From: Williamsia deligens
Lineage (GTDB): Bacteria; Actinomycetota; Actinomycetes; Mycobacteriales; Mycobacteriaceae
Assembly: GCF_024171765.1 (NCBI RefSeq)
Contig: NZ_JAMTCI010000001.1
Span: forward strand, 806,001-870,000
Direction of reading: 5' to 3'
Length of the DNA stretch: 64,000 nt
The notes under the pieces are model-generated. The model searched no databases. It saw nothing but the letters and a program-made list of their open reading frames with translations, and was not told the DNA's origin. The position numbers and the translations under genes were made by a program. Positions within the stretch are counted from its first letter, which is position 1; each line of letters begins with the position of its first letter. This document shows positions 1-64,000 of the stretch, piece after piece.

Positions 1-985
1 CGATCCGCTCGTTCGCCCGGTCGACGCCGCCGCCGAGGACGACCCGCCCGCTGGTCGCCTCGATGTAGGAGGCGAGACGCTCGAACTGCCGTGCGTTGAC
101 GATGGGCACGGTCGGCTCGGTCTTGTCGGCGCGGAACTCGGCGATCGTCGCGCGGATCTTCTCGACGAGGCTGTCGACCACCGACGGGTCGGCGAGGACG
201 TAGTCGGGGGCGATGCAGGTCTGGCCCGAGTTGAGCAGCTTCGTCCACGCGATGCGGCGCGCAGCGACGTCCACGTCGGCGTCGGCGGCGACGTAGACGG
301 GGCTCTTGCCGCCGAGCTCCAGGGTGACCGGGGTGAGGGTCGGGGCCGCGGCGGCCATGATCTTCTTGCCGACCTCGGTGCCACCGGTGAACACGGCGTG
401 GTCGAAACCCAGGGCCAGCAGGTCCTGTGTGGTCTGGGCGGCTCCCTCGACGACGCGGAACGCCTTCGTGTCGAGGTACTGCGGCACGATCCGCGCCAGG
501 AGCGCCGACGACGCCGGGGCCATCTCCGACGGCTTCAGCACGGCACAGTTGCCGGCCGCGATCGCCGCGACGAGCGGACCGAGCGTGAGGTACACCGGGT
601 AGTTCCACGGCCCGATCACGAGCACCACACCGAGCGGTTCGTACTGCACCCACCCGCGCGCGGGCAGCTGCGCCAGCGGCATCGACTGACGCTGCCGCTT
701 CATCCACTTCTTGAGGTTCTTGCGCGCGAAGGTCGCCTCGCCCTTCGTCGACGCGACGTCACCGAGCCAGGCGTCGAAACCGGCGCGTCCGAGGTCGGCG
801 TCGAGGGCCGCGACGATCTCGTCCTCGCGTTCGTCGAGCATGCGCTCGAGCGCCGACAGCTGCCCGAGACGCCAGTCGAGGGTGCGGGTGACGCCGGTGG
901 CGTGATGTCGACGGAGATCGGCGAGCAGGGAGGGATCGACGCGGTCGCCGTCGATCGCGGTCACGTCGGTGGTGGGTGCAGCCAT
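1..985 (-). CDS. aldehyde dehydrogenase (3' end beyond window)
   Basis: NAD(P)-dependent aldehyde dehydrogenase, oxidising an aldehyde to a carboxylate. The visible 328 residues include PWNYP (cofactor domain), LELGGKSP, and NSGQTC with the catalytic cysteine at about residue 260. The gene runs off the left edge, so the C-terminus is not seen. ATG at 985 has an AGAAGGA ribosome site just upstream. It is the last visible gene of a minus-strand set (SCP2-like, P450, aldehyde dehydrogenase), which suggests oxidation of a hydrophobic substrate via alcohol and aldehyde to acid. The short N-terminus before the Rossmann fold resembles class-3/fatty-aldehyde types. The substrate is inference. Confidence 0.93.
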   Translation of the reverse strand, partial: MAAPTTDVTAIDGDRVDPSLLADLRRHHATGVTRTLDWRLGQLSALERMLDEREDEIVAALDADLGRAGFDAWLGDVASTKGEATFARKNLKKWMKRQRQSMPLAQLPARGWVQYEPLGVVLVIGPWNYPVYLTLGPLVAAIAAGNCAVLKPSEMAPASSALLARIVPQYLDTKAFRVVEGAAQTTQDLLALGFDHAVFTGGTEVGKKIMAAAAPTLTPVTLELGGKSPVYVAADADVDVAARRIAWTKLLNSGQTCIAPDYVLADPSVVDSLVEKIRATIAEFRADKTEPTVPIVNARQFERLASYIEATSGRVVLGGGVDRANERI

Positions 986-1124
986 GGTGTTCCTTCTTCT
1001 CTCGACGGCCCCGTCGGGGGTCAGACATGCGGGGCCGGGACGACGCCACCGGTCGGGTACATCCTCGCCCATCGACGCTCGCCGGTCGGTCGGATTCGCA
1101 GCGTGGACTGCCCGGACCCTCATG

Positions 1125-2378
1125 TCAGCGGAGCGTGTAGGGCATCGACCGCACCGCATGGACGAAGTTCCCGACGAGCGGCTCGGGCTCGCCGAGCACC
1201 AGGCCCGGTGCGCGGGTGATGAGCCGGCCGAACAGCTCGCGCAACTGCGTCTTCGCGAGGAACGCGCCCATGCAGTAGTGCGGCCCGCCGCCCCCGAACC
1301 CCAGGTGCGGGTTGGGGGACCGCGTGAGGTCGAAGCGGTCGGGGTCGTCGAAGACGTCGGCGTCGCGGTTGCCCGACGGGTAGAGCAGCAGGACCCACTC
1401 CCCCGCCCGGATCGGCTGGCCCGCGATCTCCGTGTCGACCAGGGCGGTGCGACGGAACGTCATGACCGGCGTCGCCCAGCGCACGAACTCCTCGATCGCG
1501 GTCGGCATGACCCCGTCGAGGTCGTCGACGAGGAGCTGACGCTGCTCGGGGTGGTCCTGCAGCGCCCTCGCGATGAGGCTGATGGTGTTGCGGGTGGTGT
1601 CGTTGCCGGCGACCGACAACAGCACGAAGAAGGCTGCGATCTCGTCGTCGGTGAGCTGCTCGCCCTCGACCTCCGCCTGCACCAGCGCGGTCATCAGGTC
1701 GTCCTGCGGGTGCGCGCGTCGCGCGTCGACGAGGTCGAGGGCCAGACCGAGCAGGGTGACGAGCGACTCGGCGAGGATCTCACCGGGCTCGCGCCCCGCG
1801 GCCACGTCGGGGTCGTTCCAGGACACCAACCCGTCGGCGTGGTGGGCACCGGTCTCCCGCAGTTCGGGCGGCAGCCCCATCATCTCGTAGATCGTCCACA
1901 TCGGGAGGCGCTTGCTCACCGCGGAGACGAAGTCGCCCTCGGGGTGGGCGAGCAGGTCGTCGACGATCGATTCCGCCTGACGACGGATCTGGTCGGCGAT
2001 CGCGGCGACTCGACGGGGGGTGAAGGCGGCACTGACCAGCCGACGCAGCGTCGTGTGGCGCTTGCCGTCCATCGCCAGGAACGACATCGACGCCTCGAGC
2101 ATGTCCTCGGGGACCTCCTCGATCATCACGCCCTGACCCGACGTGAACAGCTCGGGATGCTTGCTCACCCAGGCGATGTCGGCATGGCGGGCCACCGCCC
2201 ACACGCCGGGCTGCTCGGGCGTCATCAGCCCGCCTTCGACCGGTGGGTGCCAGCTCACCGGCGCCTGCGCGCGCAGCCGCGCGAAGGTGGCCTCGCGCTC
2301 GGCGGCGGACCCCGCCCAGAACGAGATCGGCGAGATGGAGTCGGGGTGGAACGTGCGGTCGACCGACGGTGCGCTCAT
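1125..2378 (-). CDS. cytochrome P450
   Basis: Heme monooxygenase of the soluble bacterial class, 417 aa, a normal length. The I-helix oxygen-binding motif AGNDTTRN lies near residue 258, an E-x-x-R (EEFVR) follows, and the heme loop FGGGGPHYCMG with the cysteine ligand is near residue 360. This heme loop resembles mycobacterial CYP125/CYP142-like steroid and lipid hydroxylases, but I cannot assign the subfamily. ATG at 2378 is preceded by GAGGAGG. It lies 36 bp downstream of the SCP2-like gene and about 140 bp upstream of the aldehyde dehydrogenase. A ferredoxin is not seen nearby, so electrons must come from elsewhere. Confidence 0.95.
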   Translation of the reverse strand: MSAPSVDRTFHPDSISPISFWAGSAAEREATFARLRAQAPVSWHPPVEGGLMTPEQPGVWAVARHADIAWVSKHPELFTSGQGVMIEEVPEDMLEASMSFLAMDGKRHTTLRRLVSAAFTPRRVAAIADQIRRQAESIVDDLLAHPEGDFVSAVSKRLPMWTIYEMMGLPPELRETGAHHADGLVSWNDPDVAAGREPGEILAESLVTLLGLALDLVDARRAHPQDDLMTALVQAEVEGEQLTDDEIAAFFVLLSVAGNDTTRNTISLIARALQDHPEQRQLLVDDLDGVMPTAIEEFVRWATPVMTFRRTALVDTEIAGQPIRAGEWVLLLYPSGNRDADVFDDPDRFDLTRSPNPHLGFGGGGPHYCMGAFLAKTQLRELFGRLITRAPGLVLGEPEPLVGNFVHAVRSMPYTLR

Positions 2379-2414
2379 GGGTGTCCTCCTCGGACGGCGG
2401 GGATCGGGTGCGGC

Positions 2415-2840
2415 TCAGGCGACGACGAGATCGTCGCGTCCGTCGGCGCGCAGACGCTCGACGTAGACGGGGAACAACTTCCTCGACAGCGGCGCCAGTC
2501 TGAGCATCGTGGCGATCTCACCGGACACGGTGATGCGCTTGCGCGCCATGGCCATCGGCAGGTTCACCCTGCCCTGCCAGTAGGCGTTGCTCACCGCCGA
2601 CGACATCGCCATCGTGGCCGTCGCCGGCGGCGCCCCGGGACCGTCGGGGTGCACAATCCCCGATCGGGTGTCGATGACGAGACGGGCATCCGGTTCGGTG
2701 CACTCGACGGCGAGGACGATGCCGACGGCGGCCAGCTTCGGGCCGAGCTCGGGGTCGGCGAACGCGGTCTCGAAGATGCCCCCGATGTAGCGGCGGACCT
2801 CCTCGGCCGTCGAGAACCCCACCGCGTCGGTCGTCGTCAT
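2415..2840 (-). CDS. SCP2-like sterol/lipid-binding domain protein
   Basis: Small cytosolic protein of 141 aa that resembles the SCP2 sterol-carrier fold: a short helix, a beta-rich core (LVIDTRSGIVHP) and a C-terminal hydrophobic helix. Such proteins bind lipids or acyl-CoA, and next to a P450 this one may present the hydrophobic substrate. I chose the ATG at 2840 because GGAGGTG lies 5 nt upstream. An in-frame ATG at 2861 would add seven arginine-rich residues and has no ribosome site. It is the first gene of the SCP2-P450-aldehyde dehydrogenase unit, divergent from a TetR gene. The family call rests on fold-level similarity and is moderate. Confidence 0.7.
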   Translation of the reverse strand: MTTTDAVGFSTAEEVRRYIGGIFETAFADPELGPKLAAVGIVLAVECTEPDARLVIDTRSGIVHPDGPGAPPATATMAMSSAVSNAYWQGRVNLPMAMARKRITVSGEIATMLRLAPLSRKLFPVYVERLRADGRDDLVVA

Positions 2841-2891
2841 CGCCCACCTCCGTGTCCGCATCAGGCCCGCCAGCCGTGGCCTGCGTCACAG

Positions 2892-2910
2892 TAACATAAG
2901 TCGTGTTATG
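2892..2910. promoter_or_regulatory. candidate TetR operator in divergent spacer
   Basis: In the 140-bp spacer between the SCP2-like gene and tetR there is an A+T-rich patch with two interleaved inverted repeats: TAACA-N7-TGTTA (2892-2908) and CATAA-N6-TTATG (2895-2910). A short palindrome midway between divergent genes is the usual place for a TetR operator. Binding is inference. Confidence 0.5.
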
Positions 2911-2980
2911 GCACCCGTGCCTTCGTGGTCCCCACATGTGTCCTGCGAAATACGCCCCACGACCCCTCTAGGCTGGCTCC

Positions 2981-3535
2981 ATGCCCGCCACGACATCCCG
3001 ACACGCCTACCTGGAGACAGGGCTCGGGATCCTGGCCGATCGGGGCTACGGCGGCCTCAAACTGGCCGAGGTGTGCCGGCGGCTCGGGGTGACGTCGGGG
3101 TCCTTCTATCACTTCTTCCCGAACTGGGGCGCCTACACCTCCGAGCTCATCGAGCACTGGCGGTCGGAGAGCAACACCGCGCTCATCGAGCACGTCCGGT
3201 CCGAGCCGAACCCCCGGCGGCGCATCGACATCCTGCGCGGGATCGCGATGTCGCTGCCGTATCACGCGGAGGCCGCGATCCGGACGTGGAGCAGCCTCGA
3301 CCCCGAGGTGCGCGCGGTCCAGCAGGCGGTCGACGCGTCGCGCTACGAGGTCCTCGTCGAGTCCGCCGAGGCCATCATGGGCGACCGCCGTCGGGCGGAG
3401 TACTTCGCGAAGTGGTCGATGTACCTGCTCGTGGGATACGAGCAGATCACCCTCGACGACGACCCCGACGCTCTGCAGTGGCTGTTCGCCCGCGCCGAGG
3501 AGGCACTGGACACCCACGCCGACACGGATCGGTGA
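2981..3535 (+). CDS. TetR/AcrR family transcriptional regulator
   Basis: Regulator of 184 aa. The N-terminal helix-turn-helix is clear: a GYGGLKLAEVCRRLGV helix pair followed by SGSFYHFFPNW. The C-terminal domain would bind an effector. It is transcribed away from the SCP2-P450-aldehyde dehydrogenase operon and probably represses it, with a fatty or steroid-like ligand as inducer. The start ATG has TAGGCT 6 nt upstream and no Shine-Dalgarno, so the message is probably leaderless. The gene ends 4 bp from the convergent pepC stop. Confidence 0.92.
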   Translation: MPATTSRHAYLETGLGILADRGYGGLKLAEVCRRLGVTSGSFYHFFPNWGAYTSELIEHWRSESNTALIEHVRSEPNPRRRIDILRGIAMSLPYHAEAAIRTWSSLDPEVRAVQQAVDASRYEVLVESAEAIMGDRRRAEYFAKWSMYLLVGYEQITLDDDPDALQWLFARAEEALDTHADTDR

Positions 3536-3539
3536 CCGG

Positions 3540-4829
3540 TCAGCTGGGGGCGAGGAACGCCTGCAGCGCAGCGGAATAGGACGCCACGTCGGCGGCGCCC
3601 ATCACCTCGCGGGCGCTGTGCATCGCGAGCTGTGGCGCGCCGACGTCGACCGTCGTCAGCCCGGTGCGCGTCGCGGTGATCGGACCGATGGTGGAACCGC
3701 ACGGCAGATCGGCCCGGTGCACATACCGCTGCAGCGGCACACCGGCGTCGGCGCATGCGATCGCGAAGACGGCCTCACCGCCGGCGTCGCTGGCGTACCG
3801 CAGGTTCTGGTTGACCTTGAGCACCGGCCCACCGTTCACCGCGATGGTGTGCGACGGCTCGTGCCGGTCCGGGTAGTTCGGGTGGGTGGCGTGGGCCATG
3901 TCGCCGGAGGCGCAGACACTCCCGGCCATCGCGGCCAGGAACCCGTCGCGATCGCCCCCGCGCGCCAACACGATCCGTTCGAGCACGGTGATCAGGAAGT
4001 CCGACGCCGCACCACGATCCGAGCCGCTGCCGACCTCCTCGTGGTCGAAGAGCGCCAGCACCCTCGTGCCGGCGGCCCCCGCACGGTCACGGGCGTCGAG
4101 GAGAGCGCGCAGTCCCGCGTAGCAGGTGCCCTGGTTGTCGAGTCGTGGTGCGCTGAGCAGGTCGCCCGTGGCACCCACCACCGCGCTGGGCGCGAGATCG
4201 TGCGTCATGATCTCCCAGCCGAGGACGTCCCCCGCCGCGACACCGGCATGGTCTGCGACGGTCTCGACGAAGCCCGGGCCGCCCGGCACACCCCACACCG
4301 CGTTCACATGTCGCTGCGGGTCGAGCGAGACGCCCTTGCGGTCCTCGGACAGGTGGATCGCAAGCTGCGGCACGCGCAGGATCGGTTCGTCGATGCGGAA
4401 CAGCACCTCGCGGACCCCGTCGGATGCGCGGAGCGCGAGTCGACCGGACACGCCGAGATCGCGGTCGAGCCAGGAGTTCAGCCACGCACCGCCGTACGGC
4501 TCGAGACCCACCATGGCCAGTCCGGCCGAGGAGTACTCGGGATGCTGCTTCACCCGCAGGTTCGGGCTGTCGGTGTGACCGCCGACGATCCGGAACGTCG
4601 CGTCGTGGGCATCGCGTGCATCCCACGCGATGATCGATCCCCCACGGACGACGAAGAACGTTCCCGCGGAATCGGATCCGACGCGGTCACCCCAGGGATC
4701 GGTCTCCGACAGCTCCGTCCACCCGGCATCGCGCAGCGCGGCGGCGACGGTGGCACAGACGTGGAACGGAGACGGTGAGGCGTCGACGAAGGCGGCGAGC
4801 CCCGTCGCGTCGGCCGTGGTGGTGATCAT
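3540..4829 (-). CDS. pepC: M18 family zinc aminopeptidase
   Basis: Cytosolic metallo-aminopeptidase removing N-terminal residues, often acidic ones, from peptides; 429 aa, as usual for M18. Metal and catalytic motifs are visible: [13 protein letters not shown] near the N-terminus, [15 protein letters not shown] in the middle, [17 protein letters not shown], and the C-terminal HSAREVMG. M. tuberculosis has a related gene called pepC/apeB close to the pur genes. ATG at 4829 follows purQ by 32 bp on the same strand, so it may be the last gene of a purS-purQ-pepC transcript. Confidence 0.93.
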
Positions 4830-4861
4830 GCTGCCGTGGCGGTCATGGTGCGCAGGCGATC

Positions 4862-5542
4862 TCAGGCGGTGGCGAGCACCGCGTCGAGCGCGGAGTAGAG
4901 GAGGCCGAGGCCGTCGTCGCTCGGGCCGGTGAGCGGCTCGGTGGCGTGCTCGGGGTGCGGCATCAGTCCGACGATCCGCTTGTCGGCACTCGCGATCCCG
5001 GCGATCGCGTTCAGCGACCCGTTCGGGTTGTCGCCGGCATACCGGAAGACCACACGGCCCTCGCCCTCGAGCTCGGCGAGCACCTCGCTCGACGCGACGT
5101 AGCGTCCCTCACCGGATTTCAGCGGGATGAGGATCTCGGCGCCGGCCTCGAAACGGCTGCTCCACGCAGTGTCGGTGGAGACCACCTCGAGCCACTGGTC
5201 GCGGCAGACGAAGTGCAGACCCAGGTTGCGGGTGAGCGCGCCCGGGAGCAGCCCGGCCTCGCACAGCACCTGAAAGCCGTTGCAGATCCCCAGGATCGGG
5301 GTCCCCCGGGTGGCGGCCTGGACCACGGCACCCATCATCGGCGCGAAGCGTGCGATCGCCCCGGCGCGGAGGTAGTCACCGTAGGAGAACCCACCCGGCA
5401 CGACGACCGCGTCGACCCCGGCGAGGTCGGCGTCGGCGTGCCACAGCGCGACGGGCTCGGCCCCGGCCAGGCGCACCGCGCGTGCGGCGTCGACGTCGTC
5501 GAGGGTTCCCGGGAAGGTGATGACACCGATCCGCGCGGTCAC
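4862..5542 (-). CDS. purQ: phosphoribosylformylglycinamidine synthase subunit PurQ
   Basis: Glutaminase subunit of FGAM synthase, the fourth step of de novo purine synthesis. It hydrolyses glutamine and passes ammonia to PurL. The 226-aa class I amidotransferase fold shows ITFPGTLDD at the start, the nucleophile elbow GICNGFQVL with the catalytic cysteine, and MPHPEH near the end with His and a nearby Glu. The start is a GTG that overlaps the purS stop (GTGA), so the two are translationally coupled. PurL is not in this window. Confidence 0.97.
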
Positions 5543-5778
5543 GACGAGACCCGGCTGACGGTGAAGTCCTCGATCACGGTGTTGGCGAGGAGTTCCGAGG
5601 CGATGCGCTCCAGGGTGACGTCGTCGACGTCGCCGTCGAGTTCGAGCTCGAAGCGCTTGCCCTGTCGGACGTCGGCGACACCGGAGAACCCGAGTCGGCC
5701 GAGGGCGCCGACGATCGCCTGGCCCTGGGGGTCGAGGATCTCGGTCTTCGGCATCACGTCGACCACAACACGCGCCAT
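5539..5778 (-). CDS. purS: phosphoribosylformylglycinamidine synthase subunit PurS
   Basis: Small bridging subunit (79 aa) that joins PurQ to PurL in the three-part FGAM synthase of actinobacteria and firmicutes. It starts [19 protein letters not shown], a typical PurS opening, and ends with [12 protein letters not shown] at 5778 has GGGAG at suitable spacing; upstream in-frame codons have an atypical composition and were excluded. It overlaps purQ by four bases. Confidence 0.96.
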
Positions 5779-5892
5779 GCGCACACTCCCTGTCTGTCGC
5801 CGTCGGGCACAGCGAGCAGGTGCGCGCCACGCACCGGCTCCGCCCGAGGATTCGCGCGTCACTCTACCGGCCGGGACCCCGGGGGAACGACC

Positions 5893-6600
5893 TCAGGCCG
5901 CCCCGCGCCCGACACCCGCGACGGTCAGGTCGCGATAGGTGGCCGGGGTGAGTCCGTGGTGTCGAGCGTGGTCCACGCAGTCGAGGAAGGTGGCCCGCGC
6001 GAGCGGGGTCTGCAGGTGCTTGGCCGCGATCGACAGCCGTACGTGCCCGCCCCGTCGCCCCGTGCGGTTCGTGGCGGCGACGACCATGCGACACCACCAC
6101 GGATCGACCCGGAAGCCGTCGCCGAACCCCAGGACGCGTGACCTCGTGGACTGCCCGGTCGTCAGGTCGTCCCATCCGGTGAAGCCCAGGTTGACGCCGA
6201 ATCCCGCCCGCGGCAGAGCCGAGAGCGCGCCGGGGGACGCGGTCCATCGGGGTGCCGCGAAGATGCGGGTGCGCAGGCCGCACGTCTCCAGCACGCGGTC
6301 GGCGGCGGCGAGCCGCAGGCCGGCCTCGTGGGCGTCGATGACGGCGAACTCGGCACGCCGACGTTTCGTCGGGGCCTGGTCGTAGCCGTGGAGGACGATC
6401 GCGTCGTCGCCGGCGCGGCGCTCGCGCAACCAGCTCACCGTGGCGGGGTCCTCGTGCAGGCGATATCCGTGCTTGAGGCGCGGTGACACCAGCAGCGACG
6501 TCGGGACGTCGCGAGCAGCGAGGTCCTCGACGAGGACGCGCACGTCGTCGAGGGTCTCGGTGCGGATCCCGGAGACGGACACATACAACCGACCAGCCAT
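5893..6600 (-). CDS. DUF2334 / polysaccharide-deacetylase-like protein
   Basis: Protein of 235 aa that begins MAGRLYVSVSGI. It contains the DUF2334 hallmarks: LLVSPRLKHGYRL, then VLHGYDQ, with an HE (DAHEAGLRL) further on and APRWTASPGA, resembling the metal-binding and substrate strands of the NodB-type deacetylase fold. It has no signal peptide or membrane segment. A protein of this family lies near purS/purQ in M. tuberculosis, as far as I remember. Its substrate is unknown; sugar deacetylation is an inference from fold. Confidence 0.75.
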   Translation of the reverse strand: MAGRLYVSVSGIRTETLDDVRVLVEDLAARDVPTSLLVSPRLKHGYRLHEDPATVSWLRERRAGDDAIVLHGYDQAPTKRRRAEFAVIDAHEAGLRLAAADRVLETCGLRTRIFAAPRWTASPGALSALPRAGFGVNLGFTGWDDLTTGQSTRSRVLGFGDGFRVDPWWCRMVVAATNRTGRRGGHVRLSIAAKHLQTPLARATFLDCVDHARHHGLTPATYRDLTVAGVGRGAA

Positions 6601-6680
6601 GGCACCGAGTGTGGTGTCCGCAGGTGAGGCGATGGTGGATGCGACGTGTACTCCGGTCGAACGCCGGGAGCCGATCGTCC

Positions 6681-7169
6681 TCAGTCGCCCAGGACGTCCT
6701 CGATCGCGGCGATCACCTCGGGGGCGTCGGGCTCGGTACGGGGCCGGAACCGCCGCACGACGGTGCCGTCGGCGTCGACGAGGAACTTCTCGAAGTTCCA
6801 CTGCACGTCGCCGGCCTCGCCGTCGGCGTCCTGCGCCTTGGTCAGCTCCGTGTAGAGCGGGTGGCGGTTCTCCCCGTTGACGTCGGTCTTCTCCAGGAGC
6901 GGGAAGGTGACGCCGTAGGTCGTCGAGCAGAACGTCTCGATCTCCTCCGCGGTCCCCGGCTCCTGCCCCATGAACTGGTTGCACGGCACGCCGACGACGG
7001 TGAGTCCGCGGTCGCGGTAGTCCTCGGCGATCTTCTCGAGGCCGGTGTACTGCGGGGTCAGTCCGCACTTGCTCGCGACGTTGACGACGAGGACGGGTCC
7101 GCCGAACTGGCCCAGGGTCGCCTCCTCGCCGCGAAGAGTGGACAGCGGGATCTCGGTGAGTGCGCTCAT
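6681..7169 (-). CDS. glutathione-peroxidase family thiol peroxidase
   Basis: Peroxide-reducing enzyme of 162 aa. The peroxidatic cysteine is in VASKCGLTPQY at residue 35; VGVPCNQFMGQEPG supplies the Gln of the tetrad and a likely resolving cysteine; WNFEKFLVD supplies the Trp/Asn. As in most bacterial members, cysteine replaces selenocysteine, and thioredoxin-type reductants are more likely than glutathione, which actinobacteria lack. The ATG at 7169 has TACCCT 7 nt upstream, which suggests a leaderless message. It diverges from the marR-exporter pair. Confidence 0.93.
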   Translation of the reverse strand: MSALTEIPLSTLRGEEATLGQFGGPVLVVNVASKCGLTPQYTGLEKIAEDYRDRGLTVVGVPCNQFMGQEPGTAEEIETFCSTTYGVTFPLLEKTDVNGENRHPLYTELTKAQDADGEAGDVQWNFEKFLVDADGTVVRRFRPRTEPDAPEVIAAIEDVLGD

Positions 7170-7342
7170 GGCGACGAGGGTAGGCCACAGCAGCACGGAT
7201 GCCGGGTCCCGGCGGGCACGGATGCCGGGTCGCCGCATCTCCCCCGGTCGCGGTGACCATCGTCTCTTCCGCCCCGGGTGGTGACCGAACCCACAGTCAC
7301 TTGCATTGGCGTCGATAGTTGCGTGCGCGTTACCTTTTCTCG

Positions 7343-7849
7343 GTGCAGGGGGAGACCGTGGGTGAGGTGTCGACAGAGGCGACGTTCGACGTCCTCGTCG
7401 AGTTCATCAACCGCCTGCTGTGCACCGCCGAGGTCGACGCGATCGACGGGCTGATGTCCACCGACATCTCGTTCTCCCACTTCCGCACCCTCATGGTGCT
7501 GGCCGGTCGGGCTCGGGCGCTCTCCCTGAACGAGTTGAGCGAGGTGCTCGGACTGTCGCTGGCGGCCACGGGCCGCAACGTGGACAAGCTGGTGGGTCTC
7601 GGACTGGTCGACCGTCGCGAGGACCCCGCCGACCGGCGCGTCAAGCGGGTGTCCCTCACCGACGAGGGGCAGCACAAGGTCTCCGAACACCTCGACAGCA
7701 AGGAGGACGAGTTCCGGAATTTCCTGGACCGTCTGCCCGCTGCACTCCGCAACGACCTGCACTCCGCACTGAGCTCGATAGTCACCGGGGACTATCTCGC
7801 CGATCCCGATCCGGTGTTCACCCACCGACGTCAGAAAGCGAACCGATGA
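7343..7849 (+). CDS. MarR family transcriptional regulator
   Basis: Regulator of about 168 aa with a winged helix: LSLNELSEVLGLSLAATGRNVDKLVGLGLVDRR carries the recognition helix and DRRVKRVSLTDEG the wing. It ends by ATGA overlap with the exporter gene, the usual arrangement for a repressor of a drug exporter. The start is uncertain: GTG 7343 has TACCTT 6 nt upstream (leaderless), GTG 7358 has GGGGGAG close upstream, and TTG 7319 is further out. Confidence 0.9.
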   Translation: MQGETVGEVSTEATFDVLVEFINRLLCTAEVDAIDGLMSTDISFSHFRTLMVLAGRARALSLNELSEVLGLSLAATGRNVDKLVGLGLVDRREDPADRRVKRVSLTDEGQHKVSEHLDSKEDEFRNFLDRLPAALRNDLHSALSSIVTGDYLADPDPVFTHRRQKANR

Positions 7850-9317
7850 CCACCTCCCAGGCACCGACGACCCCGGCCGCCGACGCGGCGCCGGGCCTCG
7901 ACGCCCGCACCCTGAAAGTCGCCGCAGTCGTCGTGCTCGGCGCCATCATGTCCATCCTCGACACCACCGTCGTGGCCGTCGCGCAGAACACCTTCCAGGA
8001 GGTGTTCTCGACGTCCGCGGCGAACGCGGCGTGGACCGCGACCGGCTACACGCTCGCCCTGGCCGCCGTCATCCCGCTCTCGAGCTGGGCCACAGCCCGA
8101 TTCGGCACCAAGAACGTCTACCTGCTGTCGCTGGTGCTCTTCGTCATCGGCTCCGTGCTGTGTGCCTTCGCGTGGAACATCGGTTCGCTGGTCGCCTTCC
8201 GCATGCTGCAGGGCGCGGGCGGCGGCATGCTGATGCCCGTCGGCATGATGATCCTGACCCGCGCGGCCGGCCCGGAGCGCGTCGGCTCGATCATGGCCGT
8301 CCTCGGCATCCCGATGCTGCTCGGCCCCATCGCCGGGCCCATCCTCGGCGGCGTGCTCATCGAGTTCGTCTCGTGGCACTGGATCTTCCTCATCAACGTG
8401 CCGATCGGCATCGCGGCGATCGCGTACTCGGCGTGGATCCTCGACGGTGACGAGGAGAAGTCCAAGCCCTCGTTCGACTTCGTCGGACTGCTGCTGCTCT
8501 CGCCCGGTCTCGCGGTCTTCCTCTTCGGTGTGTCGTCGTCGAACGAGGAGGGCACGTTCCTCGCGGCCAAGGTGCTGATCCCGATGGCCGTCGGCGCGAT
8601 CCTGATCGTCTCCTTCGTGGTGCACGCCCTGCGCGGGAAGAAGCCCCTGCTCGACCTGCGGCTGTTCAAGAACCGCACCCTGAGCGTCACCATCGTCACG
8701 TTCACGTTCTTCCTGATCGCGTTCTTCGGTGCGTCGCTGCTGTTCCCGCAGTACTTCATCGGGGTCCGCGGCGAGTCCACGTTGATGGCCGGTCTGCTGG
8801 TGGCCCCGCAGGGCATCGGCGCGATGATCACCATGCCCATCGCCGGCCGCATGACCGACAAGATCGGTCCCGGCAAGTTCGTGCTCACCGGCATCGTGCT
8901 GATCGCGATCGGCCTGGGCGCCTCATGTTCCTCGGCGCGGACACGTCGTACTGGCTGCTCGGCGGTGCGCTGTTCGTCCAGGGTCTCGGCATGGGCATGT
9001 CGATGATGCCGATGATGTCGGCTGCGCTCGCGACGCTGAAGGCCGAGTCCGTCGCCGACGGCTCGACGCTGGTGAACGTCGTGCAGCAGACCGCTGCGTC
9101 GATCGGCACCGCGGTCATCTCGGTGATCCTCGCGACGAACCTGAAGTCGCTGGTGCCGCCGACCCCGTCGGGTGCGGCCGGTGCGTTCGGTGACACCTTC
9201 GTCGTGGCCGTCGTGCTCATCGCCATCTGCCTCGTGCCGGCGTTCTTCCTGCCACGCAAGAAGATCGCGGTCGCGACGCCCGACGGCGAGCCCGCCGCAC
9301 CGATGATGGTGCACTGA
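7846..9317 (+). pseudogene. DHA2-type MFS drug exporter, frameshifted
   Basis: Fourteen-helix proton-driven exporter of the EmrB/QacA kind, split by a one-base frameshift. The first part, from ATG 7846, carries LDTTVVAVAQNTF in helix 1 and the motif-C-like GPIAGPILGG, and continues to GIVLIAIGLGA. At about 8921-8924 the frame changes: codons resume at ATG 8925 with FLGADTSYWLLGG and run to the true C-terminus PAAPMMVH. One missing base in gggcgcctcatg accounts for it. Both halves keep coding character, so this is either a very recent mutation or an assembly error. It is coupled to marR by ATGA. M. tuberculosis also has an emrB-like gene next to ptrB (from memory). Confidence 0.85.
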
Positions 9318-9331
9318 CACACCAGGTCTCA

Positions 9332-9376
9332 CGAACGGCCCCCGGCACACACCGTGCCGGGGGCCGTTCGCTGTTT
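9332..9376 (+). terminator. strong intrinsic terminator after the exporter
   Basis: A perfect 17-bp stem (CGAACGGCCCCCGGCAC at 9332-9348 with its complement at 9354-9370) around a 5-nt loop, followed by CTGTTT. It lies 15 bp after the exporter stop codon and should end the marR-exporter transcript. Confidence 0.85.
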
Positions 9377-9379
9377 CGA

Positions 9380-9443
9380 CCCCTGCGACCCCAAACCCCC
9401 GTAACCCTGCCCCGAAACCCCGCCCCGAAACCCACCCTCACCC
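9380..9443 (-). other. G-quadruplex-prone tract (G-rich on minus strand)
   Basis: Ten runs of three to five cytosines occur in 64 bp on the plus strand, with a CCCCGAAACCC motif twice in tandem. The minus strand therefore has many closely spaced G-runs, a good quadruplex candidate. It lies exactly between the terminator and the first 21-bp repeat. Confidence 0.55.
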
Positions 9444-9547
9444 GTCGAGTGGGCGTTTACAGACGTCGAGTGGGCGTTTACAAACGTCGAGTGGGCGGCT
9501 ACAGACGTCGACTGGGCGGCTACGGACGTCGAGTGGGCGGTGGACGA
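9443..9547 (+). repeat. 21-bp tandem repeat array A (5 units, GTCGAGTGGGCG core)
   Basis: Five head-to-tail units of exactly 21 bp start at 9443, 9464, 9485, 9506 and 9527. The core is CGTCGAGTGGGCG and the rest of the unit is close to KYTACARA. The fourth unit has GTCGAC instead of GTCGAG. The array lies 3' of the exporter gene and reads in its sense direction. Array B (10477-10560) is its inverted counterpart on the other side of the DUF559-type gene, and array C (33336-33440) is a third copy. Confidence 0.95.
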
Positions 9548-9581
9548 CCGGGTGGAACCACATCACGCCCGCCCGCGTCCC

Positions 9582-10466
9582 ATGAACATGGTCCACCTAC
9601 CGGAGGCGCACGCCGCCGCACCGAGTCATATCCGGCAGACGGACGCAGCCGCCCATCGGACGAGAAGAGAGTTCGACCGGCTGCACCGTGGCGTCTACGC
9701 GGATCCCGCAGTCACGTTGAGCGCGACCGACCGCATCCGCGCCGCTCATCTCAGCGCCGGCCCCGCCGCGGTCGTCGCGGGCCTCAGCGCCCACTTCCTC
9801 CACGGGACGCGCTATCCGGACATCAGCGGCGACGTCGAGGTCATCCGGGACCTGCGTGGTCAGGGACGGCGACGGACCGGGGTGACCATCATCCGCACCG
9901 ACCGGCTCGGCGCAGACGACATCGTCGACATCTCGGGGATGCCTGTAACCAGCGTTGTCCGCACCGCGTACGACCTGGGGAGGCGCCGACCCGACTGGCT
10001 CGCGCTGGGCCACCTCGACGACCTCGCCCGGTGTTCGGGGCTCGACCTCTCCCAGCTCTGGGCGTACACGCGCGATCACGACCGTGCACGCGGCATCTGC
10101 CAACTTCGCGAGTTGGTCGGTCTGGTCGACCCACTCTCCGAATCACCGGGAGAGAGCTGGACCCGGCTGATCATGCATCGCCACCAACTCCCCCGACCCG
10201 AGAGCCAGATCGAGGTGTTCGACGACTCGGGCGCGCTGATCGCCCGGTTCGACCTCGGCTATCGGCGGTACAAGATCGGCATCGACTACGACGGGGTCGA
10301 CTACCACTCGTCGGAAGAACAAAAGCTGCACGATCTTCGCCGCGACGGCGCAGTGAGGCAGCGAGGGTGGATCCCGCTGCGAACGAATGCGGCGGCGCTG
10401 TCGTCAGATGAGGTCGGCGAGATGGCCAGGATCGAACGCGCCCTTGAACTCCGAGGCCACCGATGA
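9582..10466 (+). CDS. AbiEi-like / DUF559 (Vsr-like nuclease fold) protein
   Basis: Protein of 294 aa of an actinobacterial family. The N-terminal third resembles an AbiEi-type winged helix (IRQTDAAAHRTRREF, LHRGVYADP). The C-terminal third has the DUF559 pattern related to very-short-patch-repair nucleases: ARFDLGYRRYKIGIDYDG followed by VDYH and DLRRDGAVRQRGW. The acidic residues fit a PD-(D/E)xK-like site, though it is divergent. ATG 9582 is preferred; GTG 9540 would start inside the repeat array, and ATG 9588 is an alternative. No partner toxin or methylase is adjacent. Its place between inverted repeat arrays marks it as accessory. The function is unknown. Confidence 0.75.
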   Translation: MNMVHLPEAHAAAPSHIRQTDAAAHRTRREFDRLHRGVYADPAVTLSATDRIRAAHLSAGPAAVVAGLSAHFLHGTRYPDISGDVEVIRDLRGQGRRRTGVTIIRTDRLGADDIVDISGMPVTSVVRTAYDLGRRRPDWLALGHLDDLARCSGLDLSQLWAYTRDHDRARGICQLRELVGLVDPLSESPGESWTRLIMHRHQLPRPESQIEVFDDSGALIARFDLGYRRYKIGIDYDGVDYHSSEEQKLHDLRRDGAVRQRGWIPLRTNAAALSSDEVGEMARIERALELRGHR

Positions 10467-10476
10467 GCGCCGGCCG

Positions 10477-10560
10477 CCGCGTGGTGCCCACTCGACGTCG
10501 CCAACCGCCCACTCGACGTCTGTAAACGCCCAGTCGACGTTGTTAACCGCCCACTCGACG
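10477..10560 (-). repeat. 21-bp tandem repeat array B (4 units, inverted relative to A)
   Basis: Four 21-bp units end at 10497, 10518, 10539 and 10560, each with core CGCCCACTCGACG on the plus strand (the first is degenerate). Read on the minus strand this is the same GTCGAGTGGGCG repeat as array A, and it begins 16 bp after the ptrB stop codon, in the sense of ptrB. One unit (10519-10539) has the GTCGAC variant. The flank ACCCTCTCACCCC before the first minus-strand unit resembles ACCCTCACCC before array A. Confidence 0.93.
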
Positions 10561-10576
10561 GGGTGAGAGGGTCGGG

Positions 10577-12682
10577 TCAGAGGGCCTTCGTCTGGCGGAG
10601 GACCCAGGCGTGCTCGAAGGCGACCTCTTCCCACTGCTGGTAGCGACCACTCACACCACCGTGGCCCGCACTCATCTCGGTCTTCAGCAGGATCGGCGCA
10701 TCCGAGGTCGTGTGTGCCTGCAGCCGTGCCACCCATTTCGCGGCCTCGGTGTACATGACCCGGGTGTCGTTGAGCGACGTCAGCGCGAGGATCGCGGGAT
10801 ACGGCTTCGCCTCGACGTTCTCGTACGGGGAGTAGCTCTTCATGTAGGCGTAGACCTCGGGATCCTCGAGCGGGTTGCCCCACTCGTCCCACTCGATGAC
10901 CGTCAGCGGCAGCGACGGGTCCAGGATGGAGGTCAGCGGGTCGACGAAGGGCACGACGGCCAGGATCCCGCTGAACAGCTCCGGGGCGATGTTCGCGACG
11001 GCACCGATGAGCAGTCCGCCCGCCGAGCCTCCCTCACCCACCAGTTGCGACGGCGTCGTCGCCCCCGTGTCGACGAGATGCTGTGCGGCGTCGACGAAGT
11101 CGAAGAAGGTGTTCTGCTTCGTCAGCGTCTTGCCGTCGTCGTACCAGTGCCGCCCCATCTCGCCGCCACCGCGGATGTGGGCGACGACGAACACGACGCC
11201 ACGGTCCAGCAGCGACAGCCTCGCGATGGAGAACGACGGATCCATGCTGGCCTCGTACGAGCCGTATCCGTAGAGCAGCGTCGGCGCCGGCCGCTGCACG
11301 CCGCGGCGTGCGATCACCGACAGCGGTACCCGGGTCCCGTCGCGCGCGGTGACCCACTCGCGTCGTTGCTCGTAGTCGGCCGGGTCGTACCCACCGAGAA
11401 CGGGCTGACGCCGCAACAGGATCCGTTCACCGGTCGTCAGATCGAGGTCGAGGACCTCCGACGGTTCGATGAAGCTGGTGTAGCCGATCCGCAGTCGGGG
11501 TGCGGCCCATTCCGGGTTCGACGCCAGGCCGGTGGAGGCGAGCTCCTGCTCGAACTCGACCTCGGCGAACGCGATCTCGTCGTCCGCACCGACACCGCGC
11601 AGATCAGCGACGGCGATACGCGGTGTCGCGCCCCGGCGGTAGCTCAGAACCAGGCGCTCGGCGAACGCGTCGACACCCTCGATCCGGCGTTCGGTGTCAT
11701 GGGCGACGACCACCCGTGTCGACGTCGGGTCGTCGACGGGCGCGGAGACGATCTCGAAGTTCTCCGCGTTCTCGTTGTGCGTGATGAGGAACCGGTCCTC
11801 GCCGCCGATCACCGCGTGTTCCACGTCGTACTCGACGCCGTCGCGACGCGGCCACACGACCGTGAACTCCCCCGTGGGGTCCGACGAGTCGAGGACATAC
11901 GCCTCGGAGGTGATCTTGGAACCGAGGACGATCATCAGGTAGCGGTCGCTGCGCGTCGTGCCCATCCCGACCCAGTAGCGCTCGTCCGGCTCGTGGAAGA
12001 CTCGGACGTCGTCGGAGCCGGCACCGATGTCGTGCCGCCACACCGTGTCCGGACGCCAGGCGTCGTCGACGGTGAGATAGAAGACGTGGCGACCGTCCGC
12101 CGACCACGTCGCCCCCGGCGCCGTGTTCTCGACGGTGTCGGGCAGGAGTTCCCCGGTCGCGAGGTCCTTGATCCGCAGCGTGTACCGCTCGTCACCGACG
12201 GTGTCGACGGCGTAGGCAAGCAGACCGCCGTCGTCGCTGACGGAGAACGCGCCGAGGGAGAAGAACTCGGTCCCCTCCGCCTCGAGATTCGAGTCGAGCA
12301 GGACCATCTCGCCGTCGAGGGGATCGTCGCCGACGGTGGGCGGGTTCCAGTCGTCGTCGGCGCGGATCGGACACCGGCAGCTGACGCCGTACTGCTTGCC
12401 CTCGGCGGTCCGCGAGTAGTACCAGAAGCGACCACGCCGGACCGGGACCGACATGTCGGTCTCCTTGGTCCGGGACTTGATCTCCCCAACGATGGCCGCC
12501 CGCAGGTCGGCCAGCTCGGCGGTGTCGGCCTCGGTCAGCGCGTTCTGCGCCTCGAGGTACGCGATGACCTCCGGATCGTCCTTGACGCGGAGCCACTCGT
12601 ACTCGTCGACGACGACGTCGCCGTGATGCTCCCGCGTGGTGGGCACCTTCTTGGCCGTCGGCACCTCCGGGCGGGCGGTCAC
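10577..12682 (-). CDS. ptrB: S9A oligopeptidase B (prolyl-oligopeptidase family)
   Basis: Cytosolic serine peptidase cutting short peptides, commonly after basic residues; 701 aa. A seven-bladed propeller (about residues 70-410) is followed by an alpha/beta-hydrolase domain: [14 protein letters not shown], the nucleophile in [13 protein letters not shown], the Asp near [10 protein letters not shown], and the His in [14 protein letters not shown]. The start GTG 12682 overlaps the purC stop as GTGA, so they form one unit; M. tuberculosis also places ptrB next to purC. The 21-bp repeat array B follows the stop codon by 16 bp. Confidence 0.95.
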
Positions 12683-13572
12683 AGCGACGCTCCCGGCCAC
12701 TGCGCGAACGCCAGACCCGAGATCGTCTCGTACGCCTCGATGTAGCGGGCTCGAGTCCTCGCGACGACGTCGTCGGGAAGGGGCGGCGGTGGGGTTTGCC
12801 CCGTTCTGTCCCATCCCGATTCGGGTCCGGTCAGCCAGTTGCGGACGATCTGCTTGTCGAAGCTGGGCTGCACGGCGCCCGGGGTGTGGATGCTCGCGTC
12901 CCAGTACCGCGACGAGTCGGGTGTGAGCACCTCGTCGGCGAGGACCAGCGACCCGTCGGCGTCGACCCCGAACTCGAACTTGGTGTCGGCGAGGATGATC
13001 CCGCGGCTCGCGGCCAATTCTGCTCCCCGCATGTAGATCTCGAGTGTGGCGTCGCGCAGTGCGCGGGCGGTGGGCTCACCGACCCGGTCGACGACACCGG
13101 CGAAGTCGATGTTCTCGTCGTGGTCACCGACGGCGGCCTTGCTCGCGGGGGTGAAGATGGGCACCGGCAGGCGCGAGGCCTCCTGCAGTCCCTCCGGCAG
13201 CTCGATCCCACAGACGGCGCCGGTGGCGCGGTAGTCGAGCAGACCCGATCCCGTCAGATAACCGCGGGCCACACATTCGACGGGCAGCATCGGCAGCTTG
13301 CGCACCACCATCGAGCGGCCCAGTTCCGCGGCGGGGATGCGCGGGTCCTCGGGCCCACCGGCGAGGTGGTGGGGGACGCCGAGTGTCTCGAACCAGAAGA
13401 ACGACATCGCCGTGAGGACCCGACCCTTGTCGGGGATGAGGCTGTCGAGCACGTGGTCATAGGCGGAGATGCGATCCGTCGACACCATCAGCAGCGTGTC
13501 GGCGTCGATCTCGTAGAGCTCACGGACCTTGCCCGACGCCACGTGGCGGTAGGACGCGAGGGTGGGACGCAT
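12679..13572 (-). CDS. purC: SAICAR synthetase PurC
   Basis: Phosphoribosylaminoimidazole-succinocarboxamide synthase: ATP-dependent joining of aspartate to CAIR in purine synthesis; 297 aa. Family motifs are [12 protein letters not shown] at the start (nucleotide loop), [25 protein letters not shown], and [12 protein letters not shown] with [17 protein letters not shown] 13572 has TAGCCT 7 nt upstream (leaderless type); a longer reading into the upstream region is not supported. It is coupled to ptrB by a four-base overlap. Confidence 0.97.
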
Positions 13573-13630
13573 GGCCCCAAGGCTAGTGGTGGGCCCCTCG
13601 CGGCACGCCGCGCGCCTATCCTCGTCACGC

Positions 13631-13930
13631 ATGACGACGCCCGAGGTCTCCCGACCGACTGTGCGCATCCGCTACTGCACGTTGTGCAACTGGCTGTTGC
13701 GCGCGAACTGGATGTCGGCGGAGCTGCTGTCGACGTTCGGGACCGAGCTGGACTCGGTCACCCTCGTCCCCGGCACAGGCGGCGTCTTCGCCGTCGACGT
13801 CGACGGCACGCCGGTGTGGGACCGCGCCACCGACGGCGGCTTCCCCGACGCGGCCGAACTCAAGCGTCGCGTGCGCGACGTGGCATTCCCCGACCGCGAC
13901 CTCGGACATGGCGACGTGCGCACCCCCTGA
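13631..13930 (+). CDS. SelW/Rdx-family CxxC redox protein
   Basis: Small protein of 99 aa of the SelT/SelW/SelH family with a thioredoxin-like fold. [10 protein letters not shown] holds the CxxC pair (Cys16, Cys19) where eukaryotic members have selenocysteine. The C-terminal part ([30 protein letters not shown]) matches the Rdx pattern. The role is presumed thiol redox, with no known substrate. ATG 13631 has TATCCT 8 nt upstream, so it is probably leaderless. It diverges from purC across 58 bp. Confidence 0.88.
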
Positions 13931-13999
13931 TCTGCGGGGAATGCGCGACCACACCGTCGCGCGTTGCACCGAGAGCCCCTGCCGACCCGAGGAGTCACC

Positions 14000-14521
14000 G
14001 TGACCGACACCGACACCGCCCTGCACGACGTTCTCACCGACGCGTTCACCCGCGCCGACGACGCCGTCACCTCGCTCACCGACGGTTCGTCCGCGACGCG
14101 ACTGACCCATCGGGTCGACGCCGACGCCAACACCATCGCCTGGTTGATCTGGCACTCCTCGCGCATCCTCGACGACCACGTCGCGGGACTGACGGGTGAG
14201 GAGCAGGCGTGGGCGCAGTGGCGCGACCGCTTCGCGCTCCCGTTCGACGACTGGGCCACGGGGTACGGACAGAGCAGCGAGGACGTCGCCGCGGTGCCCG
14301 GCGACGGCGATCTGCTGGCCGGGTACTTCCACGTCGCGCTGACCGGCGCGCTCGACTACATCCGCCGTCTCGACGCCGACGAGGTGGAGCGCATCGTCGA
14401 CGAGAACTGGGATCCCCCGGTCACCGCCGGCGTCCGCCTGGTCAGCGTCCTCAACGACATCACGCTGCACATCGGGCAGGCGCAGTTCATCGCCGGCATC
14501 GCCGAGCGCGCCGGGGTCTGA
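14000..14521 (+). CDS. DinB / mycothiol-dependent-type metalloenzyme fold protein
   Basis: A 173-aa protein of the DinB-like (DUF664/MDMPI) four-helix superfamily. Candidate metal-binding histidines are in LIWHSSRILDDHV (mid N-terminal) and in NDITLHIGQAQFIAG near the C-terminus, as in the family. Such proteins act as thiol transferases for mycothiol or bacillithiol. GTG 14000 has GAGGAG upstream. It follows the SelW-like gene by 69 bp, which hints at a shared thiol-redox role. It ends 1 bp from the convergent purB stop. Confidence 0.85.
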   Translation: MTDTDTALHDVLTDAFTRADDAVTSLTDGSSATRLTHRVDADANTIAWLIWHSSRILDDHVAGLTGEEQAWAQWRDRFALPFDDWATGYGQSSEDVAAVPGDGDLLAGYFHVALTGALDYIRRLDADEVERIVDENWDPPVTAGVRLVSVLNDITLHIGQAQFIAGIAERAGV

Positions 14522-14522
14522 C

Positions 14523-15962
14523 CTAGAGGATCGGGGCAGGCGTGTAGCGGGCGGCGTCGGGGTACTGATCCGCGAGCCGGCCGACCGCCGCGACGACGTC
14601 GGCGACCTGCTGCTCGGCGGCGCCGATGAACGCGTGCTTGTCGGCGAGGGCCGCGTCGAGCGCGGCGCGGTCGAGCGGGAGACGGTCGTCGGCGGCGAGG
14701 CGGTCGAGGAGGTCGGGTTCGCGGCCCTCCTCCCGCATCGCCAGCGCGACGGCGACCGCGTTCTCCTTGATGGCCTCGTGCGCGGTCTCGCGTCCGACGC
14801 CGGCACGCACCGCGGCGATGAGCACCTTGGTGGTCGCGAGGAACGGCAGGTAGCGGTCGAGTTCGTTCGCGATCACCGCGGGATAGGCCCCGAACTCGGC
14901 GAGCACGGTCAGGAACGTCTCCATCAGCCCGTCGACGGCGAAGAACGCATCGGGCAGGGCGACGCGGCGCACCACCGAGCAGAAGACGTCGCCCTCGTTC
15001 CACTGGGCGCCCGCGAGTTCGGCCGTCATCGACGAGTACCCGCGCAACACGACAGCGAGACCGTTCACGCGCTCGCAACTGCGGGTGTTCATCTTGTGCG
15101 GCATGGCCGAGCTGCCCACCTGACCCGGCTGGAACCCCTCGGTGACGAGCTCGTGGCCTGCCATCAGGCGGATGGTGTGCGCCATCGACGACGGCCCGGC
15201 CGCCACCTGCACGAGCGCGGAGACGACGTCGTGGTCGAGTGATCGCGGGTACACCTGACCGACCGACGTCAGCGACCGCGAGAACCCGAGGTGCGCCGCC
15301 ACTCTCGATTCGAGGGACGCGAGCCGCCCGGTGTCGCCGTCGAGCAGATCGAGCATGTCCTGCGAGGTCCCCATCGGGCCCTTGATGCCCCGCAGCGGGT
15401 ATCGGTCGATCAGCTCCCGCAGGCGGGTCAGCGCGATCAGGACCTCGTCGGCGGCGGAGGCGAACCGCTTGCCCAGCGTGGTCGCCTGCGCGGCGACGTT
15501 GTGGCTGCGACCGGCCATCACCACCGACGCGTACTGCGCCGCTCGGTCGGCCAACCGCGCCGCGACCGCCACACCGTGGGCGTGGACATGCTCGAGTGAT
15601 CGCAGGATCTGCAGCTGCTCGACGTTCTCGGTGAGGTCGCGGCTGGTCATGCCCTTGTGGATGTGCTCGTGACCGGCGAGGGCGTTGAACTCCTCGATCC
15701 GCGCCTTCACGTCGTGCCGCGTCACCCGTTCCCGATCGGCGATCGACGCGAGGTCGACGTCGTCGACGACGCGCTCGTAGTCCTCGATGACACCGTCGGG
15801 GACGTCGACACCGAGGTCGCGCTGCGCGGTGAGCACCGCGATCCACAGGCGACGTTCGAGGACGATCTTGTGCTCGGGGGACCACAGCGTGACGAGGTCG
15901 GCCGATGCGTATCGGCCGGCCAGGACATCGGTGATGCGCGGCTTGTCAGACACGCGGCTCAT
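14523..15962 (-). CDS. purB: adenylosuccinate lyase PurB
   Basis: Lyase of purine synthesis, acting on both SAICAR and adenylosuccinate with release of fumarate; 479 aa, fumarase/aspartase superfamily. Signature elements: GHEHIHKGMTSRDLTEN, AGRSHNVAAQATTLGKRF with a catalytic His, and the flexible loop GQVGSSAMPHKMNTRSCE with the catalytic Ser (SSAMPHKMN). I chose ATG 15962 because the conserved part begins soon after (RITDVLAGRYAS); an ATG at 15980 is possible. Confidence 0.96.
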   Translation of the reverse strand: MSRVSDKPRITDVLAGRYASADLVTLWSPEHKIVLERRLWIAVLTAQRDLGVDVPDGVIEDYERVVDDVDLASIADRERVTRHDVKARIEEFNALAGHEHIHKGMTSRDLTENVEQLQILRSLEHVHAHGVAVAARLADRAAQYASVVMAGRSHNVAAQATTLGKRFASAADEVLIALTRLRELIDRYPLRGIKGPMGTSQDMLDLLDGDTGRLASLESRVAAHLGFSRSLTSVGQVYPRSLDHDVVSALVQVAAGPSSMAHTIRLMAGHELVTEGFQPGQVGSSAMPHKMNTRSCERVNGLAVVLRGYSSMTAELAGAQWNEGDVFCSVVRRVALPDAFFAVDGLMETFLTVLAEFGAYPAVIANELDRYLPFLATTKVLIAAVRAGVGRETAHEAIKENAVAVALAMREEGREPDLLDRLAADDRLPLDRAALDAALADKHAFIGAAEQQVADVVAAVGRLADQYPDAARYTPAPIL

Positions 15963-16016
15963 TCTGCCCCGCGCGGACACGACGACCCCAATCGCGCCGC
16001 AGCGAGGCGCGGGAGA

Positions 16017-16613
16017 TCAGCGGTCGCTGGGCGCCAGCGTCTCGACCACGTGGCACAGCGCCTCGTAGGTCAGCGCGTGCACGTCGTCGACGCAGTCGGA
16101 CAGCGCGCGCACCACCGCACCCTCCTCGACGGCCATCAGGTGGGCGACACCTCCGGGTGTCGGTGATCGATGCGACTTGCCGAGCACCTCGTGGTGCAGC
16201 TCGCCGATCAGCTTGCCGCGGTTGGCCAGCAGCGGCCGCAACCGCGGGAACCGCTGCGCCAGAACGACTGTCTCGCACCGGGTGACGAGCAGATCGCGAT
16301 CCTCGTCGCTGCCGACGAACACGTCGGCGAGCGCCTCGGCGCTGGCCTCGCACCCGCGACGGCGGCGGGCAAGGTGGGTCGCGCGATCGCGGATGGCGTC
16401 CTCGTCGTGGTGACTGACATGGGTGACCGCCTCCACCACGAGGTCCTCGAGCGACTCGAAGTAGTAGGTCGTCGACGCCAGCGGGAGTTGCGCACGGTCG
16501 GCGACAGCGCGGTGCCGAACTGCGTCAAAACCGCCCTCCATCAGCAGATCTCCGGCGGCGGCGATGAGACGAGCACGACGCCGCAGACCCTTCGGAGTCG
16601 CTGCTGACGTCAT
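16017..16613 (-). CDS. TetR family transcriptional regulator
   Basis: Regulator of 198 aa. HTH: RRRARLIAAAGDLLMEGGFDAV then VADRAQLPLASTTYYFESLEDLV. The C-terminal effector domain is unassigned. It lies upstream of purB on the same strand (54-bp gap) and downstream of an aminotransferase. I see neither a Shine-Dalgarno nor a -10 box close to ATG 16613, so the start is less certain than others. The target is not evident from context. Confidence 0.88.
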   Translation of the reverse strand: MTSAATPKGLRRRARLIAAAGDLLMEGGFDAVRHRAVADRAQLPLASTTYYFESLEDLVVEAVTHVSHHDEDAIRDRATHLARRRRGCEASAEALADVFVGSDEDRDLLVTRCETVVLAQRFPRLRPLLANRGKLIGELHHEVLGKSHRSPTPGGVAHLMAVEEGAVVRALSDCVDDVHALTYEALCHVVETLAPSDR

Positions 16614-16707
16614 GGGAGGACATGCTGCCAAATCCGGGGTTGCCGTCGGCGCGTTTTCGCTGGTCTGGTGCCGTCGGCGGCGTGTCCGGTGCGGGCGCGT
16701 CGCCGCG

Positions 16708-17898
16708 TCAGCCGCGGGACAGGACCGGACCGAGCAACTCGAGCCCGCGGTCGATGTCGGTGCGATCGCCCGCGAAGCTGAGACGGATGGTGCGCGTGCC
16801 ACGCACGGTGTCGAAGTCGACTCCCGGGGCGACCGCGACACCGGTCGTGCGCAGGACGTCGGCGCTCCACCCGAGGCTGTCGTCGGTGAGGTGCCCGATG
16901 TCGGCGTAGAGGTAGAACGCCCCGTCGGGTGGGGCGATGTCGGTGACACCGAACGCCGTCAGCCCGGCCACGAGCGCATCGCGGTTGGCGGTGTAGCGGG
17001 CCACGTGGGCGTCACACTCCCGCAGCGACGCGTCGTCGAAGGCGGCGACCGCCGCGATCTGCGACAGCGTCGGCGGACAGATCGTGAGGTTCGCGGTCAA
17101 CCGCTCGACCGCCCGGCGATAGCGACGCGGCACGAGCATCCACCCCAACCGCCAGCCCGTCATGCAGAAGTACTTGGAGACCGAGCCCATAACGACCGAC
17201 TCCCGCGAGGTGGACCAGGCACACGACGTCGGCGGCGCACCCGGGTGCTCGATGCCGTGGTAGATCTCGTCGGAGATGAGCAGGGTGCCGTGGTCGTCGC
17301 ACCACCGCGCGAGGGCGGCGAGGTCGTCGGGCGGGATGATCGTGCCCGTCGGGTTGGCGGGACTGGCGACGATGAGACCGGCGGGCGGGTCACCGAGGGC
17401 GTCGAGCATCTCGACGGTGGGACAGAAATCGTGCTCGGGCCCGCAGTCGAGTTCGACGACCTCGCAGCCGAGGGCCCGCAGGGCGTTGCGGTAGGCCGGA
17501 TACCCGGGGCGCAGCAGGACGACCCGGTCGCCCGGGGAGAACGCGGCCAGGAAGATCAGCGTGAACGCCCCCGACGACCCGGTGGTGACCACGACGTCGT
17601 CGGGATCGACGTCGAGGTCGTAGCGACGACGGTGGTACCCCGCGATGGCGCCGCGGATCGCGGCGGTGCCGACCGACTCCGTGTAGCCGAGCAGGTCCGA
17701 CGAGATCGCGTCGACGACCGCGGCCCGCACCGGCGCCGGAGCCGGTTTGGAGGGTTGTCCGGCGGCGAGCGACACCACCTCCAGGCCCTCGGCCCGGCGT
17801 GCGGCGCTCGCGGCGAGCACGTCCATGACGTGGAACATCGCCACGTCCGAGCGGGCGGACGGACCGGGGACCACGGGTCCCGGGCGCTGGGTGGTCAT
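16708..17898 (-). CDS. PLP-dependent class I aminotransferase
   Basis: Aminotransferase of 396 aa, fold type I, near the aspartate/aromatic class. Seen: SLAAGQPSKPAP, TTGSSGAF, ASPANPTGT, the Asp/Tyr in LISDEIYHGIE, the PLP lysine in SVSKYFCMTGWRLGW, and the C-terminal arginine in TRTIRLSFAG. The specificity cannot be read from sequence. ATG 17898 has TACGCT 7 nt upstream (leaderless type). It diverges from the esterase gene at 17994. Confidence 0.93.
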   Translation of the reverse strand: MTTQRPGPVVPGPSARSDVAMFHVMDVLAASAARRAEGLEVVSLAAGQPSKPAPAPVRAAVVDAISSDLLGYTESVGTAAIRGAIAGYHRRRYDLDVDPDDVVVTTGSSGAFTLIFLAAFSPGDRVVLLRPGYPAYRNALRALGCEVVELDCGPEHDFCPTVEMLDALGDPPAGLIVASPANPTGTIIPPDDLAALARWCDDHGTLLISDEIYHGIEHPGAPPTSCAWSTSRESVVMGSVSKYFCMTGWRLGWMLVPRRYRRAVERLTANLTICPPTLSQIAAVAAFDDASLRECDAHVARYTANRDALVAGLTAFGVTDIAPPDGAFYLYADIGHLTDDSLGWSADVLRTTGVAVAPGVDFDTVRGTRTIRLSFAGDRTDIDRGLELLGPVLSRG

Positions 17899-17993
17899 GG
17901 ATCGCAGCGTAGGCGAGAGCCGGTACCCTCAGGGCTCGTCATCAGCCGAGACGGCGGTCGTCGCAGACCGCGGTCGTGTCGGGGAGAGAGGGC

Positions 17994-18893
17994 ATGCGCG
18001 CAGTCGACCGTCGCACCGTTCTGGGTGCGGGAGCCGGATTGAGCGCACTGATCGCCCTCGGTGCATGCGCCCGGGACGACGACGCGCCGCGCAAGCAGGC
18101 CCAGACCCGCACCCAGGACGAGGTGTCGCCGGAGTCCACCGTGTCGACCGCCCCGAAGCCCGGCGACCCCGCCCTCGTCAGCGGGTCGTTCGTGTCGGCG
18201 AAGATGCTGGGCCGGCAGACGCGGTGGATCGTCGCGCGCCCACCCGGCGTCACGGGGGTGCTCCCCGTCGTGGTGGTGCTGCACGCGCTCAACACCGACG
18301 AGAAGACCGCGTTCATCAGCAGCCTGCAGATGCACCGCTACCTCGCACAGTCCGTCGCGGCGGGCACCGCGCCGTTCGCGCTCGCGGCCCCGGACACGGG
18401 CCGCAACTACTACCACCCGCGCGTCGACGGCACCGACGCCGCGGCGATGATCATCGACGAGTTCCTCCCGATGCTCGCCGCCGATCCCTCGTTGGGCCTG
18501 TCGACCGAGCGCATCGGCCTGTACGGGTGGTCGATGGGCGGGTACGGCGCGCTGCGCCTCGGCGCCATCCTCGGACCGCGTCGTGTCGTCGCCATCGCGG
18601 CGAGTTCGCCTGCGCTGTGGGGGGATCCGCGCTCGTTCCCGCCCCGCGCGTTCGACGGCGCGGAGGACTACGCCGCGAACTCGCTGTTCGGACAGCAGGC
18701 CGCGTTCACGCAGATCCCGCTGCTCATCGACGTCGGCGCGAGCGACCAGTTCTACCTCTATACCCGGCAGTGGATGGCGGGACTGCATCCGCCCGCCGCC
18801 TTCACCACCTCGCCGGGTGGCCACAACAACCGCTTCTGGCGCAGCGTCCTCCCGGACCAGATGGCGTTCCTGGGACGCAATCTCGCCACCTGA
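17994..18893 (+). CDS. exported esterase-like lipoprotein (alpha/beta hydrolase)
   Basis: Exported protein of 299 aa. The N-terminus has twin arginines (VDRRTVLGAGAG) and ends ALGAC, a lipobox with Cys25, so a Tat-exported lipoprotein is likely. A low-complexity linker follows, then an esterase-D/antigen-85-like hydrolase with nucleophile GWSMGGYGAL, an Asp in LLIDVGASDQFY and a His in SPGGHNNRFW. M. tuberculosis has a comparable exported esterase near purD (Rv0774c, from memory). ATG 17994 has GGGGAGAGAGGG just upstream; GTG 17976 is an alternative. The substrate is unknown. Confidence 0.88.
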   Translation: MRAVDRRTVLGAGAGLSALIALGACARDDDAPRKQAQTRTQDEVSPESTVSTAPKPGDPALVSGSFVSAKMLGRQTRWIVARPPGVTGVLPVVVVLHALNTDEKTAFISSLQMHRYLAQSVAAGTAPFALAAPDTGRNYYHPRVDGTDAAAMIIDEFLPMLAADPSLGLSTERIGLYGWSMGGYGALRLGAILGPRRVVAIAASSPALWGDPRSFPPRAFDGAEDYAANSLFGQQAAFTQIPLLIDVGASDQFYLYTRQWMAGLHPPAAFTTSPGGHNNRFWRSVLPDQMAFLGRNLAT

Positions 18894-18901
18894 GCCGCGG
18901 T

Positions 18902-20158
18902 TCAGGGGATGGCGATCCGGCCCTCGAGCGCGGCGAGACCGATGTCGGTGCGGTGGTGCGCCCCGGCGAGGCGGATGCCGTCGACCCGCTCGTAGGCCGC
19001 AGCGCGTGCCCGCGCGAGGTCGTCGCCGACACCCACGACGGCGAGCACCCGGCCACCCGACGACACGACGACACCGTCGGCGTCGGTCGTGGTGCCGGCG
19101 TGCAGGACACCGGCCTGGTCGGCGCCGGTGATCGGATCCCCGGTGCGGGGCTTGCCCGGGTAGTTCTCGGCGGCGACGACGACGGTCACGGCCGCCCCGT
19201 CCCGCCATCGCAGGGGCTCGAGGCCGGCCAACGTGCCCGTCGCGGTGGCGTTCAGCGCCTCCCCCAGTGGGGATTCCAGCAGCGCCAGCACCGCCTGGGT
19301 CTCGGGATCACCGAAGCGACAGTTGAACTCGACGACGGCGGGTCCGTCGGCACCGATCGCCAACCCGGCGTACAGGAGGCCACTGAACGGGCATCCCCGC
19401 GAGACCATCTCCTGCGCAACAGGTCTGACGACCTCGTCGACGATGCGCCCGACCATGTCCTCGGGAAGCCAGGGCAACGGGGTGTAGGCACCCATCCCGC
19501 CGGTGTTGGGGCCCTGGTCGCCGTCGCCGACACGCTTGTGGTCCTGCGCCGGCAGCAGCGGGACGACGTCGGTGCCGTCCACGAGGCAGAACAGCGACAC
19601 CTCGGGTCCGTCGAGGAACGACTCCAGCAGCACCGGATGTCCGGCCTCGAGGAGGTCGGCCGCGTGTGCCCGCGCCGCCGCCCGGTCCGGGGACACGACG
19701 ACTCCCTTGCCGGCTGCGAGTCCGTCGTCCTTCACCACCCAGGTCGGTCCGAAGCGGTCGAGCGCGGCGTCGAGGTGCGCGGGGGTGTCGACGATCTCGC
19801 TGTGCGCCGTGCGCACCCCGGCGGCGGCCATCACGTCCTTGGCGAACGCCTTCGACCCCTCGATCCGCGCGGCGGCGGCACTCGGTCCGAAGGTGGCGAT
19901 ACCGGCGTCGCGCAGCGCGTCGGCGACGCCGAGCACCAGCGGCACCTCGGGGCCGATGACCACGAGGTCCGCGGCGACCTGCCGGGCCAGCGCGACGACG
20001 GCGTCGGCGGAGGCGACGTCCACGGCGTGGGTGGTCGCGAGCGCCCGGGTGCCAGCGTTGCCGGGTGCCACGTGCAGGTCGTCGACCCCAGGGTCGGCCG
20101 CCAGGCCGAGAAGTAACGCATGCTCACGTCCGCCGGACCCGATGACCAGAACTCGCAC
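18902..20158 (-). CDS. purD: phosphoribosylamine-glycine ligase PurD
   Basis: GAR synthetase, the second step of purine synthesis: ATP-grasp joining of glycine to phosphoribosylamine; 418 aa. Seen: [14 protein letters not shown] at the N-terminus, [62 protein letters not shown], and [14 protein letters not shown]. The GTG start at 20158 has TAGAGT 8 nt upstream. Purine genes purC, purB and purD here lie on the minus strand but are separated by other genes. Confidence 0.97.
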
Positions 20159-20190
20159 GGGGCAGGACTCTACCGTCGCCGTCGGCGACG

Positions 20191-21438
20191 TCAGGACGAG
20201 CGCAGGCGCACGAGCGCCTCCGCGCGGCGCCTGGTCCCGACAGCCTCGTCGACGGCCACGATCCCGACCGGGGCCACGGCCGCGATGACCAGCGCATACA
20301 CCAGCGGCACCCCGGCGGCCGCGGCGGCGACGGCCACACCGAGGACGACGAGCCCGCCCAGCGTGAGCGCGGCGTTCAGGACGTCGAACTCGACCAGATA
20401 CGAGTAGGTGAGCGTCAACATCACGAAGTACACGGCGAGCGGCACCGCGACGGCCGTGACCACGACGGCCGCCCCGACCTCGGAGTGGTACTCGATGTAC
20501 AGGGCGGCGACGTGCAGACCGGCACCGACCGCGGCGATCGCCATGAACACGAGGATGTGGGAGTACCCCCAGACGAAGCACTTCGAGCGGTCCCGTTCGA
20601 GCGCGTCACCGGTGGGGACGACGAAGTAGATCCACCACAGCGAGAAGGTGATCGCGATGCCCGCGAGGCCGAGGACGACCGTCTGCACCGTCCACCCCTG
20701 TGCCGCGATCACCGACTGCAGCGCGACGGCGGTCCCGACGATCCCCTCCCCCAGGGTGATGATCGCCAGCAGCCCGTAGCGCTCGGCGATGTGGTGCGGG
20801 TGCCACGGTGTCGGCATGCGCCGTTCGGCGACGAACGGCCCGGCCAGCTCGACACCCACGAGGACGACGGTCGCGACGAGCGTCGGGACGAGCGCCATCT
20901 CGAGCACGATGACGACCACCCACCCGATCTGCGCGACGAGGATCGCCACGGCGTAGGTCAGGCACGTGCGCCGGTAGGTCTCGCTCTGCGTCGCGGCGCG
21001 CAACCACTGGACCATCATCGCCACCCGCATCACGACGTAACCCAGGACCATCACGCGGTTGTCGATGGTGGCGCCGGAGTCGACGGAGGAGAACACAGAC
21101 GCGACACCGAGGGACAGGATGAGCACGCCACCCATCTGCACCATCGTCACCACGCGGAAGACCCAGTCGTCGGTGTCGAACGCGGAGGCGAACCAGGAGA
21201 AGTTGATCCACGCCCAGATCGTCGAGAACGACGCGAAGAGGAACCCGACGATCGCGGTCCGGTAGTGCCCCTCGGCGAGGTACTCGGCGACCTGGACACC
21301 CGCGACGGAGAACGCGACGACGAAGGTGAGGTCGAAGAAGAGCTCGAGGTCGGACGCCGTGCGACCGTCCTCGTGGTGGTCGCGACCGGTCATCCGGCGC
21401 AGTCGGTGCGCGACGGACGGCGTGGCGTCGACGGTCAT
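20191..21438 (-). CDS. ltrA: LtrA-family multi-pass membrane protein
   Basis: Integral membrane protein of 415 aa with about ten to twelve helices, of the 'low temperature requirement A' family. It opens with [18 protein letters not shown], the family signature, then [16 protein letters not shown], and later [14 protein letters not shown] with a conserved Glu. The molecular function of the family is not established; transport is assumed. ATG 21438 has GGGAGGACCC upstream. It follows purD on the minus strand with a 32-bp gap to the purD start. Confidence 0.9.
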
Positions 21439-21702
21439 GGGTCCTCCCGGTCACTGCCCGCCCGGTCGTCGGGGGCGGTGCTGTCGGTGACCGTATAGCG
21501 AGGGTTCGCGACCCGCGGACTCAGCCCGTGAGGACAGGCGCCTCCGGGTGCACGGCCGCAGCCGCGGCCGCCAGGGCGGAGACGTCGAGGCGGAGTGACC
21601 GACGCCAGCGCCGGATGCGGGACCAGCGGTGTCGGGACATGCCGTGGACTCTCGCGGGCGCTGCGTCCCGGGTCCAGGGTTGTGGTCACGCTGATCGCAG
21701 GG

Positions 21703-22194
21703 TCAGCCGACGACGCGGGCGACGAACGCCGCCATGTTCTCGCGCACCCGCGTCACCTTCGCCGCGATGTCGAGGTCCTCCTTGTACTGCTTGCCCAGCG
21801 ACGGGGTCTTCGTCCCCCGCGCATAGGCCGAGCACGCGAGGTCGGCGCAGATGTAGGCCCCGACGGTGTCCCCGCGCCGCCCCGCCGGACCGGCCTTCGC
21901 CGCGGACATCAGCGCGACCCCGCCGGACGGGTGCGTCGTCAAACAGATGGTGCACATCTGGGCGCGTCGGGTACCGCCCGCCGCTCGGCGCAGCGCGATC
22001 CCGACGATCTCGTCGTCGACGCCGGGGGTCACGACGTAGCAGCGGCCCGCGTAGGTCGCGTCCGCCCAGCCGAGGAAGTCGAGGTTCTCGAAGTCCAGTG
22101 TCCCGAGGGCCGTCGGGACCGACAGACGCTTGGCGTCGCCCTTGGAGCAGTTGACGAACGACGACCGGATGTCGGCCTCGGAGACGGGGAGCAT
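21703..22194 (-). CDS. FBP/FusB-type treble-clef zinc-finger protein
   Basis: A 163-aa protein. The C-terminal half has the FBP (FusB-like) treble-clef: CTICLTTHPSGG then ICADLACSAYARG, giving four cysteines for zinc, with the surrounding residues seen in elongation-factor-G-binding proteins. Those proteins bind EF-G and can release fusidic-acid-stalled ribosomes; whether this one does is inference. Start ATG 22194 is supported by TACGGT 6 nt upstream; a TTG at 22230 would extend it but is unlikely. Confidence 0.82.
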   Translation of the reverse strand: MLPVSEADIRSSFVNCSKGDAKRLSVPTALGTLDFENLDFLGWADATYAGRCYVVTPGVDDEIVGIALRRAAGGTRRAQMCTICLTTHPSGGVALMSAAKAGPAGRRGDTVGAYICADLACSAYARGTKTPSLGKQYKEDLDIAAKVTRVRENMAAFVARVVG

Positions 22195-22362
22195 TGCCCG
22201 ACCGTAGTCATCGGCCCGTGAGCCCGACAAAAGGTTTTCGTCGCCGCGCCCTCCCTTGTGCTCAGCGGACGCCTAACCCTTCACCTCTCGCCCCACCCTG
22301 AGCAGCGTGGCACCGGTCGAGAGACGTTCCGATCCACCACGAACTCCGGGCAGGAGCCACAC

Positions 22363-23718
22363 ATGACAGACACGACCCGATCGGCAGCCGTCGTCGGCGC
22401 CGGTATCGCCGGCACCACCGCAGCACTCGGACTGCGTGACGCCGGTTTCGACGTCACCCTCTACAGCGACCGCGACCGCGCCTCGCTCCGCGACGACGTA
22501 CCACCGACCGGTACGGCGGTCCTGTTCGGCAAGTCGAAGGACTACGACGCGTCGATCATCGAGGACCTCTACTCCGTCGGGAACACGAGCGGCATCAGCG
22601 CGCGGCTGTACGCGGGCGACGGCGACGACCGGGCACAGGTCCTCGAGTTCAACCCCGACTTCCACTACGTCACCCAAGCCGTCGACGTGCGGCTGCGCTC
22701 CGACGACCGCATCGGCCGGTTCCTCGAGCGTGGCGGCCGGTTCGAGGTGCGCGCCATCGACGCCGCCGCCCTCGACGAGATCGCCGGCGCCCACGATCTG
22801 ACGCTGGTCGCGACCGGCAAGGGCGGGCTCGCCCAGCTGTTCGGTGTCGACGAGTCCCGCACCGTCTACGACCGGCCGCAGCGCCACCTCCTGCAGATCG
22901 TCCTCAAGGGCCTCGACCAGGGCGAGGACGTGTTCGCCTACCGCAACCGTGAGGGCGGCAAGCACGACCTCTACAACCTCGACGCGGACAACGGTGAGGC
23001 GTGGCTCGGCCCGTACCTGCACAAGGACGAGGGCCTCACCTGGGCGTTCCTCGGATTCGCCAAGCCGGAGGGCCAGTGGGTCGACCGCTTCGCCGCCGCG
23101 ACCGACCGCGAGTCGGCTCGGCAGATCGTGCTGGACCTCTACCGCGACTACTTCCCGCATGACCTCCCCGAGGTCGAGAAGCTGGAGATCGTGGAGTCCG
23201 ACGAGAAGTCCTGGGCGAAGGGCGCGGTCACCCCGGTCGTGCGGAACTCCACGGCGACCACGGCGAGCGGTCACGTCGTCGCGGCGATCGGTGACACGGC
23301 GATCGCCGTCGACCCGGTGGCCGGACAGGGTGCACAGAACGCCCTCGTGCAGGTGTCGGAACTGGTGAGAGCCGCTGCCGCACACGAGGGGCCGTTCACC
23401 GCGGACTGGCTGTCGGAGCAGTTCGAGAAGTTCTGGGAGCTGCGCGGGCACGCCGCCGTCGAGGTGACACGCCTGTTCCTCGGCCACCCCGACTACGCCG
23501 AGCACCTCGAGCTGGCGTTCCCGGCCGCGGCGGTGAACACCGACATCGCGTCGGCGTTGTTCGGGCTGCTGTCGGACCCGAACCCGCTGCTGACGTTGAA
23601 GACCCGCGACGACATCCTGGGCTTCATCTCCGCGGTCGCCGGGGAGCCTGCCGAGGACGTGCTGGCGAAGTTCACCCCCGCCGGCGACTTCACCCGGGCG
23701 GAGCCGGTCCCGGCCTGA
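22363..23718 (+). CDS. styrene/indole monooxygenase-like FAD flavoprotein
   Basis: FAD-dependent oxygenase of 451 aa resembling the StyA oxygenase component: GxGxxG in VVGAGIAGTTAALGLRDAG, the styrene-monooxygenase substrate domain in the middle (LLQIVLKGLDQ), and a second FAD contact AIGDTAIAVDPVAGQGAQNA. Two-component enzymes of this type take reduced FAD from a separate reductase (StyB); none is encoded nearby. ATG 22363 has AGGAG 6 nt upstream. The gene stands alone, ended by a strong hairpin, facing a convergent luciferase-like gene. The substrate is unknown. Confidence 0.85.
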   Translation: MTDTTRSAAVVGAGIAGTTAALGLRDAGFDVTLYSDRDRASLRDDVPPTGTAVLFGKSKDYDASIIEDLYSVGNTSGISARLYAGDGDDRAQVLEFNPDFHYVTQAVDVRLRSDDRIGRFLERGGRFEVRAIDAAALDEIAGAHDLTLVATGKGGLAQLFGVDESRTVYDRPQRHLLQIVLKGLDQGEDVFAYRNREGGKHDLYNLDADNGEAWLGPYLHKDEGLTWAFLGFAKPEGQWVDRFAAATDRESARQIVLDLYRDYFPHDLPEVEKLEIVESDEKSWAKGAVTPVVRNSTATTASGHVVAAIGDTAIAVDPVAGQGAQNALVQVSELVRAAAAHEGPFTADWLSEQFEKFWELRGHAAVEVTRLFLGHPDYAEHLELAFPAAAVNTDIASALFGLLSDPNPLLTLKTRDDILGFISAVAGEPAEDVLAKFTPAGDFTRAEPVPA

Positions 23719-23732
23719 GCGGTCCCCGACGC

Positions 23733-23768
23733 ACACCGCCCGCGACGATCCTTCGTCGCGGGCGGTGT
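23733..23768. terminator. bidirectional hairpin terminator
   Basis: A perfect 16-bp stem (ACACCGCCCGCGACGA at 23733-23748 with its complement at 23753-23768) and TCCT loop, between the convergent stops of the styrene-monooxygenase-like gene and the luciferase-like gene. It probably serves both. Confidence 0.8.
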
Positions 23769-23791
23769 CGTGTGCACAGGGTCGGGCTGGG

Positions 23792-24946
23792 TCAGGCCGG
23801 CAGACCCCACGCCTTGGCGAGGAGTTCGTAGGACCGGAAGCGGTCCTGCTCGTCGTGGGTGACGCTGGTGACGACGAGTTCGTCGGCACCGAGTCCCCGT
23901 GCGAGAGTCTGCAGTCCGTCGACGACGGTGTCGGGCGAACCCACGATCTGGGTCCGGATGCGGTCGGACACCACCGCCAGCTGATCGTCCGAGAGGGGGT
24001 GCGCCGACCGGGGATACGGCTGCGCGCCCTTGCCGGTGCGGATGTCGTGGACCCAGCCCCCGAAGCCCGCGGCGAGTTCCCGCGCGGTCTCGTCGTCGTC
24101 GGCGACGACGACGTCCGCCGAGGCGATGACATACGGCTCGGCGAGGTGTTCGGACGGTCGGAACGCCGCGCGGTACGCCTCCACCGCGTCGAGCGCCCCC
24201 GACGGGACGATGTGGTAGGCCGCGACGAACGGCAGACCGCGCTCGCCGGCGACACGTGCGCTCTGGCCGCCGCTGCTCCCCAGGATCCACACCGCCACAT
24301 CGGCTTCGGCCGCCTGCCACGACCGCAGCGGGACCGGTGTGTCCGACGTCGGCGGCGCGACCGCGTAGGTGCCGTCCAGCAGCGACAGCACCGTGTCGAC
24401 GGCGTCGTCGAAGTCGGGGATCTGTGCGCCGGGGAACACCAGTGCCTCCGTGGAGGCGGCGATCGTCGGCGAGCCCAGGAGTTCCTTCGGCAGCGGGAAG
24501 GGCGCAGGGATGAGGAGACCGTCGACGACGCGGTCCTCACGGGGCGGTCGCGGGGCCGTCGACGGTCCGGCGGGCGCGGCTGCCGTCGTCTCCGCGCGTC
24601 GCTGCACCGATCGACCGAGACCCAGATCGAGACGGCCTGGATGCAACGCGGCGATGGTGGCGAACGACTCGACGGCACCGACCGGCGTGCTGAACCCGAT
24701 GAGCACGGCGGCCGAACCCACGCGGATCGTCGTCGTCCGCTCGGCGACCAGGGCGACGAGAGCCGCGGGCGATGCGCCCGCGACGGCGGCGAAGTGGTGC
24801 TCGGCGAGCCAGTACCGTGAGTAGCCCCACTGCTCGGCGGCGACCGCGAGATCGATGGTGGTGCGCAGGGCCTGCGTCGCGGATCCGCCCTCGGGGATCG
24901 GCGACAGGTCGAGCACGGACAGCGGTATCGGCGCGGCAGACGTCAC
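23792..24946 (-). CDS. luciferase-like (LLM) flavin monooxygenase, MsnO8-like
   Basis: FMN/F420-type luciferase-fold enzyme of 384 aa. It starts PLSVLDLSPIPEGGS, then SRYWLAEHHF, LVAERTTTIRVGSAA and HPGRLDLGLGRS, the pattern of the MsnO8-like LLM subgroup. Whether it uses FMN or F420 is not decided by the motifs I can see. The GTG start at 24946 has TAGACA 7 nt upstream. It diverges from two further LLM genes across a 133-bp spacer that holds inverted repeats, so the three are probably co-regulated. Confidence 0.88.
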   Translation of the reverse strand: MTSAAPIPLSVLDLSPIPEGGSATQALRTTIDLAVAAEQWGYSRYWLAEHHFAAVAGASPAALVALVAERTTTIRVGSAAVLIGFSTPVGAVESFATIAALHPGRLDLGLGRSVQRRAETTAAAPAGPSTAPRPPREDRVVDGLLIPAPFPLPKELLGSPTIAASTEALVFPGAQIPDFDDAVDTVLSLLDGTYAVAPPTSDTPVPLRSWQAAEADVAVWILGSSGGQSARVAGERGLPFVAAYHIVPSGALDAVEAYRAAFRPSEHLAEPYVIASADVVVADDDETARELAAGFGGWVHDIRTGKGAQPYPRSAHPLSDDQLAVVSDRIRTQIVGSPDTVVDGLQTLARGLGADELVVTSVTHDEQDRFRSYELLAKAWGLPA

Positions 24947-24965
24947 CCGATCGTGTCTAGCGCGC

Positions 24966-25028
24966 ACCCGGGGTCCGGCGCCCGGGTTGTGCTCAGGGTG
25001 ATCGCATGTCGCCCGTCCGGGATCACCC
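24966..25028. promoter_or_regulatory. two inverted repeats between divergent LLM genes
   Basis: ACCCGGG (24966-24972) is inverted at 24981-24987, and GGGTGATC (24996-25003) is inverted at 25021-25028 with a 17-nt spacer. Both are perfect. They lie in the only spacer between the divergent LLM genes and may be operator sites or a 5' hairpin of the plus-strand message. No regulator gene is adjacent. Confidence 0.4.
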
Positions 25029-25079
25029 GTGCCACCGTCGGGGTTCGCATCGATGGACGCGTCGACGACAGGAGTACCC

Positions 25080-26303
25080 GTGACCGTTTCGTCAGACCAC
25101 ATCCACCTGGTGGTCGCCCTGGAGGGCGCCGGGTGGCATCCGGCCGCGTGGCGTGAGGACACCGCCCGACCGGACGCACTCCTCGGTGCCCGCTACTGGG
25201 TGGACCTGGTCGCGACCGCCGAGCGCGCGGCGGTCGACGCCGTGACCATCGAGGACTCGTTCGGGCTGCGGCCGACGAAGCGACGCGATCTGGAACCCCG
25301 CACCGACCTGGTGTCCGGGCGTCTCGACGCCGTGCTGCTGGCCAACCGGATCGCTCCGACCACCAGCCACATCGGCTTCCTCCCCACCGCGGTGGTGACG
25401 CACACCGAGCCGTTCCACACCTCGAAGGCCATCGCGACCCTCGACCACGTCAGCGGGGGTCGGGCCGGTGTGCGACTGCAGGTCTCGGCGCGCCCGCACG
25501 AAGCCGCGCTGTTCGGACGTCGGGAGTTCCCCGCCGGCGCCGCGTCGGACCCCACCGACCCCGCGAACGCGGCGCTCGTCGGCGACCTGTTCCGTGAGGC
25601 GCACGACTACGCCGAGGTGCTGCGCCGACTGTGGGACTCGTGGGAGGACGACGCCGAGATCCGCGATGTGGCGACCGGCCGGTTCGTCGATCGGGACAAG
25701 CTGCACTACATCGACTTCGAGGGTGCGTGGTTCTCGGTGCGCGGCCCCTCCATCACGCCGCGATCGCCGCAGGGCCAACCGCTGATCGCCGCGCTCGGGC
25801 ACCAGGCGGTGCCGTTCGAGTTCATCGGCGAGTCCGCCGACATCGGGTTCATCACGCCCGCCGACACCGACGAGGCAGCCGACATCGTCGCCGCGGTGGA
25901 CGCCGCGCACCGGGCCGCCGACCGGAGCGAGCCGGTCCGCATCCTCGTCGACCTCGTCGTCGTGCTCGGGGACACCACCGAGCAGGCCCGCGACACCCTC
26001 GCGCGCCTCGACGACCGCTTCGGGTCGCCACTGCGCAGCGACGCGGAGATCGTCGCCGGGACGGCCACCGACGTCGCCGATCGCATCGTCGAACTGACCG
26101 CGGTGGACGGGATCTCGGGTCTCCGTCTTCGTCCGGCACGACTCCCCGACGACCTCACACGCATCGCCGAGGATCTCGTCCCCGAACTCCGGCGACGCGG
26201 TGTCTTCCGCGAGCAGTACGGCGAGAGTTCGCTCCGGGAGCGGTTCGGGCTGACACCGCGACCCGTCAACCGGTACGCCACGACAGGAGGCGCGTCAGCA
26301 TGA
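25080..26303 (+). CDS. luciferase-like (LLM) flavin monooxygenase
   Basis: LLM-fold monooxygenase of 407 aa: VDAVTIEDSFGLRPT, RIAPTTSHIGFLPTAVVTHTEPFHTSKAIATLDHVSGGR, and a C-terminal channel region with LRLRPARLPDDLTRIAEDLVPEL. GTG 25080 has AGGAG 8 nt upstream. It ends in an ATGA overlap with the next LLM gene, so they are translated together. Paired LLM enzymes of this kind often act in organosulfur or aromatic-sulfone breakdown, which is inference here. Confidence 0.88.
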   Translation: MTVSSDHIHLVVALEGAGWHPAAWREDTARPDALLGARYWVDLVATAERAAVDAVTIEDSFGLRPTKRRDLEPRTDLVSGRLDAVLLANRIAPTTSHIGFLPTAVVTHTEPFHTSKAIATLDHVSGGRAGVRLQVSARPHEAALFGRREFPAGAASDPTDPANAALVGDLFREAHDYAEVLRRLWDSWEDDAEIRDVATGRFVDRDKLHYIDFEGAWFSVRGPSITPRSPQGQPLIAALGHQAVPFEFIGESADIGFITPADTDEAADIVAAVDAAHRAADRSEPVRILVDLVVVLGDTTEQARDTLARLDDRFGSPLRSDAEIVAGTATDVADRIVELTAVDGISGLRLRPARLPDDLTRIAEDLVPELRRRGVFREQYGESSLRERFGLTPRPVNRYATTGGASA

Positions 26304-27646
26304 GCAAGCAGGTCCACCTCGCCGCACACTTCCCCGGCGTGAACAACACCACCGTGTGGAGCGATCCCGCCGCGGGCAGCCACATCGACTTCTCCTCGTT
26401 CGTCCACTTCGCGCAGACCGCCGAGCGCGCCAAGATGGACTTCCTGTTCCTCGCCGAGGGCCTTCGGTTACGTGAGCAGAACGGGAGGATCTACGACCTC
26501 GACGTCGTCGGACGACCCGACACGTTCGCGATCCTCTCCGCTCTCGCCGCGGTGACCACCCATCTCGGGCTGGCCGGGACGATCAACTCCACGTTCAACG
26601 AACCCCTCGAGGTGGCACGGCAGTTCGCCACCCTCGACCATCTCAGCGACGGCCGCGCCGCGTGGAACGTCGTCACGTCGTGGGACGAGTTCACCGGCGA
26701 GAACTTCCGGCGCGGCGGGTACCTCCCGCAGAGCGAGCGGTACACGCGCGCACAGCAGTTCCTGCAGGTGGCGACCGAGTTGTGGGACTCGTGGCGCGAC
26801 GACGACGTCGTCGCCGACAAGGAATCCGGGCAGTTCCTGGCCCGCCCGGACGTGGGTGCGTTCTCCCACACCGACTCCCAGTTCGACATCGCCGGCCAGT
26901 TCTCCGTCCCCCGCAGCCCACAGGGGCGCCCGGTGATCTTCCAGGCCGGCGACTCCGACGCCGGACGCGACTTCGCCGCGCAGCGCGCGGACGCGATCTT
27001 CTCGCGGCACGCCACCTACGACGAGGGCCGGGCGTTCTACGCCGACGTCAAGGGCCGTCTGCCCGGCTTCGGTCGCGCGCCCGAGGACCTGCTCATCCTC
27101 CCGGCCGCGACCTTCGTCCTGGGTGACACGGACTCCGACGCCGCCGACATCGCCCACGAGGTCCGGCTGCAGCAGGTCAGCGGCGCCACCGCCATCGCGT
27201 TCCTGGAACAGATGTGGAACCGCGATCTCTCCGACCACGACCCGGACGGCCCGCTGCCGTCCGTCGATCCCGTCCCCGGTGAGAACACCGTCGCGCGGGG
27301 GCGGGCCAGCGTGCGCCACCACCGGGACCCGGTAGAGGTGGCACAGGAGTGGCGGGCACTCGCCGAGTCGAAGAACCTCTCCACGCGCGAGCTGATCGTC
27401 GAGGTGACCAGCCGCCAGAACTTCGTCGGGTCGGCGCGCACCGTGGCCGACACGATCGAGAAGTTCGTCGCCGACGACGTCTCCGACGGCTTCATCCTCG
27501 TCCCGCACATCACGCCCGGCGGCCTCGACCGCTTCGCCGACGAGGTGATCCCGCTCCTGCAGGAGAAGGGCGTGTACCGGACCGAGTGGGAGGGCACCAC
27601 GCTGCGCGACAACCTCGGGCTGACGGGCGCGCGCGTCGGCGGCTGA
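26300..27646 (+). CDS. NtaA/SnaA/DszA-family FMN-dependent monooxygenase
   Basis: LLM enzyme of 448 aa, close in pattern to the NtaA/DszA group which uses reduced FMN from a separate reductase: HLAAHFPGVNNTTVW, LAEGLRLREQNGRIYDLDVVGRPDT, TINSTFNEPLEVARQFATLDHLSDGRAAWNVVTS, and the C-terminal GFILVPHITPGGLDRFADEVIPLLQ. Known members oxidise nitrilotriacetate, dibenzothiophene sulfone or dimethyl sulfide. Coupled to the upstream LLM gene by ATGA. No flavin reductase is encoded here. Confidence 0.92.
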   Translation: MSKQVHLAAHFPGVNNTTVWSDPAAGSHIDFSSFVHFAQTAERAKMDFLFLAEGLRLREQNGRIYDLDVVGRPDTFAILSALAAVTTHLGLAGTINSTFNEPLEVARQFATLDHLSDGRAAWNVVTSWDEFTGENFRRGGYLPQSERYTRAQQFLQVATELWDSWRDDDVVADKESGQFLARPDVGAFSHTDSQFDIAGQFSVPRSPQGRPVIFQAGDSDAGRDFAAQRADAIFSRHATYDEGRAFYADVKGRLPGFGRAPEDLLILPAATFVLGDTDSDAADIAHEVRLQQVSGATAIAFLEQMWNRDLSDHDPDGPLPSVDPVPGENTVARGRASVRHHRDPVEVAQEWRALAESKNLSTRELIVEVTSRQNFVGSARTVADTIEKFVADDVSDGFILVPHITPGGLDRFADEVIPLLQEKGVYRTEWEGTTLRDNLGLTGARVGG

Positions 27647-27680
27647 CGGGACCGGTCCGGCGCACCGCTATCCTCCGCGC

Positions 27681-28493
27681 ATGGATCTGCGGCATGACGT
27701 CATCGGTGACGGCCCCACCCTCGTCCTCGTCCACGGCGTCATCCACCGCCGACAGGCGTGGAAGCCCGTGGCAGACCTGCTCGCCCCCTACCGCCGGGTG
27801 GTGGTGGTCGATCTGCCGGGACACGGGGAGTCCGACGACTTCGAGCGGCCCGGTGCACAGCGCGTCGCGATGATGCTCGACGAACTCAGCGCGTTCGTGC
27901 AGGAGGTCGGCGACGGGACCGGTCCCGCACACATCGCGGGCAACTCGCTGGGCGGGTACCTGGCACTGAGTCTCGCCGCGCGCGGGGAGGTCGCGACGGC
28001 CACCGCGCTGTCACCGGCGGGGTTCTGGCGCAGTCCCTCCGAGCAGTCCCGCGCCATCGGCCGGTTCAAGGCCCTGCGGGCGGCCGCGTCGGTCATGGGT
28101 GACCGCGCCCCGTCGCTGTTCCGCAGTCGCGTCGTCCGGTACCCGTCGCTGGCCCCGTTCTTCGCCCATCCGAGTCGCGTGTCCTACGAGAACGCGGTCG
28201 TCGACGTGAACTCGTTGCGCAGCAACACCGCTCTGGACGACGGGATCGACTCGGAGTTCGTCTTCCCGCCCACCACCGACCCGACGGTGCCGGTCACCGT
28301 CGCCTGGGGCACCCGCGACCTGATCCTCCCGCACGGCCAGAGACACCGTGTGCAGGAACGTTTCCCGCAGGCCCGGGTGATCTCGGTCCCGGGTGTCGGC
28401 CACGTCCCCATGACCGACAACCCGGAACTGATCGCCGCTGTGCTCCTGGCGGGCAGCACGACGCCGGCCGCAGGCCCTACCGCGGATCGGTGA
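27681..28493 (+). CDS. alpha/beta hydrolase
   Basis: Hydrolase of 270 aa with all elements: oxyanion HG in VLVHGVIHRRQAW, nucleophile GNSLGGYLAL, an acid Asp near WGTRDLILP, and His in GVGHVPMTDN. There is no signal peptide. It follows the LLM pair by 34 bp but has its own TATCCT 6 nt before the ATG (leaderless type), so it is at least partly independent. The 3' end overlaps the convergent glycosyltransferase gene by 17 bp. The substrate is unknown. Confidence 0.92.
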   Translation: MDLRHDVIGDGPTLVLVHGVIHRRQAWKPVADLLAPYRRVVVVDLPGHGESDDFERPGAQRVAMMLDELSAFVQEVGDGTGPAHIAGNSLGGYLALSLAARGEVATATALSPAGFWRSPSEQSRAIGRFKALRAAASVMGDRAPSLFRSRVVRYPSLAPFFAHPSRVSYENAVVDVNSLRSNTALDDGIDSEFVFPPTTDPTVPVTVAWGTRDLILPHGQRHRVQERFPQARVISVPGVGHVPMTDNPELIAAVLLAGSTTPAAGPTADR

Positions 28494-30606
28494 GGTCGTA
28501 CAGGGTCACCGATCCGACGGTCCGCGCGGTGTAGGTCTTCTCCACCCATGCGGTGATGTCCGACGCGGTGCCGCGGGCGTTCATCCCGCCGCCGAACCCG
28601 CCACCGGCAATGAACCAGTGGATCTTCCCCTCGCGGACGTACTGCTGGAACTGCGCGAGGGTCGGCGACGGATCGCTGCCGTTGAACCCACCGATCGGCA
28701 TCACCGGCTGCTGGGTCGCCAGCTGATACCCCGACGCCGAGTTGGAGCCGATGGCCGCGGCCATCCACGTGTAGCGGTCCGCGTCACGCTCGAGCAGCGC
28801 CGTCAGCTCCGCGGACGGGCGGGACCCCTCGAGCAGGCCGCCACCGGGGCCGCCCATCCCACCGAACCCGCCGGCCCGCGAACCGGTCGCGCCCGCCGCA
28901 CCGGGCAGACCCGCCTGACCGGGCTGACCCTGCTGCGCACCGAACCGACCCGGTCCTGCCTGCCCGCCACCGAACTGACCGGCACCGGGCTGGCCTGCCC
29001 CGAACTGGCCGGGACCGCCACGTCCGCCGAAGCGACCCGGCCCACCGTGGCCGCCCGGGCCGAACCCGCCGGCCACGCGCGGTCCGGCACTGATAATCGA
29101 GCCGCTCACCGACGACGACACCGTGTCGACGGCGTAGGCCGCGGGCCCCGCGAGACCGAGGATCACCGCCAGGGCCGCACCGATCGCTGCCACGCGGGGG
29201 ATCCTGGTCAGCACCACGGCGACCGCCGCGATCACCGCACCCACGAGGACGATCCACCGCAGCCACGGGACGAAGTCCGACGAGCGTCCGAGGAGGACGA
29301 AGGCCATCACGCCGGTCGCGACCACCGAAGCCGCGAGCACCGCCCGGACCCAGATGCGCTGTCGCTCAAGCCAGCACATCCACCCGGCGGTCCCGACCAC
29401 CCCGGCGATCGCGGGTGCCAGCGCCACCGTGTAGTAGGCGTGGAAGATCCCCGACATGAAGCTGAACGTCAGGTAGGTGACCGCGAACCAGAGCAGCATC
29501 ACGACGAGCAGCGCCCGGCGCAGGTCGGTGCGCGCGGCACGACCACAGATCACCAGCGCGGCGACACCCAGGATGACCGCGGCCGGGATGAGCCAGGCGA
29601 TCTGGCCGCCCTGTTCCGGCTGGAACATCCGCCAGAACCCGGTCTCACCCCACATGCTGCCGCCGCGGCCACCCGGACCGCCCGCGGGGAACCCCGCGGC
29701 GCGGGCGAACTCGGCGAAGGCGGCGTTGTTGCGGCCACCGCCGGGCATCGTGCTGCCGGTCTCGTTGCCCGTGAGTCGCCCGAAGCCGTTGTAGCCGAAC
29801 GTCAGTTCCAGGATCGAGTTGTGTTGTGAGCCGCCGATGTAGGGACGCGAGTCCTTCGGCCACAGGGTGACCGCCAGGACCCACCACCCCGCCGCGACGA
29901 CGAGTGCCACACCGGCGGCGAGGAGATGTCCGATGCGCTTGACCCAGGAGTGCTGCCCGAACGCGAGGTACGCGATCGCGAGTGGTGGGATCACGAGGAA
30001 CACCTGGAGCTGCTTGGTGAGGAACCCGAACCCCACGAAGGCACCCGTGAGCACCATCCATCGGATGCGGCCGTCGTCGATGCCGCGCAGCGTCGCCCAC
30101 ACCGCGCCCAGCATCAGCAGGACGAGCAGCGCGTCGGGGTTGTCGAACCGGAACATCAACGCCGCCACGGGGGTCAGGGCGAGGGCGAGTCCGGCGAGCA
30201 GGCCCGCCTGCCACCCGACGTACCGCCGCACGATCGCGGACAGCAGCGCGACCGATGCGACACCCATGAGAGCCTGGGGCACCAGGATCGACCAGGAGTT
30301 CAGACCGAAGACCCGCACCGCGATGCCCGGGATCCACAGGGACATCGGCGGTTTGTCGACGGTGATGGAGTTGGCCGCGTCCGACGACCCGAAGAACCAC
30401 GCCTTCCAGGACACAGAGCCGGCCTGGATCGCCGCGGAGTAGAAGGAGTTCGCCCAACCGTTGGCCGACAACCCCCACAGGTAGAGGACCGCCGTCCCCG
30501 TCAGGAGCAGACCGAGACCCCAGCGGTCGGGTCGGGCGACACGTCGGCCTCCCGGCGAGACCGGCTGCGGGACGTCGGTCCTGGTGGTGTCGACTGTGCT
30601 GGTCAC
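28477..30606 (-). CDS. GT39/ArnT-like membrane glycosyltransferase with glycine-rich loop
   Basis: Polytopic transferase of 709 aa that moves a sugar from a polyprenyl-phosphate donor to an outside acceptor. After the first helix come KPPMSLWIPGIAVRVFG (catalytic-loop region of the PMT/ArnT kind), RFDNPDALLVLLMLG and FLTKQLQVFLV. Two glycine-rich extracytoplasmic insertions stand out, at about residues 283-318 and 505-590, the latter rich in GG, GQ and GR. The GTG start overlaps the upstream GT2-GtrA stop (GTGA). The acceptor and sugar are unknown. Confidence 0.87.
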   Translation of the reverse strand: MTSTVDTTRTDVPQPVSPGGRRVARPDRWGLGLLLTGTAVLYLWGLSANGWANSFYSAAIQAGSVSWKAWFFGSSDAANSITVDKPPMSLWIPGIAVRVFGLNSWSILVPQALMGVASVALLSAIVRRYVGWQAGLLAGLALALTPVAALMFRFDNPDALLVLLMLGAVWATLRGIDDGRIRWMVLTGAFVGFGFLTKQLQVFLVIPPLAIAYLAFGQHSWVKRIGHLLAAGVALVVAAGWWVLAVTLWPKDSRPYIGGSQHNSILELTFGYNGFGRLTGNETGSTMPGGGRNNAAFAEFARAAGFPAGGPGGRGGSMWGETGFWRMFQPEQGGQIAWLIPAAVILGVAALVICGRAARTDLRRALLVVMLLWFAVTYLTFSFMSGIFHAYYTVALAPAIAGVVGTAGWMCWLERQRIWVRAVLAASVVATGVMAFVLLGRSSDFVPWLRWIVLVGAVIAAVAVVLTRIPRVAAIGAALAVILGLAGPAAYAVDTVSSSVSGSIISAGPRVAGGFGPGGHGGPGRFGGRGGPGQFGAGQPGAGQFGGGQAGPGRFGAQQGQPGQAGLPGAAGATGSRAGGFGGMGGPGGGLLEGSRPSAELTALLERDADRYTWMAAAIGSNSASGYQLATQQPVMPIGGFNGSDPSPTLAQFQQYVREGKIHWFIAGGGFGGGMNARGTASDITAWVEKTYTARTVGSVTLYDLTDPR

Positions 30607-31910
30607 CGGGCCACCTCGGCGGGGGCGTCGGCGTCGTCGGAGGTCTCGCCGCGGAACACCCACCGCAGCGCGACGAACCGTGTCACCGTTGCGACGAGGT
30701 TGGCGAGCACGAGGACCGCGAGCTGCACGTGCTTCGACGCGCCGGGCGCTGTCGTCTCGAGGACCCACAGCGACCCGGAGGTGAGCGCCCAGCCGAAGAC
30801 GAACACCACGAAGCCCTGCATGTGGTGTCGCGCTGCGCCGTCGCGTCCCTTCACGCCGAAGGTGAAGGCGCGGTTGGCCGCGGTGTTGAACACGGCGGTG
30901 ACGAGCAGGGCGACGAAGTTCGCGGCCTGCGCCCCCATCATCGGGTGCAGCAGCAGGTACAGGACGGCGAACGCGACGGTCGAGATCACGCCGATCAGCG
31001 CGAAGCGGACCAGCTGACCGACCATCCCCCGCGGGACGCCCGCGACCTGAGGGTCGTCGAATCGGTTGCGTCCCAGTGAGCGTCGCAGATCGGCCACGGG
31101 GAGATCGCCCTTCGCCAGGGCGCGTCCCACACGCCAGCAGCCGCGCAGGTCCTTCAGCGCGGTGTCGACGATGTCGACCTTGGAGTTCGGGTCGTCGACC
31201 CAGTCGACCGGGACCTCGGCGATGCGCAGGCCGACCCGCTCGGCGAGCACCAGCAGTTCGGTGTCGAAGAACCACCCGGTGTCCGCGACGTAGGGCAGCA
31301 GGGCTTTCGCGACGTCGGTCCGCACGGCCTTGAAGCCGCACTGGGCGTCGGAGAACTTCGCCCCCATCGTGGTGCGCAGGATCAGGTTGTAGCTGCGGGA
31401 GATGAACTCCCGCTTGGCGCCGCGGACGACCCGCGACGACCGCGACAGCCGCGACCCGATCGCGACGTCGGAGTGCCCCGACAGCAGCGGGGCGACGAGC
31501 GGCATGAGCGCGTTGAGGTCGGTCGAGAGGTCGACGTCGCAGTAGGCGACGACGGTGGCGTCGCTTGCCCGCCACGTCGCGTTGAGTGCGCGACCGCGCC
31601 CCTTCTCCGCGAGATGGACGACGCGGACGCAGTCCATGGTCTGGGCGAGTTCGACCGCGACGGCGAGGGTCGAGTCGGTGCTCGCGTTGTCGGCGATGGT
31701 GATCCGCGCCGAGTACGGGACGCGCGTCCGCAGGTGCTCGGCGAGCCGCTCGACACAGGACGCGAGGTCGGTCTCCTCGTTGTAGACCGGCACCACGACG
31801 TCGAGCGCCGGGGTCCTCGGGGTGCGGTCGACCACGACCGTCATCTCGGGGTCGCCGGCCCCCTCCGGACGTCCTGCGCCCCGGGACCGGTCCATGGTGT
31901 CTGCTGTCAT
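30603..31910 (-). CDS. GT2 polyprenyl-phosphate glycosyltransferase fused to GtrA
   Basis: Bifunctional membrane protein of about 435 aa. Residues about 35-260 are a GT2 domain of the dolichol-phosphate-mannose-synthase kind: VVPVYNEETDL, ADNASTDST, YCDVDLSTDLNAL (DxD) and GAKFSDAQCGFKAVRT. Residues about 290-420 are a four-helix GtrA domain (VRFALIGVISTVAFAVLYLL), proposed to flip the lipid-linked sugar. Coupled to the ArnT-like gene, it would make and flip the donor used by that enzyme. The start is uncertain: ATG 31910 is my choice; GTG 31934, ATG 31895 and ATG 31844 are possible. Confidence 0.88.
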   Translation of the reverse strand: MTADTMDRSRGAGRPEGAGDPEMTVVVDRTPRTPALDVVVPVYNEETDLASCVERLAEHLRTRVPYSARITIADNASTDSTLAVAVELAQTMDCVRVVHLAEKGRGRALNATWRASDATVVAYCDVDLSTDLNALMPLVAPLLSGHSDVAIGSRLSRSSRVVRGAKREFISRSYNLILRTTMGAKFSDAQCGFKAVRTDVAKALLPYVADTGWFFDTELLVLAERVGLRIAEVPVDWVDDPNSKVDIVDTALKDLRGCWRVGRALAKGDLPVADLRRSLGRNRFDDPQVAGVPRGMVGQLVRFALIGVISTVAFAVLYLLLHPMMGAQAANFVALLVTAVFNTAANRAFTFGVKGRDGAARHHMQGFVVFVFGWALTSGSLWVLETTAPGASKHVQLAVLVLANLVATVTRFVALRWVFRGETSDDADAPAEVAR

Positions 31911-32014
31911 GACGCAGACTCTCGTGCGCTCCACTGTCGTGGCTCTGCGCGCAGACTGTCAGATTGCTGTGAGCGGGCGCGGTGCCGGATCCGTGCAGGT
32001 CGGGCGACTGCCGT

Positions 32015-32848
32015 TCAGGAGCTGCCGGCGAAGAACAGTTGCAGGGCCGGCGCCGGATCCAGGGCGGTCCCGACGTTCGCCACGACGATGACCGCGAGCA
32101 GTGCCGCGGCGACGGCGAACACGACGGTCGACGCCGCGGCGAGTGGCCGGAGCGCGGTGCCGCGGGCGGCCCGGCGCGCTGCGCGTCCGACCGCGACCGT
32201 GAGTACGGCCAGGCCGAGCACGACGACACCCAGACAGATCGCGAGCACTGCGTGGTAGCGCCCGAAGTCCCGGACCAGTGCACCGATCGCGGGATCCTCG
32301 GCACCGTCGGCGACACCTGCGCTCGCCGCGGCGCGCACGCCGGACAGATCGTCGTCGGCGCGGGCGCGGGGCAGCAGGCTCAGGGCCGACGACGCAGGGG
32401 CGAGTGCGCCCTGGACGTTCGCGACGACCACCACCATCGCGGCCACCGCGGTCGATGCGACCAGGCCACCCGTCGCGGCCCATCGCGCGCGGTCGAGTCG
32501 GGTGGACGCGGTGCCGGCAGATCGCGACAGCCCACGACCGAGGAGTGCGAGTGCACCGACCGCGACCAGGCCGAACACGACCTTCACCCAGTGGTAGTGC
32601 GCCCAGTAGTCGGTGAGATCCCCGAAGGCACCGGTCATCGCGGCCGAGTGCCGACCGAGGAAGTCGGCGACCCCGACGCGCGCGGCGTCGCCGAGCCCTC
32701 GCCCGTCGCCGATGCCTGCGTCGTACGGGTCGCCGGCGATCAGAGTCGGTGCGACGACGAACCCGACGCCACCGACGACCGCTGTCGCCGCCCACACCCA
32801 GCTCGCACGGTGAGGTCGCGATCTCGATGCGTCGACGGTGTGTGTCAT
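32015..32848 (-). CDS. membrane protein of unknown function
   Basis: Unrecognised integral membrane protein of 277 aa. Hydrophobic segments are at about residues 17-40, 85-105, 125-150, 195-220 and 240-265. The stretch between the first two, DPYDAGIGDGRGLGDAARVGVADFLGRHSAAMTGAFGDL, is the most distinctive (broken here: it runs on to TDYWAHYHWVKVV). It lies 10 bp after the HIT gene on the same strand, so it is probably cotranscribed. No domain assigned. Confidence 0.75.
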   Translation of the reverse strand: MTHTVDASRSRPHRASWVWAATAVVGGVGFVVAPTLIAGDPYDAGIGDGRGLGDAARVGVADFLGRHSAAMTGAFGDLTDYWAHYHWVKVVFGLVAVGALALLGRGLSRSAGTASTRLDRARWAATGGLVASTAVAAMVVVVANVQGALAPASSALSLLPRARADDDLSGVRAAASAGVADGAEDPAIGALVRDFGRYHAVLAICLGVVVLGLAVLTVAVGRAARRAARGTALRPLAAASTVVFAVAAALLAVIVVANVGTALDPAPALQLFFAGSS

Positions 32849-32858
32849 CGTCGTCGGC

Positions 32859-33284
32859 TCAGTCCGCGGTGTGCGCGGACTCGCCCGCCGCGCGCAGGGC
32901 CGCGCGGATCTTCTCGGCGGCGTCGTCGAGGGCCGCCGGATCGGGGTCCTTCTCGGCCTGGGCGAGGTCGAAGGTTTCCAGCGAGTGCGCCGGGAAGACG
33001 TGGATGTGCAGGTGCGGGACCTCGAGCCCGGCGATGAGCAGACCCATCCGCGGGGCGTCGAACGCGTCGCGGGTGGCGCGACCGACGGTCTGGGCGACCG
33101 TGGTGAGGTGCGCGAACACACCGGGGTCGACCTGCTCCCAGTGGTCGATCTCCTCGCGGGGGACCACCAGCACGTGCCCCGGGGTGACCGGGTTGATGGT
33201 GAGGAAGGCGACGGCGGTGTCGTCCTTCCACACGAAACGTCCGGGTATGTCGCCGTTGATGATCATGCTGAACACCGATGCCAT
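32859..33284 (-). CDS. HIT family nucleotide-binding protein
   Basis: Histidine-triad hydrolase/transferase of 141 aa. It begins ASVFSMIINGDIPGR, has TPGHVLVVPREEIDHW, and ends the core with HLHIHVFPA, the triad. It probably cleaves nucleoside phosphoramidates or AMP-linked compounds. In M. tuberculosis an HIT gene also lies beside phoPR (from memory). ATG 33284 has TACGAT 6 nt upstream, which gives it its own promoter downstream of repeat array C. Confidence 0.93.
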   Translation of the reverse strand: MASVFSMIINGDIPGRFVWKDDTAVAFLTINPVTPGHVLVVPREEIDHWEQVDPGVFAHLTTVAQTVGRATRDAFDAPRMGLLIAGLEVPHLHIHVFPAHSLETFDLAQAEKDPDPAALDDAAEKIRAALRAAGESAHTAD

Positions 33285-33335
33285 GCGCCGATCGTAGGCC
33301 CGGGGTCCCCTGATGCCCTGTCCGGCTGACGCGAC

Positions 33336-33440
33336 GTGTCAACCGCCCACTCGACGTCTCCAACCGCCCACTCGACGTCTTCAAACGCCCACTCGACGTC
33401 TTCAAACGCCCAGTCGACGTCTTCAACCGCCCACTCGACG
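33336..33440 (-). repeat. 21-bp tandem repeat array C (5 units)
   Basis: Five 21-bp units end at 33356, 33377, 33398, 33419 and 33440, core CGCCCACTCGACG on the plus strand, with one GTCGAC-type unit (33399-33419). On the minus strand it starts 39 bp after the phoR stop codon and reads GTCGAGTGGGCG in the sense of phoR. It is the same family as arrays A and B, 23 kb away, but with no DUF559-type gene beside it. Confidence 0.95.
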
Positions 33441-33479
33441 GGTTGCGACGGGGGTGCGACGGAGCCGGGCCGACGCGCC

Positions 33480-34919
33480 TCAGTCCTCCCGGGGCAGACG
33501 CACCCGGAAGGTGGCACCGCCGCCGGGGGTGTCGACGACCTCGACGGTGCCGTCGTGGGCGTCGACGATGGCCGCGACGATCGACAACCCGAGTCCGCTG
33601 CCGCCCGCGGCGCCACCGCGGAATCGCGAGGTGTCCCCGCGGAAGAAGCGTTCGAACACGCGGTGACGGTCCTCCGGACCCAACCCCGGGCCGGTGTCGA
33701 CCACCTCGATGATCGCCGAGGTGTCGTCGGTCCCCACCCGGGCGACGATCGCCGCCTCGTCGGGCGTGTGCCGGATCGCGTTGGCGAGCAGGTTGCTCAG
33801 CACCTGCGTCAGCCGGGGCGCGTCGCCGACGACCATCGGCACCCCGGGCCCGTCGATCACCTCGAGGGCGATGTCTCGCTGCGGTGCCGTCGCGCGGGCA
33901 CTGTGCACGGCGTCGGACGCCAGGGACAGCAGGTCCACCTGTGCCCGCTCGAGCGGTCGCTGCGCGTCGAGGCGGGCCAGCATCAGCAGCTCCTCCACCA
34001 ACAGCCCCATCCGCTGCGCCTCGTGTTCGATCCGCGACATCAACTGGTCGGGATCGGTCATCGCACCCTGGCGGTAGAGCTCGGAGAACCCGCGGATCGA
34101 GGTCAACGGCGTCCGCAGTTCGTGGCTGGCGTCGGCGACGAACCTGCGCATGAGGTCCTCGGACGCGCGGGCCTGCTCCTCCGATGCCGCTGTCGCCGCG
34201 AACGCCCCCTGGATCTGGTGCAGCATCGCGTTCAGGGACATGGCGAGGCTGCCGACCTCGGTGTTCGGCGCCGATTCCGGGACGCGGTGGTCGAGGTCGC
34301 CGCCGGCGATCTTCTCCGCCGTCTCCTCGACCCGACGCAGCGGCCGCAGGCTGGTGCGGACCAACACGTACCCCAGGCCCCCGACGACCACCATCACCGC
34401 GAGGCCGATGCCGAGTTGCAGCCAGATGAGGCGCTGCACGGTGTCGTCGACGTCGGTGAGCTTGATCGCGACCACCGACGTGCCGAAGGAGTTCACGGTC
34501 TTCACCACCCGCCATCGGGTCGACGAGCCGTCGGCCGATCCGACCGTCTGCGGGTCGTCGCCGATCCGGGAGAGGTCGTCGACGGCCGGATCCCCGCCGA
34601 CGTCGTTGATGGTGAACGGGGCGCTGTCGGAGCGGATGATCCGCACCCAGTACGGCGACGGCGGTCTCCGTTCGTCCTGCGGCGGCCCGATGCGGTCGTT
34701 GCCGCGGGGCCGTGCCCAGCTGTCCGCGGCACCGACGAGCCCGTTGTCGGTGCGGTCGACGAGCCGGTTCTCCATCGCCGACGTCACCGACACCCCGGAC
34801 ACCAGGAGCCCGACCGCGAGGACGACGACCATCAGCGCCACCAGCGACACGCGCAGGGGTACGCCCCGACGACGCCGTGGGACGGCCGCCGGAGGTGTCA
34901 CGAGCGCTGCGGCGGTCAC
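33480..34919 (-). CDS. phoR: sensor histidine kinase PhoR
   Basis: Membrane sensor kinase of 479 aa. Helix 1 at about 21-46, an extracytoplasmic sensor region at 47-165, helix 2 at about 166-188, HAMP to about 245. The dimerisation helix has DASHELRTPLTS with the phosphorylated His266; the ATP-binding domain has NLLANAIRHTP (N box), a DTGPGLGPED-type G1 box and GSGLGLSIV. It is coupled to phoP by GTGA. In mycobacteria PhoPR controls envelope lipids and acid/magnesium responses; the signal here is not known. Confidence 0.93.
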   Translation of the reverse strand: MTAAALVTPPAAVPRRRRGVPLRVSLVALMVVVLAVGLLVSGVSVTSAMENRLVDRTDNGLVGAADSWARPRGNDRIGPPQDERRPPSPYWVRIIRSDSAPFTINDVGGDPAVDDLSRIGDDPQTVGSADGSSTRWRVVKTVNSFGTSVVAIKLTDVDDTVQRLIWLQLGIGLAVMVVVGGLGYVLVRTSLRPLRRVEETAEKIAGGDLDHRVPESAPNTEVGSLAMSLNAMLHQIQGAFAATAASEEQARASEDLMRRFVADASHELRTPLTSIRGFSELYRQGAMTDPDQLMSRIEHEAQRMGLLVEELLMLARLDAQRPLERAQVDLLSLASDAVHSARATAPQRDIALEVIDGPGVPMVVGDAPRLTQVLSNLLANAIRHTPDEAAIVARVGTDDTSAIIEVVDTGPGLGPEDRHRVFERFFRGDTSRFRGGAAGGSGLGLSIVAAIVDAHDGTVEVVDTPGGGATFRVRLPRED

Positions 34920-35614
34920 CGGGGTTCGCGCATCACATATCCCACGCCCCGCAGGGTGTGGATGAGTCGCTTCTCCCCCGTGTCGACCTTGCGCCGCAGG
35001 TAGGACACATACGACTCGACGACGTTGACCTCGCCGCCGAAGTCGTAGTTCCAGACGTGGTCGAGGATGCGCGGCTTCGACAGGACCGTGCCGGCGTTGA
35101 TCATGAAGTAGCGCAGCAGCGTGAACTCCGTCGGCGAGAGCGCGACCAGTTCACCGTTCTTCCACACCTCGTGGGTGTCGTCGTCGAGTTCGATGTCGGC
35201 GAACGTGATCCGGCTGGGCTCGGGTTCCTTCTCGCCGAAACCGCTGCGCCGCAAAATCACCCGGAGACGTGCCACGACCTCCTCGAGACTGAACGGCTTG
35301 GTGACGTAGTCGTCGCCGCCGATGGTCAGGCCGGTGATCTTGTCCTCCATCGAGTCCCGGGCGGTGAGGAACAGCGCCGGGGCCTCGACGCCGTCGGCCC
35401 GGAGCCTGCGCAGCAGACCGAACCCGTCCATCCCGGGCATCATCACGTCGAGCACGAGGGCATCGGGGCGGAAGCTGCGCGCCTTGTCGATCGCGGCGGG
35501 CCCGTTCGCCGCCGTCGCGACGTCGAAGTTCTGGAACTTCAGCGACACCGACAGCAGTTCGAGGATGTTGGGCTCGTCGTCGACGACGAGGACGCGGGCA
35601 CCGGAATCAGACAT
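34916..35614 (-). CDS. phoP: response regulator PhoP
   Basis: OmpR-type regulator of 232 aa. Receiver: VLVVDDEPNILELL, phospho-acceptor Asp56 in LVLDVMMPG, Thr in LFLTARDS, Lys in YVTKPFSLEE. The winged-helix output carries LSPTEFTLLRYFMINAGTV and VNVVESYVSYLRRKVD. Residues agree closely with the M. tuberculosis PhoP I remember, especially around SVSLKFQ and the C-terminal HTLRGVGYV. ATG 35614 has GAAGGTGG upstream. The upstream spacer holds GTGA-N4-TCAC (35672-35683) and a TTCACAG half-site, which could be an autoregulatory site. Confidence 0.95.
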   Translation of the reverse strand: MSDSGARVLVVDDEPNILELLSVSLKFQNFDVATAANGPAAIDKARSFRPDALVLDVMMPGMDGFGLLRRLRADGVEAPALFLTARDSMEDKITGLTIGGDDYVTKPFSLEEVVARLRVILRRSGFGEKEPEPSRITFADIELDDDTHEVWKNGELVALSPTEFTLLRYFMINAGTVLSKPRILDHVWNYDFGGEVNVVESYVSYLRRKVDTGEKRLIHTLRGVGYVMREPR

Positions 35615-35712
35615 GCTGCCACCTTCCGACGCCGTGCTGGGTCGAGCCTGCGAGAAACCTGGACGATCCCTGTGAACGCTCACCAGCGTCGCACGTGCCG
35701 CCGGGCGGGTGC

Positions 35713-36252
35713 TCAGAACAGCGTCGGCTCGCCGAACCCGACCACGCCCTCGGCGGCGAGGATGGCGCGCTTGGTCGCGACGCCGCCGGGTGCGGAGAAG
35801 CCCCCGATCTCGGTGCCGGCACCGAGCACGCGATGGCACGGCACCACGATGGGGAACGGGTTGCGTCCCATCGCGCGACCGACGGCCTGTGCGGCGCCGG
35901 GCGCACCGACGAGTGCCGCCACCTCGCCGTAGGTCGCGACCCTCCCGCGGGGGATGGACCGCAGCACCCGGTACACGCGGCTGTCGAAGTCGGGGAGGTC
36001 GTCGTCGGCCAGGACGACGTCGTCGAGCGTGACGTCGTCACCCCGCAGCAACGCCGCCATCCGGTCGGCGATCTCGACGATCCGCGCGGGTGGTGTCGCC
36101 ACCGGCGCGCCGAGGTGGGCCACGACGCTGGCGGCGTCGGTGTCGGGCAGGGCCGCCGCCGTCACGCGGGCCTCGTCGTCCCACGCCACACCGCACGGTC
36201 CGAGGACGGTGTCGACGACATGACACCCGACCGTCCCTCTCGCTCCGGTCAC
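35713..36252 (-). CDS. ogt: methylated-DNA-[protein]-cysteine S-methyltransferase
   Basis: Suicide repair protein of 179 aa that removes O6-alkyl groups from guanine. The acceptor cysteine is in FPIVVPCHRVLG; VATYGEVAALVG is the DNA-binding helix region with the Arg finger after it, and FSAPGGVATKRAILAAEG follows. GTG 36252 overlaps the stop of the upstream YcaQ-like gene (GTGA), so both belong to one repair operon. Confidence 0.95.
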   Translation of the reverse strand: MTGARGTVGCHVVDTVLGPCGVAWDDEARVTAAALPDTDAASVVAHLGAPVATPPARIVEIADRMAALLRGDDVTLDDVVLADDDLPDFDSRVYRVLRSIPRGRVATYGEVAALVGAPGAAQAVGRAMGRNPFPIVVPCHRVLGAGTEIGGFSAPGGVATKRAILAAEGVVGFGEPTLF

Positions 36253-37466
36253 CGCGCCACGTCCTTCATGAACGGTGCGGGATATCCGGGCGTCGCCTTC
36301 ACCTCGCCCAGCCAGGTCCCGAGGGCGTCGGCACGACGCGTCAGCTGTGCGACGACCCGCTTCGGCAGCTTCTCGAGCAGGTGGAGTCCGACCCCACCGT
36401 CGTCGCGGCGGTACCAGCCGCCGACGATCCGACCGTCCCACCACGCCGTCTGTCCACCGTTGCCGTTGCGGTCGAAGACGTGCGCGGCGTGCGGCGCGAG
36501 GTACCAGTCGCGCTGCTTCCAGCCCATCGTCGTCGGATCGAGTTCGGGGAGCAGGAACCCCTCGGCGGTCACCGGCTCCACGGGGTCGACGTCGTCGGAC
36601 AGGACGTACCCGAGCGCCCACTCGTCGGCGCCGACCGCCACGTCGACCTCGACGACGTCGAGCTCGGCGATCGCCGCGCGCACAGCGGCTTTCGTGGAAC
36701 CCAGCCACCACACGATGTCGGTCTCGGTGCCGGGACCGAACGCACGCAACCACTTCCGGACGAGCGCCACGTGCCCCTCCGCCACGGTGCCCGTCTGCGG
36801 CGGGCCGCCGAGCCACGCGTCCATCGCCGACCACCGCGGACGCGACACGTGCCACCCACCGGTGTTGACGCCCCGCACGATCTCGCCTGCCGCACTCATC
36901 ATGTTGAGGACACGCGGCGCCATCGGGATGGAGCCGCCCCAGCTCTTGTCGACGGCGATGGACACCCGCCCGTCGAGCTCCGGCAGTCGCTCCCGCAGCT
37001 CGGCCGAGGTCGCGTCACCCCCGTCGGCGAGGTGCGCGCGGACGGCCGCGGCGGCGGTGTCGATCCACCCCTCCGGGTCGGGGAAGTCGGGACTGCGCCG
37101 TAGGTCCCGGAGCATGTTGGTGCGTTCGGAGGCGGACACCCTGGGCCCCACGGCCGCGATGGCGTCGGCGAGGGTGTCACGGTCGAGCACGAACGCGGTC
37201 CTGCGCATGCAGAGGTGCCGCACCAGCGACCGGTCCTCGTAGAGCGCCTGCTGGAGATGGGCCGGGGTGACCCCGTCGACGCGAGCCCAGGCGGCGAGGT
37301 ACACCGTCGGCGGGCAGGTGGCGTGCAGCGCGACGAGATCGCGCGCGAGCCGACCCACCGCCGCGGGATCGGAGGCGTCGAGTCGGGTCGAGGAGACCAG
37401 GTGATGCCGCGCCAGCATCCGTGCACGCCGCTGCGCGACGTCGATGCGGGGTCGCGCGGTGGACAT
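36249..37466 (-). CDS. winged-helix DNA-binding protein, AlkX/YcaQ-like
   Basis: A 405-aa member of the HTH_42 winged-helix family to which the crosslink-repair glycosylase YcaQ and its relatives belong. Seen: the N-terminal RARMLARHHLVSS and LVALHATCPPTVYLAAWAR, later LLPELDPTTMGWKQRDWYL, DRNGNGGQTAWWDGRIVGGW. The QxD/QxQ catalytic motif of true YcaQ is not clear to me, so enzyme activity is unproven. Coupling to ogt supports a role in alkylated or crosslinked DNA. Confidence 0.85.
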   Translation of the reverse strand: MSTARPRIDVAQRRARMLARHHLVSSTRLDASDPAAVGRLARDLVALHATCPPTVYLAAWARVDGVTPAHLQQALYEDRSLVRHLCMRRTAFVLDRDTLADAIAAVGPRVSASERTNMLRDLRRSPDFPDPEGWIDTAAAAVRAHLADGGDATSAELRERLPELDGRVSIAVDKSWGGSIPMAPRVLNMMSAAGEIVRGVNTGGWHVSRPRWSAMDAWLGGPPQTGTVAEGHVALVRKWLRAFGPGTETDIVWWLGSTKAAVRAAIAELDVVEVDVAVGADEWALGYVLSDDVDPVEPVTAEGFLLPELDPTTMGWKQRDWYLAPHAAHVFDRNGNGGQTAWWDGRIVGGWYRRDDGGVGLHLLEKLPKRVVAQLTRRADALGTWLGEVKATPGYPAPFMKDVAR

Positions 37467-37476
37467 CAGGCGCAGG

Positions 37477-37881
37477 TCACGATGCCGGCGGGAGCGCCGC
37501 GACCGCCTCGATCTCGACGAGTTGCTCGTCGTGGGCGAGCACCGTGACCCCGAGCAGCGATGCGACCGGCTTGTGATCGCCGAAGGCGGCGGCGACCGCG
37601 TCCCACGCCACCGACAGATCGGCCTGGAGACTCTCGGCGACGTAGACGGTCACCTTCGCGACGTCGGACAGGGCGGCGCCCGCGTCACGCAGTGCCACCT
37701 CGAGGTTGGCCATGCACTGGCGCGCCTGCGCCTGCACGTCGCCGGGGGCGACGGTGGCGCCGTCGGCGTCGATCGGGGCGGCGCCGGCGGTGAAGACCAC
37801 CGAGCCGGGGGACGCGACGGCGATGTGCGACCACCCGCCGTCGAACAGCGAATCGGACGCAGCGAGACGGAGGTGCGACAT
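37477..37881 (-). CDS. RidA/YjgF-family protein
   Basis: A 134-aa member of the Rid family, whose archetype hydrolyses reactive enamine/imine intermediates. The order VVFTAGAAPIDADG, QARQCMANLEVALRDAGA, VAKVTVYV and SLLGVTVLAHDEQLVEIEAVA fits the fold. The arginine that marks active RidA (near the C-terminal EIEA) is absent, so it may belong to a Rid subgroup without deaminase activity. ATG 37881 has TAGGAT 6 nt upstream. First gene of the ridA-YcaQ-like-ogt unit. Confidence 0.88.
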   Translation of the reverse strand: MSHLRLAASDSLFDGGWSHIAVASPGSVVFTAGAAPIDADGATVAPGDVQAQARQCMANLEVALRDAGAALSDVAKVTVYVAESLQADLSVAWDAVAAAFGDHKPVASLLGVTVLAHDEQLVEIEAVAALPPAS

Positions 37882-37936
37882 GTCCGCATCCTACGTCCGC
37901 GCGACGAGCCCCTCCCGACGCCCGTATCGTCGACAA

Positions 37937-37963
37937 ATGACGAATCCGCGACGCCCACGGTGA
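37937..37963 (+). CDS. possible 8-codon leader peptide before the FNT gene
   Basis: ATG 37937 has a TATCGT box 6 nt upstream, the leaderless pattern used by many genes here, and encodes MTNPRRPR then TGA. Its stop overlaps the GTG of the channel gene (GTGA). It may be a translated leader that feeds ribosomes to the next gene. It is too short to judge by composition. Confidence 0.35.
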   Translation: MTNPRRPR

Positions 37964-38784
37964 GCGACGACCGCACCCGACGCGAGGTCGGCAGCAACGA
38001 CGGGCCCCTCGAGAACGAGCTCGAACGCAGCTTCTCCACCGTCGTGACCGAGGGTGCCGAACGCCTGCACCGCACCCTGCGCACGGTGCTCATCACGGGG
38101 CTGTTCGGCGGCATCGAGGTGGGCATCGGCGTGATGGCGATGCTCGCGGTCCTGCACGAGACCGGCAACCACCTGCTCGCCGGGCTCGCGTTCTCCATCG
38201 GGCTCATCGCCATCTACCTCGCCCACAGCGAGTTGTTCACCGAGGACTTCCTCATGCCGATCGCCGCGGTGGTGGGCCGCGACGGCCGGGTCCGCGACCT
38301 GGTCAAGCTGTGGGTCGGGACGCTCTCGGCCAACCTCGTCGGCGGCTGGGTGATCATGGTGATCGTCACCCAGGCCTTCCCCGAGTGGTCGTCGACGCTG
38401 TCGGAGTCGGCCCATCACTTCGTCGACGCCCCCCTGGACTGGCAGTCGGTGTGTCTGGCGGTCCTGGGCGGATCGACCATGACGCTGCTGACCCGGATGC
38501 AGCAGGGCACCGACTCCCCCGTCGCGAAACTCGTGGCGTGCGTGGGTGCCGCGTTCCTGCTCGCCGGACTCCAGCTGTTCCACTCTGTCCTCGACTCGCT
38601 GCTGGTGTTCGGCGCGATCGTCTCCGGCGCCGATGTCGGCTACGGCGACTGGCTGTCGTGGTTCTGGTACACCGTGCTGCTCAACATCGCCGGCGGGATC
38701 GTGTTGGTGACCGCCCTGCGGCTGCTCCGCACCCAGGAACTGATGCGCGAGGAGCGTCAGGACTCGCGCCATTCGGAGGTCTGA
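37960..38784 (+). CDS. formate/nitrite transporter-family channel
   Basis: Integral membrane protein of 274 aa with six to seven helices, FNT (FocA/NirC) superfamily: ERSFSTVVTEGAERLHRTL amphipathic N-terminus, LITGLFGGIEVGIGVMAML, FLLAGLQLFHSVLDS and AIVSGADVGYGDWL. It is of the larger FNT subgroup with an N-terminal charged tail, often annotated as formate/nitrite transporter without tested substrate. GTG 37960 gives this length. It has no Shine-Dalgarno of its own; translation may depend on the short leader at 37937. Confidence 0.87.
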   Translation: MSDDRTRREVGSNDGPLENELERSFSTVVTEGAERLHRTLRTVLITGLFGGIEVGIGVMAMLAVLHETGNHLLAGLAFSIGLIAIYLAHSELFTEDFLMPIAAVVGRDGRVRDLVKLWVGTLSANLVGGWVIMVIVTQAFPEWSSTLSESAHHFVDAPLDWQSVCLAVLGGSTMTLLTRMQQGTDSPVAKLVACVGAAFLLAGLQLFHSVLDSLLVFGAIVSGADVGYGDWLSWFWYTVLLNIAGGIVLVTALRLLRTQELMREERQDSRHSEV

Positions 38785-38884
38785 CCCGGGTCTGATGTCG
38801 TGAAGCAGATCACCCGCGCGAGGAGCTGTCGTCGGGAACCCGCGCGGGCCACGAACCGTTGCGGTCAGGTGGGTTTCGCCGATG

Positions 38885-38907
38885 GCACACCGGGACATAC
38901 GGTGTGC
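38885..38907. terminator. hairpin downstream of tRNA-Thr / channel gene
   Basis: Perfect 7-bp inverted repeat GCACACC (38885-38891) and GGTGTGC (38901-38907), loop 9 nt. It lies 27 bp past the 3' end of the tRNA (minus strand) and 100 bp after the channel gene stop. No U-run follows on either side, so it is a weak terminator candidate. Confidence 0.4.
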
Positions 38908-38934
38908 GCGAGAGCGGGCCTCGAGGGCCATGAG

Positions 38935-39006
38935 AGCCCCCTGTCGGGTTTGAACCGACGACCGCTCGCTTACAAGGCGAGTGCTCTACCACTGAGCTAA
39001 GGAGGC
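38935..39006 (-). tRNA. tRNA-Thr (anticodon UGU)
   Basis: A complete 72-nt cloverleaf on the minus strand: acceptor GCCTCCT pairing with AGGGGGC (one G-T pair), D-arm GCTC/GAGC, anticodon stem CTCGC/GCGAG with loop CTTGTAA (anticodon TGT), variable CGGTC, T-arm GTCGG/CCGAC with TTCAAAC, discriminator T. CCA is not encoded. It reads ACA codons. Its 5' end faces thrE, 30 bp from the thrE start codon. Confidence 0.97.
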
Positions 39007-39022
39007 GTGGGCAGCGTGCGTG

Positions 39023-39030
39023 AGTATATC
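39023..39030. promoter_or_regulatory. overlapping divergent -10 boxes for tRNA-Thr and thrE
   Basis: The sequence AGTATATC gives TATACT on the minus strand (16 bp before the mature tRNA 5' end) and TATATC on the plus strand (6 nt before ATG 39037). The two -10 boxes share four base pairs, so RNA polymerase cannot fill both at once. No clear -35 is seen on either side. Confidence 0.6.
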
Positions 39031-39036
39031 GGCAGG

Positions 39037-40683
39037 ATGATGCGGCCATTGGCCGGATCCCGCCGGGCGACGATCGACACCATCGAGCCGCTCACCTCCG
39101 CGCTCTCCCCCCGCCAACCCGTCGACCTCACCGACGACGGCGCGGTCACCGAGGTGCTCGACCTCGCCATCAAGGTCGGGTCCGTCCTGCTCGACTCCGG
39201 CACCGGCGCGATCGACACCCAGACCCAGATCCGTTTCGTCGCAGGCATGTTCGGTGTCGAGCGGTGCGAGGTCGACGTCACCTACAACACGATCGTCGTC
39301 AGCGCGCGGCGTGGTTCGGCGCTGCCGCCGGTGACCGCGATGCGCACCGTGCACTACCGCTCCCTCGACTTCACCCGGCTGGCGCAGGTGGACCGCCTCA
39401 TCCGCAAGATCCGCGGGCTGGCCGTCACACCGTCGGAGGCGCACGCGGTCATCGACGAGATCGTCGCCGCGCCGCACCCCTACCGACGGTGGATCGCGAC
39501 GGTGGCGTGGTCGACGTTGGCCGCCTCGCTGGCCGTCGCCTTCGGTGGTGGGGTCTGGGTGGCCGTGGTCGCGTTCCTCACCACGGCCGTCATCGACCGC
39601 GTCAACCGCGTGCTGAACACCTACGGGACACCCATCTTCTTCCAGCAGCTCACCGGTGGCTTCATCGCGGTCATCCCGGCCGCGGTGGTGTTCCGGTACT
39701 CGGCGAGTCTCGGGGTCTCCGTGGCACCCACGCTGGTCATCGCGGCGGGCGTCACCGTGCTGCTGTCGGGGTTGTCGCTGGTGGGCTCGGTGCAGGACGC
39801 CATCACCGGCGCGCCCATCACCGGGGTCGCCCGGTTCTTCGAGCTGCTCATCATGACCGGCGGCATCATCGCGGGCGTCTCCATGGCCATCCGGCTGCTC
39901 GAGGCGACCGGCATCCTGCTGCCCACGATCACCAGCACGACGTCGCTCGGGTTCTCCGACGCGCCCGCGCAGGTCGCCGGTGGTGGTGTCGCGGCGATGG
40001 CGTTCGCGCTCGCCAGCTACGCCGAGCAGCGGGCACTGCCGGTCGCGTTCTTCGCCGGCGTCCTGGGCACCGCGGTGACCGCCGTCGCCGCGCTCGTCGG
40101 CATCGGCAGCGTGATCGCCTCAGGGGTCGCCGCGGTCGCGGTCGGGTTCCTCGGTGGTCTGCTCGCCCGCCGCGCCCTCACCCCGCCCCTGGTCGTCGCG
40201 GTCGCCGGGATCACCCCGCTGCTCCCGGGTCTCGCGGTCTACCGCGGTCTGTACGGCGTCCTCAACGATCAGACGCTCGACGGCTTCACCGCACTCGCCG
40301 CCGCGCTCGGCACCGGTGCCGCGCTGGCCGCGGGCGTCACCTTCGGCGAGTTCCTGGCCCGCACGCTGCGGCGTCCGCGCATCACCTCCCGTCCGACGCG
40401 TGCTCTGCTGACGGCGCGGTCCGCGCTGCGTCCGAAGAGGTTCACCCGCCTCGATCCCGCGACCCGCCAACCGGACACCGCCGCCCCGGTCCTGCACACC
40501 GACCACCTCATCGAGGTGCACACCGGCGCGCTGAGCGGCATCCGTGAGCGACTCGACGCGGACATGGCCGCGCACGAGCACTCACCCCGTCCACCGCAGG
40601 CCACACCCGCCCCGGCAGAACCCGTACCGGCGTCCCAGCGGCACCGGCGGTCGCCGGGAGTGCCCCGTGACCGAGTAAAGTGA
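39037..40683 (+). CDS. thrE: threonine/serine exporter ThrE
   Basis: Inner-membrane exporter of 548 aa. The N-terminal soluble domain has VLDLAIKVGSVLLDSGTGAIDTQTQ (a hydrolase-like segment; split here at 20) and the C-terminal half ten hydrophobic helices including FFQQLTGGFIAVIPAAVVF, GAPITGVARFFELLIMTGGI and ITPLLPGLAVYRGLYG. The tail after about 450 is Pro/Arg-rich and cytosolic. ATG 39037 (or 39040) is chosen for the TATATC box 6 nt upstream; GTG 39016 and GTG 39007 have a GGAGG, but that is the complement of the tRNA acceptor stem. Confidence 0.9.
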   Translation: MMRPLAGSRRATIDTIEPLTSALSPRQPVDLTDDGAVTEVLDLAIKVGSVLLDSGTGAIDTQTQIRFVAGMFGVERCEVDVTYNTIVVSARRGSALPPVTAMRTVHYRSLDFTRLAQVDRLIRKIRGLAVTPSEAHAVIDEIVAAPHPYRRWIATVAWSTLAASLAVAFGGGVWVAVVAFLTTAVIDRVNRVLNTYGTPIFFQQLTGGFIAVIPAAVVFRYSASLGVSVAPTLVIAAGVTVLLSGLSLVGSVQDAITGAPITGVARFFELLIMTGGIIAGVSMAIRLLEATGILLPTITSTTSLGFSDAPAQVAGGGVAAMAFALASYAEQRALPVAFFAGVLGTAVTAVAALVGIGSVIASGVAAVAVGFLGGLLARRALTPPLVVAVAGITPLLPGLAVYRGLYGVLNDQTLDGFTALAAALGTGAALAAGVTFGEFLARTLRRPRITSRPTRALLTARSALRPKRFTRLDPATRQPDTAAPVLHTDHLIEVHTGALSGIRERLDADMAAHEHSPRPPQATPAPAEPVPASQRHRRSPGVPRDRVK

Positions 40684-40688
40684 CGCTC

Positions 40689-40862
40689 ATGCCTGGGAAG
40701 ACGACCGACAAGACCGACCTCGTCGACGACGACCTCGAGGCGGTCGCGGAACAGACCGCCAGTGCGGCGCGTCGGGTCGTCGCGACCTTCGCGACCGACG
40801 CCGAGGAGTGCCGCATGCTGCTGTCGATGCTCGGCATCGCGCACGCAGCCGGCGACAACTGA
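40689..40862 (+). CDS. 57-aa acidic small protein upstream of otsA
   Basis: Small soluble protein. The first half is acidic (TDKTDLVDDDLEAVAEQT), the second helical and hydrophobic with one cysteine (DAEECRMLLSMLGIAHAAGD). ATG 40689 has TAAAGT 7 nt upstream, at the very end of thrE, so it has its own leaderless promoter and is followed by otsA after 3 bp. M. tuberculosis has a similar-sized unknown gene before otsA (Rv3489, from memory). The function is unknown; the position suggests a partner or regulator of trehalose synthesis. Confidence 0.72.
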   Translation: MPGKTTDKTDLVDDDLEAVAEQTASAARRVVATFATDAEECRMLLSMLGIAHAAGDN

Positions 40863-40865
40863 TTC

Positions 40866-42410
40866 GTGACCACGGCCGGCACATCCACCCCTGATCCGAC
40901 GGCTCCGAGCGACCACACCTCGGCCGAGATGGACATCCCCGCCGAGGTGGCGCAGACGGCTGATTTCGTCGTCGTCGCCAACCGGCTTCCCGTCGACAAG
41001 GAGACCCTCCCGGACGGGACGGTGCGCTGGAAGCGCAGCCCGGGCGGCCTCGTCACCGCGCTCGAGCCGATCCTGCGGTCGCAGACCGGGGCCTGGGTGG
41101 GCTGGTCCGGAGTCCCCGATTCGGCCGACAATCCCGTCGTCGACGGCTTGCAGCTGGTCTCGGTGCCGCTCTCCGCGCAGGAGATCAACGAGTACTACGA
41201 GGGCTTCTCCAACGCGACCCTGTGGCCGCTGTACCACGACGTGCTGGTGAAACCGGAGTACCACCGCGAATGGTGGAACTCCTATGTCGAGGTCAACCGG
41301 CGCTTCGCCGAGGCCGCGTCGACCGTCGCCTCCGAGGGCGCGATGGTGTGGGTGCAGGACTACCAGCTGCAGCTGGTGCCGAAGATGCTCCGGATGCTGC
41401 GCCCGGACCTGAAGATCGGCTTCTTCCTGCACATCCCGTTCCCCCCGGTCGAGCTGTTCATGCAGCTGCCGTGGCGCACGGAGATCGTGGAGGGCCTCCT
41501 CGGGGCCGACCTCATCGGCTTCCACCTCCCCGGCGGCGCCCAGAACTTCCTCTACCTCGCGCGACGCCTCGCCGGGCAGGCGACGTCGAAGGGATCCGTC
41601 GGCGTCCGCGCCAAGTTCGGCGTCGTGCAGGTCGGTTTCCGACACGTCCGTGTGGGCGCGTTCCCCATCTCGATCGACTCCGGTGCGCTCGACGCGACAT
41701 CGAGGTCGAAGAAGATCCGCGACCGCGCCGCCGAGCTGCGCCGTGATCTGGGCAACCCGAAGACGATCATGTTGGGCGTCGACCGCCTCGACTACACCAA
41801 GGGCATCGACGTGCGCCTGATCGCGCTGTCGGAGCTGTTGGCCGAGGGACGCGTCGACCCCCGCGACACCGTGATGATCCAGCTGGCCACCCCGAGCCGC
41901 GAGCGCGTCGACAGCTACATCAAGATGCGCGCCGGGATCGAGCAGCTCGTCGGCAACATCAACGGCACCCACGGCGAGGTCGCCCACCAGGTCGTGCAGT
42001 ACCTGCACCGGCCGGTCGAACGCGACGAACTGATCGCGTTCTTCGTCGCCGCCGACGTGATGTTGGTGACGCCGTTGCGCGACGGCATGAACCTGGTCGC
42101 CAAGGAGTACGTGGCGTGCCGCAGCGACCTCGGCGGCGCCCTGGTCCTCAGCGAGTTCACCGGCGCCGCGGCGGAGCTGCGCTCGGCGTATCAGGCGAAC
42201 CCGTACGACCTCGACGGGGTGAAGGACGCCATCGTGAGCGCGGTGGCGCAGACCCCCGACGAGGGTCGTCGCCGGATGCGCGCTCTGCGCCGACAGGTCC
42301 TCGCCCACGACGTCAGCCGCTGGGCGGAGAGTTTCCTCGGCGCCCTGGCCGCGGCCAACGACGTCGCGACGGGCGAGAACCGCAGCGTCGACCTCGTCGA
42401 AGACGACTAG
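40866..42410 (+). CDS. otsA: trehalose-6-phosphate synthase OtsA
   Basis: GT20 glucosyltransferase of 514 aa that joins a nucleotide-activated glucose (UDP or ADP) to glucose-6-phosphate. Seen: [85 protein letters not shown], and [18 protein letters not shown] with [10 protein letters not shown]. The GTG start directly follows the small-protein gene. The last codons and the TAG stop lie inside the first unit of a 23-bp tandem repeat, which supplies the ending DLVEDD. Confidence 0.97.
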
Positions 42411-42479
42411 TCGCGCGAGTCGAAGACGACTGGTCGCGCGAGTCGACGACGACTGGTCAGGCGAGTCGACGGCGACTGT
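42396..42479 (+). repeat. 23-bp tandem repeat overlapping the otsA stop
   Basis: Units of 23 bp start at 42396, 42419 and 42442, with a partial fourth at 42465. Each starts GTCGAAGACGACT or GTCGACGACGACT and continues RGTCRSGCGA. The otsA stop codon is within the first unit. It lies before the otsB promoter (TAGACT at 42526). It is unlike the 21-bp family except for the same position just 3' of a gene. Confidence 0.9.
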
Positions 42480-42538
42480 ATTTCTGTGCGACGTCTCCGA
42501 TTGGGCCCGGCACGCGCGCGGGTCCTAGACTTTCCCCG

Positions 42539-45097
42539 GTGAGCGCACAGGACCTGGCACCCGAGTTGCGACGCGCGCTCAAGGACATCGCCCGCACGCC
42601 GCGACTCCTCGTCGCCTCCGACTACGACGGCTGCATGGCACCCATCGTGTCCCGTCCGGAGGACGCCCGCCCCAACCCCGATTCGGTCCGCGCGATGCGT
42701 GCCATCGCCGACCTCGACTCGACCACCGCCGCGGTGATCTCCGGTCGCGCGCTGCGTGACCTCGCGACGCTGTCGCGGCTCCCGGCCGAGGTGCACCTCG
42801 TGGGCAGCCACGGCAGCGAGTTCGACATCGGCTTCGTCCACGAGATCGGCCCGGCGGCACAGGAACTCCTGGCCACGGTGGTCGGTGAGTTGGAGGCGAT
42901 CGCGGTCGACTACGAGGGCGTGACCGTCGAGTCGAAGCCCGCGAGCACCGCGCTGCACGTCCGCAACGCGACCGACGTCGACGCCGACGCCGCGCTGCAC
43001 CGTGTCCGCACCGGTCCCGCCACCTGGGACGGCGTGCAGGTCACCGAGGGCAAGTCCGTGATCGAGCTCGCCGTCATCCGCACCGACAAGGGCCAGGCGC
43101 TCGACATCCTGCGCCATCAGGCGGGTGCGGGTGCGGCGATCTTCTTCGGCGACGACGTGACCGACGAGAAGGCGTTCCGTCGGCTGCACGGCCCCGACTT
43201 CGGCGTGAAGGTGGGCGACGGCGACACCCTGGCCACCTACCGCGTCCCGGACACCGACCAGGTCGCCACCGCGCTGGCGTTCCTCTACGAGGAGCGCCGC
43301 GCCTGGCTGCGGGGCGAGAACGCGGCCCCGATCGAGCGATTGACGATGCTCGCCTCGCCGCGCACCGTCGCGCTGGTGACCCCGGACGCCAAGGTGTGCT
43401 GGATGTGTCACCCGGAGCCGGACTCGGCCGCGTTGTTCGCGAGCCTGCTCGGCACCGTCGACGCCGGCGAGTTCGGCATCCGCCCCCACGTCGGCGACGA
43501 CCGCCGACCGCCGCTGCCACAGAGCCAGCGCTACGTCGACGGCACCATGACCGTCGCCACGCGGTGGGCCGGTCTCGAGGTCATCGACTACCTCCCGCAC
43601 GACGTCGCCCCGGGCCGCACCGACCTGATCCGCGTCGTCACCGGCGCCGTCCCCGCGCTGGTGGAGTTCGCCCCGCGCCCCGAGTTCGGTCAGACCAGCG
43701 TGCAGATCGAACCGGTCGAGGACGGGCTGCGCGTCTACGGCTCGAACGACCCGATCGTCCTGCGTGCACCCGGTGTCACCTGGCGCGTGGACACCGAGCG
43801 CTTCTATCAGCGCGCGACGGCCGTCGTCGACCCGTCGTCGGGACCCATCGTCTTCGAACTGCGGTGCGGCACCGACTACATCGGCGAGGAGGAGCGCACC
43901 GAGGCGCAGCAGCGGGCGATCGCCGAGGAGTACTGGCGATCGTGGGCGGCCGATCTGCAGCTGCCCGCGCTGAAGCGTGACCTGATGAAGCGGTCGGCGC
44001 TGACCCTGAAGGGACTGGTCCACGCCGACTCCGGCTCGATCATGGCCGCGGGCACCACGTCGCTGCCCGAGGAGATCGGTGGCGTCCGCAACTGGGACTA
44101 CCGCTACTGCTGGCTGCGGGATGCCGCGCTGACCGCGTCGGCGCTGGTGTCGGTGGGCTCCCTGCACGAGGCCGAGGGCTACCTGACCTGGCTGTACCGC
44201 GTGCTCGGCACCATCAGCGGCCCGGAGTGGCTGCACCCGCTGTACACGCTGCACGGGGGTGGCCTGCCGCCCGAGGCCATCATCGACTCGCTTCCCGGGT
44301 ACGCGGGCTCGCGGCCGGTCCGGGTCGGCAACGCCGCGAACCAGCAGGTCCAGCTCGACGTGTTCGGGCCCATCGTGGACCTGATCGGCCATCTCGCCGA
44401 CGCCCGGGCCGCCGGCGGGGCGCAGGTGCCGCTGACCGACGCCGACTGGGACCTCGTCGCCAACATGGTCTGGGCCGTCGAACGCCGCTGGTTCGAGCCG
44501 GACCACGGCATCTGGGAGATCCGCGGCAACCCGCGTCACCACGTGTACTCGAAGGTGATGTGCTGGATGACCGTCGCGCGCGCCATCACGATCGGCGAGC
44601 GGTTCGGTCGCGAGATCGAGCCCGGGTGGACGGTCCTGCGCGACGTGATCGCCTCGCAGGTCCTCGACCAGGGGTGGAACCCGACGGTCAGGTCGTTCAC
44701 CGCCGCCTACGACGGCACCGACCTCGACGCGGCCACGCTGCACATCGGGCTGTCCGGACTCATCGCCGCCGACGACCCGCGCTTCACCCAGACCGTCGAG
44801 GCCACCGAGGCCGAACTGCGCAGCGGCGCAACGGTGTACCGCTACCACCACGACGACGGGCTGCCCGGCGGCGAGGGTGGCTTCCACCTCTGCGCGGCGT
44901 GGCTCGTCGAGGCGTATCTCCTGATCGGTCGCCGCTCGGACGCCGAGGCCCTGTTCGACCAGCTCGTGAAGGCCGCCGGCCCGACCGGACTGCTGTCGGA
45001 GGAGTACGACCCCGTCGCCGAGCGCTCGCTGGGCAACCACCCGCAGGCCTACAGCCACATCGGGCTGCTGCGCTGCGCCGCGCTGCTGCAGGCCTGA
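42539..45097 (+). CDS. trehalose-6-phosphate phosphatase fused to GH15 trehalase-like domain
   Basis: Two-domain enzyme of 852 aa. Residues 1 to about 260 are a HAD-type OtsB: VASDYDGCMAPI (with the catalytic Asp pair), AVISGRALRDLATL, LVGSHGSEFD, and FFGDDVTDEKAF. Residues about 265-850 are a GH15 hydrolase of the mycobacterial trehalase/glucoamylase kind: RNWDYRYCWLRDAALTASAL, HGIWEIRGNPRHHVYSKVMCW, with a candidate acid Glu, and GGEGGFHLCAAWLVEAY. The fusion pairs a step that makes trehalose with one that could break it. GTG 42539 has TAGACT 7 nt upstream. The symbol otsB applies only to the N-terminal part. Confidence 0.9.
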   Translation: MSAQDLAPELRRALKDIARTPRLLVASDYDGCMAPIVSRPEDARPNPDSVRAMRAIADLDSTTAAVISGRALRDLATLSRLPAEVHLVGSHGSEFDIGFVHEIGPAAQELLATVVGELEAIAVDYEGVTVESKPASTALHVRNATDVDADAALHRVRTGPATWDGVQVTEGKSVIELAVIRTDKGQALDILRHQAGAGAAIFFGDDVTDEKAFRRLHGPDFGVKVGDGDTLATYRVPDTDQVATALAFLYEERRAWLRGENAAPIERLTMLASPRTVALVTPDAKVCWMCHPEPDSAALFASLLGTVDAGEFGIRPHVGDDRRPPLPQSQRYVDGTMTVATRWAGLEVIDYLPHDVAPGRTDLIRVVTGAVPALVEFAPRPEFGQTSVQIEPVEDGLRVYGSNDPIVLRAPGVTWRVDTERFYQRATAVVDPSSGPIVFELRCGTDYIGEEERTEAQQRAIAEEYWRSWAADLQLPALKRDLMKRSALTLKGLVHADSGSIMAAGTTSLPEEIGGVRNWDYRYCWLRDAALTASALVSVGSLHEAEGYLTWLYRVLGTISGPEWLHPLYTLHGGGLPPEAIIDSLPGYAGSRPVRVGNAANQQVQLDVFGPIVDLIGHLADARAAGGAQVPLTDADWDLVANMVWAVERRWFEPDHGIWEIRGNPRHHVYSKVMCWMTVARAITIGERFGREIEPGWTVLRDVIASQVLDQGWNPTVRSFTAAYDGTDLDAATLHIGLSGLIAADDPRFTQTVEATEAELRSGATVYRYHHDDGLPGGEGGFHLCAAWLVEAYLLIGRRSDAEALFDQLVKAAGPTGLLSEEYDPVAERSLGNHPQAYSHIGLLRCAALLQA

Positions 45098-45193
45098 CGC
45101 TGCACCTCGTGGTCAGACGCTCCACCTGTTCGAGGACGCTCCGCCTGCAGGCGGAGCGCGCTTCGACAGGTGGAGCGGGAACCCTGGAAGTGG
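45096..45193. repeat. GACGCTCCACC repeats forming a nested hairpin (likely terminator)
   Basis: Three forward copies of GACGCTSCRCC start at 45096, 45116 and 45135, about 20 bp apart, the first over the stop codon. Two inverted copies follow (GGTGGAGCG near 45170, GTGGAGCGTC near 45190). They fold into a hairpin with a perfect 22-bp palindrome at its centre (45137-45158). Lying between convergent genes, it probably terminates both. Confidence 0.75.
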
Positions 45194-45197
45194 AGCG

Positions 45198-46019
45198 TCA
45201 GCCGATGGTGAGCTGCTGGGTGCCGTCGTCGATCGGGAGGTCACCGGAGACGGTGGCGATCACCTGGTAGGCGTCGAGGGAGATGGTGCCGCGGTGGTTG
45301 TCGAGGAACGCGGTGTCGGCGGCGTCGCGACCGGTCGCGATGCGCACCAGACTCTGGCGCGGCGCGAGTCCCGTCGCGTCGACGACGAGCCAGCGGTCGT
45401 CGACGAGGGCCTCGGCCACCGCGTGGAAGTCCATCGGATCGCACCCGGGGGCGTAGACCGCGACCAGCCGTGCCGGGATGTTGAGGGCCCGCAGCAGCGC
45501 GACGACGAGGTGGGCGTAGTCCCGGCACACCCCGGCACCGGCGAGCAGGGTGTCCGCGGCGCCGTCGATCGGATCGCTCGCACCGGGCAGGTAGTTCAGG
45601 CGACGCGCCACGAACCGTGCGACCTGCTGCAGGAGATCGGCCGGGTCGGCGTCGAGGTCGAACTCGCCGGTGACATACCCGAAGAACTTGTCGGCCTCGG
45701 CATATCGACTGGGGCGCAAGTAGACCGAGCGATCACCGATCTCCACGGCCACCGGGTCGGCGGGTGAGGTCACCGACGCGGAGTAGTTGACCAGGACCTG
45801 CCCGGACTCCACCGACAGCTGGTGGATGCGGCTCCCGCTCTCCGCTGTGATCTCCTTCGGCGTGACGGGGTTGCCGTCGACCGTGATCGACAGCGACTCC
45901 GTCATCTCGAGCCCGGGGAGCTTCGCGACGGTGATCTGGAACTCGAGTTCGGTGGGTGCGTCGACGCGGATGTCGAGCATGGCCGACACCTCACGCGGCG
46001 GGGTGATGGCGTCGGACAT
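45198..46019 (-). CDS. transglutaminase-like cysteine peptidase-fold protein
   Basis: A 273-aa cytosolic member of the transglutaminase-like superfamily. The triad is visible: Cys in GAGVCRDYAHL, His in MDFHAVAEAL and Asp in LVVDATGLAPR. The N-terminal half is a beta-rich domain (ITVDGNPVTPKEIT). Bacterial members act as peptidases or amidases; the substrate is unknown. ATG 46019 has AGGAGG 5 nt upstream. It diverges from the SDR gene. Confidence 0.9.
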   Translation of the reverse strand: MSDAITPPREVSAMLDIRVDAPTELEFQITVAKLPGLEMTESLSITVDGNPVTPKEITAESGSRIHQLSVESGQVLVNYSASVTSPADPVAVEIGDRSVYLRPSRYAEADKFFGYVTGEFDLDADPADLLQQVARFVARRLNYLPGASDPIDGAADTLLAGAGVCRDYAHLVVALLRALNIPARLVAVYAPGCDPMDFHAVAEALVDDRWLVVDATGLAPRQSLVRIATGRDAADTAFLDNHRGTISLDAYQVIATVSGDLPIDDGTQQLTIG

Positions 46020-46131
46020 GAAGGCCTCCTGGGGAGCGGCACGCTGATGTGGCGACCCCCCGACTGCTGCACGGCGTCCACCCTGATCGCAACCGTAGTG
46101 CCGCGCGTGGGTGGCCGTAAACTCGGTGACC

Positions 46132-46887
46132 GTGAGCACCGACAGCACCTCCACCGACCGTCGCGTCGCCGTCGTCACCGGGGCCAGCTCCGGCATCGGG
46201 GCGGCCACCGCGAGAACTCTTGCGGCACAGGGATTCCATGTGATCATCGGCGCCCGCCGCACCGACCGTCTGCGGGAACTCGCCGACGAGATCGGCGCGA
46301 CCGCCGTGGCGCTGGACGTCACCGACGACGAGTCGGTCGCCGCGTTCTGTTCCGGACTCGACCGCGTCGACGTCCTGGTGAACAACGCCGGTGGCGCGAA
46401 GGGCCTGGCCATGGTCGCCGAGGCCGATCTCGACGACTGGCGCTGGATGTGGGAGACCAACGTCCTGGGCACACTGCGCCTGACCCGCGCGCTCCTGCCG
46501 GCCCTCGAGGCGTCGGGCGACGGGCTGATCGTGACGATCACGTCGATCGCGGCCCTGGAGGCCTACGACAACGGCGCCGGCTACACCTCGGCGAAGCACG
46601 CGCAGGGAGTCCTGCACCGCACCTTGCGATTCGAGTTGCTGGGCAAGCCGATCCGGTTGACCGAGATCGCCCCCGGGATGGTCGAGACCGAGTTCTCGCT
46701 CGTCCGCTTCGACGGCGACAAGGACAAGGCCGACGCCGTCTACGACGGCCTGACGCCGCTGACCGCCGACGACGTCGCCGAGGTCATCGGGTTCGTGGCG
46801 TCCCGACCGCCGCACGTCGACCTGGACCTGATCGTGCTCAAGCCGCGCGACCAGGCCAGCGCCCGACGCAACATCAAGACCGGCTAG
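46132..46887 (+). CDS. short-chain dehydrogenase/reductase
   Basis: NAD(P)H-linked SDR of 251 aa. Cofactor loop GASSGIGAATART, VNNAGGAKGL, the Ser/Tyr/Lys site with TITSIAAL and YTSAKHA, and IAPGMVETEF after it, close to the YdfG-type (serine/3-hydroxy-acid) dehydrogenases. M. tuberculosis places a similar SDR (Rv0484c, from memory) beside the L,D-transpeptidase gene. GTG 46132 is chosen since TAAACT lies 8 nt upstream; GTG 46111 and 46126 are in frame. Convergent with the next gene, 7 bp between stops. Confidence 0.92.
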   Translation: MSTDSTSTDRRVAVVTGASSGIGAATARTLAAQGFHVIIGARRTDRLRELADEIGATAVALDVTDDESVAAFCSGLDRVDVLVNNAGGAKGLAMVAEADLDDWRWMWETNVLGTLRLTRALLPALEASGDGLIVTITSIAALEAYDNGAGYTSAKHAQGVLHRTLRFELLGKPIRLTEIAPGMVETEFSLVRFDGDKDKADAVYDGLTPLTADDVAEVIGFVASRPPHVDLDLIVLKPRDQASARRNIKTG

Positions 46888-46894
46888 GGCCGGC

Positions 46895-48205
46895 TCAGCC
46901 CGTCCGGCCCTGCGTCGCCGGCTGCGGGGCAGTCGTGGAGATCCCCGACAACTGCGGGGCGCCCGAGGGGGTGGCCGGCGCCGAGGACTGGGTGACCTCG
47001 CCCTGCAGCGCCGACATCGACTTCCAGTCGTCCCAGCTGAAGGTCCAGTCGTAGATGTCACCGTCCGCCGCGGACAACGGGATCCGCGTGTTGGTGACCT
47101 CGACGGGGTCGCCGTAGATGGCGACGTTGAAGTACTGCTGCGCGTTGTCGAGCGACAGGTTGATGCAGCCGTTGGTGACGTTCGACGACCCCTGCACCCC
47201 GGTGGTCTCGGGGTTGGCGTGGATGAACTCGCCGTTGTTGGAGATGCGCACCGCGAACCGCTCGCGCACGTTGAAGTACCCGGCGGCCGGGTTCGACATG
47301 TAGAAGTCCTCGTGCTTCTCGCTGACCACGTGGATGCCCGACCGCGTGACGTTGCGGTCGAGGTCACCGCTGCCGTAGCTGCACGGCAGGGTCATCAGCA
47401 CGGCACCGTCGCGCACGACGTCGATCTTGAACGAGGTGGCGTCGGCCTTGACGATCTGCGACCGCCCGATGGTGAAGTTCGAGGTGACGTCGGCGGCGCC
47501 GTAAGCGCCGTCGCCGTGGTCGAGGCCGTAGAGCTTGCCGACCATCGAGACCGTGGTGCCGGGCGCGAAGTACTCCTTCGACCGCCAGTGCGCCCGCGAT
47601 CCGTTGTCCTCGGGGAGCCATGCCCAGCTGCCCTCGGTCTCCGGCTTGGTCGTGACCGTGAGCGCCTTCTCCACGGCCTTCTTGTCGGTGACCGTGGAGT
47701 CGAACTTGAGGATCAGGGGCGCGGCGATGCCGACCTCCTGGCCGTCGGCCACGTTGATGACGACGTTGATCTGTTCCTGCGGGTTCAGGGTGGTGAACGA
47801 CCCCTGCACCGGGATGGTCTTGCGGTCTTCGCCGATCGCCGACCCGGACCACGTGTAGCTGCCGCCGTACCCGAGGGGTTCGGTGACGGTGAACGTCGTC
47901 CGGTCCTGCGACAACGCGCCCTGCACGACGGTCCCGCGTGCGTTGGAGAGCTTGACGTCGGGGTTCAGCTGGCCCTTGTCGACCTTGACGGAGAAGGTCG
48001 CCGTCGGGCTGGGCGCATCCTTGGCGTCGAGCGCGGGGGTGAAGGTGAGTGTCGCGGTCGGCTCGGCGCTCTTCGACGCCGCAGCGCCGGTGGTCGAGCC
48101 CTTGTCGCCGGTGGAACACGCGGCGGCGGCGACACCCGCGGCGCCGACGGCGAGCGCGGCGAGTGCACCGCGCCTGGTCATCTGGGCACGGGAGACGGCA
48201 GTCAT
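46895..48205 (-). CDS. lipoprotein L,D-transpeptidase (YkuD domain)
   Basis: Exported peptidoglycan cross-linking enzyme of 436 aa. N-terminus [13 protein letters not shown] ending AAAAC: a lipoprotein with Cys30 and a possible Tat pair. Two Ig-like domains follow (about 60-270), then the YkuD catalytic domain with [11 protein letters not shown] and the site [10 protein letters not shown] holding the catalytic cysteine. The tail is Pro/Ser/Thr-rich. It makes 3-3 links as in mycobacterial Ldt proteins (LprQ/LdtMt5-like neighbourhood). ATG 48205 has TATCCT 8 nt upstream. Confidence 0.94.
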
Positions 48206-48287
48206 GTCCGCCGAGGATACCGGGTACCGCAGGCGATCCCGACGAACCCGCAGGTCGCGGGCCCGTTCGAGACACGATTCACACAGG

Positions 48288-49349
48288 TCAGATGTCCAAC
48301 GAGCACCCGACGAGGACGGGCTCGGGGTGCAGGGACACCCCGAACGCGTCGTACACGCCGTCACGAACCCGCCGCGCGAGCGCGACGATGTCCTGCGAGG
48401 TGGCCGTCCCGCGGTTGGTGAGTGCCAACGTGTGCTTCGTCGACAGGCGGGCGGGCGCCTGGGCGTCGGGGAAGCCGCGGGTGAAGCCGGCGCGCTCGAT
48501 CAACCATCCCGCCGACAGCTTCACGCCACCCTCGGCGGGGAACCGCGGCATGTCCGTCGACCCGGTACGGGCACGCACCGCTGCCTCGATCGCCGGCAGG
48601 GCGTCCTCGGTCACGACCGGGTTGGTGAAGAAGGACCCCGAGCTCCAGGTGTCGGGATCGTCGGCGTCGAGGACCATCCCCTTGCCCGCCCGCAGGGCGA
48701 GGACGGCGGCACGGACGTCGGCGACCGGCGCGCGATCGCCCATCGCGACGCCGAGCGCCGTGGCCAGCTCCCGGTACCGGACGGGTGCGCTCACGCCGTC
48801 GTCGGTGAGCCGGAACGCGACGCTGAGCACGATCCGCTCGTCGCGGTGCTTGAGCGCGCTGGTCCGGTAGCCGAGGCCCAACGCGGCCGGTGCCACCCAG
48901 GTCCGGGTCCCGTCGGTGCGGTCGAACAGTTCGACCCCGTCGAGCACGTCGGCGACCTCGACGCCGTAGGCGCCCACGTTCTGCACCGGCGTCGCCCCCA
49001 CCGATCCCGGTATGCCCGAGAGGCATTCGAGCCCGCCGAGCCCGCGCGCGACCGAGTCGGCGACGATCGCGTCCCAGTCGGCGCCCGCGCCGGCCGTCAT
49101 CCGCACGCCGCCGTCGGTCAGCGGCTCGACGGCGACGTCGGCGTGGGTGACCTTCACGACCGTCGCGTCGACACCGTCGTCGCCGACGAGCAGGTTGGAC
49201 CCACCGCCGATGATGAACACGGGTTCCCCCGCGGCGTCGAGGCGGGAGACGGCGGCCACGAGGTCCTCGGCCGACGCCGGCGTCACGAGAGCGCGGGCCG
49301 GACCGCCGACGCGCATCGTCGTGAGCGACGACAGCGACACCCCGGACAT
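48288..49349 (-). CDS. murB: UDP-N-acetylenolpyruvoylglucosamine reductase MurB
   Basis: FAD enzyme of 353 aa that reduces UDP-GlcNAc-enolpyruvate to UDP-MurNAc with NADPH. Seen: [47 protein letters not shown], and the catalytic Ser in [11 protein letters not shown], with the Glu near the C-terminal [11 protein letters not shown] 49349 has a TACCGT box on the minus strand 6 nt upstream. It diverges from the DUF2505 pair with only 25 bp between start codons and works in the same pathway as the L,D-transpeptidase after it. Confidence 0.97.
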
Positions 49350-49355
49350 GGGCCA

Positions 49356-49365
49356 ACGGTAACGT
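49356..49365. promoter_or_regulatory. overlapping divergent -10 boxes, murB / DUF2505
   Basis: ACGGTAACGT holds TACCGT on the minus strand (6 nt before the murB ATG) and TAACGT on the plus strand (9 nt before ATG 49375), sharing two base pairs. The whole spacer is 25 bp, so the two leaderless promoters must interfere. Confidence 0.5.
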
Positions 49366-49374
49366 CTGCAGACC

Positions 49375-49878
49375 ATGGCGACGAAGCTGCAGCATCCGGT
49401 GACCTATCCGCTGGGTATCGACCGGGTCCGCGCGGCCGTGAGCGACCGCGCGTACTGGGAGGCCCTCGCCCAGAGCGTGAAGAAGTCACCCGGCGAGGTG
49501 CGGTCGGTGACGGTCGACGGCGACACGGTGGCCGTCGAACTGACGCAGCGGATCCCCTCGGACAAGCTGCCGTCGGTGGTCACGTCGATGGTCAACGGCG
49601 ACCTGTCCATCGAACGGTCGATGACCTGGACGTTCACCTCGCCGACCTCGGCCGACGGCCGTTTCAGCGCGACGGTCCCGGGTACACCGGCCACCACCGA
49701 GGGCACGTTCTCGCTGCGCGAGGAGGCCGGCGCGACCGTCGCGGACTTCTCCGGTTCGGTCACTGTCCGAATCCCGTTGGTCGGCGGCAAGATCGAGAAG
49801 ATGATCAGCCAGAACATGCTGACCCTGTTCGACGCCGAGCGTGACTTCACCGTTGCGTGGGACGCCGAGAAGCACTGA
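49375..49878 (+). CDS. DUF2505 (SRPBCC-like) protein, copy 1
   Basis: A 167-aa protein of the actinobacterial DUF2505 family, probably a START/SRPBCC-type lipid-binding fold: HPVTYPLGIDRVRAAVSD, then alternating strands (VAVELTQRIPSDKLPSVV) and VRIPLVGGKIEKMISQN, the typical long C-terminal helix. No signal or membrane segment. M. tuberculosis has one such gene after murB (Rv0481c, from memory); here there are two in tandem, 25 bp apart. Role unknown. Confidence 0.88.
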   Translation: MATKLQHPVTYPLGIDRVRAAVSDRAYWEALAQSVKKSPGEVRSVTVDGDTVAVELTQRIPSDKLPSVVTSMVNGDLSIERSMTWTFTSPTSADGRFSATVPGTPATTEGTFSLREEAGATVADFSGSVTVRIPLVGGKIEKMISQNMLTLFDAERDFTVAWDAEKH

Positions 49879-49903
49879 GCACCCCCCGGGTAGCGTGAGC
49901 GCC

Positions 49904-50413
49904 ATGGCGCGCCGACTCAGCTACTCGGCTCGGTTCGAGCACCCGACCGAGACCGTCTACTCCGCTCTGTCCTCCCGACAGTTCTGGGACGATCAGATGG
50001 TCGAGTTCCGCAAGCTCACCCCGCAGTCCGACGTCGACAAGTTCGTCGTCGACGAGAACGGGATCGACATCGTCCTCGTGCAGACGCTGCCCCGCTCGGA
50101 CCTGCCCTCGATCGCGAGTGCGGTGATCAAGAAGGACATGGTCATCACCCGGACCGAGAAGCTCGGCCCGTACCACCCGGAGAAGACCGAGGGCACCTAC
50201 ACCGCGGGCATCCCCGCAGGTCCGGGCAGCCTCACCGGGGTGCAGGAGCTCTTCCCCACCGAGACCGGCTCCACGTTGCGGCGCACCACCGAGGTCAAGG
50301 TGTACGTGCCGTTCGTCAACGGCAAACTCGAGCAGCTGATCCTGGTGAACCTCGTCGACCTGTTCCGCGGCGAGGCCGAGTTCACGGCCGACTGGATCGC
50401 CGCCAACCGCTGA
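49904..50413 (+). CDS. DUF2505 (SRPBCC-like) protein, copy 2
   Basis: A 169-aa paralogue of the preceding gene with the same layout: YSARFEHPTETVYSALSSR, a central sheet with IVLVQTLPRSDLPSIAS, and VYVPFVNGKLEQLILVN plus a last helix ending in FTADWIA. The two copies differ at most positions, so the duplication is old. ATG 49904 has TAGCGT 7 nt upstream, so this copy has its own leaderless promoter. Role unknown. Confidence 0.88.
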   Translation: MARRLSYSARFEHPTETVYSALSSRQFWDDQMVEFRKLTPQSDVDKFVVDENGIDIVLVQTLPRSDLPSIASAVIKKDMVITRTEKLGPYHPEKTEGTYTAGIPAGPGSLTGVQELFPTETGSTLRRTTEVKVYVPFVNGKLEQLILVNLVDLFRGEAEFTADWIAANR

Positions 50414-50436
50414 TCCCCACCCGGGAGATCGCTGCT

Positions 50437-51228
50437 GTGGTGGACCGTGCCGGACGCGCCGCCGACGGCCACATCACCCGCGGCACGACAAACGTCGGCC
50501 GGTTGCGTCGCATCGACCGATGGATCGCCGCGCGCCCCGAGATCGTCGATCGACTCCGGGCGGCGTCCTCACCCCTCGTCGTCGACCTCGGCTACGGCGA
50601 CCGCCCGGACACCGCAGTCGACCTGCACCGACGTCTGCGGGACGTCGTCCCCCACGTCGCGACGGTCGGCCTGGAGATCGACCCCGATCGCGTCGTCGAC
50701 GACCGCGACGGCGTCCGCTTCGCCCGCGGCGGGTTCGAGCTCGCCGGCCTGTCGCCCCACCTCGTGCGCGCGTTCAACGTGCTGCGCCAGTACGACGAGG
50801 ACCAGGTCTGGCCGGCCTGGGCGCGGATGCAGGCCGCACTCGCACCGGGCGGCCAGATCGTCGAGGGCACCTGCGACGAGATCGGCCGACGCTGCGCGTG
50901 GGTGGTCCTCGACGCCGAGGCGCCCCGGACCCTCACCCTGGCCTGGGATCCTGCCCACAGCGAGCGCCCGTCCGACGTCGCCGAACGACTGCCCAAGGCC
51001 CTGATCCACCGCAACGTGGCGGGCACCGGCATCGGGGACCTGCTCGTCGCCGCCGACCGGTGCTGGGACGCGGCGGCCGCCTACGCGCCGTACGGCCCGC
51101 GGTTCCGCTGGGCGCGGGCACGGGATGCCCTGGCGCAGAACGGGGTGCCCTGCGAACGCCCACGGCGCCGTGAGCACGACAACACCCTGACCGTCCCGTG
51201 GTCGGTGGTGGCGCCGGCCGGTCGCTAG
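50437..51228 (+). CDS. class I SAM-dependent methyltransferase-like protein
   Basis: A 263-aa protein of Rossmann methyltransferase type: motif I VVDLGYGDRPDTAVDLHRRL, an acidic strand end VGLEIDPDRV, and a motif-IV-like FNVLRQYDEDQVW, APGGQIVEGTCDE. The substrate is unknown. It starts at GTG 50437, 24 bp after the DUF2505 stop with GGGAG upstream, so it is probably cotranscribed. A 26-bp-period repeat begins over its TAG stop. Confidence 0.8.
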   Translation: MVDRAGRAADGHITRGTTNVGRLRRIDRWIAARPEIVDRLRAASSPLVVDLGYGDRPDTAVDLHRRLRDVVPHVATVGLEIDPDRVVDDRDGVRFARGGFELAGLSPHLVRAFNVLRQYDEDQVWPAWARMQAALAPGGQIVEGTCDEIGRRCAWVVLDAEAPRTLTLAWDPAHSERPSDVAERLPKALIHRNVAGTGIGDLLVAADRCWDAAAAYAPYGPRFRWARARDALAQNGVPCERPRRREHDNTLTVPWSVVAPAGR

Positions 51229-51271
51229 GCCGTCTCGCCGGGCCGACTCAGAAGGCGGTCTCACCGGGCCG
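51228..51271 (+). repeat. short direct repeat (26-bp period) at methyltransferase stop
   Basis: Two 18-bp copies of GGCSGTCTCRCCGGGCCG at 51228-51245 and 51254-51271; the first starts on the last base of the TAG stop. A partial third (TCTCAC) runs into the -10 box of the next gene. Confidence 0.7.
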
Positions 51272-51290
51272 TCTCACTAGACTGGGGCCC

Positions 51291-52094
51291 ATGCGAGTGG
51301 CGATGGCGCAGGTGGCGGCCGGTACCGATCCCGAGGCCAACCTCGAGACGGTGCGTGCGCGGACCGCCGAGGCCGCCGGGCGCGGGGCCGATCTGGTGGT
51401 GTTCCCCGAGGCGATGATGTGCCGGTTCGGCGTCCCGCTGGGACCGGTCGCAGAGCCCCTCGACGGCCCGTGGGGTGCCGGCGTCCGCGACGCCGCCGTC
51501 GCGAACGAGGTCACCGTCGTGGCGGGGATGTTCACCCCCGGCGACGAGCACGAGGGCCGCCGCCGGGTGGTCAACACGCTCGTCGCGGCAGGCCCCGATG
51601 GCACCGTGACCCGCTACGACAAGATCCACCTGTACGACGCCTACGGGTTCCGCGAGTCCGACACCGTCGCCCCGGGCACCACCCCGGTCACCATCACCGT
51701 CGAGGGCGTCACTGTCGGGCTCGCCACCTGCTACGACATCCGCTTCCCCGGACTCTTCACCACCCTCGCCCGCCGGGGCGCCGAGGTGATCGTGGTGCCG
51801 ACCTCCTGGGGGTCGGGGCCCGGCAAGATCGAGCAGTGGCAGGTGCTCACCCGCGCCCGCGCCCTCGACAGCTCCACCGTCGTGATCGGTGTCGGACAAC
51901 CGCTGCCGACCGATCCCGCCGTCGCCGACGCCACCGCACCGACGGGCATCGGGCACTCGATCGTCGCCGACCCCTATGGACGAGTCCTGGCCGAATACGG
52001 CGACGGCGTCCACCTCGACGTCCACGACGTCGACACCGGACCGGTCACCAGGGCCCGCCGCGACATCGCCGTCCTGGACAACGCCCGCCTGTAG
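51291..52094 (+). CDS. carbon-nitrogen hydrolase (nitrilase superfamily)
   Basis: Amidase of 267 aa. Catalytic Glu in LVVFPEAMMCRFG, Lys in YDKIHLYDAYGF, and Cys in LATCYDIRFPGLF, the E-K-C triad. The FRESD after YG and the PTSWGSGPGK loop resemble Nit1/deaminated-glutathione amidase-like members, but in mycolate bacteria the substrate is not known. M. tuberculosis has the equivalent gene (Rv0480c, from memory) at this place. ATG 51291 has TAGACT 7 nt upstream (leaderless type). Confidence 0.93.
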   Translation: MRVAMAQVAAGTDPEANLETVRARTAEAAGRGADLVVFPEAMMCRFGVPLGPVAEPLDGPWGAGVRDAAVANEVTVVAGMFTPGDEHEGRRRVVNTLVAAGPDGTVTRYDKIHLYDAYGFRESDTVAPGTTPVTITVEGVTVGLATCYDIRFPGLFTTLARRGAEVIVVPTSWGSGPGKIEQWQVLTRARALDSSTVVIGVGQPLPTDPAVADATAPTGIGHSIVADPYGRVLAEYGDGVHLDVHDVDTGPVTRARRDIAVLDNARL

Positions 52095-52196
52095 ACCGGC
52101 CGCCTGTCGATCAGCAGCTGCGGATCGCGGTTTCCTCACCGAACCCTCAATCAAGTCACAACTGCCCGGCCCGGCCACCGGGCACAATCGACCACG

Positions 52197-53231
52197 ATGA
52201 CCGAACGCGATGAACCATCTCAGCAGGGAGCACGGTCCGACCCCGGCACCGAACGCATCCCCCAGCAGCAGCCCCCGCCGCAGGCGTGGTCGCAGACCCG
52301 GCCGTTCGAGTCCGGCTCCGACCCCTACTCCGGCGCCCAGCCGCAGGTCGACCCGCAGTACACCCAGCCTGCGGCCGACCCGGCGACGCAGGCACGCCGA
52401 CCTCGGCGGCGCAGGGGCGTGATCGCGGGCGTGAGCGTCCTCGTCGTCCTCTTGGTGCTGGTGATCGCCGGTGTCGGCAGTGAGCTGTATCTGCGGAACG
52501 CGACGAAGGACTGCCTCGAGCAGTCCTTCACCACCGCGACGGGCTCGTCGGCGACAGTGTCGCTGAGCAAGAAGCCGATGCTGCTGCAGTACGTCACCAA
52601 AGAGGTGCCGTACGTGCAGATCGACGCCAACGGCGACAACGGGCAGGCCATCGAGCTGCACGGCCGGGCCGACAACATCACCGCCCGGTCCGACGGCTCG
52701 ACGCTGGGTTCCCTGGACGCCACCGGCTCGGTCCCGTTCACGCGGATCGTCGAGCTGAGCAAGCAGGGTGCGCAGCAGTCCCAGTCGCAGGACCAGTCGG
52801 GCACGGGTCAGTCGGGCGAGTCGTCCGGGCTGGGCGGGCTGTTCGGGGGTTTCACGGTGAACAGCGTGACCGGCAACGAGGCGTCGGGGACGATGAGCAT
52901 CGACGCGACGGTCACCGTCGCGATCTTCCCGATCCCCGTCAGCACCGAGATCAAGCCGGTCGTGACCGACGGGAAGTTGACCTTCCAGGTGGTCAAGGCC
53001 AGCGCCCTGGTGTTCGGCGTGCCCGCCGGGTTCGCGCAGACCATCGTCGACGGCGTCACGAAGTCGCTGTTCCCGCCGCTCTTCGACGACCTGACGTTCC
53101 AGAAGCTGACCGTCACCTCCCAGGGCGTCGACTTCGCGGTCCGCGGGTCGGACGTCCCGCTGAACGCGCAGTCCCTCGGCTCGACCCAGCAGGACACCGG
53201 GTCGTCACAGAACACGTGCAGCGTCCTGTGA
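52197..53231 (+). CDS. lmeA: LmeA-like (DUF2993) periplasmic phospholipid-binding protein
   Basis: Membrane-anchored protein of 344 aa: residues 1-75 are cytosolic and rich in Pro/Gln, a single helix follows (GVIAGVSVLVVLLVLVIAGV), and the rest is a DUF2993 domain outside the membrane (CLEQSFTTATG, VPYVQIDANGDNGQAIELHG, SIDATVTVAIFPIPVSTEI). In mycobacteria LmeA is needed for lipomannan elongation. A Gln/Ser linker (QSQSQDQSGTGQSGES) interrupts the domain near residue 200. The stop overlaps the photolyase GTG. Confidence 0.85.
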   Translation: MTERDEPSQQGARSDPGTERIPQQQPPPQAWSQTRPFESGSDPYSGAQPQVDPQYTQPAADPATQARRPRRRRGVIAGVSVLVVLLVLVIAGVGSELYLRNATKDCLEQSFTTATGSSATVSLSKKPMLLQYVTKEVPYVQIDANGDNGQAIELHGRADNITARSDGSTLGSLDATGSVPFTRIVELSKQGAQQSQSQDQSGTGQSGESSGLGGLFGGFTVNSVTGNEASGTMSIDATVTVAIFPIPVSTEIKPVVTDGKLTFQVVKASALVFGVPAGFAQTIVDGVTKSLFPPLFDDLTFQKLTVTSQGVDFAVRGSDVPLNAQSLGSTQQDTGSSQNTCSVL

Positions 53232-54739
53232 CCGCGGGCAAGAAGTCCCCGGATCCGTTGTGGCTCTTCGCCGACCAGCTCGGACCCCACATCCACTCCG
53301 CGCCGGAGCACGCCGATCGTCAGGTGCTGCTCGTCGAGTCGACGGCGGCCCTGGCGCGGCGCGGTGGGCACCGGCAGAAGGCCCACCTGGTGCTCTCGGG
53401 CATGCGGCACCTCGCCGCCGAACTCGGTGACCGTGCGGAGTTCTGGCAGGCCGAGGGGTACCGCGACGCGCTCGAGGGACTCGGCCGTCCGGTCGTCGTG
53501 CACGAACCGACGTCGCGCGCCGCCTCGGCGTTCGTCCACAGGCTGCACGACGAGGGCCTGGTCTCGGAGATCCTCCCGAACCCGACTTTCGCGTTGTCCC
53601 GCGAGGACTTCACCACCTGGGCCGGCGACGGCGAGAACTTCCGGATGGAGAACTTCTACCGCGACCAGCGTCGCCGGTTCGACATCCTCATGGACGGCCT
53701 CTCCCCGGCCGGCGGCAAGTGGAACTACGACGCGCAGAACCGCGACAGTCCACCCAAGACGCAGAAGACCCTTGGAGTCGACCCGCCGTGGTGGCCGGAG
53801 GAGGACCAGATCGACGAGGAGGTCCGCGCCGACCTCGACGCCCTCGTCGCCGATCGGCCCGACGTGTCGTTCTCAGGCGTCGACGGTCCCCGGCAGTTCG
53901 CCGTGACCGGCGACGAGGCGCAGAAGGCGTTGCGCACCTTCATCGATCACCGACTCGCGACGTTCGGCCGGTGGGAGGACGCCATCATGGGCGCCGACTG
54001 GACCATGTCGCACTCGCTGCTGTCGGTACCGCTGAACCTGTCGCTGCTCGATCCGCTCGACGTCGTGCACGCGGCGGAGTCCGCAGCACGCGACGGATCG
54101 GTCGACCTCGCCGCCGCCGAGGGTTTCATCCGGCAGATCCTCGGGTGGCGCGAGTTCGTGTGGCATCTGTACTGGCACTTCGGTGCCGACTACACCTCGA
54201 ACAACACCCTCGACGCACACGCCCGCATCCCCGACTGGTTCGCCGACCTCGACGCCGACGCCGTCACCTCACGCTGCCTGTCGGACGCGTTGGCCGGTGT
54301 CCGCGATCGCGGTTGGGTGCACCACATCCCCCGGCTGATGATCCTCGGCAGCCACGCACTGCAGCGCGGTTACGACCCCGCCGAGCTCACCGAGTGGTTC
54401 CGCGCAAACTTCGTCGACGGGTTCGACTGGGTGATGCCGGTCAACGTGATCGGGATGAGCCAGCACGCCGACGGCGGACGGATGGCCACCAAGCCGTACA
54501 CATCGGGCGGGGCCTACATCAACACGATGTCCGACCACTGTGGCGACTGCGAGTTCGACCCGAAGAAGCGTCTCGGCGAGAAGGCCTGCCCGTTCACCGC
54601 GGGGTACTGGTACTTCACCCACCGACACGAGGACCTGTTGCGGCACAACCACCGCACCGCGCGTTCGGTGGCCACGATGAACCGCCTGAAGGACCTCGAC
54701 GCCGTCCTGGAGCAGGAGCGCAACCGCGAGCGTTTCTGA
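53228..54739 (+). CDS. iron-sulfur cryptochrome/photolyase (FeS-BCP type)
   Basis: FAD-dependent protein of 503 aa of the bacterial cryptochrome/(6-4) photolyase group. It starts LWLFADQLGPHI (family opening), then MRHLAAELGDRAEFWQ, GGKWNYDAQNR, LGWREFVWHLYWHFG and WVMPVNVIGMSQHADGG. Four cysteines fit a 4Fe-4S cluster: one in VTSRCLSDAL, and CGDC plus the one in LGEKACPF. It repairs UV lesions or acts as a light sensor. GTG 53228 overlaps the lmeA stop (GTGA), an odd partner for a DNA-repair gene. Confidence 0.92.
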   Translation: MTAGKKSPDPLWLFADQLGPHIHSAPEHADRQVLLVESTAALARRGGHRQKAHLVLSGMRHLAAELGDRAEFWQAEGYRDALEGLGRPVVVHEPTSRAASAFVHRLHDEGLVSEILPNPTFALSREDFTTWAGDGENFRMENFYRDQRRRFDILMDGLSPAGGKWNYDAQNRDSPPKTQKTLGVDPPWWPEEDQIDEEVRADLDALVADRPDVSFSGVDGPRQFAVTGDEAQKALRTFIDHRLATFGRWEDAIMGADWTMSHSLLSVPLNLSLLDPLDVVHAAESAARDGSVDLAAAEGFIRQILGWREFVWHLYWHFGADYTSNNTLDAHARIPDWFADLDADAVTSRCLSDALAGVRDRGWVHHIPRLMILGSHALQRGYDPAELTEWFRANFVDGFDWVMPVNVIGMSQHADGGRMATKPYTSGGAYINTMSDHCGDCEFDPKKRLGEKACPFTAGYWYFTHRHEDLLRHNHRTARSVATMNRLKDLDAVLEQERNRERF

Positions 54740-54826
54740 GGTGCAATTCAGGTGGAGGGGTTACGCTCGGCGTTCCGATCGACCGATTCGACCGACACCG
54801 ATCAGCTGCACATGAGGTGACACACG

Positions 54827-55078
54827 ATGAGGAACGACATCCACAACCCCACCGCCCTGGCGATCCTCGGATATGCCGGGGTCGTCTACGCCGCAGTGGC
54901 CGTCTTCGTGGTGACGCTGTTCGGGGCGTCCGCGGTGGACAGCCACGTCGGCGGCTACACGTTCCCCGCCGACCACTGGATCCTCGCCGCGAGCGCGACC
55001 GCCGTGGTCGTCGGGATCGTCCTGTCCGCGGTGCGCTCGATGCTCTACGAGGTGCCGGCGGTCCGTCACCGCCGCTGA
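54827..55078 (+). CDS. small two-helix membrane protein
   Basis: An 83-aa protein with two predicted helices, about residues 9-34 (AILGYAGVVYAAVAVFVVTL) and 49-67 (ILAASATAVVVGIVLSAV), and a basic C-terminus RHRR. Loop YTFPADHW lies between. Unrecognised. ATG 54827 has GAGGTG 8 nt upstream. It lies between the photolyase and an MHS transporter. Confidence 0.65.
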   Translation: MRNDIHNPTALAILGYAGVVYAAVAVFVVTLFGASAVDSHVGGYTFPADHWILAASATAVVVGIVLSAVRSMLYEVPAVRHRR

Positions 55079-55156
55079 CCGTTCCCGCGGCGGGTTGAAC
55101 CCACCGCGATCCTGACCCTCGACCGCGACACGTCCCCGCCCATAACGTTGGCGCGC

Positions 55157-56503
55157 GTGTCCGCTGTCGACGAGGTCCCCGCCGCCCACGCCGCCCCGCC
55201 CGAGCCCACCCGTCACCTCCGACTGGTGATCGCCTCGGCGCTGCTGGGCACCACCATCGAGTGGTACGACTTCTTCCTCTACGCCACTGCGGCGTCACTC
55301 GTCTTCAACCGACTCTTCTTCCCCGACACCGACTCCTACGTCGGCACGATGCTGTCGCTGGCGACGTTCGCGGTCGGGTTCCTCGTCCGCCCGATCGGCG
55401 GGATCGTCTTCGGCCACATCGGCGACCGCATCGGCCGGAAGAGGACGCTCGCCATCACGATGCTGCTGATGGGCCTGGCCACGGCACTGATGGCGGTCCT
55501 GCCGACCGCGGCGCAGGTCGGGGTGTTGGCACCGATCCTGCTGCTGCTCCTGCGGATCGTGCAGGGCTTCGCGCTCGGCGGCGAGTGGGCCGGTGCGGTG
55601 CTCATGGCCGTCGAGCACGGGCCGCGGGGGCGCACCGGGTTCTTCGGCTCCGTCCCGCAGATCGGCCTGCCGCTGGGCCTCGGGTTGGGCACCGCGGTGT
55701 TCGCGATCCTGCAGACCGTCCTCGACGAGTCCGCGTTCCTGGCCTACGGCTGGCGCATCGCCTTCGGCGTCAGCCTGGTGCTGGTGATCGTCGGGTTCGT
55801 GGTGCGGCTCGCGGTCGAGGAGACGCCGTCGTTCCGGGCCGTCGAACAGGCGGTCGCCACGGTGCGCACACCCATCGCGACGATGCTCTCCGACCGCAGC
55901 CTGCGGCGGCCGACGCTCCTCGGCCTGCTGTCGCGGTGGGCCGAGGGCGCCGCGTTCAACACCTGGGGCGTCTTCGCGATCACCTACGCCACGGGCACGC
56001 TGGGGATGGCGAAGGTGCCGGTCCTGTGGGCGGTGACGCTGGCGTGTGCCGTGATGGCCGCAGTCATCCCCCTGTCGGGTCGCATGGCCGACCGCATCTC
56101 CCCGAAGTGGATCTTCGCCTCCGGTGTCGCGCTGTACGGCTGCGCCGTGTTCCCCGTCTTCGCGCTGTTCAGCACCGCCGACATCGTGTGGTTCGCCGTC
56201 GGCCTGATCATCGTGTTCGGGTTCGTGCACGGCTGGTTCTACGGGGCGCAGGGCACGTTGTACGCGCTGCTCTACCCGACCCAGGTCCGGTACACGGGCA
56301 TCTCGTTCATCTACAACGTCGCGGGCGTCTACGCCTCCGGGCTCACGCCGCTGATCCTCACCGCGCTCATCCACAGCGGCGACGGGAGCCCGTGGCGCGC
56401 CGCGACCTACCTCGCGGCGACCGGCGTCGTCTCCGCGGTGGCGACGGTGTTCCTGCGCCCGGCGAGCCCGGATGCCGCGCTCGGGCGGGCCGGGACCGCG
56501 TGA
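55157..56503 (+). CDS. MHS-family MFS transporter
   Basis: Twelve-helix proton symporter of 448 aa, metabolite:H+ symporter subgroup (ProP/ShiA/KgtP-like). Signature IEWYDFFLYATAASLVFN in helix 1, then FAVGFLVRPIGGIVFGHIGD, RIGRKRTL (loop 2-3) and LRIVQGFALGGEWAGAVL. The substrate is likely an organic acid or compatible solute and cannot be fixed. GTG 55157 has TAACGT 8 nt upstream; TTG 55148 is in frame but unlikely. Confidence 0.92.
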   Translation: MSAVDEVPAAHAAPPEPTRHLRLVIASALLGTTIEWYDFFLYATAASLVFNRLFFPDTDSYVGTMLSLATFAVGFLVRPIGGIVFGHIGDRIGRKRTLAITMLLMGLATALMAVLPTAAQVGVLAPILLLLLRIVQGFALGGEWAGAVLMAVEHGPRGRTGFFGSVPQIGLPLGLGLGTAVFAILQTVLDESAFLAYGWRIAFGVSLVLVIVGFVVRLAVEETPSFRAVEQAVATVRTPIATMLSDRSLRRPTLLGLLSRWAEGAAFNTWGVFAITYATGTLGMAKVPVLWAVTLACAVMAAVIPLSGRMADRISPKWIFASGVALYGCAVFPVFALFSTADIVWFAVGLIIVFGFVHGWFYGAQGTLYALLYPTQVRYTGISFIYNVAGVYASGLTPLILTALIHSGDGSPWRAATYLAATGVVSAVATVFLRPASPDAALGRAGTA

Positions 56504-56515
56504 CATATTCGTCGG

Positions 56516-57193
56516 GTGACTGCCACGCTCACCCGACGCCGGGTCGCCGCCATGGTCGACCACACACTCCTCGCCCCCGAGGCGAGCCGCGACGACGCGC
56601 TCGCCTGCGTCGCCGAGGCCAACGAGCTCGGGGTGTACGCGGTGTGCCTGTCACCGTCGATGCTCCCGATCGACACCGGGTCCGCGGTGTCCTGCGTCGT
56701 CGCGGGATTCCCCTCCGGCAAACATCATTCGCTGGTGAAGGCGGCCGAGGCACGCATGGCCGTCGACACCGGCGCCCGCGAGATCGACATGGTGATCGAC
56801 GTCGGGGCGGCCGTCGCCGGGCTCTACGACGAGGTGTTCGCCGACGTGCTGACCGTCCGCGAGGCGATCGGCGCGGACGTGGTCCTCAAGGTCATCATCG
56901 AGTCCGCGGCGCTGCTCGCCGGTGGCGGTCCCGACACCGTCACCGCGACCGCCGAGCGAGCGGCCCGCGCAGGGGCCTCCCTGGTGAAGACGTCGACGGG
57001 CTTCCACCCGGCGGGCGGGGCGAGCGTGGAGGCGGTCACGCTCATGCGGGCAGCGGTGCCGCCGTCGGTCGGCATCAAGGCATCGGGCGGGATCCGCACC
57101 GCCGAGGCGGCCGCCGCGCTCATCGCCGCCGGTGCCACGCGACTCGGCCTGTCGCGCAGCCGCGACGTCCTCGCCGGCTTCCCCGAGGAGTAG
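56516..57193 (+). CDS. deoC: deoxyribose-phosphate aldolase DeoC
   Basis: Class I aldolase of 225 aa that splits 2-deoxyribose-5-phosphate into acetaldehyde and glyceraldehyde-3-phosphate. Seen: [51 protein letters not shown] (proton-relay region), the Schiff-base Lys in [14 protein letters not shown], and [13 protein letters not shown]. The GTG start at 56516 is 12 bp after the transporter stop, so both may be on one transcript. Confidence 0.96.
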
Positions 57194-57206
57194 CCGTCCG
57201 CGCGGG

Positions 57207-58277
57207 TCAGAGCCGGGTGACGCGGTCCTTCGTGGCGTCGAGCAGGTCGGTCAGCAGACGGTTGTAGGACCCGGAGTCCTCGATGTTCGCCATGTGACCG
57301 ATGTGCGGCAGGACCAGGTACTCCCGCAACACCCCCTGCTTCTCGAGCTGGGCGACGATGGCGTCGGAATGCTTCCGCGGTGTCAACCGATCGTCGGTGC
57401 CGACGACCACGTCCGTCGGGACGGTCAGGTTGACCACGCCCTGCCAGACGTCGAGATCGAGCATCGCCACACCCCATCCGCCGCGCGCTCGCGCGGGGCA
57501 CTCGCTGATCATGTGGTCGCAGAACTCGACGTGCGCCAGCCGGGCCTGGGTGTTCATCGCGATGTACTGGGCGACCCGCGGCGTCATCGCGGTGTGCGGC
57601 AGCGGGACCGGGGCGGTCGCGATCAGGCGGCTCACGCCGCGCTCGAACGGCTTGGTGTAGCGCGGCAGCCCCTCCGGGATCACGGCAAGGTTCTGGATGA
57701 TCTCCACCGCGGCGGTCGAGGTCAGCACGACACCCCGCGCCAGGTCGTCGACGTCGTCTCCGTGGTCCTTGGCCCACGCCATGACCGACATCCCACCCAT
57801 GCTGTGACCGGCGACGAGCGCGCGGCGACCGCCGGCCGTCGCGGCCTGCAGCACCGCGTGCAGGTCGGCGCCGAGCAGAGACGTGCTGAGCTTCGTCGTC
57901 CCGAGCGGCGTGCGCCCGTGACCCCGCTGGTCGTAGACGATGACGCGGTGGTCCGCCGAGAAGGCGTTGATCTGCGCGTACCAGTGGCGCGTCGAACAGG
58001 TCCACCCGTGCGCGAACACCATCGGGTCCGCGTCGGGCGGTCCGTAGGCCTCGACGTGGATCGGGTTCCCGTCGGCGGACCGCACCGCGAGGATCTCCGG
58101 GGACGCCGTCGGTGTCGCCAGCAGGGGATCCGGCCCGTCGTCGACGGGAGCGGGCGCGTCGAACGCCGCCTTCAGCAGCGCCGCGAGGATGGTCCCGACG
58201 GCAGCGCCGGTCGCCGCCGCGGCGACTCCCCCGCCGATCGCGACGCCCTCGACCGCATGACGCGTGGAACGCTTCAT
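57207..58277 (-). CDS. membrane-anchored alpha/beta hydrolase
   Basis: A 356-aa protein with an N-terminal Ala/Gly-rich helix (GVAIGGGVAAAATGAAVGTI) as signal or anchor, then a hydrolase: FAHGWTCSTRHW, YDQRGHGRTPLG, nucleophile AGHSMGGMSVMAW, acid Asp in VVGTDDRLTP and His in PHIGHMANIED. The substrate is unknown. First gene downstream of merR on the same strand (28-bp gap), so it probably belongs to the merR/aurF-type locus. Convergent with deoC. Confidence 0.88.
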   Translation of the reverse strand: MKRSTRHAVEGVAIGGGVAAAATGAAVGTILAALLKAAFDAPAPVDDGPDPLLATPTASPEILAVRSADGNPIHVEAYGPPDADPMVFAHGWTCSTRHWYAQINAFSADHRVIVYDQRGHGRTPLGTTKLSTSLLGADLHAVLQAATAGGRRALVAGHSMGGMSVMAWAKDHGDDVDDLARGVVLTSTAAVEIIQNLAVIPEGLPRYTKPFERGVSRLIATAPVPLPHTAMTPRVAQYIAMNTQARLAHVEFCDHMISECPARARGGWGVAMLDLDVWQGVVNLTVPTDVVVGTDDRLTPRKHSDAIVAQLEKQGVLREYLVLPHIGHMANIEDSGSYNRLLTDLLDATKDRVTRL

Positions 58278-58305
58278 CGACCTGCTCTCTGCTCGTCCCC
58301 GTCGA

Positions 58306-59040
58306 TCAGGGGGTGGTGTCGGCCTCGAGGATCTCCGAGGCCTCGCCGATGGCCGAGGAGATCTTGGCGTCGAGTGCACGACGGAACTGGCTGTCCACGA
58401 TCTCGTGCGCCATGGGACGGACCGCACCGATGAGGTGCGCGACCTTGGCGACCTCGGTCTCCTCCATGTCCAGCAGACGTCCGTCGTCGCCGAAGTACTT
58501 GTCGGTGATGATCGCGACGAAGTTGTCGGCGATGTCCTCGATGTCGTGCTGGATCCGCTCCCACTTCCGCAGCAGCGGCTCCAGGTCGATCCCCGCCTTG
58601 ACCAGCACCTCCGCGCCCTCGAGCAGCTCCGGGCTCTTCACCGCGTACTGGGCGCCCTCCTTGGCGAGCAGGCCCAGCTTCTGGCTCATGGCGATGGTCT
58701 TCTCGTCCGCGCCCAACGTCTTGCGCAGCTCGGTCAGGGTGATCGTCGCCGCGCGTTTGAAGGTGCGCCAGCGGCCGCCCCGCGGCTCGCCGTGCAGGAC
58801 GTGCTCCACCTTCATCCCGTAGTGCGCGGCGAGGAGCAGCTCGCTGATCGTCGCGAAGGTGTAGCCACGCTCCAGCAGACGCGAGATGAGGTTCAGACGA
58901 ACGAGGTGTTCGGTCGAGTACCAGCCGGTGCGGCCTTTGATCTTGGGCGCCGGGAGGAGTCCGCGGTCCTGGTACACGCGGATGTTGCGGACACTGACGC
59001 CCGACACCTCCGCGAGTTCGTTGATCCGGTACTCCGCCAC
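58306..59040 (-). CDS. MerR-type transcriptional regulator
   Basis: A 244-aa regulator. The N-terminal winged HTH reads YRINELAEVSGVSVRNIRVYQDRGLLP with GRTGWYSTEHLVRLNLISRLLERGY after it; the large C-terminal domain (about 90-244) has no recognised ligand site. The GTG start at 59040 has TAGACT on the minus strand 6 nt upstream (leaderless). It lies between the AurF-like oxygenase and a hydrolase, both probable targets. Confidence 0.92.
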   Translation of the reverse strand: MAEYRINELAEVSGVSVRNIRVYQDRGLLPAPKIKGRTGWYSTEHLVRLNLISRLLERGYTFATISELLLAAHYGMKVEHVLHGEPRGGRWRTFKRAATITLTELRKTLGADEKTIAMSQKLGLLAKEGAQYAVKSPELLEGAEVLVKAGIDLEPLLRKWERIQHDIEDIADNFVAIITDKYFGDDGRLLDMEETEVAKVAHLIGAVRPMAHEIVDSQFRRALDAKISSAIGEASEILEADTTP

Positions 59041-59094
59041 CGGGCGAGTCTATCGGTGCCCGTGATCGATGACCGTGACCGCGCGAGCGGCAGG

Positions 59095-60015
59095 TCACAT
59101 GATCGCGCCGCGACGCAACAGATACGTCCCGGGTCCACCGATCAGGCCGCACTCGTCGAGGAACTCGATGGTCTTGGCGCACCCGGTGCGCTTGCGGTCG
59201 TTGTAGTGGGTGTTCGCCCGCGCCGCGCGCACGGCCTGCTTGCGGTCGAGACCGGCGGCCTCGTACACCTTCGGGTTCACCAGGCAGTACACGACCATGT
59301 ACACGATGATCGCCAGGTTCAGCCGGGTGACGGCGCGGCGGAACGGCGTCATCGTCGCGGCGATCCGCTTCGTCTCCTCGCGAGCGAAACGGATGTGGCG
59401 GGCCTCCTCCAGCACGTGGATCTTGCTGACCGTCCGGGTGACCGGCTGCACGCGCGGGTCCTTCATGAAGTCGCGCTGCATCATGTCGAGGATCTCCTCG
59501 GCGGCCAGGGTGCCACCGAAGGCCAGCGACCCCGAGGCGAGCGCCTTGAACGGCCGGCTCAGGAAGTTGATCCACCGGGGACGCTCGTAGTTGGGGATGC
59601 CGAAGTGCTCGGCGGCCTTGGCGAACATCGTCGAGTGTCGGCACTCGTCGGCGATCTCTGTCAGCGCGAACTGGAAGTGGGGCGACGCGGGGTCCTGCTT
59701 GTAGGCGTCACGGATGAGCATCTGCATGAGGATGATCTCGAACCAGATGCCGGTGGCGCTGATGCTCGCGGCCTCGTGCTCGGTCAGGGTGATGCGCTGC
59801 TCCTGCGTCATCTGGTCCCACATCCCGGTGCCGTAGAGGCTGCACCACTCGGGGGTCATGCCGTAGAAGCTCTCGTGGTCGACCGGTGCGTCCCAGTCGA
59901 CCTCGATCAGTGGGTCGTAGGACTTGCGGGCGGACGAGGCCAGCAACCGTCGTGCGGTGTCCTGGCGATCGTTCAGCTTCTGACGACTGCCGACGTGCTC
60001 CGTGGTGAGCGTCAT
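59095..60015 (-). CDS. AurF-like diiron oxygenase (PF11583-type)
   Basis: A 306-aa protein like AurF, the p-aminobenzoate N-oxygenase. Metal-ligand motifs fit a diiron site: LTEHEAASIS, EIADECRHSTMF, LAAEEILDMMQ, HVLEEARHIRFAREE. A hydrophobic stretch (LAIIVYMVVYCLVNP) near residue 245 suggests membrane contact. The substrate is unknown; related mycobacterial genes act on lipids or aromatics only by inference. ATG 60015 has GAGGAG upstream. Divergent palindromes lie in the spacer above it. Confidence 0.9.
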   Translation of the reverse strand: MTLTTEHVGSRQKLNDRQDTARRLLASSARKSYDPLIEVDWDAPVDHESFYGMTPEWCSLYGTGMWDQMTQEQRITLTEHEAASISATGIWFEIILMQMLIRDAYKQDPASPHFQFALTEIADECRHSTMFAKAAEHFGIPNYERPRWINFLSRPFKALASGSLAFGGTLAAEEILDMMQRDFMKDPRVQPVTRTVSKIHVLEEARHIRFAREETKRIAATMTPFRRAVTRLNLAIIVYMVVYCLVNPKVYEAAGLDRKQAVRAARANTHYNDRKRTGCAKTIEFLDECGLIGGPGTYLLRRGAIM

Positions 60016-60080
60016 GGGGTGCTCCTCGACTGCGAGGCGCACCGCTGTGACGTGCACCGTTGTCACTCAACCGTGCACCA

Positions 60081-60123
60081 TGACACTGATCGTTGTCAAG
60101 GTAATCAGACAACGAACATTGTC
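60081..60123. promoter_or_regulatory. palindromes upstream of the AurF-like gene
   Basis: An A+T-rich patch holds TGACA-N8-TGTCA (60081-60098) and GACAA-N6-TTGTC (60108-60123), plus another GTTGTCA at 60060. On the minus strand it also gives a TTGACA (-35-like). A likely control region for the AurF-like gene, perhaps the target of the adjacent MerR regulator. Confidence 0.5.
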
Positions 60124-60160
60124 TCGATGCCTGGCGGCATCGAGACCAGCGGGAACGTCG

Positions 60161-60472
60161 TCAGACCTTCTTGAACCACCGCTTGTTCTGGATACCGTCG
60201 ACCCGGGGCCGGACGTCGACGAGGTAGATCAGCACCGCCACGATGCCGATGATCCCGAGCAGGCTCAGCAGTCCGAAGAACCAGATGAACAGAGCGCCGA
60301 CGACGAGGAGCGACACCCAGATCACCTTGGACTGGCGGTCGACGGCGGGGAACGCGTCGGGGCGCTGGACGGCGGCGTGCACCAGGGCCAACACCGCGGC
60401 TGCACCCCCGACGATGGTCAGGATGAGCACGATGATGTTCTGCCCGTAGGCCAGGAATGACACGACGTTCAC
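60161..60472 (-). CDS. DUF2516 small membrane protein
   Basis: A 103-aa protein with two to three helices: NIIVLILTIVGGAAAVLALV near the start, WVSLLVVGALFIWFFGLLSLLGIIGIVAVLIYLVDVRP after it (broken here), ending in a basic tail. The middle AVQRPDAFPAVDRQSK is the DUF2516 mark. M. tuberculosis has one next to hbhA (Rv0476, from memory). GTG 60472 is chosen because homologues are short; GTG 60520 is in frame. Function unknown. Confidence 0.8.
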   Translation of the reverse strand: MNVVSFLAYGQNIIVLILTIVGGAAAVLALVHAAVQRPDAFPAVDRQSKVIWVSLLVVGALFIWFFGLLSLLGIIGIVAVLIYLVDVRPRVDGIQNKRWFKKV

Positions 60473-60533
60473 GAGCGACAGACTAATCGGAGTCGGGCAG
60501 ATCAGACCCGGGCACGGCACCCCACGACGACGA

Positions 60534-60565
60534 ACCGCGCCCCCGGCAGAAGCCGGGGGCGCGGT
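60534..60565 (-). terminator. intrinsic terminator after hbhA
   Basis: A perfect 14-bp stem (ACCGCGCCCCCGGC at 60534-60547 and its complement at 60552-60565) with AGAA loop, 19 bp past the hbhA stop on the minus strand. Confidence 0.8.
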
Positions 60566-60584
60566 CGGATCGGTCGAGCTGCGA

Positions 60585-61301
60585 TCAGTTCGCGGTCTTC
60601 TTGGCCGGAGCCTTCTTGGCCGGGGTCTTCTTCGCCGGGGTCTTCTTGGCCGGCGTCGTCGTCTTCTTCGCGGTCGTCTTCTTCGCGGGCGACTTCTTGG
60701 CCGGGGCCGAGGTCGCGGGCTCCTTCAGCTCATCGAGCACGGCGGCGGGCGAGTCCTTGGACCCGCGAGCCTTCGCCTCGACGGTGCCGGCGGCGCCGGA
60801 CACCTTGCCGGACGCGAGGTTCGCGAGCTTGGCGGCACGCTCACCGACGGCGCGCGTCTGCGACGAGACCGTGCCGAGCGCGTCCTCGGTGAGGTCGACG
60901 GCGTCGTTGTAGGCCTTCTCGACCTTCGAGACGTTCTCCTGGAACTCGGGCTGCGAGCGGAGGCGCTCCACCGTCTCCTCGCCGCGCTCGGCGAGCGAGT
61001 TGTAGATGCCGGTCGCGACCTCGATGTAGGCCTCGGCGACCTTGCGCAGTTCCTCGCTGGTGAAACGCGTACGCAGCTCCTCGATGTTGGAGGGGATGTC
61101 CTCGGGCAGCGACGTGATGCGCTCCCGGGTCCCCTCGATCCGCTCCCGGGTCTCCTCGACGCGGGCCTGGGCGGTCTCGGTGGCCGACTCGGCGCGCTCC
61201 CGCAGCTGCGACAGCACCTCGTTGACCTGCTGCAGTGCCAGGTCACCGGCACCGACGGCGGCGTAGATCGGTGTGGCCAGGCCACGCTCGTTCTTGCTCA
61301 T
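60585..61301 (-). CDS. hbhA: heparin-binding hemagglutinin-like protein HbhA
   Basis: A 238-aa surface-type protein. A coiled-coil-rich region (about 20-160; QVNEVLSQLRERAESATE, EETRERIEGTRERIT) is followed by a C-terminal Lys/Pro/Ala tail of about 35 residues made of PAKKT/PAKKA repeats. In M. tuberculosis the equivalent tail binds heparan sulfate and is methylated. It lacks a signal peptide, like HBHA. ATG 61301 has GAGGAGAA upstream; it follows the XRE gene by 50 bp, as in mycobacteria. Confidence 0.9.
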   Translation of the reverse strand: MSKNERGLATPIYAAVGAGDLALQQVNEVLSQLRERAESATETAQARVEETRERIEGTRERITSLPEDIPSNIEELRTRFTSEELRKVAEAYIEVATGIYNSLAERGEETVERLRSQPEFQENVSKVEKAYNDAVDLTEDALGTVSSQTRAVGERAAKLANLASGKVSGAAGTVEAKARGSKDSPAAVLDELKEPATSAPAKKSPAKKTTAKKTTTPAKKTPAKKTPAKKAPAKKTAN

Positions 61302-61351
61302 GGTTCTCCTCGCTGTGATCTCGTGAGTACCGACCCTCGGGTCGGCTGACG

Positions 61352-61786
61352 TCATGCTGTGGTCTCGACGGACCCGTTCTCCTTGCGGAACGACTCGTAG
61401 ATCTCGAGCAGCATCTGCTTCTGCCGCTCGGTGATCTGCGAGTCCGCCAGCAGTGCGTCACGCACGGGGCTCGCGGCTCGTTCCTCGAGGATGCCGGCCC
61501 GCACGTACAGCACTTCGGCCGACACACGCAGACCCTTGGCGATCTGCGCCAGCACGTCGGCGGAGGGCTTGCGCAGCCCTCGTTCGACCTGACTGAGGTA
61601 CGGATTGCTCACCCCGGCCCGTTCCGCCAACTGGCGGAGCGAGACCTCGGCGGCGACCCGCTGAGACCGGATGAAAGAACCGATGTCCTGGGCGGCGTTG
61701 ACGACGCCCTCGACCGCTCGGGTGGCCAGTTCCTCGGCATCGACGTCGGGTGACGTCGTGTCGGGGTCGTGCGACTCCGAACCCAT
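61352..61786 (-). CDS. XRE-family transcriptional regulator
   Basis: A 144-aa regulator. The HTH reads SLRQLAERAGVSNPYLSQVERGLRKPSADVLAQIAKGLRVS; N-terminal 45 residues are acidic (DAEELATRAVEGV) and the C-terminal part is helical. M. tuberculosis has a similar gene (Rv0474, from memory) directly before hbhA, so it may control hbhA. ATG 61786 has GAGGAGGAA upstream. An A+T-rich inverted repeat GTGCT-N10-AGCAC (61827-61846) lies 40 bp before it as a possible operator. Confidence 0.9.
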   Translation of the reverse strand: MGSESHDPDTTSPDVDAEELATRAVEGVVNAAQDIGSFIRSQRVAAEVSLRQLAERAGVSNPYLSQVERGLRKPSADVLAQIAKGLRVSAEVLYVRAGILEERAASPVRDALLADSQITERQKQMLLEIYESFRKENGSVETTA

Positions 61787-61826
61787 CGGTTCCTCCTCTC
61801 GATTCCGTGACCCACGGTAGGAGGCG

Positions 61827-62357
61827 GTGCTAGCAAATGCAAGCACTTCAGCTAACACGTTGTCGACGTCACATCACCAGGCCGTTCGCCGAGCGTCAGG
61901 CGTCCGGTACTTCTCCGACAAGCGCGAGGCCCTCTTCTGGGGGGCCGACGAGTTCGAGACCTCGTTTCTCGACCCCATCGACGCCCTCCCGCCCGACACG
62001 CCCGCGATGGCCGTCGTGATGGCGGCGGTCCAGGGCGGCGCCGCGAGATTCACACCCGAGCGGCGGGAGTTCTCCGCGCTGCGCTCCGGGATCGTCGAGG
62101 CCACGCCGCAGCTGCGCGAACGGGAGCGGGACAAGTTGGCGCGACTGGCGCGGCTCATCGCTGCGCGGCTGGTCGCCCGCGGGGTCGGTGCGACCGACGC
62201 CGAACTGGCCGCCCAGAGCGGGGTGACGGTGTTCGTGGCGGCCTTCGACCGGTGGGTCGTCGGCGACGAGGAGTCACCGGAGTCGTTGTGTCGACGGCTC
62301 TTCGACGACCTGGCCCGCCTGGCGGGTCAGCTGAACAACAGCACCGAGACCGTGTAG
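61827..62357 (+). pseudogene. tetR remnant lacking its N-terminal HTH
   Basis: From about 61890 the codons read VRRASGVRYFSDKREALFWGADEFE, the end of a TetR HTH (RYFSDK) and the effector domain (to LARLAGQLNNSTETV). The first helices of the HTH should be upstream, but the sequence before 61890 has none in any frame; an open frame from GTG 61827 carries unrelated residues. It is a 5'-truncated gene, likely inactive. The 3' end overlaps the convergent DUF445 gene by 31 bp. Confidence 0.65.
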
Positions 62358-63667
62358 ATGGCCAGACCGGCCAGCGACCCGACGACCGTGCCGTTGATGC
62401 GGATGAACTGCAGGTCTCGGCCGACCTGCAGTTCGATCTTGCGGCTCGTGTCGTCGGCGTCCCAGCCACGGACGGTCTCGGTGATCACCGAGATGATCTC
62501 GCCGGAGTAGTTCTGCGCCACGTGCCGTGCGACCCGCACGGTCCAGAAGTTCATCTTGTCCTGGAGCACGTCGTCGGCGCTGATGCGGGTCGCCACGCGG
62601 ATGACGCCGTCGGCCAACGCCGTCCGCAGGGTGCTGTCGGGGTCGTCGAGGGCCTGCTCGAGGACGGCCTTCGCCGCCGTCCACGCGGTCGACGCGGCGC
62701 CGGCCACCTCGTCACGTCCGATGAACTCGTCCTTGATCTCCTCGACCTTCGCGATCGTCTCCGGGTCGTGCTGAAGGTCGTTCGCGAAGTTGACGGCGAG
62801 CTCGCGCAGGGCGCGACGGATGTCGTGGTCGGGATCGGAGGCGATCTTGGCGGTGTACTCGACGAGTTCCCGGTGGATGCGGTCCCCGACGAGGAGGTTG
62901 ACGAACTTCGGCGCCCAGGCGGGGCCGTCCTTGTCGATGACGCGGTCGATCAACGGTTGACTGTCCTCGGCCCACACACGCGCGCGCTCGCAGAGCATCT
63001 GGATGAGCGGTTCGAGCCGCTCCTCGTCGATCAATTGCTCGAGCACGCGACCGGCGGGCGGCCCCCACTGCGGCTCGGCCATCCACCGCATGGCCGAGAT
63101 GATGAACGCCTCGACGTCCTCGTCGGCGAGCATCTCGCCCGCGAGGCCGATCGCACGGGACGCCTCGTCGCTGATCCGGGGGGCGTTGGCGGGATCGGCC
63201 AACCATCGCGAGACGCGTTGCGGCAGATGCAGTTTCTCGACCTGACCCTCGATCACCGAGGGCGTCATGAAGTTCTCCTCGATGAATCCACCGAGCTGGT
63301 CGCCGATCTGGTCCTTCTTGCGTCGGATCAGGGCGGTGTGCGGGATCGGGAGACCCAGCGGCTGCTTGAACAGCGCCGTGACGGCGAACCAGTCGGCGAG
63401 CGCGCCCACCATGCCCGCCTCCGCCGCGGCGCGCACGTATCCGACCCAGCCGGCCACGTCGGCGCCGTCCCGCGCCTCGACGTAGCGGGTGAATAGGTAG
63501 ACCAGCGCCGCGGCCCCGAGGAACCCGGTCGCGACGACCTTCATCTTGCGCAGGTCGCGGCGGCGCTGCGCGTCACCCGACGGGTCACCGCCGAGCCCGG
63601 CGATGCTCGACCCCGTGGTCGTGCCCCGCGCCGGGTGCTGCCTGTCCTTCAGGGACGTCTCGTTCAC
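62327..63667 (-). CDS. DUF445 membrane protein
   Basis: A 446-aa protein with a helix near residue 45-62 (VVATGFLGAAALVYLFT) and a last helix at the C-terminus (VVGSLAGLAIYTVSVLLF); the central part is helical and soluble, with the DUF445 mark GMVGALADWFAVTALFKQPLGLPIPHTALI. Function unknown. It corresponds by position to Rv0473 (from memory). The GTG start at 63667 is 103 bp from a divergent tetR. Confidence 0.9.
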   Translation of the reverse strand: MNETSLKDRQHPARGTTTGSSIAGLGGDPSGDAQRRRDLRKMKVVATGFLGAAALVYLFTRYVEARDGADVAGWVGYVRAAAEAGMVGALADWFAVTALFKQPLGLPIPHTALIRRKKDQIGDQLGGFIEENFMTPSVIEGQVEKLHLPQRVSRWLADPANAPRISDEASRAIGLAGEMLADEDVEAFIISAMRWMAEPQWGPPAGRVLEQLIDEERLEPLIQMLCERARVWAEDSQPLIDRVIDKDGPAWAPKFVNLLVGDRIHRELVEYTAKIASDPDHDIRRALRELAVNFANDLQHDPETIAKVEEIKDEFIGRDEVAGAASTAWTAAKAVLEQALDDPDSTLRTALADGVIRVATRISADDVLQDKMNFWTVRVARHVAQNYSGEIISVITETVRGWDADDTSRKIELQVGRDLQFIRINGTVVGSLAGLAIYTVSVLLFS

Positions 63668-63770
63668 CCGGTCAGTCTTACCCGAATCGGACGCACGGTC
63701 CTCACCGCGTGTGTCGCGGTCTCCCCCGGCGGACGCGGGTGACGGGCGCCACGACGGATAGTCTGGGGTG

Positions 63771-64000
63771 ATGCCGAGCCGTCAGTCCACCGCCGCGGCG
63801 GCCCGTGCCGCGATCACCGCGGCGGCCGCCGCGACGAAGGGACTCGAGGCGGCGTTGCGGGCCACGGCCGACACCGGCAGCGCGCCCGCCGTCGACGGTC
63901 GCAAACAGCGGTGGCAGCGGCACAAGGAGGCCCGGCGCGGGGAGTTGGTGGACGGCACCCTCGCGGCCGTCCGCGAACACGGCGCCGACGTGGGCATGGA
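63771..64000 (+). CDS. TetR family regulator (3' end beyond window)
   Basis: The first 76 codons: an Ala-rich lead (MPSRQSTAAAARAAITAAAA), then KQRWQRHKEARRGELVDGTL and AAVREHGADVGM, the first helix of a TetR HTH. It continues past the window. ATG 63771 has TAGTCT 6 nt upstream (leaderless). Divergent from DUF445, as in M. tuberculosis (Rv0472c, from memory). Confidence 0.75.
   Translation, partial: MPSRQSTAAAARAAITAAAAATKGLEAALRATADTGSAPAVDGRKQRWQRHKEARRGELVDGTLAAVREHGADVGM

Follow-up and report, generated by a model that had tools for sequence, protein, structure and literature searches.

In Williamsia and Gordonia, which live in soil and water, a clade of AbiEi/DUF559-type nuclease-like genes is framed by inverted arrays of a short tandem repeat, and subclades of the gene carry repeat cores of their own. 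We favor the reading, to which we assign a probability of roughly 60%, that each of these nucleases has its own 21-bp (rarely 22-bp) repeat, which it would bind, cut and spread. From the comparison of sequences, we infer binding and cleavage of the arrays by the nuclease as well as copying of the arrays by repair. Genomes are coded G000 (the genome containing the window), G001 (W. herbipolensis), G002 (W. maris) and G004 (W. serinedens); G003 and G005 to G007 are also Williamsia. Individual loci carry L numbers.

Inverted 21-bp arrays frame a nuclease-like gene

The window, that is, the whole stretch of 64,000 nucleotides that was analyzed (contig 1, 806001-870000), contains the following features.

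7846..9317, plus strand: MFS-type exporter in two reading frames with a break near 8,920, named by reading its translation
9332..9370, plus strand: perfect 17-bp inverted repeat (loop of 5 nt), located past the exporter stop and ahead of array A
9443..9539, plus strand: array A, five units of 21 bp, core GTCGAGTGGGCG
9582..10466, plus strand: AbiEi/DUF559-type gene (294 aa; ATG at 9582, stop at 10466), a member of the array-framed clade
10485..10560, minus strand: array B, four 21-bp units in the opposite orientation to array A
10577..12682, minus strand: ptrB (prolyl oligopeptidase, S9), its end 16 bp from array B
33344..33440, minus strand: third, dispersed array with the same core, five units, without the gene

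The cores of array A lie at 9443, 9464, 9485, 9506 and 9527 (plus strand), with a single deviating unit, GTCGACTGGGCG, and those of array B lie at 10485, 10506, 10527 and 10548 (minus strand). A preliminary description of this DNA had reported inverted arrays of five and four 21-bp units around one gene; both arrays are present, and recomputing their coordinates returned a unit period of exactly 21 for the two. It had also named ptrB, which a Peptidase_S9 profile match confirmed, and had remarked on matching outer flanks. ACCC/ACCCC ends do occur on both sides, yet the same edge is widespread among the listed arrays of the genus and is not specific to the gene. Allowing at most one mismatch, we counted 15 core matches in the window, 14 of which fell in the three arrays, whereas 100 dinucleotide shuffles of the window gave a mean of 1.16 matches and a largest count of 4. 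An array finder detected three arrays in the window versus none in 20 mononucleotide shuffles. The array at 33344-33440 is flanked by a HIT-type and a histidine-kinase-type gene, both named by reading translations. A 23-bp tandem repeat of 3.6 copies also occurs in the window (42396-42478), and its consensus is unrelated to the 21-bp arrays.

Two features next to the arrays were recorded in passing. The exporter occupies frames 7846-9006 and 8925-9317 (window 8900-8930), and because it lies in two frames it looks broken by a frameshift, unless this is an assembly error; the inverted repeat behind it resembles a terminator of the exporter itself. Loci L061, L062, L070, L072 and L053 share a similar stretch, GAACCG ... 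GCGTC[CG]AAC, in the interval from the array to the start codon of the gene, possibly a promoter or operator.

The gene product joins an AbiEi-like part to a nuclease-like part

The AbiEi-like start and middle and the nuclease-like end that had been ascribed to the gene were borne out by profile matches to AbiEi, MTES_1575 and DUF559. In the window protein, the PADLOC AbiEi profile matched the front and middle (E=6.8e-13), while the Pfam profile MTES_1575 (PF18741) matched the C-terminal part at 1.6e-6, which is below the curated cut-off. DUF559 (PF04480) scored above its cut-off in the homologs L098, L094, L063 and L068; the window copy matches PF18741 only. Profile searches of the window protein found no transposase domain. 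Its predicted structure had a mean pLDDT of 87.5, and the nearest solved sequences were 3hrl (endonuclease-like, E=0.005) and 3r3p (a mobile intron protein, E=0.034), the latter of which we take to be I-Bth0305I.

Residue conservation was analyzed in an alignment that held 50 of 79 sequences (the window and 78 loci), L077 and L089 being among those that dropped out. E191, D224, D237 and H242, which are putative catalytic-type residues, were present in 24 of 24 framed rows. The 26 unframed rows kept E191 and D224, and 21 of them kept D237, whereas H242 was replaced by R, W or Q in 25. With H242 conserved only in the framed clade, the full nuclease-type set of residues is kept where the arrays are kept. 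Since the histidine is replaced in 25 of the 26 that were aligned, the mycobacterial, nocardial and other proteins of L099-L102 and L104-L152 may be inactive as nucleases. The window gene is 77% identical to its G007 counterpart, compared with 90% for ptrB, and 60% identical to that of W. herbipolensis, compared with 81% for ptrB; judged by these identities, it evolves faster than its neighbor.

In domain make-up, the protein resembles AbiEi antitoxins and the lone DUF559 proteins of actinobacteria. An AbiE-type defense or toxin-antitoxin module with the arrays as its operators would fit the AbiEi-like part, and the upstream arrays could act as an operator. We nevertheless consider such a module very improbable, given that the neighbors are of housekeeping type and that arrays lie on both sides of the gene and at about 20 other loci; unlike with AbiEi antitoxins, no AbiEii-like partner was noticed on reading the gene tables of the loci.

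Framing is shared by close homologs

We inspected the flanks of the best 80 of 110 named homologs, which consisted of 27 Williamsia/Gordonia loci (one of them filed as Kitasatospora) and 53 more distant ones. By reading, 26 of the 27 Williamsia/Gordonia loci among these best 80 of 110 were framed on both sides, some by just two or three worn units, and the other, L077, was masked on one side. In a blind test with the period fixed at 21, the same 27 loci showed arrays on both sides in 19 cases and on one side in 6, and the remaining 2 had a period of 22 on both sides, while control windows in the same loci gave 3/302 and 0/568. No period-21 array was found in any of the 53 more distant homologs within the best 80 of 110; one of them, L142, contains a block of period 20. 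At L081/L066 and at L090/L072/L070, the repeat has a period of 22 bp. Across the eight Williamsia genomes there were 19 close homologs, 18 framed on both sides and one masked on one side, and framing was seen in none of the 17 distant paralogs inspected (of 46 listed). The preliminary description was right to treat the framing as meaningful, and occurrence of the gene without arrays, which would have spoken against a gene-array unit, is widespread in more distant homologs only.

A protein tree of 39 rows (midpoint root), into which 9 of the 53 unframed homologs were taken, separated 30 framed from 9 unframed proteins by a 100/100 branch. The cores that frame the 27 loci are specific to lineages and include GTCGAGTGGGCG, GTTCGTTGGGC, GCCAGTTGGGCAC, CCGTGTTGGGCC, CGCCGACCGTGCCC, CCGCCCACCGTGCGG, GCCGACAGCACCCGG, GTCGAGCGTGCGC, GTCGACAGCGCTC and others. 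Similar cores also turn up in distant branches: G. jacobaea, whose protein is 38% identical, has nearly the core of the window. In the same tree, L088, from a record named Kitasatospora arboriphila NRRL B-24581, groups with Williamsia muralis, and its label is probably due to contamination or mislabeling.

Ordinary genes can be framed as well. An FAD oxidoreductase-like gene lies between arrays in G000 (L044), as does its ortholog in W. serinedens (L225), and six more facing pairs (L163, L165, L177, L238, L243 and L244) have gaps the size of a gene. The prediction that gene-sized gaps between arms in Gordonia-like genomes would contain a DUF559 gene failed: L323 and L324, where the arms are 0.9 kb apart in G201 and form a 1.4-kb pair in G227, hold other genes, and 0 of 6 loci matched. 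The framed ordinary genes and the failed prediction both count against the reading that we prefer.

Dispersed arrays accompany the gene framed by the same core

In the window genome (4.41 Mb), the tandem core pair was found 75 times at up to one mismatch, 59 of these exact, compared with 0 for the reversed control; grouping placed the pairs at about 22 loci. Seven of the 8 Williamsia genomes contained exact core pairs. Of 251 genomes sampled across the family, 14 contained them, and these 14 represented 2 of 31 genera, the second of which is probably Gordonia.

Co-occurrence was then measured as tandem-pair matches per genome, gene-framing arrays included. Pairs of CAGTTGGGCAC numbered 37, 49, 41 and 15 in G001, G002, G003 and G005, each of which has a gene framed by this core; the other four genomes had none. 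Pairs of TTCGTTGGGC numbered 33 in G004, 31 in G007 and 5 in G000, where gene L052 is framed by a variant of this core, and 0 in the remaining five. SACCGTGC at period 21 was counted 10, 10 and 23 times in G000, G004 and G007 and 0 to 1 times in the five others. The reversed-pattern control gave 0 throughout. Pairs of core A (GTCGASTGGGCG) numbered 59, 46 and 47 in G000, G006 and G007 and 0 in G001, but this core was the exception, as W. serinedens (33), G005 (13), G003 (11) and W. maris (2) also contain it without a close homolog so framed. Our reading of these arrays without a cognate gene is that they may be relics of a gene since lost. Dispersed arrays of a given core are found almost only where the gene is framed by that core, core A excepted; in other words, repeat number follows the cognate gene cleanly for three of the four cores.

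These results bear on whether arrays and gene might merely share a preference for the gaps between convergent genes and be otherwise unrelated. Both do sit in such gaps, and ordinary genes are sometimes framed. Coincidence would, however, have to explain framing throughout the clade, the lack of a period-21 array in all 53 homologs outside it (best 80 of 110), and lineage cores that match the dispersed arrays, and we find it hardly credible. The comparisons of sequence indicate that the link between gene and repeat is well supported.

Arrays outlast the gene at an old site

The gene adjoins ptrB in 7 of the 8 Williamsia genomes, and in 6 of these 7, G006 being the exception, the exporter lies opposite. 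For the ptrB-side copies, the framing repeat is of the core A, core B or 22-bp type. The W. sterculiae gene (L083) was located, by reading, between the apparent ends of the exporter and ptrB. Judging from this distribution, the exporter-ptrB site of the gene is old. In G006, a frame next to the ptrB-side copy, where the exporter is missing (L066, 3423-3713), reads like part of an insertion-sequence transposase, and the site may have been rearranged in that genome.

The preliminary description had proposed, as one of two options, that the gene and both arrays form a cassette between the exporter and ptrB, a view to which arrays at this site without the gene would be contrary. Such arrays exist: at the exporter-ptrB site of W. 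serinedens (L254) the gene is absent, and two facing arms of two units each are present. One unit is GTTCGTTGGGC, the core of a nuclease elsewhere in W. serinedens, and the other three are G[CT]CTGTTGGGC, the variant found around L052 in G000. The persistence of facing arrays in a genome that lacks the gene at this site, together with the age of the site, led us to reject a single mobile cassette. More generally, a classical transposon-like element, in which gene and arms move as one unit, would account for the inverted ends, for the gene inside them and for the presence of the gene at about six different sites in eight genomes. It is at odds with the fact that the gene neighbors ptrB in 7 of 8 genomes and likewise in W. 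sterculiae, with the persistence of arms that have no gene, with the lack of a visible target duplication (at one gene-less element) and with the absence of a transposase domain from the profile matches, which together make it a highly improbable explanation.

Sites can also be shared between species while the core changes. At the site of the FAD oxidoreductase-like gene, G000 has core A (L044) and W. serinedens has core C (L225), with flanks that are 81-90% identical. The site of a gene-less element, L162, has the same two neighbors in five genomes; W. maris and W. herbipolensis carry the whole element, G005 has a half-unit scar, G003 has nothing, and in G000 the two stop codons are 3 bp apart with no element between them. 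W. serinedens and G007 were discarded as empty sites for L162, since their right-hand neighbor is another gene, and no ortholog of the site was obtained from G006. Between W. maris and G003, the difference amounts to a gain or loss of about 155 bp. No target-site duplication was visible at this one clean presence/absence site of a gene-less element, where the change is possibly a loss. A second site differs as well, with about 85 bp of array in W. maris and 16 bp in G003, and one array has five units in G003 versus three in W. maris, the extra units being on the outer side. L161, L172, L183 and L185 could not be paired with an orthologous site.

Facing arms are helically phased and lie behind genes

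To describe the arrays themselves, we surveyed a selection of the listed places, namely 217 arrays in 130 fetched loci (20 each from G000, G002, G003, G004 and G007, 14 from G001 and 6 from G006, the remaining 10 being the window and nine gene loci, one from G005). Five arrays were left out of the orientation counts, as a gene call was missing on one side. Convergent genes surrounded 139 of the other 212, against a background of 10 of 63 gene pairs in the window, and 188 of the 212 had the same sense as the gene that flanks their outer edge, at a median of 13.5 bp past its stop.

The gaps between facing arms were mostly close to 7, 17, 27, 37-39 or 47-49 bp. Pairs with a gap outside -15 to 130, which include gene-bearing arms, were dropped, and the phase test further dropped 5 of 58 pairs outside 0-60 bp. 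The 53 facing pairs with gaps of 0-60 bp reached R=0.92 at a period of 10.25 bp, which phased them best among the 13 periods tried, compared with a maximum R of 0.39 in 5000 uniform random draws at 10.25 bp; the phasing counts, like the polarity counts, include orthologous arrays of sister species, so that the observations are not independent. Spacing in steps of about 10.25 bp probably reflects a protein that binds the arrays on DNA. At the RNA level, 10 of 12 single arrays folded more stably than their mononucleotide shuffles, 5 of them by more than 2.5 SD, and 2 folded worse; a role in RNA may therefore exist as well.

These properties raise the possibility that the arrays are part of the host's own equipment at gene 3′ ends, such as insulators, aids to termination or platforms for a nucleoid protein, and that the DUF559 protein is a binder kept by the host which does not spread them. 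The convergent setting and sense orientation of the arrays, their distance from stop codons, the sharing of sites between species while cores change (exporter-ptrB; L044/L225), the helical phasing and the folding of 10 of 12 arrays are all in keeping with this explanation. What it does not readily accommodate is that one orthologous site has a whole element in some genomes and none in others, that the nuclease-motif histidine is conserved in the framed clade only, and that the exporter and an rpoC-like gene (L053) were read with hairpins of their own before the array. On balance, we judge it unlikely, though it is the main rival of the reading that we prefer. The idea, already put forward as an option in the preliminary description, that the arrays are separate 3′ elements of the neighboring genes stands as far as their location at those 3′ ends is concerned but not as regards core sequence, which follows the lineage of the gene. 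Simple RNA terminators of the neighbors were rejected as the main explanation, as the exporter and the rpoC-like gene read as having their own hairpins first and the arm spacing follows the DNA helix; the folding of 10 of 12 arrays leaves such terminators some probability.

Units appear to turn over from the outer edge

When the outermost and innermost units were compared for nearness to the core, in the 193 arrays that had at least three units, the outermost was closer in 71, further in 33 and equal in 89. Of 11 transitions between the resident core (B) and the old one (A) in G001-G003, 9 had core B outside and core A inside and 2 the reverse; units with more than one mismatch were excluded from these counts as well as from those of the spacers. 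Homogenization of the spacers was modest, with spacers more alike within than between genomes in most, but not all, comparisons, with exceptions such as G003-G004 (0.72 versus 0.69 within G004) and G002-G003 (0.67 versus 0.66 within G002). Mixed arrays with two cores in a single 21-bp register were seen at L175, L176, L163 and L166, usually with resident-core units toward the outer edge and units of the older core farther in. Some arrays lie inside long open frames (L324, 1233-1432, in G227; L043, 3079-3152, in G000); 21 bp being seven codons, translation could run through an array in frame and give a repeated peptide.

A proposed mechanism and its known parallel

In the mechanism that we propose, the protein would recognize its own repeat, a step that the sequences strongly suggest, and the arrays would be its platform. 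Since the two inverted arms share one face of the DNA helix, proteins on both arms probably meet across the center. The nuclease would most likely nick or cut at or near the units, and repair would then copy units from array to array, with the result that arrays spread to the 3′ ends of genes. Units would be added or replaced starting at the outer edge, and old arrays would take on the resident nuclease's core. Arms with the gene between them would represent the complete element, and facing arms with a 7-49 bp center its gene-less form.

This organization has a parallel in the RAYT/REP (REPIN) systems of proteobacteria. Published work describes a gene with an inverted copy of its repeat on either side, gene and repeat that coevolve, a number of dispersed repeats that follows the presence of the gene, faster evolution of the gene than of its neighbors, mostly extragenic repeats and inverted pairs without the gene (PMC2817692). 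Inverted flanking repeats, coevolution, dispersed copies that follow the gene, its fast evolution, a mostly extragenic position of the repeats and gene-less pairs are likewise seen here; the flanks differ in being whole inverted arrays (26 of 27 loci by reading, among the best 80 of 110) instead of single repeats. Other differences are more fundamental. Instead of a Y1 (HUH) transposase, the enzyme is an AbiEi/DUF559-like protein, and a search for the Y1 transposase PF01797 was positive in 0/8 Williamsia genomes (control rings, 5/14), which also led us to discard mobilization by a Y1 transposase encoded elsewhere in the eight genomes. The repeats described here are 21-bp direct tandem repeats in helically phased arms without a GTAG head (e.g., GTCGAGTGGGCG, GTTCGTTGGGC and GCCAGTTGGGCAC). 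The RAYT/REP repeat is an imperfect palindrome that forms a stem-loop; of the arrays folded here, 10/12 did better than mononucleotide shuffles and 2/12 worse. Lacking a Y1 transposase and a GTAG head, and built of direct tandem repeats, the system seems to work like RAYT/REP without being a member of it. Whether it is a second, independent invention of such a partnership, in which a nuclease would copy phased arrays and convert older ones while the recognition code changes along with them, seems to us an evenly balanced question.

Two further groups invite comparison. CGTC-tagged REPs are described as mostly alpha-proteobacterial palindromes with stems of 8-9 bp that are said to lack a dedicated transposase (PMC3733652). 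Many of our units also begin with CGTC, and they too are extragenic, often between convergent genes, and form opposite pairs; unlike the palindromic CGTC-tagged REPs, they are direct tandem repeats. The words Actinobacteria, Williamsia and Gordonia are absent from the main text of PMC3733652 that was searched. Vsr-like homing endonucleases such as 3r3p are similar in the weak match of the nuclease part (E=0.034) and in the lodging of the gene between possible recognition sequences, but here there is no intron or intein host gene, and the suspected target is a tandem array at many loci. More distant DUF559 relatives differ from the framed clade in having no period-21 arrays (best 80 of 110) and in lacking the histidine in 25 of the 26 aligned.

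Judged from sequence, what is new is the molecules, namely an unrelated protein and repeat, and what is known is the parallel organization in RAYT/REP. Among the titles and abstract openings listed from an open-access library, there was no account of this enzyme-repeat system. To our knowledge, the lone AbiEi/DUF559 genes that recur in actinobacteria have no known role. A whole clade of them now has a visible candidate target, namely the neighboring array, which varies in sequence along with the gene. The clade thereby offers a natural set of nuclease-site pairs, with about ten cores, from which a recognition code could be read. As an enzyme-repeat system outside the HUH world, it would provide a handle on how bacterial interspersed repeats arise, persist and get replaced.
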